From a candidate division WWE3 bacterium (lineage in GTDB: Bacteria; Patescibacteriota; WWE3; UBA101185; UBA10185): 36,326 nucleotides of DNA. This document shows positions 1 to 36,326 of this stretch, piece after piece. The position numbers and the translations under genes are program-made. The notes beneath the pieces were generated by a model. It saw only the letters and a program-made list of their open reading frames with translations, did not search any database and was not told where the DNA came from. The DNA lies in NCBI GenBank assembly GCA_012798315.1, contig JAAZNL010000032.1:1-36326 (forward strand), in the 5' to 3' direction. Positions within the stretch are counted from its first letter, which is position 1. Each line of letters opens with the position of its first letter.

Positions 1-65
1 AGATTTACTAGACGAAGAAAACCTTGAATAATCCTTAGAAGCATTGTATTTTGATCTAGTTCTAC

Positions 66-141
66 GGGCGATTAGCTCAATTGGCAGAGCAAGCGTCTTA
101 TACACGCTAGGTTCCTGGTTCGATCCCAGGATCGCCCACCA
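66..141 (+). tRNA. tRNA-Ile (anticodon TAT), CCA encoded
   Basis: Cloverleaf by eye: acceptor GGGCGAT/ATCGCCC, D-arm GCTC/GAGC, anticodon stem AGCGT/ACGCT with loop CTTATAC, T-arm CCTGG-TTCGATC-CCAGG, then ACCA. Confidence 0.9.
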
Positions 142-154
142 GAACACTACTGTT

Positions 155-1030
155 TTACAAAACACCCAATTCTGTCTTTTCTTCGGTTGTAACCTTTTCG
201 ATATATTCCAAATATCTTTCGGTTGTGGATATTCTTTTATGTCCGGCAATTTTAGAAATGTGAATAATACTTACGCCCGCGGCTAAGTGATGCGCGACAA
301 ATGTGTGTCTTAGGTCATTTACTTTGGCGTTTTCTACACCCGCAAGTTTGAAATATCTATTCACGGTAGATCTGATATTTCTAACTAATAAAGGTTTTCC
401 GGTTTTAGTAATAAACAAATGTTTAGCATTGTCCAATTTTGGTCTGTCTGTTTCCATATACTTGTTAACAGCTTCAACAACAGCCTTATTTAGAGGAATA
501 TTTCTGGAATCCCTGTTGTTTTTCTTAGGAATAAACAAATTTCCTGTTTCGCCCTCAATTTTAAGATCTTCTGTCTTCAAATCGGCTAATTCCGAAATGG
601 TAATTCCGGTTTGGAGCAACACTTCTACCATGGCATAGCTTCTTGCGTCGTCGCGTGTAGCATCTCTTAAGGCTCGGTATTCTAATCTGGATAGAATTCT
701 GGGAGCTTTTAGATCTACTTTCGGGTGTTTTAAGTAATCAGCAATGTTTTCTTTAATATGTCCAAGACTGTGTAAATACTTAAAAAACGTTTTTGTAGCG
801 TTAGTTTTTCTTGATACGGATTTGGGGGTATAGTTTTCTTTGGTTAGCTTTTGCATAAATTCTTCTAAATGATGCAATTCGACCTGTGAAACCAAATCTA
901 TACCTTCCTTTGCCAGGTGGTCCATTAACTGCTCAATATCCTTGCTGTAGGCAATAAGCGTTGCGCTTGATTTACCCTGACTTCCAAGGTGCTCTATAAA
1001 GTCTTCATGTGCCTGTTGTATTTTTATCAT
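155..1030 (-). CDS. Tyrosine recombinase/integrase, XerC/XerD-like, with altered catalytic motifs
   Basis: SAM-like N-terminal domain; C-terminal LRHTFVAHHL...AGHKRISTTERYLEY motif. Confidence 0.85.
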   Translation of the reverse strand: MIKIQQAHEDFIEHLGSQGKSSATLIAYSKDIEQLMDHLAKEGIDLVSQVELHHLEEFMQKLTKENYTPKSVSRKTNATKTFFKYLHSLGHIKENIADYLKHPKVDLKAPRILSRLEYRALRDATRDDARSYAMVEVLLQTGITISELADLKTEDLKIEGETGNLFIPKKNNRDSRNIPLNKAVVEAVNKYMETDRPKLDNAKHLFITKTGKPLLVRNIRSTVNRYFKLAGVENAKVNDLRHTFVAHHLAAGVSIIHISKIAGHKRISTTERYLEYIEKVTTEEKTELGVL

Positions 1031-1111
1031 ATTTAGTTGATTTGACGCGAAAATACTGTAAAAAGATGCCGCGCTAATTTCTATAGGCTAGTTTACCACT
1101 CGGGTTGAAAG

Positions 1112-1543
1112 GTGTCAATAATTCAAATACAATCAATACAAATGGCATTCTCTGTCCGTGGAAAATACATACTACTGTCAATTTTACTAATTCTAGCCTC
1201 AATAAACTTTACAAGGACTGCGTACGATATCCTGAAAAGCAGTAAAAGGCTTGATGACCTTGAGGAAGAGGTGTCCGGTTTGGATTCCAGAAAACAGCGT
1301 TTACAACAGGAAATTGAACGGAAGAAAACTCCGGAATATGTTGAAGAAAAGGCTAGAAACGAGCTAAATATGATAAAACCGGGTGAAAAAATAGTCGTTT
1401 TCGTAAATGATGCTTTGGGAAAAACCAGCAGTGCCCCTTCGTATGAAACCGCTAGTAGTAACGTTCTTTCGGCAACGGATACCGTAGCGACAAAGAAATC
1501 CCCGAATTTGCTGCAGTGGTATAGACTGTTTTTTGACAAATGA
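1112..1543 (+). CDS. Septum formation initiator family protein (FtsB/DivIC-like)
   Basis: Short protein with N-terminal TM, then coiled coil and 'YVEEKARNELNMIKPGEKIVVF', typical of FtsB/DivIC. GTG start at 1112 or ATG at 1142. Confidence 0.75.
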   Translation: MSIIQIQSIQMAFSVRGKYILLSILLILASINFTRTAYDILKSSKRLDDLEEEVSGLDSRKQRLQQEIERKKTPEYVEEKARNELNMIKPGEKIVVFVNDALGKTSSAPSYETASSNVLSATDTVATKKSPNLLQWYRLFFDK

Positions 1544-1587
1544 TAACCACTCTGTTAGATTTTGTTAGCTAGAAACCGCGCAATTGA

Positions 1588-1661
1588 CGCGGGGTGGAGG
1601 AATGGCACCTCGTCAGGCTCATAATCTGAAGGTCCCGGTTCGAATCCGGGCCCCGCAACCA
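1588..1661 (+). tRNA. Initiator tRNA-fMet (anticodon CAT), CCA encoded
   Basis: Acceptor CGCGGGG/CCCCGCA with C1.A72 mismatch, A11-U24 pair, loop CTCATAA, T-arm CCCGG-TTCGAAT-CCGGG, ACCA. Confidence 0.92.
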
Positions 1662-1732
1662 AAAAGCAGTATCTAGTTCTTGATAAATCTTGCTTTTGTT
1701 ATAATATTTTCCAGTCAGTAAACGATATAGAA

Positions 1733-1847
1733 GCCAATGAGGCGTTACACGCCCATTGTCACTCACTTCGTTCGTGCCAATGTGTTGCTTTTGCAACCAT
1801 TGGCCTTCGTAGCACTCAGGCCAATGTACCGCTTCGCGGTCATAGGC
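1733..1847 (+). repeat. Three tandem hairpin modules, each bounded by GCCAATG ... CATTGGC-like arms identical or near-identical to the acceptor stem of the following tRNA
   Basis: Module A 1733-1760: GCCAATG-A-GGCG-TTACA-CGCC-CATTGTC. Module B 1776-1804: GCCAATG-T-GTTGC-TTTT-GCAAC-CATTGGC. Module C 1820-1847: GCCAATG-T-ACCGC-TTC-GCGGT-CATAGGC. 15-nt spacers between A/B and B/C. Confidence 0.85.
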
Positions 1848-1853
1848 TAGTAA

Positions 1854-1928
1854 GCCAATGTAGCTCAATGGTAGAGCGGGCGTTTCATAAGCGCTAGGTC
1901 GGTGGTCCGATTCCACCCATTGGCACCA
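1854..1928 (+). tRNA. tRNA with CAT anticodon (elongator Met, or Ile2), CCA encoded
   Basis: Acceptor GCCAATG/CATTGGC, D-arm GCTC/GAGC, anticodon loop TTCATAA, T-arm GGTGG-TCCGATT-CCACC, ACCA. Confidence 0.88.
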
Positions 1929-1972
1929 GAAACTACCTTATTTTCCCTTTTCTAGTACAATTAACTTGATTT

Positions 1973-2998
1973 ATGAATACACATACAGGTAACAAAAAAA
2001 GAATACTAACCGGCGATAACGCCACAGGACGCCTTCATATAGGTCATTATGTCGGTTCCTTAGAAAACAGAGTGAAACTTCAGGAGGAATACGACACATT
2101 TATAATAATTGCTGATATGCACGCTTTTGCCTATCCCAAATACGTAGGTAATCCGGAAGCAATTGCGGATGCAGTATTACAGGTGGCTATAGACAATTTA
2201 GCCGTAGGACTAGATCCCAATAAATCAGTCATTTTTGCGGAATCAGCTGTGCCGGAAATATACGAGCTATCGACAATATTTAGTATGCTTGTCTCTCATA
2301 ACAGAGCTTTAAGAAACCCAACTTTAAAAGAAGAAATAAAAGTTAAAGAAATGGGAGATAATTATTCTCTTGGTTTTATAAACTTTCCGATTTTACAAGT
2401 GGCTGACATTTTAAGCGTTCGTGCCGACTTAGTACCAGTTGGTGAGGACCAGTTGCCTCATGTAGAGCTTACTGCAGAGATAGCAAAACGTTTTAACAGT
2501 ATTTATGGTGAATTTTTTACGGAACCCAAACCTTTAGTCGGTAGAGTTAAAAGGTTAGTTGGTTTAGATGGTGCGGCAAAAATGACCAAGACATTAGGCA
2601 ATACTATTTATTTGGGAGAAGATGAAAAATCGTTGAAACAAAAAATTATGAGTATGTATACAGATCCAACGCGTATTCATCCTACTGATCCGGGTAATGT
2701 TGAAGGAAATCCTGTGTTTATTTACCACGACGCGTTTAACCCGGATAAAGAAGAAGTTGCCGAGTTAAAAGACAGGTATAAAAAGGGCGCTGTGGGTGAC
2801 GTAGAAGTTAAAGAAAAACTGTTTATTGTATTAAAAGATATTCTAATGCCTATTAGGGAGAAACGCGCGTATTATGAAACTCATATTGACGAAGTGAAAG
2901 ATATTTTAAATAGAGGAGTAATTACTACACGGGACGAGGCTTCTGAAACCCTCGACAAAGTTAAGTCGTTAATGAAGCTAGATAAGTTTAGGATATAA
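1973..2998 (+). CDS. trpS: Tryptophan-tRNA ligase
   Basis: GDNATGRLHIGHYVGSL, PVGEDQLPHVELT, KMTKT motif in place of KMSKS. Confidence 0.96.
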   Translation: MNTHTGNKKRILTGDNATGRLHIGHYVGSLENRVKLQEEYDTFIIIADMHAFAYPKYVGNPEAIADAVLQVAIDNLAVGLDPNKSVIFAESAVPEIYELSTIFSMLVSHNRALRNPTLKEEIKVKEMGDNYSLGFINFPILQVADILSVRADLVPVGEDQLPHVELTAEIAKRFNSIYGEFFTEPKPLVGRVKRLVGLDGAAKMTKTLGNTIYLGEDEKSLKQKIMSMYTDPTRIHPTDPGNVEGNPVFIYHDAFNPDKEEVAELKDRYKKGAVGDVEVKEKLFIVLKDILMPIREKRAYYETHIDEVKDILNRGVITTRDEASETLDKVKSLMKLDKFRI

Positions 2999-3014
2999 TT
3001 GTTGAACAAAAAAT

Positions 3015-4859
3015 ATGACACCAACTACTAATAATAAAGATAAAAAAAGAAAAATGATTCCTATAGCTACCAAGCCAAAAAACGTATTTAGCAATATCTT
3101 CTTTTATATTTTTCTGCTTTTTGGTTTGATGATGATTGTTAATTTCTTCAGTTCCGGTGTTGACGGAGAAGAAGTTCCGATTAACAAGGTCTTAAGTTAT
3201 ATTAATGATGAAAAAGTTCAAAACATTGTTGTTGCCGGAGATACAATAGAGGTTTTATTAAAAGATGGTACAAAACTAGTTTCCCAAAAAGAATCAGGTG
3301 TTTCTTTTGACGAAATGTTGTCCAACGGCAATGTTGATATATCCAAAGTTGCAGGTGAAGTTAAAGTTGAACATCGTATTACGGTCGATCAAATATTAAC
3401 TCCAATCCTAATGTTCGGTTTTCCCCTTTTTATTTTGTTTATGATTTTTAGACAAATGAAGGGCGCAAACGGAGATATTCTTTCGTTTGGAAGATCCCGA
3501 GCTAAGGTTTTTGATAAAGGAAAAGCTAAAGTGACGTTTAATGATGTAGCCGGCAATGATGAAGCCAAAAGAGAAATGATGGAGATCGTAGATTTTCTTA
3601 AGAATCCTCAGAAATATAGAAAATTAGGCGCGCGAATTCCGAAGGGTGTTTTATTAGTCGGCCCTTCAGGTGTCGGCAAAACCTTATTGGCCAGAGCAAT
3701 TGCGGGTGAGGCAAACGTTCCGTTTTATAGCGCAGCAGGAAGTGAGTTTATGGAAATGCTCGTTGGTGTAGGCTCCTCAAGAGTTCGCGATTTATTTAGG
3801 ATGGCACGAGAGAGTCAGCCCAGTTTAATTTTTGTTGATGAAATAGATGCCATCGGAAGACAAAGAGGTATGGGTATTGGCGGAGGGCATGACGAACGGG
3901 AACAGACGTTAAATCAAATATTAATTGAAATGGACGGATTCGATACCAGAACGGATGTTATTGTTTTGGCCGCAACTAATAGGCCTGACATGCTGGATCC
4001 TGCTTTAATTCGTCCGGGCAGGTTTGATAGAAGAATTTCTATCCCATTGCCCGATTTAAGAGACCGCGCGGAAATCATTAAAATACATATGCGCGGCAAG
4101 CCAATAGCAGAAGATGTCGTGGTTGAGAAAATAGCTAAAAAAACCGTAGGGTTTAGCGGAGCTGATATTGAAAACATGCTCAACGAGGCCGCAATTTTAG
4201 CAGCAAGGTCCAACAAAGATAAAATATCCTCAACAGATATTGATGAAGCTGCGCTAAAAGTTACTCTTGGGTCGGAAAGAAAAACCTTACAAACAGATGA
4301 GGAAAAGAAGCTGGTAGCTTATCACGAAGGCGGTCACGCTTTAGTTTCCGCGTTCGTTCCTGATATGGACCCTGTGTCTCGCGTATCTATAACATCAAGA
4401 GGGGGTTCTTTAGGGCATACAAGTTTTCCGCCCGAAAGGGATAGATATAACGAAACCAAGACCAGACTTCTGTCGTTAATTTCAACTATGTTGGGCGGGC
4501 GCGCCGCAGAGGAAGTTGTTTTTAACGAACTTACTATCGGTGCGTCTGACGATATTGATAAGGCATCTAAAGTTGCAAGAAGGATGGTTATGGAGTTTGG
4601 TATGAGCAGCCTTGGACCGATAGCTTACGAAGGTAAAGAAAACGCGATGTGGCTCGCCAGGGAAATGGGAGAAGGCGCCGGTTACAGTCAGGAAGTTGCG
4701 GCAAAGATAGACACCGAGGTAAAGAAAATTATTGACGAATGTTACGCAAAATCCAAAGAAATTTTGGCAGAACATAGAAGCAAACTTGATACACTCGCCC
4801 AACTCTTATTAGAAAAAGAAACTATCTACGAGGATGAGTTCAAAAAAATATTGGGATAG
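3015..4859 (+). CDS. ftsH: ATP-dependent zinc metalloprotease FtsH
   Basis: Two TM helices, Walker A GPSGVGKT, Walker [15 protein letters not shown], zinc motif HEGGH. Confidence 0.98.
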
Positions 4860-4878
4860 TAATATTTAGGAAAAACCT

Positions 4879-5676
4879 GTGGTTCAAAGTTTACTTCAAA
4901 ATAACCCTAAGTCGAAGGTTTTAAAACCGGGATATATTAATACCTACTCCGAGCTTAACACAAAGGAGCAACGTCAATTAGAATATAAAATCCGTTACAA
5001 AAGTGAAGTACCCTCCTGGGATGAAACCATGGTTTATTTATCTAACTATTTTAGAGAATATGCTGTAGACAATTGTGTAGTTTTAGATGCTGGCTGCGGA
5101 AACGGAAATTACGTTATTGATGAAAACAGAAAAAAAATTTCGTGGGCCGTAGGAATAGATGCCGCTGAAGAACATATTTCTAAGAATATTTGTTTGGACG
5201 AAAAACATATAGGTGATTTGACCTCCTTGCCTTTTGAAAATGAAAGTTTTGATGTAGTGATTAGTCTTTGGGTGTTGGAGCATCTTGCGTTTCCTTCCAA
5301 GGTTTTTGGTGAAATTCACAGGGTATTAAAACACGGCGGTTTGTTTATGTTTGCTACGCCGAATAAAAACTATTTGCCTTTAGTTATTACAAAAATGCTT
5401 GGAAATTCGGGATTAAATAATTTTGTAAACCAAAGACTTTACGGGAGAAAAGAAGAAGACATTTTTAAAACACTTTATTTGGCTAATACTAAAAAATCGA
5501 TTTGGGCGTTAAGCGACTCCTTTTATATAAAAGAGTTGCGTTACAATTTCGACCCTTCATATACTTCATTTAATAATATAACATATGCCACAACAAAAAT
5601 ATTGGCGGATGTTACCCATTCTCTAGGTTTAACTTTTTGGGATGCGCATATAGTTGGAGTTTTAGAAAAAAGATAA
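4879..5676 (+). CDS. Class I SAM-dependent methyltransferase (Methyltransf_11-like)
   Basis: VLDAGCGNGNYV motif I, 'FDVVISLWVLEHL', 'VLKHGGLFMFATPN'. GTG start. Confidence 0.88.
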   Translation: MVQSLLQNNPKSKVLKPGYINTYSELNTKEQRQLEYKIRYKSEVPSWDETMVYLSNYFREYAVDNCVVLDAGCGNGNYVIDENRKKISWAVGIDAAEEHISKNICLDEKHIGDLTSLPFENESFDVVISLWVLEHLAFPSKVFGEIHRVLKHGGLFMFATPNKNYLPLVITKMLGNSGLNNFVNQRLYGRKEEDIFKTLYLANTKKSIWALSDSFYIKELRYNFDPSYTSFNNITYATTKILADVTHSLGLTFWDAHIVGVLEKR

Positions 5677-5681
5677 AAAAT

Positions 5682-6608
5682 ATGGAAAAAATAATTTTAA
5701 TTGACACGTTTAACTTTTTACATAGAGCCTACCACGCCCTTCCGAATACTTTTAGGAGCCCTGATGGGGAACCTACAAACGCTGTGTATGGCGTCACATC
5801 TATGCTGATTAATCTTTTTTCTGAGGTAAAACCAAATTATGTAGTTGCAGCATTAGACATGCAGGAAGCCACTTTTAGAATTGAAGATTTCACGGGGTAT
5901 AAGGCACAAAGAAAACCCATGGAAGAAGACTTATCTTCGCAAATACCAAAGGTTATAGAGATAATGGAAGCTTTCGGTATTAAAATTGTGGGGGTTAACG
6001 GCTACGAAGCCGACGATGTAATTGCAACCGTAGCAAAAACTTATGAACACAATTACGAGATTGTTATTGTGTCCAATGACCGTGATCTGTGGCAATTGGC
6101 ATCGGATACGGTAAGTATTATGCTCCCAAATACAAAAGGTGCTGTTGAATGGCTTGGGCCCAAAGAAGTATTGGCCCGTTTCGGGTTTCCCCCAAGTAAA
6201 ATTGCTGACTATAAAGGTCTTCGCGGTGACCCCAGCGACAATATTCCCGGCGTGTATGGCATTGGTGAAAAAACAGCCACTGATTTAATAAAAAAATACG
6301 GTAGTTTAGAAGAAATATACAAAAATGTAGAAAAAATTGAACAACATTCTCTTAAAGAGAAATTAATTAATAGTTACGAACAGGCAGTAATGAGCAAAAA
6401 GCTCGCATGTTTAATAATGGATGTACCTTTTCAGCTGGATATTAAGGACGCCAGATATAAAACCCTTAATAAATTACAAGTTAAAGAAGTTTTAGAAAAA
6501 TACAATTTTAAATCATTAATCCGAAGGTTAGGCTTTGATGATGATTCTTCTTTGAAGAGAAACGCAAAAACAAATGAAGTAAATAAGGACCAACTGGCTC
6601 TTTTTTAA
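5682..6608 (+). CDS. 5'-3' exonuclease (PolA N-terminal-type, stand-alone)
   Basis: DTFNFLHRAYHALP, GYEADDVIATVA, SNDRDLWQL, GLRGDPSDNIPGVYGIGEKTA. ATG at 5682 preferred to the ORF-track start 5637. Confidence 0.93.
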   Translation: MEKIILIDTFNFLHRAYHALPNTFRSPDGEPTNAVYGVTSMLINLFSEVKPNYVVAALDMQEATFRIEDFTGYKAQRKPMEEDLSSQIPKVIEIMEAFGIKIVGVNGYEADDVIATVAKTYEHNYEIVIVSNDRDLWQLASDTVSIMLPNTKGAVEWLGPKEVLARFGFPPSKIADYKGLRGDPSDNIPGVYGIGEKTATDLIKKYGSLEEIYKNVEKIEQHSLKEKLINSYEQAVMSKKLACLIMDVPFQLDIKDARYKTLNKLQVKEVLEKYNFKSLIRRLGFDDDSSLKRNAKTNEVNKDQLALF

Positions 6609-6626
6609 ATCAAGTATAATAACGTT

Positions 6627-7262
6627 ATGGTCGATTCAAGGATTTTACAAATAGCCGAGTTACTAAAGAAGGAATATCCAAATCCAAAAACAGAATTAAT
6701 TCACAAGAACGAATACCAGCTTGCTGTTGCCGTAATGCTGTCCGCTCAAACTACTGACAAAAAAGTCAACCAGATTACTCCGGCGTTTTTTTCAAAATAC
6801 CCAAATTGGGAGTCGTTGGCTAATGCAAATCTTACAGAAGTTCAAAATGCGATCCACGGCGTAAATTTTCACCTTGGCAAAGCCGATAGATTAATTAAAG
6901 CCGGGAAAGTTGTAGAAGCTCTGTATGGTGGCGAGCTGCCAAAACACTTTGAAGATTTAATAAAAATACCCGGAATTGCCCGCAAAAGCTGTAACGTAAT
7001 TATGCAGGAACTTTGGGGCATTGCCGAAGGTATTGTAGTTGATACACATGTTACGCGTGTTTCTCAAAGATTAGGCTTAACTACAAATACCGATCCAGTA
7101 AAGATCGAGAGGGATCTAATGTCATTGTTGCCAAAAGAATACTGGCGTAATTTTTCGGGAGCTGTGGTTCTTCACGGCCGCTATATTTGTACCGCACGCA
7201 AGCCCAAATGCGAAAAATGTGTACTAAATAAAATATGCCCCTCTGCTTTTAAGTGTGACTAG
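6627..7262 (+). CDS. nth: Endonuclease III
   Basis: HhH motif LIKIPGIARKSCNVI, VDTHVTRVSQRLGL, 4Fe-4S C-x6-C-x2-C-x5-C-like tail. Confidence 0.95.
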   Translation: MVDSRILQIAELLKKEYPNPKTELIHKNEYQLAVAVMLSAQTTDKKVNQITPAFFSKYPNWESLANANLTEVQNAIHGVNFHLGKADRLIKAGKVVEALYGGELPKHFEDLIKIPGIARKSCNVIMQELWGIAEGIVVDTHVTRVSQRLGLTTNTDPVKIERDLMSLLPKEYWRNFSGAVVLHGRYICTARKPKCEKCVLNKICPSAFKCD

Positions 7263-8269
7263 TTTTCTTTGGATACAAAAATACTTCCGTAGTGGCGTAC
7301 ACTTGCCTCTTTAAACGTCCATAAATCCGGTTCAGTCAGAGTAAATTCAAATTCTTCTTTACTGCCTAGTACTTTTGGCGAATAAAAGAAATCGTACTTT
7401 TTAATTAATTGCTGAATACTTATTTCTTTGTCGGTATTATTTATGAACTTCACGCGCTGACCCAAAGTCAACTTCAGATTGTTCGGAACGAACCCATCTT
7501 TTGTGTATTCTATGGTAACAACATCCGCGGAAGGAACTATACCTTTAACGTCCTGCTTAAACGAGGAAGTTGTTTGTTTCTCGCTGTCCGTAGTTTCGTT
7601 GCCGGAATCCTGGTTAATATTTCCGCCGGCGTTTTTAATTGCCTCAATTACTTGTGTTTCAAACTCGTCAACGTTCCCAAATTCCATTACAATGTTGTTT
7701 AAAATTAGCGTAGGAGTCGAATTTACGCCTATTTGGTTTCCCAGACGCATGTCATCTTCCACCTGGGCCGCGAAAGTGTTGTCTTCTATATCTTTTTTGA
7801 ACTGTTCCACATTCATCCCGGCAGTTTCCGCGTATTTAATCAAGTCATCTTTTTTAAGGCTGTCTTGATTGTTATATAAAAGGTCGGCATATTCCCAAAA
7901 CTTACCCTGACTGCCTGCGGCTTGCGCGGCAATGGCAGCCAGCTTGGCATTTTCGTGTTGTGGCAATGGAAAATTCCTATATGCCAACTGTAAATCCTTT
8001 TTATATTTATCCGAGATCTGCACTAAAACCGGATGAAACGATCTGCACGCAGGACACTGAAAATCCGAAAATTCCACTAAAGTTACCTTTGGATTAATAG
8101 GGCCTTTTTTATAAGTATGTGAAGAAATCAAGTCCACGTTTTCTATTTTCCTCAGATTGGGCTTAATAGTGGTTGTATTTTGTGCCAGTATTATTATGGA
8201 TACAAATATAACTATAGTTATTACAGCAATAACAAATACAGGTTTATTTCTGATAATAAATTCTTTCAT
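7259..8269 (-). CDS. DsbA-family thioredoxin-fold protein with C-terminal cupredoxin-like domain
   Basis: N-terminal TM; EFSDFQCPACRSFHP (CPAC); 'GVNSTPTLILNN' cis-Pro; C-terminal beta domain 'TKDGFVPNNLKLTLGQRVKFINNTDKEIS'. Confidence 0.85.
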   Translation of the reverse strand: MKEFIIRNKPVFVIAVITIVIFVSIIILAQNTTTIKPNLRKIENVDLISSHTYKKGPINPKVTLVEFSDFQCPACRSFHPVLVQISDKYKKDLQLAYRNFPLPQHENAKLAAIAAQAAGSQGKFWEYADLLYNNQDSLKKDDLIKYAETAGMNVEQFKKDIEDNTFAAQVEDDMRLGNQIGVNSTPTLILNNIVMEFGNVDEFETQVIEAIKNAGGNINQDSGNETTDSEKQTTSSFKQDVKGIVPSADVVTIEYTKDGFVPNNLKLTLGQRVKFINNTDKEISIQQLIKKYDFFYSPKVLGSKEEFEFTLTEPDLWTFKEASVRHYGSIFVSKEN

Positions 8270-8388
8270 AACTTTGAATTGTACCTTAAGACAGCTAAGA
8301 TATCGAATTTTCTGCTAGTTCCTCTGTGTATTTTAGTCTATATAAGCCGTTTTTCCAATGAATTTAAACATTATGCTAAACTATCCTT

Positions 8389-9252
8389 GTGAAATCCTCT
8401 TTACTTCATTTGCCTGCTAAAAAAATAAAAGAAATAGAGAAAGTTGTGGAGATTATTACCGATTTGGCGGCCGTGGAGAAGGTAATACTCTTTGGCAGTC
8501 ACGCGCGTGGAGACTGGGTTTCCGACAAATATAAAGACGGGTATGTAACATACGAGTATCAAAGCGATTTTGACATTTTGGTCATTGTAAACAGCGAGAA
8601 GAATAAAAACGATATTTTTCTTTGGGACAAAATAAAACAACAAATCCTAAACGATCCGGAGATATTAACGACCGTAAATTTAATTGTTGATACGGCTCAT
8701 TTTGTAAATGAAAAGATTGCAGAGGGGAATTATTTTTATTCAGATATTAAGTCCGAAGGTATTAGCTTATATGACAGCGGGAGTTTTCAGTTGGCTGAGT
8801 CGGTCATGCTTTCTGTGAATGAGAGAAAAGAACTTGTGAAAAGTGAGTACGAATTTTGGTTAGGAAAAGCAAAATCATTTATTAAAGACTTCAAACATAA
8901 TATTGCAGATGAAGAGCTGAATAACGCGGCATTTCACTTAAGTCAGGCGGTGGAATCATTGTATTTTGCTGTTTTGCTTGTGTTTTCAGGTTATAAACCC
9001 AAATCGCACAATCTGGAGAAAATTGAAAGTCTGGTGTTCGGATTGGTGCCGGAAGTAAAAAATATCTTCCCTAAAATAACAGAAGAACAGCGTGCCCTTT
9101 ATTCGGTATTAGTGCGTTCCTACATAGATGCCCGATACAACAAAGAATTTGTTGTCAGTAAAGAAGAACTGGAGAAATTGTTTGAAGAAACAGAGAAACT
9201 AATGAGATTGGTTATCCGGTCTTGCGAAACAAAAATAGAGAATTTGAAGTAA
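8389..9252 (+). CDS. MNT-HEPN fusion: nucleotidyltransferase domain plus C-terminal HEPN domain
   Basis: ILFGSHARGDW...QSDFDILVIV (GSxARG and DxD) plus helical C-terminus 'AAFHLSQAVESLYFAVLLVFSGYKPKSHNLEKI...SYIDARYNKEF'. GTG start. Confidence 0.82.
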   Translation: MKSSLLHLPAKKIKEIEKVVEIITDLAAVEKVILFGSHARGDWVSDKYKDGYVTYEYQSDFDILVIVNSEKNKNDIFLWDKIKQQILNDPEILTTVNLIVDTAHFVNEKIAEGNYFYSDIKSEGISLYDSGSFQLAESVMLSVNERKELVKSEYEFWLGKAKSFIKDFKHNIADEELNNAAFHLSQAVESLYFAVLLVFSGYKPKSHNLEKIESLVFGLVPEVKNIFPKITEEQRALYSVLVRSYIDARYNKEFVVSKEELEKLFEETEKLMRLVIRSCETKIENLK

Positions 9253-9258
9253 AAAACG

Positions 9259-10125
9259 CTATGCGGCTTTTCCGGCCGTTCCAAAAAGTTTAATTTTTCC
9301 TTCCACAACACGCTGTACTTCTTTAATAGGTTTATCCATTATTTTGTATACGGCTATTTCATCGGAAGCATTGAGTACTTCCTGCAGCGTCATTTTAAAT
9401 GCAATTCTTAACTCGGAATTAACATTCACTTTAACAATTCCCAGTTTAATCGCGTTTACCACATCGTTACTGTCTGTGCCCGAACCGCCGTGCAAAGAAA
9501 GCCATGTGTTAGGAAGTTTTTCCTTAATCTTGGTTAAAAGATCCATTTTTAGGTGTTTCTGGTCGGCGTATAACCCGTGTAGATTCCCGATAAAACTAGC
9601 GAATACATCTATACCGGTGCGTCTTACAAATTCTTCAGCGCGATCAGGATCTGTAAACAGTTTTTCATTTTGAAGGTTTTTGGGATCTTCGGTTGTATGA
9701 TCTGCGGAACTTCCTTCAATATGATCCATTTCTCCTTCCACAGGTATCCCGTGTTCGTGAGCCAATTTAACAACTTCTGTTGCCATAGCTACATTGTCTT
9801 CAAATTCCATTTTTCCTCCGTCGAGGTGAACATAATCGAATCCGGCCTCAATCGCGCGTTTGCAGGAATCAAAATCTTTTCCGTGATCGAGGTTTAAAAT
9901 TATTGGTATTCCAACTTGTTTCTCATAAATTCTCTTAAGAGAAACCATTTGTTCATACCCCATATAATTTATTTCTCCGTCCGATGCTTCCAGTATTACC
10001 GGGGCTTTTAAGTTTGCTGCCGCTTGGGTTATGGCTTTTAAAGTCTCGATGTTGGCGCAGTTGAATGCACCCAAGGCGAAATGTTCATCGTTAGCCTGTT
10101 TTAAAATTTCGAAAGCTGTTTTCAT
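9259..10125 (-). CDS. Class II fructose-bisphosphate aldolase family
   Basis: LNLDHGKDFDSCKRAIEAGFDYVHLDGG, VEGEMDHIEG, SLHGGSGT. Confidence 0.92.
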   Translation of the reverse strand: MKTAFEILKQANDEHFALGAFNCANIETLKAITQAAANLKAPVILEASDGEINYMGYEQMVSLKRIYEKQVGIPIILNLDHGKDFDSCKRAIEAGFDYVHLDGGKMEFEDNVAMATEVVKLAHEHGIPVEGEMDHIEGSSADHTTEDPKNLQNEKLFTDPDRAEEFVRRTGIDVFASFIGNLHGLYADQKHLKMDLLTKIKEKLPNTWLSLHGGSGTDSNDVVNAIKLGIVKVNVNSELRIAFKMTLQEVLNASDEIAVYKIMDKPIKEVQRVVEGKIKLFGTAGKAA

Positions 10126-11090
10126 ATTTTTTCCGCAATTTGTTCGATAGACTTTTTATCCAGCAAACCTTTAATTGCTCCTATTTCCTTAATTTGATTG
10201 TTTGCGTTAATTACACCCCATTTAAGGGCAGTTTCAATAGTTTTTCCGTATAAAATAGCGGCTACAAAAGAAGCGGCAAACGCATCTCCAGCACCGGTCA
10301 TATCTAAAACAGGTCGGGGATCCGTGTATGCCGGTTGGTCGTAGGTTTTGGTTCCGTCGCTTGCCGAGGCGCCGTTTTCGGCATCGGTAATTACGGTTAG
10401 TTTTGGTCCCAGTTTTTGGAGCTCTTTATGGTATTCCTCTAAATCATTTGTTTTTATTCCCAAAAGACTTTCAACTTCTTCTTTATTTAGAATCAAAACA
10501 TGGGTGACTTTTAGAAACGGCTTCAAATCAATTAAGCCCGCCTTCATTTGAAAAGTACCGGGATTAAAGGCTACAAGTATATCCTGGTTATTATTTAGAT
10601 ATTCAATCAATTGTTCCTGAAATTTTTCGAATCCTTTTCCTATAGATGTGTAATAAACGCATTTAGGTTTTTCCCAATTTTGCATTTTATACGCGCGTTT
10701 CCCGTGATAGGAAAATATTGTTCTTTCCGCGTTAAATACAATAATTGTGTGCACGTCGGTAGGTGTGTTTTCATTCTGGATGACATGTTCAGTATTAATT
10801 TTTAGGTCTTTCAGTTCCCTTATTAATCTAACGGTGTTTTCATCTCTGCCCGTTTCCGTGTAAATAGCCGTTTTTAAACCCAATATTGTTGCCGCTACCG
10901 CCACGTTTAGCGAGTTTCCAGCTATTGAAGTTTCAAAATCTTCAACCGGAATTTTACTCCCATGGTAAAAGAATACTTTTGTCTGTCCGTCTGCTTCCCT
11001 TTCTTCCTGCATAGATCCATCTGCTATCCGCATAAACAGATCAATAGAACAGTCTCCGATTGTTAAAATATCCGCTTGTTCCGGTTTCAT
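10122..11090 (-). CDS. PfkB-family carbohydrate kinase
   Basis: GNSLNVAVAATILG and C-terminal DMTGAGDAFAASFVAA. Confidence 0.92.
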   Translation of the reverse strand: MKPEQADILTIGDCSIDLFMRIADGSMQEEREADGQTKVFFYHGSKIPVEDFETSIAGNSLNVAVAATILGLKTAIYTETGRDENTVRLIRELKDLKINTEHVIQNENTPTDVHTIIVFNAERTIFSYHGKRAYKMQNWEKPKCVYYTSIGKGFEKFQEQLIEYLNNNQDILVAFNPGTFQMKAGLIDLKPFLKVTHVLILNKEEVESLLGIKTNDLEEYHKELQKLGPKLTVITDAENGASASDGTKTYDQPAYTDPRPVLDMTGAGDAFAASFVAAILYGKTIETALKWGVINANNQIKEIGAIKGLLDKKSIEQIAEKI

Positions 11091-12067
11091 TTTATTATTT
11101 TAATGACCTTATCAACTATATGATGCGCGCTAAGTCCGTATTTATCTTTTAGTTCAGCATACTTTCCTGATTCGCCAAACTTATCCTGAACACCTATCAT
11201 TATAATTTTGGTCGGCAGTTTGTCAGACAGTAATTCGCATACAGCACTACCCAAACCGCCGGCAACCTGATGATCCTCAATAGTGATAATTTTTTTTGTT
11301 TTTTTAGCAGATTCAATAATAGTTTTACTGTCTAAGGGTTTTATTGTGTGCACATTAATGACCTCAGCGGAAATTTTATGCTTTGATTTTAGTTCTTTTG
11401 CCGCGACTAATGCTTCGAATACTAATGCCCCTGTTGCAACTAGTGTTACGTCTGTACCCTCAATCAGTTTTTGGGCTGACTCAAAATCGAAAGGAGTATC
11501 TTCGGTGGTAATTTTCGGAATATCTTCCCGAGCAAGTCTGATGTACACTGGTCCTTTATGTTTTGCAGCCCATTCCACAGCCTTTCGTGCTTGCCAGTAA
11601 TCGCACGGACTAATTACCACCATTCGTGGTAATACTCTGGTTAATGCAATATCTTCAAGACATTGTGCAGCTCCTCCGTCCGAACTATGCTACAAACCGG
11701 CGTGAGAACCTATTATTTTTACGTTTGCATTAGATGCGCATATTGCCAGGCGTATTTGTTCCCAGTTTCTGCCCGGGTTAAATATTGCGTACGATGTGAT
11801 AAACGGGATTTTGCCTGACAGAGCCATTCCCGCTGCTACCCCCGCCATATTCTGCTCCGCAACACCCATCTGAATAAATTTTTCCGGAAACTTTTCCATT
11901 AATGGTGATAACTTTACTGAACTGGCTAGATCCGCCGACAGCACATATACGTTTTTAGAATTTTTTACTACGTCTAAAATTTCGTCGCCGAAACCCTGCC
12001 TCATAGATTTAACATTAGGAGAGGAGATAAACACTTCTTTATTTAGATGCAGTTTTGTATTCAACAT
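11087..12067 (-). CDS. Transketolase C-terminal subunit, interrupted by an in-frame TAG at 11690-11692
   Basis: Upstream ORF ends KIIGSHAGL*; the same frame continues HSSDGGAAQCLEDIALTRVLPRMVVISPCDYWQARKAVEWA. Both halves match the transketolase Pyr/C-terminal region. Confidence 0.88.
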
Positions 12068-12085
12068 GGGCAGATATAGATTTAT

Positions 12086-12625
12086 TTACCTTTTGCATGG
12101 AATCGTATCGGTCACTTTTTCGAAATCAAACTGGTAATCTAGTTTATTAACTGCAACCAAATCCACCGAAATATGAGGATCGGAAATTACCTGGCATTCT
12201 TCGGCCGGAAAAATCTCATGGACCGAAACAATTAGTTTTTTATCGTTTGCATCTTCGTAAAGTTTTTTAATTCTTATACTGTGATTTTCTATATTTCTAT
12301 TTGGAGATGTAACCGCGACCAAATATTCCTTCTCATAATTAATTTTTTCTTTTAGCGTAAGGAGACCCGTGCTATCAATTTGGTTGAGAAAATTGTTCAG
12401 CTCCTCGTCGTTTTTAATTACTATTCGCATTTTCTCAAGTTGTTTGTCGGTGTACACGTTCTGCGGGAATCCTTCTAGCCTGCGTATCTTTGGTTTGTTG
12501 TCAAAAATCGGAAATTTCAAATCATCTGCCAACAAAAGATACCCTGTTACTAATATGATCACGACGATCAGTGCTACCGGTATAAAGCTTAAAAATAGAA
12601 AACCTTTCTTTTTAGTCATACTCAC
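12086..12625 (-). CDS. Membrane-anchored hypothetical protein (possible PrcB-like C-terminal domain)
   Basis: Single N-terminal TM, then soluble domain 'LNNFLNQIDSTGLLTLKEKINYEKEYLVAVTSPNRN'. Family assignment weak. Confidence 0.6.
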   Translation of the reverse strand: MSMTKKKGFLFLSFIPVALIVVIILVTGYLLLADDLKFPIFDNKPKIRRLEGFPQNVYTDKQLEKMRIVIKNDEELNNFLNQIDSTGLLTLKEKINYEKEYLVAVTSPNRNIENHSIRIKKLYEDANDKKLIVSVHEIFPAEECQVISDPHISVDLVAVNKLDYQFDFEKVTDTIPCKR

Positions 12626-13484
12626 ATTTTAACTTACCCTCGAGAGACCGCAAGTCTCTTAGAGCTTTAGTTGCTTCCTTTCGATTCGGCGGCTTGCCGT
12701 GCCATTCAAATTTATACTCCATAAAATCAACGCCCTTGCCGGGAATTGTATGGGCAATTATTACAGTTGGTCGTTGAGATACCGATTTCGCGGTGTTACA
12801 CGCGTTAATAAACTCTTCAATATTATGTCCGTCTATTTCTATTACATACCAATTGAAAGCTTCCAGTTTTGCGCGAAGATTCTCCAGAGGCAATATATCT
12901 TCTGTGTACCCGTCTATTTGAATGTTGTTTCTGTCTATAATCCAGGTAAGGTTATTTAAATTCATACTTGGTGCAAACATAGCGGCTTCCCAAATTTGTC
13001 CTTCCTGAAGTTCTCCATCTCCGGTCATGCAATAAATTCTGTTTTTCATTTCATCTACTTTTGAAGAAATCGCCATTCCCACAGCTTGGGATAAACCTTG
13101 TCCTAATGATCCACCTGAATTTTCTATTCCCGGTAGAGTACCGTATATTGGGTGTCCCTGAACCCGCGAACCTGTTTTAATAAAAGTCCACAATTCTTTT
13201 TCTTCGAAAAAGCCTCTGGCCGCCAGTGTCGCGTACCATATAGGGCATATGTGTGCATTTGATAATACAAACCGATCTCTATCTTCCATATGAGGATTTT
13301 TTGGGTCTATATTTAAAACGTGGAAGTAAAGTGCTGCGAACATATCGGCGGTACCCAATGATCCCGCAGTGTGCCCTGATTGTGCCTCTAACAACATAGT
13401 GATTACGTTCTTTCGCAGATCGTTTGCAATAGCCTCTATTTTAGAAATAGTCTCATTTTGACAATGTATATAAGAGTCGGGCAT
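12612..13484 (-). CDS. Transketolase N-terminal (TPP-binding) subunit
   Basis: SGHTAGSLGTADMFAALYF, TGDGELQEGQIWEAAMFA, IIDRNNIQIDG. Confidence 0.95.
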   Translation of the reverse strand: MPDSYIHCQNETISKIEAIANDLRKNVITMLLEAQSGHTAGSLGTADMFAALYFHVLNIDPKNPHMEDRDRFVLSNAHICPIWYATLAARGFFEEKELWTFIKTGSRVQGHPIYGTLPGIENSGGSLGQGLSQAVGMAISSKVDEMKNRIYCMTGDGELQEGQIWEAAMFAPSMNLNNLTWIIDRNNIQIDGYTEDILPLENLRAKLEAFNWYVIEIDGHNIEEFINACNTAKSVSQRPTVIIAHTIPGKGVDFMEYKFEWHGKPPNRKEATKALRDLRSLEGKLKCEYD

Positions 13485-13528
13485 TAAGCTTAGTATATTT
13501 GTTTTACGTTGTTATATCAAGCAACGAT

Positions 13529-13556
13529 TTGACACAAAAGCAACTTTTAGTATAAT
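13529..13556 (+). promoter_or_regulatory. Sigma70-type promoter for the intergenic RNA
   Basis: TTGACA (13529-13534), 16-nt spacer, TATAAT (13551-13556). Confidence 0.75.
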
Positions 13557-13562
13557 TCCAAT

Positions 13563-13945
13563 TACGTTTGACAGTGGGTCGTTTATAAAAGAGAGAACAA
13601 TATTTTAGTGCGAAACCCCCGTTGTCAGAATGTCAAATGAGGGATGGTTTAGAGTGGCCGAACACGTTGTGATCGTACCCCCGCCACCCCGCACCCGAAA
13701 GAGGATTGCTAGAACCTCCGTTAGGAATTGCCTCCCCACCGCCCACACGCAGTTCCCCACAACATCGGGAACCTCGGAAATCAGGCGCTTTCTAGCAGCT
13801 AGGGAAAAACTTTAACCCAGCCTGAATTCCGTTTTTCTGAGCGCCACCAACACTAGCGAACATACTCGCAACGTGCGCCGCTCAGTATTAGGGTCTGTAG
13901 AAACGTCAACACTTGTTGAATCGAACTACAGACCCATTTCTTTTT
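13563..13945 (+). ncRNA. Unidentified structured ncRNA candidate, about 380 nt
   Basis: Consensus promoter upstream, hairpin plus T-rich tail at the 3' end, no convincing ORF, several stems (TTTGACA/TGTCAAA; CTGAGCG...CGCTCAG enclosing GCGA-ACATAC-TCGC). No signature of tmRNA, RNase P RNA or SRP RNA recognised by eye. Confidence 0.6.
13891..13945 (+). terminator. Rho-independent-type terminator
   Basis: Perfect 10-bp GGGTCTGTAG/CTACAGACCC stem with internal TCAAC-ACTT-GTTGA hairpin, followed by ATTTCTTTTT. Confidence 0.75.
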
Positions 13946-13958
13946 ATAAAGGGATTTT

Positions 13959-15179
13959 CTAATCTAAACTTTTTAGGTAATCAATAACTTCCTGAGGGGT
14001 AGTACAGATTTTCATCATTTTTTCTTCACCTTTTACAATGAACATGTGTTTTTCTATCAGTGAAATAAATTCTTTCCAAAAATCTCCGAACAAAATAATA
14101 GGTTTATTGTGAGGTTCGTGAATCCAGGAACTGATCCATGTCATACCAAATTCGCTAAGTGTACCGATACTTCCTTTAAATACTATGTGAGCCTGTGTGG
14201 TCTGAAGCATTACTTTAGTGCGGTCAAAGTAGTCCAGTGTTTTAACTTCGGTATCAAAGTTATTTTCCAATGCGCGTCCTTCGTAGTGTCGTTTTGGTTT
14301 ATTTGGATAATATGTTATTGCCAACACGTCCCCGCCGCCCGCGTGTGCGCCTTTTGTCGACGCTTCCATTACACCGGGACCTCCACCGTTTACAACCTCG
14401 TAACCATTTAGTGCCAAAAGTCTTGCTGTTTCAAAAGCTTGTTGGTATGGCTCGTCGTCTTCTTTCCACGCGGCACCGCCAAGAATAGCAACCTGTTTGA
14501 TCATTTCTTTTCCCGGAAAATCCAGTATAGAGTTAATTTTAGTTGAATCCGGGTTGCTTACCATATCCGATAATTTTATATACATCTGCTTCGGATTAGA
14601 AGAGTTAAATATCGCTGAACCTACAACAAAATCTTCTACTCCGGCATTTTTGAGATCCAAAATAGTGTTTTCACCTACGCCCCCATCTACCTGAATTTTT
14701 ATCTGAGAATATTTTTGCTTAAAATCTTTTATTTTATGAATTACACTTCTTTCAAATGGCTGTTCTTTTTTGCCGGGAATAACGGTGTAAAACTGTACAT
14801 AATCTACTAGATCCATGTTGGCATAAATGTTGGCCATATTGGTTTCAGGACCGATTCCAAGTCCTGCTAAGTACCCAAGCTTTTTAGCCTTAGTTAAAAA
14901 TTCCCGGGTAAAACTGCCCTGTTTTACATAATGCGAACATTTTTGGATTGTAGAATATTTTTTTTTGAGGAAACTCATCGGATTTTCAACCATCAAATCC
15001 AAATCTATTTTATGAGGGCGGGTTAATTTTATAATTGTGTCCAAATCGCTAATCGTGGAGGACTGAACATATTTGTCTTCCGTTATATCGATCTGTATCA
15101 GATCGGCAAAATTTTTGCATATGTTGGATCGTCTTTTAATTTCTTCTTCAGAGTTTTCTATTATGACAGGAATTATCAT
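13959..15179 (-). CDS. Fusion of ribulose-phosphate 3-epimerase-like domain and LOG-family (TIGR00730-like) domain
   Basis: N-terminal 'LDLMVENP...VQFYTVIPG...IQVDGGVGENTI'; C-terminal 'VAILGGAAW...NGYEVVNGGGPGVMEASTKGAHAGGG...FKGSIGTLSEFGMTW'. Confidence 0.87.
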   Translation of the reverse strand: MIIPVIIENSEEEIKRRSNICKNFADLIQIDITEDKYVQSSTISDLDTIIKLTRPHKIDLDLMVENPMSFLKKKYSTIQKCSHYVKQGSFTREFLTKAKKLGYLAGLGIGPETNMANIYANMDLVDYVQFYTVIPGKKEQPFERSVIHKIKDFKQKYSQIKIQVDGGVGENTILDLKNAGVEDFVVGSAIFNSSNPKQMYIKLSDMVSNPDSTKINSILDFPGKEMIKQVAILGGAAWKEDDEPYQQAFETARLLALNGYEVVNGGGPGVMEASTKGAHAGGGDVLAITYYPNKPKRHYEGRALENNFDTEVKTLDYFDRTKVMLQTTQAHIVFKGSIGTLSEFGMTWISSWIHEPHNKPIILFGDFWKEFISLIEKHMFIVKGEEKMMKICTTPQEVIDYLKSLD

Positions 15180-15625
15180 ATTTGCTTTTCGAAATGGTCA
15201 ATTTTTTCTAGACGTCTTTTATATCTTATTTCATTACTAAATGGCGTTGAAATCCATGCATCCACAATTTTTTTCGCAGTTTCCACGTTTATGTAATCAG
15301 CAGGAAGAGCCAATATATTGGAATTATCATCGTTTCTGGACGAAGCAGCATGTTCCGGTTGCCAGCTAAGAGCAGCGCGTATTCCTTTTACTTTATTTGC
15401 GAACATGGAAACACCTACACCGTTGCGGCAAATTAAAATACCTTTATTATCAATAGGCGACACTGCTACCTTGTGGGCTAACGGGTACACATAATCAGTG
15501 TAATCATCGTCCTGTTTATATTCCGAAGGTCCCATATCGGTTACATCTACCTGTTTCGATTGAAGATGTTTAATAATCTCGCTCTTTAATTTAAATCCGC
15601 CGTGGTCTGAAGCAATAAATATCAT
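15176..15625 (-). CDS. rpiB: Ribose-5-phosphate isomerase B (RpiB/LacAB family)
   Basis: IASDHGGFKLKSEI, CRNGVGVSMFANKVKGIRAAL, DDNSNILALPA. Confidence 0.92.
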   Translation of the reverse strand: MIFIASDHGGFKLKSEIIKHLQSKQVDVTDMGPSEYKQDDDYTDYVYPLAHKVAVSPIDNKGILICRNGVGVSMFANKVKGIRAALSWQPEHAASSRNDDNSNILALPADYINVETAKKIVDAWISTPFSNEIRYKRRLEKIDHFEKQI

Positions 15626-16356
15626 ATTTTAATTTTACTCCTTAATTTTAAAAGTCCGCTAGTTGCTGTAATAAAAACGAATAACGACAGTGTTTGCGCC
15701 ATATTTATTCCTAATACATGCCAGCTTTCTATTCTTAAAAATTCCAGACCAAAGCGAATTAAAGAATACCCCGCCAGATAAATCAGAATAAAATATCCTG
15801 TGCCGACTAATTTGCTCTGTTTTCTATACATAAGACTCAGTGAAATAAAAAGAAATAGATTCAAAACAATTTCGTATGCAAATAAAGGATGAAAATATCC
15901 TACCGACTCGTATCCTGACAAACGATTTTCTTGTGCGATGTATATTTTCCATGGTAATTGTGTTGGCAAACCGTACAATTCCTGGTTAGTGTAATTTCCT
16001 AAACGTCCTAGGGCCTGAGCCAATGGAAGACTCAGGGCGATGATATCTAAATAAGGCAGTATTGTAATATTTTTTTGTTTCGCGTAAAGGTATATAGAAA
16101 CAAAACCACCTGCCAATGCACCGTACAAGGCGAGTCCTCCGTTCCAAATTTTTATTATTTCAGAAGGGTTTGTAATGTAATAAGACCAATCACTGGCCAC
16201 ATGATATGCGCGCGCCCCAAATATTCCGCCCAGTACGCCTACAATCAAAAAGTCCCAAGTCACGTCGGATTTTAACCCAAGTTTTTTGGCATGGCGTTCC
16301 GACAGTACACCTGAAAGATAAATTGATAAAGAAATAATAATTCCGTAAGCAGACAT
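15622..16356 (-). CDS. lgt: Prolipoprotein diacylglyceryl transferase
   Basis: Multi-TM; GGIFGARAYHV, LPLAQALGRLGNYTNQELYGLPT. Confidence 0.93.
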   Translation of the reverse strand: MSAYGIIISLSIYLSGVLSERHAKKLGLKSDVTWDFLIVGVLGGIFGARAYHVASDWSYYITNPSEIIKIWNGGLALYGALAGGFVSIYLYAKQKNITILPYLDIIALSLPLAQALGRLGNYTNQELYGLPTQLPWKIYIAQENRLSGYESVGYFHPLFAYEIVLNLFLFISLSLMYRKQSKLVGTGYFILIYLAGYSLIRFGLEFLRIESWHVLGINMAQTLSLFVFITATSGLLKLRSKIKI

Positions 16357-16359
16357 TAG

Positions 16360-16905
16360 CTAGGCTAAATAAATGCAAAGGACCAGAATGACGGTTATTC
16401 CGCCAAAGAAAATTTTTGTGCCGGATTTCGATGGTTTGGTTTTAAATGCCCAGAACCATTCGTTGGTTTTGTCCTCAAAATATATTTCGCTTAATTTGTA
16501 CAATGAACTGGCAAGAATGGAGAGTACAAAAGCTTTGGCAAACAAACTTTTGGTTGCGGTTACAACAAAAATGCTTAATACAGCGAACACTACCTGGAAC
16601 AAAGCGCTATTTAACGATTTATCTTCAACATCGTCCTTGTGGTATTTTATGTGGTTAACAATGTTGGCAAAATCTCTGTGTTTTAAAAACCCGATCAAAG
16701 TTTTAGAAAATTCTTTTTCCGGTTCTAAGGCGTATGCGTATAGGAAATATTCCATATCTAAAATAAAAGTTCCGAGAAATGCGCCCAAAATGATCTGTGT
16801 GGCTTGAATAGGCAGTCGTATCGATGTAACGGCAATAAGCACAACAGTTAACACTGCTGAGATTAGGATCGGCAACTTAAAGTAGGAAACAACAGTTTTG
16901 TTCAT
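16360..16905 (-). CDS. Hypothetical multi-TM membrane protein
   Basis: Intact ORF with about 4-5 hydrophobic segments. Confidence 0.7.
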   Translation of the reverse strand: MNKTVVSYFKLPILISAVLTVVLIAVTSIRLPIQATQIILGAFLGTFILDMEYFLYAYALEPEKEFSKTLIGFLKHRDFANIVNHIKYHKDDVEDKSLNSALFQVVFAVLSIFVVTATKSLFAKAFVLSILASSLYKLSEIYFEDKTNEWFWAFKTKPSKSGTKIFFGGITVILVLCIYLA

Positions 16906-16920
16906 TGTTTAAATCATATT

Positions 16921-17193
16921 TCATCTGAGCTCTTTTTTCAATTGTGTTAATTTCCACATAAAAAGCCTGCCTTTTGTAAGAGCTTTCTCGGATTTTTTTA
17001 CATGTTCGCGGGCTTTTTCCAAAAGCGATCGGTCTTCGTTTTTTGCCAGTTTAATATATAAAGCTCTGTGTTTATCGTCTCCGAGCTCTTCGGCCAGCAT
17101 GTTGCCGTAAGCCTGATACTCTTTGGTGTTGCGTTTATCGGGCGCAAGTGATTTTTGCATGAGCAGTTCTTTCATGCTTTTCATTGTAGTCAT
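16921..17193 (-). CDS. Hypothetical small charged protein
   Basis: 90-aa ORF in an operon-like position, rich in K/E/L. Confidence 0.6.
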   Translation of the reverse strand: MTTMKSMKELLMQKSLAPDKRNTKEYQAYGNMLAEELGDDKHRALYIKLAKNEDRSLLEKAREHVKKSEKALTKGRLFMWKLTQLKKELR

Positions 17194-17217
17194 ATTAGTC
17201 AGATAAACAGGCAGTGC

Positions 17218-17586
17218 TTATTCTTTGTTGGCTTGCTCTTTAGCAATCTTACCTATGTAAGGTAACTCGTATTCTACGTTTTGATAGGCTTTCCACATCA
17301 AAAACAGCCATATAAGAATACCGGCTACGCGCACCAATGGTTCTAGGACGTGTCCGATGAATATTATTATCAACGATTGTGCAAGAGACCATGCGATCAT
17401 AAACGCAAGCCAAAATAATATAGCCTGAAACGCATGGAACCTAATAAACTTATTTTTCTTTTCCAAGACAAAAAAAACTATACCTGTAATGAAAGGAAAT
17501 AAATAAGCGAAAGCAGCCACAACATTAGGGTCAAAATTTGCTAGGAGATTATCTGTATTAGTTTTATTTTTTATTTCTTCATCCAT
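17218..17586 (-). CDS. DUF4870/Tic20-like membrane protein
   Basis: 'VAAFAYLFPFITGIVFFVLEKKNKFIRFHAFQAILFWL' pattern. Confidence 0.8.
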   Translation of the reverse strand: MDEEIKNKTNTDNLLANFDPNVVAAFAYLFPFITGIVFFVLEKKNKFIRFHAFQAILFWLAFMIAWSLAQSLIIIFIGHVLEPLVRVAGILIWLFLMWKAYQNVEYELPYIGKIAKEQANKE

Positions 17587-17598
17587 ATTAAAATTCTG

Positions 17599-19401
17599 TC
17601 ATAACAAATTACTATTATCAACCTTTTGGGCTTTATACATACGCCTTATCTCGTCTACGGTCGTTGCTTCACTGGGATTTTTATCTTTTCGAAATTTTAA
17701 CAATCTAGGGAACCTAAGAGCATATCCGGCTGTGTGTGTTTGGGAGATGGATATTTCGTCGGCGCCGATTTCTACAACGATTTTCGGCATTACGATAACG
17801 TCAGGCATAAACATTTTGTCCATTAGTACGTTCTGAGGAACTTTATCGGTACGGTATTTGTCGCATAGTTTTTTAAGAAACACCCAATCTTCCTCTGTTA
17901 AACCAGTTCCGATTTTGGTGACGGTTCTAAACACATCTTTCTCCGGGTCGATAACACCAACTAAAAAGCCCCCGATTCCAAATTTAGAACGTACCCCCCG
18001 TCCAGCATAATAACCCAGAACCACGCAATCAACAGAATCATCCAAAAGCTTCTGATCGGCTTTTTTCAGTTTTACCCATGAAAAAGATCTGGCGCCCGCC
18101 TGATACGGATCGTCGGGTTTTTTAACAACAAGACCCTCAAGACCTTTTTGTTTTGCTACATCGTAATATTCTTGCAGTTCGTCCGGATCCCCAGTTTCTA
18201 TGTGCTCATCCACCAAAATTACGTCGCCCGGCTTAATAATTTTGGCTAACAATTCCCGGCGCTCTTTTAGCGGTTTGTTTACTGTGGGTTTGCCGTTGTA
18301 ATACAGAATGTCAAAAACAAAATACTTAAGCGGGATATTTTGAGCCGTGTCTTTAACCCCATGTTTACGTTTTCGTTGAATTGTTTCCTGGAAAGGCAAA
18401 AATGCCCCGGTTTTCCTGTCGTAGCCAATTGCTTCCCCGTCTAAAATAACAGACTCAGCGTTAATTTGCTGTTGTGCCGCCTCCACTAAATCAGGGAACT
18501 GATGGGTGGTTTCTTCCAAATTTCTGGTATACGTGTTTATCAGGTAGTTGTTGACAGCGGAATCCAAGGAAAAAAGGCCTTCTTGAATAACAGTATTACT
18601 CTTTTTGAGCTTTGTCTTATCAAAATGAAGCTGAACGCGTGTTCCGTCGAATTTGTACTCCGCCCACACGGACGTCATTTTTTCTATAGCTTCTTCAGGG
18701 CCGCTTAATCTCTGTGCTTTTTGCGAAAGAATCGGTACTCCTGTTTCTAAACTTATTGAATTTAATGATTTTATCCCATGGCTTTTTAAAGCTTTAGCAA
18801 TCAGGCCTATATCGGGATGCGTGTTATAAACCGATTCTATGCCATCGGCCATTGATTTATCCCCCAACACCACTGCCAAGGCCGCCACAAGAGTCAGTTC
18901 GGTAAAACCGAGTCGTGTTATTCCTAATATGATTCTGACCACATATTTAGCCGAGAGAGGATCCAGCTCATTTAAAAGCGCGGCCGCTTTTTTAACTTTT
19001 AATTCCTGTGATCCAGTACCTTCAATTTCGGCAAGCTCGACCAATCGCGCATGCAAATTTGTGATGGGCATGCTTTTGGTTTTATTTTCCTGTGCCAATT
19101 CAAAAGCTACATTTCCCAAGTCACCTGCTTTGTTGTATAAATCGTTAATTTTCTTCTGATCTACGAGGTGTCCCTGTACTGAATACGCCTGTTCCAAAAT
19201 CCGAATCATCATTTTTTCGGCGATATTGAATTTCGGGTTATCGTATGGGGCTTTTAGTATCCCTAATGCCAAATAAACCCCCTTGTCGATCTCTTCGTTA
19301 TCAAGTTTATTTAGTAGTTCCGCAAGAATTGCCGTAATCTCCAATCTTTTTGAGGTTTCTTCCAATTGCTTTAAATATTGGCTAAATTCAGAGGTTTTCA
19401 T
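17599..19401 (-). CDS. ATP-dependent DNA ligase (archaeal/eukaryotic-like)
   Basis: Nucleotidyltransferase motif EYKFDGTRVQLH, 'ILDGEAIGYD', 'EGLVVKKPDDPYQAG', 'SWVKLKK'. ATG at 19401 preferred to the TTG of the ORF track. Confidence 0.93.
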   Translation of the reverse strand: MKTSEFSQYLKQLEETSKRLEITAILAELLNKLDNEEIDKGVYLALGILKAPYDNPKFNIAEKMMIRILEQAYSVQGHLVDQKKINDLYNKAGDLGNVAFELAQENKTKSMPITNLHARLVELAEIEGTGSQELKVKKAAALLNELDPLSAKYVVRIILGITRLGFTELTLVAALAVVLGDKSMADGIESVYNTHPDIGLIAKALKSHGIKSLNSISLETGVPILSQKAQRLSGPEEAIEKMTSVWAEYKFDGTRVQLHFDKTKLKKSNTVIQEGLFSLDSAVNNYLINTYTRNLEETTHQFPDLVEAAQQQINAESVILDGEAIGYDRKTGAFLPFQETIQRKRKHGVKDTAQNIPLKYFVFDILYYNGKPTVNKPLKERRELLAKIIKPGDVILVDEHIETGDPDELQEYYDVAKQKGLEGLVVKKPDDPYQAGARSFSWVKLKKADQKLLDDSVDCVVLGYYAGRGVRSKFGIGGFLVGVIDPEKDVFRTVTKIGTGLTEEDWVFLKKLCDKYRTDKVPQNVLMDKMFMPDVIVMPKIVVEIGADEISISQTHTAGYALRFPRLLKFRKDKNPSEATTVDEIRRMYKAQKVDNSNLL

Positions 19402-19422
19402 AGTGGTAGTATACAATATAGT

Positions 19423-20415
19423 TTACTTTAGTTCGTACCGTGATGACTTTGTGCTTCCGGATTTAACAATCAGGCCCGCATCGATAAGTGTCTTTAAATC
19501 CCTAAGAACAGAGTCTTCAGAAATCTTTGGGAAAAGAGCCGGAAAGTCCTTATTTTGGAGTATTCCGTAGTCCTGTAGGTATGCAAGTATGTTCTGCTGT
19601 CTTTCGGTCAATTTTGTTCTACCCGAAACCTTGGCTACTTTTGTATCTTTTGCCAATAATTTAACCTGCTCACCTAAATTAAGGGCACGGTCAGCTAATT
19701 GTTCACTAAAATATTCCAAAACCTGCGTATAGTCGCTGTTAACGCCAATTTCATTTGTTAATAAGTCTATTTCATCCCGGTCTTTATAAAAACTGTCCTC
19801 TAAACTTAACCAGTTTTTAAAAGAGTAATTCCTGGTATTAAGGACCAATTTACAAAGTAATGAAGATATCCAGTTATTAAACTGATCGATAGGTGAAATG
19901 TTTAATATTGTGAATTTTGTGATGGCTGAAACTATAATAGGATGTTCTTCTCTGGCTTCTCTGGTATTTAGCCAATCTACAAATTCCGTAATTTCAGCTA
20001 AAACTTCTTCAGGCCTGATGCGGTTTTGCAATTCTATGCTTCGGTACGAGTTTTGCCTGGTTCTGGGGAGCACGTCTGTCAAAATTATTCGCGCCAAATA
20101 TTTTATGTCCTGTTCCTGAAGGTCATTATTTACTGCTAATTCAGAAGCGGCTTTATAGGCATTAACAAAACTTGCCAGTTCGGGAATAGGGCTTTGATTA
20201 CTTAGCTCGTACACGTATTTTTTTACGGTTTCGTAGCCAAGATTTATTCCTTCCGTTTGTAAACCCGCAAATATTGTATCCGTTTTAGCATCTTTAGTGA
20301 GCTGGTTTTGCCAAGTCTGCAATATTGCTGTGTTTTCTATTATCGATCTGGCATATTCAGCTTTTGCAATACTGTTGAGAACTTTTGTTGTAATAGTAAA
20401 TTCCGGCAAGAACAT
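19423..20415 (-). CDS. Fic/FIDO-like protein with degenerate catalytic loop and C-terminal winged-helix domain
   Basis: 'VDWLNTREAREEHPIIVSAITKFTILNISPIDQFNNWISSLLCKLVL' follows the Fic architecture; C-terminal 'LTERQQNILAYLQDYGILQNKDFPALFPKISEDSVLRDLKTLIDAGLIVKSGSTKSSRYEL' is wHTH. Confidence 0.7.
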   Translation of the reverse strand: MFLPEFTITTKVLNSIAKAEYARSIIENTAILQTWQNQLTKDAKTDTIFAGLQTEGINLGYETVKKYVYELSNQSPIPELASFVNAYKAASELAVNNDLQEQDIKYLARIILTDVLPRTRQNSYRSIELQNRIRPEEVLAEITEFVDWLNTREAREEHPIIVSAITKFTILNISPIDQFNNWISSLLCKLVLNTRNYSFKNWLSLEDSFYKDRDEIDLLTNEIGVNSDYTQVLEYFSEQLADRALNLGEQVKLLAKDTKVAKVSGRTKLTERQQNILAYLQDYGILQNKDFPALFPKISEDSVLRDLKTLIDAGLIVKSGSTKSSRYELK

Positions 20416-20458
20416 CTAAATAATTCTCGCATATTTACCGCAAATTGTAGAGTCTAAT

Positions 20459-21520
20459 TTATCCTAGCTGGATGTAACTACAAGTTGTTAAATCAATAAA
20501 ATCAGGGTTTTCCGCAAATGTGACTATTGTTTGTTGTTTATTTATCATTTGAGTAACCATTGTTTTGTGTTGCTCGTCGAGTTCACTGAAAATGTCGTCC
20601 AAAAGTAAAACAGGGCGTTCTCCCGTTTCTTTTTCAAAAAAATCAACTTCAGCCAATTTAATAGTTAAAATAACAGTTCTCTGCTGTCCTCTCGAACCAA
20701 AATGTGCCAGATTATGCCCGTTATAGATCATTTCGAAGTCATCTTTATGTGGGCCAACTAAAGTTGTTTTGGAAGCTATATCGTGTTGTAAGTGTTTATC
20801 CAAGCGTTCTTCGCTCATTTCGTTTTTTTTGTAAATTATCTGAAGGTCAGTTACATCAGTATCCAGAATTTTTATATAGTCCTTGGTTTTTCCATTTATG
20901 TAGTATAAAAACTCCGATCGGGTTTTCTGTATGGCTTTTCCCAGATGCAATATTTTGTTGTTCCAAAAATCCAATTGGTCTTTGCCTTGCCCGAATTCAT
21001 TAATCATTTCCAATAATCTGTTACGTTGCTTTAATGCCTTGTTGTACTCGGATAATTGCTTTCTATATTCCTTGCTGGTCTGAACTAGCACGTTATCAAC
21101 AAACTTCCGTCTGTCACCGGGGGATCCCGCTACCAAATCAATATCCTGAGGGGAAAACAAAACAGCATTAAACAAGCCAATGAGATGCTGCATTGTTTTG
21201 TTTACCTTATTTACCTTGGCACGTTTTGACGATAGATTTGTTGTGTTGTCAGTAGCAAGAATTTGAACTTCGAGAAGGTATTCATACTCTGTTGACAACG
21301 TATTGGCCGATATTGAACAAAATGTAGTATCGTAGTTTATCATTTCTTTGTCATATCGAGCTCTTTGGGATCTGCCGGTAGCAATGACGTATAACGATTC
21401 TAAAATATTAGTTTTTCCAATTCCGTTTGGGCCGTTAATTACTGTTAAACCGTTTGAGAACTCAAAAGTCTTATTTATGTGGTTTCTGAAATTTTTTAAA
21501 GTAAGATTATTTACTCGCAT
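20459..21520 (-). CDS. recF: DNA replication and repair protein RecF
   Basis: LTLKNFRNH, NGPNGIGKTNILESL, SPQDIDLVAGSPGDRRKFVD, LLLDDIFSELDEQH. Confidence 0.96.
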   Translation of the reverse strand: MRVNNLTLKNFRNHINKTFEFSNGLTVINGPNGIGKTNILESLYVIATGRSQRARYDKEMINYDTTFCSISANTLSTEYEYLLEVQILATDNTTNLSSKRAKVNKVNKTMQHLIGLFNAVLFSPQDIDLVAGSPGDRRKFVDNVLVQTSKEYRKQLSEYNKALKQRNRLLEMINEFGQGKDQLDFWNNKILHLGKAIQKTRSEFLYYINGKTKDYIKILDTDVTDLQIIYKKNEMSEERLDKHLQHDIASKTTLVGPHKDDFEMIYNGHNLAHFGSRGQQRTVILTIKLAEVDFFEKETGERPVLLLDDIFSELDEQHKTMVTQMINKQQTIVTFAENPDFIDLTTCSYIQLG

Positions 21521-21521
21521 T

Positions 21522-22343
21522 TTATTTTTGACAGCTTGGGCAGTGATAAGTACTTCGTCCGTTTATCTTTGTATTTAAAACTCCTGAACCGCACCTGGGA
21601 CATTTGTCCTTTAAATAAATCTTAAAATGTTCCTGATAACTTCCGGGATTACCAAAAATATCCACGTACATCTTATCAGGAAGCGTAGATCCGCGGTGGG
21701 CGATACCTTCGTTTAAAACAGTTATGGCCGCCGTTAAAAGCTTTTGTAATTCGTCCTTCGATAACGTATTAGAAAGGCGGGATGGATCAATTCCGGCTAA
21801 AAACAATGCTTCAGTAGCGTAAATATTGCCTAAACCGGCAACTACTGATTGATCTAATAGAACATTTTTAATACTCGACTTCTTATTTTTTATTGCTTTG
21901 GAGAACGAATCTAGGTCCGGAGTAGCGAAAATAAGATCCGGGCCGTATTTTTTAAGTAGATTAGAGCCTGCTAAATCAGCATAAAACCCAACTTTACCGA
22001 ACATTCTCATATCACTGAATTTTAAAATTCTTGAATAATTGTCAGCTTTTAGCAAAAAAACAACCCGTGTCCAATTATCCGGCGTTTTCTTGTCCCTAAG
22101 CAAAATTCTACCTGTCATAGCCAAGTGAAAGTGTAATATCCCGGTATTTTCAAGTTCTATCAAAATGTTTTTTGCAATTCGCGAGACACCTGTTATTTTT
22201 TTACCTTTAACTAATTTAACAAAAGAATTATTATCAGGTATTACTTTATATTGAGGATCAATTTTTACATCGAGTATCTGGGCGCCAATAATGCTTTTTT
22301 TTAGATCATTTGTGATTGTATGTACTTCAGGGAGTTCAGGCAC
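21522..22343 (-). CDS. mutM: Formamidopyrimidine-DNA glycosylase
   Basis: MPELPEV N-terminus; C-terminal zinc finger CPRCGSGV...YHCPSCQ. GTG start. Confidence 0.95.
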   Translation of the reverse strand: MPELPEVHTITNDLKKSIIGAQILDVKIDPQYKVIPDNNSFVKLVKGKKITGVSRIAKNILIELENTGILHFHLAMTGRILLRDKKTPDNWTRVVFLLKADNYSRILKFSDMRMFGKVGFYADLAGSNLLKKYGPDLIFATPDLDSFSKAIKNKKSSIKNVLLDQSVVAGLGNIYATEALFLAGIDPSRLSNTLSKDELQKLLTAAITVLNEGIAHRGSTLPDKMYVDIFGNPGSYQEHFKIYLKDKCPRCGSGVLNTKINGRSTYHCPSCQK

Positions 22344-22349
22344 GGCTTT

Positions 22350-23474
22350 TTACTTTGAATAAATTTGCCACTTTTCCATTACAAACTTCAGAAATTCTTC
22401 TTGAAAGCGTTTTTTAGAGAATTTTTGTACCGATTCCCGAATTGTGTTTTTGTCGTACAAATTTTCCCTAACCGTTTTATCAAAACTTTTTATTGTGTTT
22501 ACAAGCTTGTCTAATTGCAAATCCTCGACAAACATTCCGTTGACATTTTCCTGTATGGTTTCCATGTGGCCACCTGATTTATGCGCCAGAACGGGTAATC
22601 CGTGTGACATTGCTTCTATAGGGACTATCCCAAAATCTTCGTCCTCGACTAGATTAATTAGCCCCAATGCATTGTTTAAGACAATATGCTTTTCACGATC
22701 ATTCAAGCGGCCTTTAAAAATTATGTTGCTTTTTGCCAATTTTCTAAGGTGTTTCTCGTAATTTCCTGTGCCAATTACTACTAACGGAATATCAAGCAAA
22801 TTAAAAGCTTCAATAAGCGGTTCAAAGTTTTTATAGCGTACAAGACGACCCAGTGCCACGTAGTAAGGTTTTTCCAGGTTATTAGTATCTTTAGACTCTA
22901 CCGGAGTATCTATATCTACAGGGGGATAAATGACCGTGGCTTCTCTTCGATAAAATTTAAAGATTCTTTTTTTAGTTTCGTTCGAATTTGTAACAATATA
23001 ATCGGGCCTTTGTGCTGCTGTAAAATCCCATAGTCTTAAGATGTTATCCAGATAACTAAAAAAAAGTTTTAAATACCATCGATTCCGCTTAGTACTTTCA
23101 GTGGAATATTTGTATAAAAACCTTGGCGGGGTATGTATGTATGTGACATGCATTTGTTCAGGTTTGGTAATTATTCCTTTGTTCCATGTAGTACCGTCTG
23201 AAATGATTATGTCGTAATCGCTAAAATCTAAATTTTCAAAGACAGGAGCCATCATAAACGTAAACAAATATTTGGAGGTTTTATTAATGAAGCTTGTTTT
23301 TGGGCATATTATCTGACGGTCTTTAAACGTTGCTGAAAGGATCTTTCTGTTTAGTTTCGCAGTGTATATTGGGGCATTGGGAAATATCTCAATTATAGCC
23401 TCAAGAGTTTTTTCAGCCCCGCCGAATTGAGTAAGAAATTCATGTGCAATTGCAATTTTAGGTGTGTTTTCCAT
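22350..23474 (-). CDS. Glycosyltransferase family 1/4 (GT-B)
   Basis: 'AHEFLTQFGGAEKTLEAI', 'YYVALGRLVRYKNFEPLIEAF', 'EDFGIVPIEAMSHGLPVLAHKSGGHMETI'. Confidence 0.92.
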   Translation of the reverse strand: MENTPKIAIAHEFLTQFGGAEKTLEAIIEIFPNAPIYTAKLNRKILSATFKDRQIICPKTSFINKTSKYLFTFMMAPVFENLDFSDYDIIISDGTTWNKGIITKPEQMHVTYIHTPPRFLYKYSTESTKRNRWYLKLFFSYLDNILRLWDFTAAQRPDYIVTNSNETKKRIFKFYRREATVIYPPVDIDTPVESKDTNNLEKPYYVALGRLVRYKNFEPLIEAFNLLDIPLVVIGTGNYEKHLRKLAKSNIIFKGRLNDREKHIVLNNALGLINLVEDEDFGIVPIEAMSHGLPVLAHKSGGHMETIQENVNGMFVEDLQLDKLVNTIKSFDKTVRENLYDKNTIRESVQKFSKKRFQEEFLKFVMEKWQIYSK

Positions 23475-23528
23475 AGATTCGGTCTATTATATTATACATT
23501 CGCTATTAAAAACTGTTATCATGTTTTT

Positions 23529-24059
23529 ATGAATAGAAACCGAGGGTTTGCTGTCCCTATTGTTTTAGTATTTACATTAGTTTTTTTAATTCTGCCATTA
23601 ATTTTTTGGTATTCTTTTAACGTTAATTCCGCGGAAACCGTTAAGGGTACATCAGTTAAAAGTGAAGAAAATTCTGTTTTGGTAAAAATAGTTTCACCCT
23701 CAGGACCCTGGGATTTACAGCAATATTTATGCAAAGATAAAAACGAATGTACGGCATCTGTTTTTTCGGGGAAAAGATATGCGACAATAAGTGGTGGAAA
23801 AACCCAGGGCCATTATTTACCTCTTACTAGTCCCAAAAGTTCCGGTGATTATAAGTTTTTGAAAGTCTTTGTAACTGCGGGTTCGGGGTTAACCACGGCT
23901 GATTTCAAAGTGTTAGATTCTCAAGTGCTGCTAGGACATTCCATAGAAAAAATGACGCTCGCAGAAGAATCGCTTTCTCTTGAAGCAGTTTTAATACCCC
24001 TGGAATCATTTGTAAACACAACAGGTGCAACTGAGTCAATTGATTTCATTGCAAAATAA
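23529..24059 (+). CDS. Hypothetical membrane-anchored protein
   Basis: MNRNRGFAVPIVLVFTLVFLILPLIFWY N-terminal TM. Start refined to 23529 (ORF track starts at 23427 within the antisense neighbour). Confidence 0.7.
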   Translation: MNRNRGFAVPIVLVFTLVFLILPLIFWYSFNVNSAETVKGTSVKSEENSVLVKIVSPSGPWDLQQYLCKDKNECTASVFSGKRYATISGGKTQGHYLPLTSPKSSGDYKFLKVFVTAGSGLTTADFKVLDSQVLLGHSIEKMTLAEESLSLEAVLIPLESFVNTTGATESIDFIAK

Positions 24060-24062
24060 ATA

Positions 24063-26555
24063 ATGGAAATAATAAATGGACTGTCCTTAGCCAGTTTGCC
24101 AAAAGGAATACCTTCAGCTCAGGTGGCCGGGTTACTTAAAGAACACGGCGAAAACAAACTTCCTGAAGCAAAACCACCTTCCGATATAGAACTTTTTGCT
24201 AATCAAATTAAAAGTCCCTTGGTGTATGTTTTATTGGGTGCCGGGATGGTTACTGCTATTTTGGCTGAGTTTGCGGACACTGCCATTATAGCGTTGGCTG
24301 TTTTTATAAATACTTTTTTGGGTTTTATCCAGGAAAGAAAAGCAAATAACGCGTTAGCAGCTTTAAAAAAAATGCTAGTGCCTTATGCATCGGTGTTGCG
24401 CGACGGAAATGTGGAAAATGTTCAAACAGTTCGTATAGTTCCTGGCGATGTGGTTTTGCTGGACCAAGGAGATAAAATCCCGGCTGACGGAACGTTGGTA
24501 TACAGCAATAGATTTTATGCTTCTGAGGCCATTTTGACCGGGGAGTCGCTACCTGTCGAAAAAAAGGTCGGGGATAAAGTATATATGGGGACGATAGCTA
24601 CCGGAGGTAAGGGGGTATTTCAAGTGTCGGGTACCGGAAGCAGAACTGAAATGGGAAAAATAGCTCAAAGCGTAACTACTATAAAAACCGACACTCCGTT
24701 GGAAAAACAACTTAACGCATTCAGCACTCAACTATCAAAGATAGTTCTGTTTTTGTTGGTTCTGGTTTTTATATTAGGCATCACTCTTGGAAAAGACCCG
24801 ATTGAGGTTTTTAAAACTTCGGTTGCTATGGCCGTTTCGGCTATTCCGGAAGGTTTAATTGTTGCTCTGACCGTTGTTTTGGCTATAGGTATGCAAAGAA
24901 TTCTTCGACGTAAAGGTCTGGTACGAAATTTAAAATCTGCAGAGACTCTTGGAGGCGTAACCACTATTTGCATGGACAAAACAGGCACACTTACCGAAGG
25001 TCAACTTAAAGTTACTGAGGTTGACGGTGATTTAAACAGACTTGCGGAACAGGTAATCGTTGCAAACGATTTGGATGAGCCGATTGTTCTTGCAGCCTAT
25101 GAATGGGGCAAATCTCAAGGATCTGAGTACGAGAAACTGCTCGAAAAGTACATAAGAATCGACAGCATTCCCTTTGATTCCAACTCACGTTTATTTGTGA
25201 GCTTAAATAAGCACGATGACACCACAAACACATTATATATAGATGGTGCCCCCGAAGAAGTGCTAGCCCGATGTGATATTTCCGAAGATTTAAAATCCGC
25301 TCAGCTAAATAAAATTGAGGAAATGTCCTCCAAGGGAGCCCGTTTATTGGGATATGCTCGCAAACTTGTATCCGGCGATAAAACGTACTTAACTATGGAA
25401 GATACTTATAGCGGATTTGAATGGATAGGACTCTTAGGGTTTTTTGATCCAGTCAGAACCGATGTTAAAGAATCCTTGTTTCTTGCCCGTGAGGCCGGGA
25501 TTCGTTTAATAGTAATAACCGGGGACTACGCGAATACTGCTATCTACATAATGAATCAGTTAGGTATAAATGTTAAACCGGATGACGTAATTCTTGGCGA
25601 CAGGATCGGTTCTATGAGTGATGAAGATATACGCAAAAGGCTACTAATTAATAATGACGTTAAAATTTTCGCCAGAACACGGCCGGATCAAAAACTTAGG
25701 ATAGTCCAGGTACTCAAAGAGGCAAATCAGGTTGTTGCAATGATGGGTGATGGTGTTAACGATGCCCCGGCACTCTCTCAGGCAGACATAGGTATAGTTG
25801 TAGGAGATGCCTCCGATGTTGCTAAAGAATCATCTGACTTAATTTTGTTAGATTCCAGATTTTCAACCATAGTTGCCGCAATTGAAGAAGGAAGAGGCAT
25901 ATTCGACAACATTAGAAAAGTAATACTTTATTTAATGTGCGATGCCTATGTTGAGATTTTATTAGTTCTTATGACGCTGGCGTTAGGGTTGCCTTTGCCA
26001 ATTACTGCCGCGCAAATATTGTGGGTCAATATAGTGTCCGATGGTTTTCCCCACCTGGCTTTAACAGTGGACCCCAAAGTTTCCGGACTGATGAAACGTG
26101 GTCCCCGTCTGACTAACGAACCCTTGGTATCACCTTGGATGATGAAACTTATTGGATTAGTGTCCATTACAGGTGCTTTGTATGCCCTTGGTGTGTATTT
26201 AATAGTTTTTAAAACCACAAATGATCCTGTGCTAGCAAGATCCGCAACGTTCGCTTCAGTAGGTTTAAAATCCTTAATCTACGTTTTTTCGGTTAGAACT
26301 CTTCAAAATTCATTTTGGGAACAAAACCCTTTGGCCAATAAATGGCTTATTTTAGCGGTCTCTGTAGGTTTAGTGTTCGCCACAGCCCCGTTTTACGTTC
26401 CGCCGTTAATGTCCTTTTTAAGTGTGGTACCGCTAGGTAAGTTTTGGGTCTATCCTATTGCTTCGGCATCGCTCACATTTTTAACAATCGAGGTAGGTAA
26501 GGAAATTTTTGGAAAGCACTTTGCAGATTTAAAATTTGTAAAGAAAATTAAATAA
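24063..26555 (+). CDS. Cation-transporting P-type ATPase (P2-like)
   Basis: TGES, IPEGL, DKTGTLTEG, MMGDGVNDAPALSQADIGI, multiple TMs. Confidence 0.95.
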   Translation: MEIINGLSLASLPKGIPSAQVAGLLKEHGENKLPEAKPPSDIELFANQIKSPLVYVLLGAGMVTAILAEFADTAIIALAVFINTFLGFIQERKANNALAALKKMLVPYASVLRDGNVENVQTVRIVPGDVVLLDQGDKIPADGTLVYSNRFYASEAILTGESLPVEKKVGDKVYMGTIATGGKGVFQVSGTGSRTEMGKIAQSVTTIKTDTPLEKQLNAFSTQLSKIVLFLLVLVFILGITLGKDPIEVFKTSVAMAVSAIPEGLIVALTVVLAIGMQRILRRKGLVRNLKSAETLGGVTTICMDKTGTLTEGQLKVTEVDGDLNRLAEQVIVANDLDEPIVLAAYEWGKSQGSEYEKLLEKYIRIDSIPFDSNSRLFVSLNKHDDTTNTLYIDGAPEEVLARCDISEDLKSAQLNKIEEMSSKGARLLGYARKLVSGDKTYLTMEDTYSGFEWIGLLGFFDPVRTDVKESLFLAREAGIRLIVITGDYANTAIYIMNQLGINVKPDDVILGDRIGSMSDEDIRKRLLINNDVKIFARTRPDQKLRIVQVLKEANQVVAMMGDGVNDAPALSQADIGIVVGDASDVAKESSDLILLDSRFSTIVAAIEEGRGIFDNIRKVILYLMCDAYVEILLVLMTLALGLPLPITAAQILWVNIVSDGFPHLALTVDPKVSGLMKRGPRLTNEPLVSPWMMKLIGLVSITGALYALGVYLIVFKTTNDPVLARSATFASVGLKSLIYVFSVRTLQNSFWEQNPLANKWLILAVSVGLVFATAPFYVPPLMSFLSVVPLGKFWVYPIASASLTFLTIEVGKEIFGKHFADLKFVKKIK

Positions 26556-26577
26556 TTGTTTTGTTATTATTAAGAAT

Positions 26578-27135
26578 ATGATGGTACTTATAGAACGAAA
26601 TACAGGTCTGTGGCAATATTTACCAGACGAGATACAAGGTTTAATCGCTGATGGTGAAACTTTGGTGAACTTTGTTTTATCTAATAATAAGAGTGATGAA
26701 ATATCGGATTTTTCTTTTATGGTTTTTCCTTTTGCAAAAGCTTATGAAGGATTTTTAAAGAAATTATTTTTGGATATCGGAATGATTAAACCTGATGAAT
26801 ATTATGGTGATGATATTAGAATCGGTAGAATTTTAAATCCCAGCTATTTAGCAGAAAAAGGAAATGTGTTTGCCAAGTTCTGTGAAGGGACTCCCGATAA
26901 AAAGGAATTGTCTCAAAAATTATGGGGAGCGTGGAAACAGGGGCGTAACTCTGTTTTTCACTACTTTCCTCACAACTTTAAAAAACTCGATTTTGAAGAA
27001 GCTATGGATCTGATTAGAGGGTTTGTAACCGCAATGGAAGAAGCCGTGGTTAATTGCAATATACCTAAGGAAAAACTTAATCCTATAAAAAGCGCATATC
27101 TGGATAATATAAAGATAGATACATTAATGGACTAA
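26578..27135 (+). CDS. HEPN-like protein, possible RnlA/RNase LS-type toxin domain
   Basis: 'FPFAKAYEGFLKKLFLDIG' and RNSVFH (R-x4-H), typical of HEPN ribonucleases. Confidence 0.65.
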   Translation: MMVLIERNTGLWQYLPDEIQGLIADGETLVNFVLSNNKSDEISDFSFMVFPFAKAYEGFLKKLFLDIGMIKPDEYYGDDIRIGRILNPSYLAEKGNVFAKFCEGTPDKKELSQKLWGAWKQGRNSVFHYFPHNFKKLDFEEAMDLIRGFVTAMEEAVVNCNIPKEKLNPIKSAYLDNIKIDTLMD

Positions 27136-27173
27136 AAAAAGGGACTCAGCCTATATTTACTAGGTAAAGTCCC
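27134..27173 (-). terminator. Rho-independent terminator for the minus-strand gene 27187-27447, possibly bidirectional
   Basis: Minus strand GGGACTTTACCTAGTAAATATAGGCTGAGTCCC followed by TTTTTTT. Confidence 0.75.
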
Positions 27174-27186
27174 CGGAGAAAAAAAA

Positions 27187-27447
27187 TCAAAGCCAGAATT
27201 GAACGCCAATGGTTTTCTTGAGAAGCAACACCAAAGTCGCAATTACGACCAACGTACCCCAGAAATAAGCGCCGATTCGTCTGTGTTTTAAACCGTAGTA
27301 CCAATGCGCGGCCTCAACGAGAGATATTCCAATTGCGACCTGTTCCAACTCGGGGGTGGGGGTAGTTGCGAAAAAAGCTGTTCCCAATGTAGCCAAATAC
27401 AGCGCCACTGCAACCAAGAAATACACTATCTTCTCGAGCGGTGACAT
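27187..27447 (-). CDS. Small hypothetical membrane protein
   Basis: 86 aa with hydrophobic segments; AAGGAAAGGAAGG Shine-Dalgarno-like sequence just upstream of ATG. Confidence 0.65.
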   Translation of the reverse strand: MSPLEKIVYFLVAVALYLATLGTAFFATTPTPELEQVAIGISLVEAAHWYYGLKHRRIGAYFWGTLVVIATLVLLLKKTIGVQFWL

Positions 27448-27491
27448 TTAAGCCTTCCTTTCCTTTTGCCTTTTTGAGTTATAATGACCTA

Positions 27492-28589
27492 GTGGAGACG
27501 ATTATACCAGAAAAAAAGAAAATTGCTCTAGGTCTAAGCGGCGGTGTGGATTCCTCTGTTGCTGCATATTTATTGAGAGAACAGGGATACGATGTTACCG
27601 GAGTTTATATTCAGTGTTGGGAAAAGGAATCGGACGGGTGCGCATCTGATGAAGACAAAGCCTACGCGTTACAGTCCGCAGCTAAATTGGGCATTAAATT
27701 TACGCATTTGAACTTTATTGATCGTTATAAGAGTAAAGTAATAGAGTATTTTTATAGCGAATATGCTGCCGGTCGAACACCAAACCCCGATGTTATGTGT
27801 AATAAGGAAATTAAGTTTGGAATATTTTACGATTGGGCAATGGAACAAGGCTTTGACTATGTGGCCACAGGCCATTATGCAAGAATATCTAAAGACGTCG
27901 AAGACCCTAGTACTACAAAGTATCTGTTAAAAAAAGGATTGGATCAATCTAAGGACCAGTCTTACTTTTTGTACTTACTAGACCAAGAACATTTGGCAAA
28001 GACGTTACTGCCCATAGGGGATTTGCAAAAAACTGAAGTCAGACAAATTGCCGCAAGAATTAAACTACCAACAGCCCAACGCCCTGACAGTATGGGAGTA
28101 TGCTTTATAGGTGAAGTAGACATTAAAGATTTTCTTAAACAACGTTTGCCGGAAAAGACCGGAAATATCGTAAATAAATCCGGAGAAGTGATAGGAACAC
28201 ACGAAGGTTCGTGGTTTTATACTATCGGCCAGCGACACGGTTTTAAAGTGACTAAATATTCAGGAAAACCAATGTATATTATCGGCAAAAATAGCGAAAC
28301 TAATGAGCTGTTAGTAGGATTTGAAGAGGATGTCTACTCTGATTCTTTTACTGTTATAAATCCTCATTGGATTTCCCAAAGTCCGTTTAAACCAAATATT
28401 AGGCAGTTACATTGCACTGTTCGGATAAGGCATTTGGGACAGATCTATGATTGCGTTGTTGGTTCCGGAGAAAATCTGACTATAAAGACAGAAAAACCCG
28501 TATTTGCGATTGCCCCCGGACAAAGCGCTGTGTTCTATGATGGAGATACCGTGTTGGGTGGGGCTATTATTGATAAGGTTGCGTATTAA
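27492..28589 (+). CDS. mnmA: tRNA-specific 2-thiouridylase MnmA
   Basis: LGLSGGVDSSVAAYLL, TPNPDVMCNKEIKFG, DQSYFLYLL, 'DSMGVCFIGE'. Likely GTG start around 27492. Confidence 0.94.
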   Translation: METIIPEKKKIALGLSGGVDSSVAAYLLREQGYDVTGVYIQCWEKESDGCASDEDKAYALQSAAKLGIKFTHLNFIDRYKSKVIEYFYSEYAAGRTPNPDVMCNKEIKFGIFYDWAMEQGFDYVATGHYARISKDVEDPSTTKYLLKKGLDQSKDQSYFLYLLDQEHLAKTLLPIGDLQKTEVRQIAARIKLPTAQRPDSMGVCFIGEVDIKDFLKQRLPEKTGNIVNKSGEVIGTHEGSWFYTIGQRHGFKVTKYSGKPMYIIGKNSETNELLVGFEEDVYSDSFTVINPHWISQSPFKPNIRQLHCTVRIRHLGQIYDCVVGSGENLTIKTEKPVFAIAPGQSAVFYDGDTVLGGAIIDKVAY

Positions 28590-30888
28590 AAAGAGAATTT
28601 TGTAGCAGTAGCTTACTGCGCCACTTACCTGACGTATCAAGTCTAATTTGAATCTCTTGTATAGGTTCTTCGACTCCCAACGATGAAATTGACTTAAATA
28701 GTAAGTTGTTTATTCCTTCATTAATGAACTCGATCGGTTCTGTGTAAAGTTTCCATTGCTGCGTGTCATTTATAGAATAGAGTATTTTGGCATTAGAACT
28801 GTTTGTTTCCAGGTATATTATCGGTGGGGATCTAAACCATCCGTTTTCACTTTCACCTTGGATAGTATTAGTTGTGTGTGGTTTTTGCTCCTCAAATATT
28901 TCTCCAAAGACTGCGAAATGACTTAAATGGTCGGTTTCAAAGGTAACGGAAAAATTGGTTACATCAAATGTCGATTCCAGAGGGTCCCATGCATTCGAAA
29001 TTTCGTTCCAAAAATAAGCAGACAAAGTATTTAGATCGATAAAATCAGGGATTAAATCTGTCAAACTATAAGTAAAAACTAATGGGGCGTTGAAATTGGT
29101 AACCCGCTGGCCGAAAATGTCTTCCGTTTCAATCAAAAATGAAGTTGAGGGTATATAAAAAAGCAATGGGTTTTTAGGTCGTACATAGTTTTGCACGGTT
29201 ACAGTAACAGGTTGATTAACATTATCCGGTGGTAATCGTATGTGCAAATTATTAAGGTTTACCTCAGCCGGGTACTTCCAAGAAATTCTGGATGAAATAG
29301 TGTTTTGATCTTCGTTCCACAGATAGGTGCTTTCTATACCTTTATACTGTCCCAAAGCATACAGCGGCCATGGATCCGAATTTTTGTCACTTTGCCAACC
29401 GAATGGGTCCGTCAGTCCCCAGGGGAATTCGTCGGAAAATGACGCATTGTCGTTTTTATCCCTGGCTGATACAAAGTGCAAATGCGGTCCGGTCGTTCTT
29501 CCCGTCATCCCCACCTTGCCTATTACCTGACCACTTGTTACAAAAACGCCATCTGTTGTTGTAATAAGGTCTTCGTCTTGCAGGTGCATATACTGTGTTT
29601 GATAACCGTTCTGGTGATTTATTACTACTGTATTTCCGCAGTCTACGCAGTATTTATAGCTGGCCATGCCGTCTGCAACTGCCAGTATAGGAGTCCCATA
29701 CGGAAGTTTAAAATCAGTACCATTGTGAGACGAGTAGTATAGTGTGGGTTCTTTTTCTCTTTGTCCTAAAAAATTATAAGTTGTGTTACCGGCTTCTAAC
29801 GGTTCGGCAATACCCGATGCCATTAACGGGTACTCATGATCAAAGTAAGACGTAATATAGTCAATTAGGGGCAAAGTTGTATTGGACCAAGGTCGGGTAA
29901 ATATCGGATTCTTTTTGAAGGTTCTGTCCATATTTGCAGTTTTTAAACCTTCTCCGTTTACGCTTATTATTGCTAAGTCTGGTGAAGAATAAACCAGCTC
30001 TAAATCATTTACTCTTGTGCTAGTGTCTAAAGTTACTATTCCAAAAGATTCCCATGTTTGACCCAAGTTGCAGCTTTTGTACAAATTATAGCTCGTGCTG
30101 TCCGCTTTACCGGCGAACAAACAACCTTTAAAAAACTTCAATCCCCCTACAGATTCTTGACCAAAGTTATAGCTTTTTTCCCACGATGTACCTTTGTCTT
30201 TTGATATATATATTCCGTCGGAGGTGAACGTTCCGACAGCAATAGTGTCTTTATCATTAGCCATGTGTTTAATGTTTTTTCCGTTTAACGGTGTAACCGT
30301 TTCCCAATTTATTCCGTTATCCACGCTTTTATATGTTTGATTTGAGGTACTCGCTATTATTACATCTGAGGTTGCTAAAATGGCTTGTATATGTGGACCG
30401 TAGACGCCCGATCCTATTTTTTGTAGCCACGATTGTCCCTGATCTTGCGTTATCCATAGGCCATGGTTTGTAGTGCCTACATATATAGTGTCGTTTAGAA
30501 TAGCCACAGCTGAAACGTTATACGTAAATCCCATGCTTTCCCAGACCGACAACTCTTCTCTCAGTATAAATAAATTTCCCTGGTTATTTTCCGTGTAGTA
30601 TGTACCCGCGACTACTAAATTTCCGTTAGTATCTAAACACGATATTCCCCGTCCTTCCAGGCCAAATTTAGCCCATGTTTGCCCATAATCTTTGGTTATG
30701 TAAATGCCGTTGTATGTTTCCGGTCTGTTTCTGGTGTCCAATTCACCCGCCATAATGCCGTAAGAGGTTTTTTCAATAGATGAAAAGTAAATACCCTCCA
30801 AAGATGCAGGTTCCCATGTTTGCGCATACGAAAATATTGGAAATACAATAAAAAAGAAAGTAGAAACAACAGAAAATGTCCGTTTCAT
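28567..30888 (-). CDS. Secreted M23-family (LytM) metallopeptidase with N-terminal BNR/sialidase-like repeats
   Basis: Signal peptide; repeats such as 'KDYGQTWAKFG', 'QDQGQSWLQKIG', 'SVDNGINWETV', 'KDKGTSWEKS'; M23 motifs HNGTDF and GPHLHF. Confidence 0.9.
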   Translation of the reverse strand: MKRTFSVVSTFFFIVFPIFSYAQTWEPASLEGIYFSSIEKTSYGIMAGELDTRNRPETYNGIYITKDYGQTWAKFGLEGRGISCLDTNGNLVVAGTYYTENNQGNLFILREELSVWESMGFTYNVSAVAILNDTIYVGTTNHGLWITQDQGQSWLQKIGSGVYGPHIQAILATSDVIIASTSNQTYKSVDNGINWETVTPLNGKNIKHMANDKDTIAVGTFTSDGIYISKDKGTSWEKSYNFGQESVGGLKFFKGCLFAGKADSTSYNLYKSCNLGQTWESFGIVTLDTSTRVNDLELVYSSPDLAIISVNGEGLKTANMDRTFKKNPIFTRPWSNTTLPLIDYITSYFDHEYPLMASGIAEPLEAGNTTYNFLGQREKEPTLYYSSHNGTDFKLPYGTPILAVADGMASYKYCVDCGNTVVINHQNGYQTQYMHLQDEDLITTTDGVFVTSGQVIGKVGMTGRTTGPHLHFVSARDKNDNASFSDEFPWGLTDPFGWQSDKNSDPWPLYALGQYKGIESTYLWNEDQNTISSRISWKYPAEVNLNNLHIRLPPDNVNQPVTVTVQNYVRPKNPLLFYIPSTSFLIETEDIFGQRVTNFNAPLVFTYSLTDLIPDFIDLNTLSAYFWNEISNAWDPLESTFDVTNFSVTFETDHLSHFAVFGEIFEEQKPHTTNTIQGESENGWFRSPPIIYLETNSSNAKILYSINDTQQWKLYTEPIEFINEGINNLLFKSISSLGVEEPIQEIQIRLDTSGKWRSKLLLQNSLFNTQPYQ

Positions 30889-30965
30889 AGCACGATTATC
30901 TTTGGACTTTTACTTACCATCAAGGTATCATCTTCTCATCGTAGTAGAGATTATCTGTTTTTTCT

Positions 30966-32276
30966 ATGAATATACGAACTGTAATTTCAGAATTAACTAA
31001 TAAAAATAAAGGTTTAAAGAAGGCCGAGATAGAAGGGTTGCTGGCAATTCTCTCTAAAAATTCCGAAGGATTATCGCTTGCTGATTTAACAGGTCTAACT
31101 GGAATACCAAAGGAAACGCTAATAACCTTTAAGGAGTCTGTATCGGCTTATCTGGACAAAAGCTATGACGGTTTTCTTTTGGATTCCGAATACAGAGGAC
31201 CTATTAAAGAGTTTTCTTTAAAAGAATATCCCTGGTCGCTAGTTACAATAGAAGATTCAGAGATAGAGGAGATTATTTCAAAATTACGAAGTGATTCCGG
31301 TTTTAAGCCAAAACGCGAACTGGATCAGTTTATTGCTACCGCCAAAACGAGCGCTGCCAAAGCTTCACTAGCTAAAATCAAAGGGCTCGCCGACGACAAA
31401 AACATCGCATTCGTAGGAGACGATGATTTTGTTTCTTTGGCGATGGAGCGTTTGGAATTAGGCAATTCTTCATTTACCGTATTCGATATAGACCCCGAAC
31501 TGTTAGAAGAAATACGAGCTAGGAGTACAAAAAGTATCCAGACAATACAGCATGATTGTAGAGTTACGCTGCCAAGTCTTTACAAAGGTAATTTCGATTT
31601 GGTGATCACGGACCCTCCTTACACTTCAAATGGTGTGAAAATATTTTTGAATCGGGCAGTAGAATTGTTGGGAAAAGTCGACGTAAATGCGAATAAATAC
31701 ATAATTCTTTATTATGTCAACAGCTTTAAAACTCCGGAAAAGACATTAAAGATTCAAGAAATCATCAGCGACATGAAGCTCTTAATCGAAGATAAAATAG
31801 ATAAATTCGCCAGATATACGGGAGCGGATTCTATGGGAAATGCCAGCTCAGCTTATATCCTGCGGGTTACACCTTTTTCGCATACCCTCGATGTGGCAGA
31901 CGACTCGGGAGTATACACATACGAAAATCAAAAAACAGAAAAGTTTCCTTACGTAGACCATTACACATTTAAGTTATTCGATGTGGACGAAAAAATGGTG
32001 CGTTCGCGCGCAAATCTGCTCAAATCTTTAAGCAGGTTCTGTGATATGCACAAACTTCACGTGGTAGACAGGGTAATGACCGAGTTTAAAGGCGGCGGAA
32101 TTACCTTAACATTTGTTTTGAGCGCCTCAAATCTCACAGTCCACACCTGGCCAGAATTTAAGGCCATTCATATGGATTTAATAACTTGCACACCGATATA
32201 CAATAAGGATAATTTTAGAATGTCATTAACCAAAATATTTAACGCGAGAGAAACCGAAATTAGAAAGATAGAATAA
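30966..32276 (+). CDS. Fusion: BpsA-like aminopropyltransferase (N4-bis(aminopropyl)spermidine synthase family) plus C-terminal AdoMet decarboxylase (SpeH-like)
   Basis: N-terminal wHTH; 'IAFVGDDDFVSLAM', 'FTVFDIDPELLEEI', 'FDLVITDPPYTSNGVKIFLNRAVELLG'; C-terminal 'SASNLTVHTWPEFKAIHMDLITC' matches SES-H-x3-HTWPE...D.FTC of AdoMetDC. Confidence 0.85.
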   Translation: MNIRTVISELTNKNKGLKKAEIEGLLAILSKNSEGLSLADLTGLTGIPKETLITFKESVSAYLDKSYDGFLLDSEYRGPIKEFSLKEYPWSLVTIEDSEIEEIISKLRSDSGFKPKRELDQFIATAKTSAAKASLAKIKGLADDKNIAFVGDDDFVSLAMERLELGNSSFTVFDIDPELLEEIRARSTKSIQTIQHDCRVTLPSLYKGNFDLVITDPPYTSNGVKIFLNRAVELLGKVDVNANKYIILYYVNSFKTPEKTLKIQEIISDMKLLIEDKIDKFARYTGADSMGNASSAYILRVTPFSHTLDVADDSGVYTYENQKTEKFPYVDHYTFKLFDVDEKMVRSRANLLKSLSRFCDMHKLHVVDRVMTEFKGGGITLTFVLSASNLTVHTWPEFKAIHMDLITCTPIYNKDNFRMSLTKIFNARETEIRKIE

Positions 32277-32289
32277 GCTTTTTAAAGCA

Positions 32290-32318
32290 TTGACTTAGCT
32301 CTGAAATATTGGTATCTT
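32290..32318 (+). promoter_or_regulatory. Likely rRNA promoter
   Basis: TTGACT, 17-nt spacer, TATCTT, about 185 nt upstream of the 16S gene. Confidence 0.55.
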
Positions 32319-32502
32319 GCATCTTGCCGAGGTTTGCGATAGTTGTTTTCCAATCCAAAATTCGGTATATTTTTTTCTCGAACATTGATAACTGAATAGG
32401 TCACAATGAGCCATAAATTAGTTACCTTTACTTTTATAAGTAAAGGAATAGACTCGCAATCTTTGATTTTTTTTGAGATTCGTAAGACATGAAGAATATT
32501 TT

Positions 32503-33939
32503 TCTGAGAATGTGATCCTGGTTCAGGGTGAACGCTAGCGGCGTGCTTAAGGTATGCAAGTCGAGCGGTGTTTGTAGCAATACAGGCACAGCGGCGAACG
32601 GCTGAGTAACGCGTTGGAATCTACACCTTACTTGAGGATAGCCCCGGGAAACTGGGAGTAATACTCAATGTGGTCGCAAGACCAAAGACGCAAGTCGGTA
32701 AGGGATGAGCCTGCGTCCTATCAGGTAGTTGGCGGGGTAAATGCCCACCAAGCCTATGACGGGTAGCTGGTCTGAGAGGATGACCAGCCAGAGGGGCACT
32801 GAGACACGGGCCTCACTCCTACGGGAGGCAGCAATCGGGAATCTTGCACAATGGGCGAAAGCCTGATGCAGCGACGCCGCGTGAAGGATGAAGGCCTTCG
32901 GGTTGTAAACTTACATTAAGAAGCACCGGCTAACTACGTGCCAGCAGCAGCGGTCATACGTAGGGTGCAAGCGTTACCCGGATTTATTGGGCGTAAAGAG
33001 TTCTGTAGGCGGTCGTGTAAGTCAGAGGTTAAATATCCCGGCTTAACTGGGAAGCAGCTTTTGATACTGCGCGACTAGAGATGGTTAGGGGGCAGCGGAA
33101 CGTACGGTGGAGCGGTGAAATGCGTTGATATCGTACGGAACACCGAGGGGGAAGCCAGCTGCCTGGGACTTATCTGACGCTGAGAGACGAAAGCGTGGGG
33201 AGCGAAACGGATTAGATACCCGTGTAGTCCACGCCGTAAACTATGTCTGCTAGATGCCTGCGCAAGTGGGTGTCGAAGCCAACGCGTTAAGCAGACCGCC
33301 TGGGGAGTACGGTCGCAAGATTAAAACTCAAAGGAATTGGCGGGGACCCGCACAAGCGGTGGAGCATGCTCTTTAATTGGCTGATAACCCAAGAACCTTA
33401 CCAGGGCTTGAAATGTATGTGGTAGGAACGCGAAAGCGCGACGACCGGCTTAAACTCCGGAGCATACACAGGTGTTGCATGGCTGTCGTCAGCTCGTACC
33501 GTGAGGCGTACCCTTAAGTGGGTTAACGAGCGCAACCCTTATTGTTAGTTGTATCACTCTAACAAAACTGCCATCGTAAGATGGAGGAAGGTGGGGACGA
33601 CGTCAAGTCGGTATTGCCCTTACGTCCTGGGCTAGAAGCATGCTACAATGGCCGGTACAGCGAGTTGCAACACAGCGATGTGAAGCTAATCTCTAAAAGC
33701 CGGTCCCAGTTCGGATTGAAGTCTGCAATTCGACTTCATGAAGTTGGAATCGCTAGTAATCGTGGGTCAGACACACCACGGTGAATACGTTCTCGGGTCT
33801 TGCACACACTGCCCGTCACGCCAGCAAAGCTGGGGCCACCTGAAGTCTCATGTAAATGGGCCCAAGGTGGAATCAGTGATGAGGGTGAAGTCGTAACAAG
33901 GTAGCCGTAGGGGAATCTGCGGCTGGATCACCTCCTTTC
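32503..33939 (+). rRNA. rrs: 16S ribosomal RNA
   Basis: GATCCTGGTTCAGG near the 5' end, ACTCCTACGGGAGGCAGCA, ATTAGATACCCGTGTAGTCC, AACTCAAAGGAATTGGCGGGG, AAGTCGTAACAAGGTAGCCGTA, GGCTGGATCACCTCCTTT 3' end. Ends approximate. Confidence 0.97.
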
Positions 33940-34040
33940 TAGGGAGAAACTTATGTTTCCAATGTAACTCACAAGGTATCTATACGATGCCTAAAGTTAC
34001 ACTTAGTTTGGAGCACGCGGTTTTGATTGAAGATGTCTTG

Positions 34041-34072
34041 TGCTTACTTAACGTAAGCAAAGCTCTTTAAAA
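34041..34072 (+). promoter_or_regulatory. boxB-like hairpin plus boxA-like antitermination motif in the post-16S region
   Basis: TGCTTAC-TTAAC-GTAAGCA hairpin (34041-34059) followed by GCTCTTTAAAA (34062-34072). Confidence 0.55.
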
Positions 34073-34229
34073 GATAAATCGCATTTTCAAATCAAATAGC
34101 TCTACGATTTGAATCTTATTAAAGTTGTCTAACGCCTAGGCAACTGAGTGGGTTCGGGAATGAGCCTTAATTCCCACATGAGTATTCTTCGTGTCTTTTG
34201 GACTTCAAAAATACTTAAAGATTGATACG

Positions 34230-34649
34230 ATGTCTATAACTAATGGCAAAGATAAAGGAATAGCCGTAGGGGTAATCAAAAATCCCGGTGGCAAAGTTCT
34301 AATTATAGAACGAGTGCGAAAAGAAATCGGCTCTGACGGAAGTAAACTGACCTGGGTATTCCCCGGCGGCAAACTTGATGGAGACGAAAACTTTGAACAG
34401 GCAGTTGTCCGCGAAGTTATGATGGAAACCGGTTACAAAGTAAAAGTAATCGAATTAATTTCCGAAAGAACTCACCCACAATTCGAGATACCTATAAAGT
34501 ATTATGCCTGCGAATTGGTGGATTTCCGCACCAGACCTATTCAGGAAGTTCATGAAGTAGCCACCTTAAAATGGGTAGCTCCTGAAGAACTTAAAGATTA
34601 TTTCACTACCGATATTGAGCCAAAAGTAGCTAAGTATTTAGGTTTATAA
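34230..34649 (+). CDS. NUDIX hydrolase
   Basis: GGKLDGDENFEQAVVREVMMETGY (NUDIX box with one Glu to Met change). ATG at 34230 preferred to 34191. Confidence 0.9.
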   Translation: MSITNGKDKGIAVGVIKNPGGKVLIIERVRKEIGSDGSKLTWVFPGGKLDGDENFEQAVVREVMMETGYKVKVIELISERTHPQFEIPIKYYACELVDFRTRPIQEVHEVATLKWVAPEELKDYFTTDIEPKVAKYLGL

Positions 34650-34689
34650 TTTTTTCAAAAAATTCCAATTTATAATTTTCATCTTCCTA

Positions 34690-35769
34690 CTACAGTTTTT
34701 TATCGTTGGGTAAATAATCCACCACAGAGTACATCATAAAGGCAGCCACCCAGGTAAAATATTGATCCAATACTACTGGATTAAATGTTGCGAAGAACAG
34801 AAAACACCCAAACACAAAGAAGCTGGTTTTAAGCTTTTTGGTCATGAACAAATAAAAAAATAGCGAGGCAAACAAGATTAAAGGCAACCGCGGTAACATA
34901 TAAAAGAAAGGTGTGAGGAAACCAATACCTGTGGGATTAAATTTAACTAAAATCTGATCATATCCAAAAGGTACAGAACTGTTGGTGGATGAAGGCGCTC
35001 GTGTGACACTAAACATAACCGATAAAATAAAAGACTTGGCATCTTGTACCAAAAAAACAAGTGATGGTAATAAAGTCGGGATCAATGCGTAACTAAAATA
35101 CTCAGCAAACTTCTTAAACTTAATTTCCCTTATTATCAACGGCATTAGGTAAATGGGAAACACAAAAATACCCACGTGTTTAATCCCAAGCGATAGTCCG
35201 TATAGTAAATAAGCGAGTTTTGGTTTTTTGGATAAAAAATACAAAGAAGCAATTAAAAAGGCGATGGCAATCATATCCGATTTGACGTCTCTTAAATTTA
35301 ACAACGTCCATCTGTTAAATAGTAAAAAAGCTGCCGCTCCGATTCCAAGCAAAATATGGTTTTGCCTTTTAAACGTTAAATAAGTAAAAAATGAGGCCAA
35401 AAAAGCCGCAATATAAGTAACCCATCTAAATATATTTATATAAGTATCAAAGTCGTAATTGGCTGTTGCAGCTATTCCTAACAGGAAAAAATAGTAAGTG
35501 GGAAGTTTTTCATTATACTTTCGGTTTCTTAACAAATCGTATCCAAATTCCTTTACTTTTGCATAAGGGTTTACCCCGTTTTTAAGCTCAATTCCCGTAG
35601 CAAACTCTACGGCAATATCACGTCTTGGTCCTATTTCTTTTTTGTTAATATCATAAACTCTAAAAGCCAAAAAAAATAAAAGAGCAAAAATCACAATTTC
35701 CGCCATGGGGTTGAACAAATATTTTTGAACGCTTTGTAGCTTCATATAAATATTGTATATTTTATCCAT
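34690..35769 (-). CDS. Polytopic membrane protein, possibly GT87/GT-C-type glycosyltransferase
   Basis: About 8-9 hydrophobic segments; 'KNGVNPYAKV', 'DVKSDMIAIAFLIASLYFLSKKPKLAYLLYGLSLGIKHVGIFVFP'. Confidence 0.65.
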   Translation of the reverse strand: MDKIYNIYMKLQSVQKYLFNPMAEIVIFALLFFLAFRVYDINKKEIGPRRDIAVEFATGIELKNGVNPYAKVKEFGYDLLRNRKYNEKLPTYYFFLLGIAATANYDFDTYINIFRWVTYIAAFLASFFTYLTFKRQNHILLGIGAAAFLLFNRWTLLNLRDVKSDMIAIAFLIASLYFLSKKPKLAYLLYGLSLGIKHVGIFVFPIYLMPLIIREIKFKKFAEYFSYALIPTLLPSLVFLVQDAKSFILSVMFSVTRAPSSTNSSVPFGYDQILVKFNPTGIGFLTPFFYMLPRLPLILFASLFFYLFMTKKLKTSFFVFGCFLFFATFNPVVLDQYFTWVAAFMMYSVVDYLPNDKKL

Positions 35770-36292
35770 GATATCGGCAAAAAAGTTTGCTAGTTACTTT
35801 ACTCCGGTCGCTTTGATAACTATATTTCTTTTAATTCCGGGATATGTTCATTTGTCCAGGAGCACTAATGCTCCCGAAGCAGCGGAATATTCTTACAAAT
35901 TCAACGAAATAACTGCAGAGGGATATCCGGCCGTAGTAGATTTTATTAAAAAGGAGGCCGGTTACGAAGACACGGGTACAACTGAACTAAGTACAGAACG
36001 TAATTTTATTTCGGATTCGCACGCATGGTCTTTTAAACTTGATGAACAATTTATTACAGTATTTTTATTTGATAACTCCAAAGCCGCGCAATCTTCTTTA
36101 GACGGATTTTCGCTAAAAGGATACAAATACCTTGATCCGGTATCTAAACAATCTGCCCGTCTTTTATGGGAACATACCCCGGACTTTTATATAAAAGAAA
36201 ATGTTCTGGTAATTTACTCGGGACAATCAAAGGAAATTGGCAGAATTATTGAGAAACAGGTTGGGAATATGGTTACAGTTTCCACGCAATAG
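35768..36292 (+). CDS. Hypothetical membrane-anchored/exported protein
   Basis: N-terminal hydrophobic segment then soluble domain; ATG at 35768 preferred to TTG at 35753. Confidence 0.65.
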   Translation: MISAKKFASYFTPVALITIFLLIPGYVHLSRSTNAPEAAEYSYKFNEITAEGYPAVVDFIKKEAGYEDTGTTELSTERNFISDSHAWSFKLDEQFITVFLFDNSKAAQSSLDGFSLKGYKYLDPVSKQSARLLWEHTPDFYIKENVLVIYSGQSKEIGRIIEKQVGNMVTVSTQ

Positions 36293-36326
36293 TTTACCAT
36301 TGCCGTTTATATCAATTGCTTGGTGG

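Follow-up and report, generated by a model that had tools for sequence, protein, structure and literature searches.

The locus described here raises the question of what a protein that joins a branched-polyamine synthase (BpsA)-like part to an S-adenosylmethionine decarboxylase (AdoMetDC, SpeD)-like part might do in a WWE3 bacterium, and whether this joining is real. Branched-polyamine synthases have been described as enzymes of thermophiles, and WWE3 is a candidate phylum of tiny, reduced and host-dependent bacteria. The gene lies in the window, i.e., the whole stretch of 36,326 nucleotides analysed (contig C62), which belongs to a genome (G000) of 0.9 Mb in 71 contigs that is 98.6% complete. 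A preliminary description of this DNA had claimed BpsA-like and AdoMetDC-like domains in one intact ORF. The ORF, its coordinates and both Pfam domains agree with this claim: positions 30966-32276 of the forward strand hold a single intact reading frame with an ATG start, encoding 436 amino acids, and the signatures that had been named could all be located (GDDD at residues 151-154, DPPYT at 216-220, HTWPE at 393-397, Cys408, and Ala387-Ser388 at nt 32124-32129). The features are as follows.

30966..32276, + strand: bpsA-speD fusion gene, 436 aa; single ORF with Pfam BpsA_C and AdoMet_dc; fusion in 26/29 same-family genomes
30966..31250, + strand: N-terminal helical (putatively winged-helix-like) domain, residues 1-95; helices in the AlphaFold2 model, counterpart in thermophile BpsA
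31305..31856, + strand: BpsA_C Rossmann aminopropyltransferase-like domain, residues 114-297; PF01861 E 1.8e-27, Foldseek 5xnc E 2.9e-20
31416..31427, + strand: GDDD motif, residues 151-154 (D153/D154 = Tk-BpsA Asp159/Asp160); D153 and D154 invariant in 27/27 fusions
31611..31625, + strand: DPPYT motif, residues 216-220 (D216 = Tk-BpsA Asp225); invariant in 27/27 fusions
31911..31955, + strand: junction and linker, residues 316-330; natural end of BpsA (YT) followed by a linker rich in E/D
31959..32270, + strand: class 1b AdoMetDC (SpeD)-like domain, residues 332-435; PF02675 E 3.6e-16, fold match to 1vr7/1tlu
32124..32129, + strand: predicted self-cleavage site A387|S388; S388 invariant, opposite T. 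maritima S63 in the alignment
32142..32144, + strand: His393 (= T. maritima His68), 26/27 fusions; first residue of the HTWPE motif (residues 393-397)
32187..32189, + strand: Cys408 (= T. maritima Cys83), 26/27 fusions

Profile and structure searches of the two halves, which had been proposed as a check, confirmed both identities. BpsA_C (PF01861) scores 96.6 bits against a gathering cut-off of 27, and AdoMet_dc (PF02675) 59.9 bits against a cut-off of 25 (E 3e-17 when the C-terminal part is searched by itself), while a Pfam match to the SpeE-type family Spermine_synth (PF01564) is absent from the protein. With the B. subtilis-type equivalog TIGR03330 (NCBIfam SAM_DCase_Bsu) the SpeD domain reaches 47.6 bits, below the cut-off of 75.65, and is thus not filed as that equivalog. 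Sequence matches in the PDB are the BpsA enzymes of T. kodakarensis (Tk-BpsA) and T. thermophilus for the first part and the AdoMetDC of T. maritima for the second. For an AlphaFold2 model built on an alignment of 27 sequences (mean pLDDT 87.9, pTM 0.65), the nine top-ranking Foldseek matches were BpsA-family structures (5xnc_A, E 2.9e-20), and the T. maritima enzyme (1vr7/1tlu) matched it with a target-normalised TM of 0.79 and an rmsd of 2.0 Å. The N-terminal domain also has its counterpart in thermophile BpsA, as positions 4-278 of our profile A2 align to residues 23-311 of 5xnc_A. Residues 322-326 of the linker are modelled with pLDDT below 50. In patescibacterial BpsA proteins without a fused SpeD, the chain stops at the "IYT" where the SpeD linker starts or, mostly, a few residues past it, which indicates that the BpsA domain has been kept whole in the fusion.

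Like the BpsA enzymes of T. kodakarensis (5xnc) and T. thermophilus (6j27), the window protein has the Rossmann and N-terminal folds, the GDDD and DPP motifs and an equivalent of Tyr290. It differs from them in being fused to SpeD, in having no free acidic C-terminal tail, in its low identity (∼18% in structural alignment) and in reading DPPYT where Tk-BpsA has DPPET and the Thermus enzyme DPVEG. Ten residues of the BpsA part are invariant in the 27 aligned fusions (G151, D153, D154, D176, D216, P217, P218, Y219, T220 and Y284). By alignment, in which the chain numbering of 5xnc_A equals that of Tk-BpsA plus 20, D216 and Y284 correspond to Asp225 and Tyr290, which belong to the acceptor site of Tk-BpsA, where Asp159/160 position the aminopropyl group of decarboxylated AdoMet (dcAdoMet) (PMC12979288).

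The SpeD domain shares with T. maritima SpeD (1tlu/1vr7) the whole fold, the equivalents of Ser63, His68 and Cys83, and the WPE motif, but it is fused at its N-terminus, has Thr for Ser at the GVS position and reads xSN rather than ESH at the processing site. Ser388 is invariant (27/27), as nearly are His393 and Cys408 (26/27 each) and P396 (25/27). The preceding residue varies freely (N 19, S 3, T 2, Q 2, A 1; n = 27), residue 389 is N in 25 of the 27 aligned fusions, and other BpsA-linked SpeDs read QSH, ESS, SSH or SSF. The earlier view that bacterial enzymes have E-S-H and that A-S-N is peculiar does not hold up: the A-S-N of the window is a single member's form of the xSN that runs through the clade and is the norm in WWE3. 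The suggestion that maturation may differ is likewise weakened, since the fusions retain Ser, His and Cys and related SpeDs differ among themselves in the residues around the site. Two members (L057/L008 and L080/L032) carry Arg in place of His393 (SVRTWPE) or Phe in place of Cys408 (LIFSP); their SpeD domains are possibly inactive, or else the sequences contain errors.

The preliminary description had proposed a search for the same architecture in CPR genomes, and it was found across the WWE3 family and in a Shapirobacterium. The fusion is present in 26 of 29 genomes of the same family and in three other genomes of the same class, and at 30 loci on separate contigs, the window's own counted, it forms a single uninterrupted reading frame. 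This conservation rules out an origin by chance or by an assembly join. BpsA scored above its cut-off in only 31 of 384 Patescibacteria genomes, mostly of the window's WWE3 family, and a SpeD-family protein did so in 69 of the 384. An HMM scan of the architecture at 79 named loci found the fusion in all 28 loci L054-L081, in one Shapirobacterium (L082) and in Erysipelothrix anatis and E. inopinata (L085, L094). In other Shapirobacteria bpsA and speD are separate genes in the same order, overlapping by 8 bp or 1 bp; in Bipolaricaulota they are adjacent, and in Bathyarchaeota, Pacearchaeota and Phyllobacterium their order is reversed. The WWE3 fusions form one clade in the trees of both domains (SpeD 99/95, with rough support values from 122 columns and 83 rows; BpsA 100/100), and in both trees the L082 fusion stands beside the split pair L084 and the Erysipelothrix fusions stand elsewhere, which points to at least three fusion events. 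The fusion is thus real, conserved and recurrent, and joins two known enzyme types. Some genomes carry further copies: G020 (C11, L038) has a split bpsA-speD pair in addition to the fusion, G029 (C51, L193) a second SpeD lacking the Ser/His motif (EHARVALQASGE), and G176 (C1) three BpsA and three SpeD matches.

In G000 the sole BpsA and the sole SpeD both reside in the fusion gene, which makes each the obvious partner of the other. We consider it probable (roughly 0.75), on the basis of the sequence, that the protein is a bifunctional aminopropyl-transfer enzyme, in which SpeD would make dcAdoMet and the BpsA-like part would transfer its aminopropyl group to an amine. The established parts of this reading are the identity of both domains, the intact catalytic residues, the repeated origin of the fusion and the lack of the tested putrescine routes. 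The C-terminal domain would cleave the chain at A387|S388, yielding a chain of 387 residues and a pyruvoyl chain of 49 residues in which S388 becomes the cofactor, and the pyruvoyl SpeD domain would then decarboxylate S-adenosylmethionine. The BpsA-like domain would bind dcAdoMet through D153/D154, take its aminopropyl group and pass it on to an amine, for which a polyamine imported from the host or the environment is the likeliest candidate. With such a cleavage the mature enzyme would consist of two chains held together, so that the term "single polypeptide" would fit the proenzyme only. While we infer the cleavage, both activities and the import of the substrate, the identity of the acceptor and the branching of the product are the least certain parts of this scheme. 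The earlier idea that donor production and aminopropyl transfer are coupled gains support from three separate fusions and from the overlapping or adjacent bpsA-speD genes; channelling of the donor within the fusion is unproven.

Import of the acceptor, also suggested previously, is supported by the metabolic setting. PLP-type ornithine/arginine decarboxylases gave no match in G000 and its relatives (PF02784 in 18 genomes; PF01276, of another fold, in 13), nor did the pyruvoyl arginine decarboxylase (ADC) PF01862 in 13 genomes, whereas control genomes were matched by all three. The acceptor would therefore be imported or made by unrecognised enzymes. Similarly, bacterial-type AdoMet synthetase was absent from all 18 genomes tested, including G000, and the archaeal type was found only in G022 and G030, so that most of these genomes would depend on AdoMet from outside or from unrecognised enzymes, and it may be imported as well. 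This lack contrasts with the AdoMetDC-like domain encoded in the window itself. A 230-aa protein following a serS-like gene (L048, G000:C48:6735-7427) matches Spermine_synth with E 5.6e-8, and similar weak matches occur in most WWE3 genomes tested. Spermidine synthases carry GGGDG and DSSDP at the sites where this protein reads GLGGGT and VDIYVG. We rejected it as a second SpeE route since it lacks the usual catalytic Asp motifs and has METTL13 as its best PDB match; a SpeE with those motifs was not found in G000.

Whether the product would be branched is a separate matter. The preferred substrate of known BpsA enzymes is spermidine, which they branch at N4, and in Tk-BpsA a flexible acidic C-terminal tail carries the aminopropyl group (PMC12979288). 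Patescibacterial stand-alone BpsA proteins of the DPPYT type lack this tail, ending at or soon after YT. The linker of the WWE3 fusions often reads YTYExxKEEKFP (E320 and E325 in 19/27 each), and the spacing from Y297 to E320/E325 equals that from Tk Y316 to E339/E344, although another comparison suggests a different place for Y316. The linker as a substitute for the acidic carrier is a tentative idea at most: several divergent members have no acids there, and the equivalence of Y297 and Y316 is not secured by the alignment, which breaks off ahead of this site. Among the 23 genomes with DPPY-type BpsA, whose completeness is unstated, SpeD was detected in 12 of the 15 with DPPYT and in none of the 8 with DPPYA (Myxococcota and kin), which ties the DPPYT proteins to dcAdoMet and indicates that the wider BpsA family need not use it throughout and may hold another chemistry. 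The Myxococcota-type DPPYA homologues (L091, L097-L099, L101-L105, L109-L112), whose genomes gave no SpeD match where searched, may use another donor. Given the absent acidic tail and these SpeD-less relatives, a branched polyamine as product is unproven. It is quite possible, without being our expectation, that the bifunctional enzyme acts as a general aminopropyltransferase in place of the missing SpeE and makes linear products only, e.g., spermidine from putrescine or spermine/thermospermine from spermidine. The want of a catalytically complete SpeE in G000 and of the Tk-BpsA tail would fit such a role, but the fusion retains the acceptor-site residues D216 and Y284, and the characterised BpsA enzymes act on spermidine by N4 branching.

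The gene neighborhood is conserved as well. In WWE3 (window 26578-33938; L054-L081) a 185-aa ORF, an mnmA-like gene, a 773-aa protein on the opposite strand, the fusion and the 16S rRNA gene follow one another. Of the 20 loci that have at least 1.6 kb of flank, 18 show the 16S gene downstream of the fusion and on its strand (22 of 24 when short flanks are counted). In the window the gap is 223 bp, and the fusion may be co-regulated with the rRNA operon. Just past the fusion stop, a promoter-like TTGACT-17-TATCTT with a TG (32290-32318) is a candidate rRNA promoter; promoter-like matches in the region are within chance (7 vs 4.9, sd 2.3). In L067, L070, L077 and L079 the 16S matches downstream of the fusion are split into separated pieces, suggesting insertions or introns.

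A different reading of the SpeD domain arises from SpeD homologues acting as arginine or ornithine decarboxylases (SpeDA/SpeDC), which are described as widespread, including in CPR (PMC10407285). The fusion would then make putrescine or agmatine instead of dcAdoMet, and G000 indeed has no other ornithine or arginine decarboxylase of the tested families and no AdoMet synthetase that we could find. The same source reports a proline that is fully conserved in AdoMetDCs and not in ADCs (PMC10407285). Since the characterised ADC of pelagiphage HTVC201P has HSWDE where AdoMetDCs have HTWPE, we take this to be the WPE proline (P396 here), which is kept in 25 of 27 fusions and missing from phage ADCs. 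Other Patescibacteria SpeDs, among them that of a WWE3 genome without BpsA (G019), have HTF(P/A)K and cluster with the phage ADC, though at a weak fork (99/63). The fusion SpeDs lack this motif of the putative SpeDC group; together with other BpsA-linked SpeDs they form a supported clade next to T. maritima, and in this tree, which holds no verified SpeDC sequence, they are placed apart from the clade of the phage ADC. For T. maritima we used what we take to be its SpeD sequence, the aligned core of which agrees with the PDB alignment. Because the fusion's SpeD is the only one in the genome, such a change would leave BpsA without a source of dcAdoMet, and together with the tree this favors an AdoMetDC and makes the arginine/ornithine decarboxylase unlikely.

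Doubt could also be directed at the other half, as DPPY resembles the motif of amino-methyltransferases, METTL5 and RsmD appear among the weaker profile and Foldseek matches, Myxococcota relatives have no SpeD, and the gene adjoins 16S rRNA in most relatives with enough flank. The BpsA-like domain might accordingly be an RNA or protein amino-methyltransferase of METTL5/RsmD-like fold, with some other role for the SpeD part. This is very unlikely: its BpsA scores are far above those of any methyltransferase, the GDDD loop, the binding site for the aminopropyl portion of dcAdoMet, is retained, the fusion with SpeD has been repeated, and SpeD accompanies most DPPYT-type proteins. The DPPY motif and the conserved place beside the 16S rRNA gene would also fit a variant in which DPPYT-type BpsA uses the dcAdoMet of the same protein to aminopropylate a non-polyamine acceptor, e.g., an RNA base, a proposal that we regard as highly improbable.

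The bifunctional aminopropyl-transfer enzyme would have relatives in concept. SpeD-SpeE fusions with both activities are known from Ca. Pelagibacter (PMC11107197) and from bacterial ancestors of animal spermine synthase (PMC12803844). They unite a donor-making enzyme with a transferase in the same way, but their SpeD is N-terminal and their transferase SpeE-type, whereas here SpeD is C-terminal and the transferase BpsA-type. Published SpeD-SpeDC fusions (PMC10407285, which also notes SpeDC in CPR) likewise contain a SpeD-family domain; the window protein, in contrast, has no second SpeD domain and lies on the AdoMetDC side. We found no published BpsA-SpeD fusion and no polyamine work on WWE3/Katanobacteria in the open-access literature, absence there being no proof, and a 2026 review of branched polyamines mentions neither fusions nor Patescibacteria (PMC12979288). 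The combination is thus apparently unreported.

It would be a second architecture merging AdoMetDC with an aminopropyltransferase, reached at least three times, and as a small, expressible protein it is suited to probing channelling as well as what the acidic tail does. For the WWE3 family, in which the fusion is near-universal while the tested putrescine routes and mostly also AdoMet synthetase are missing, it suggests that scavenged polyamines are remodelled by a two-step enzyme.
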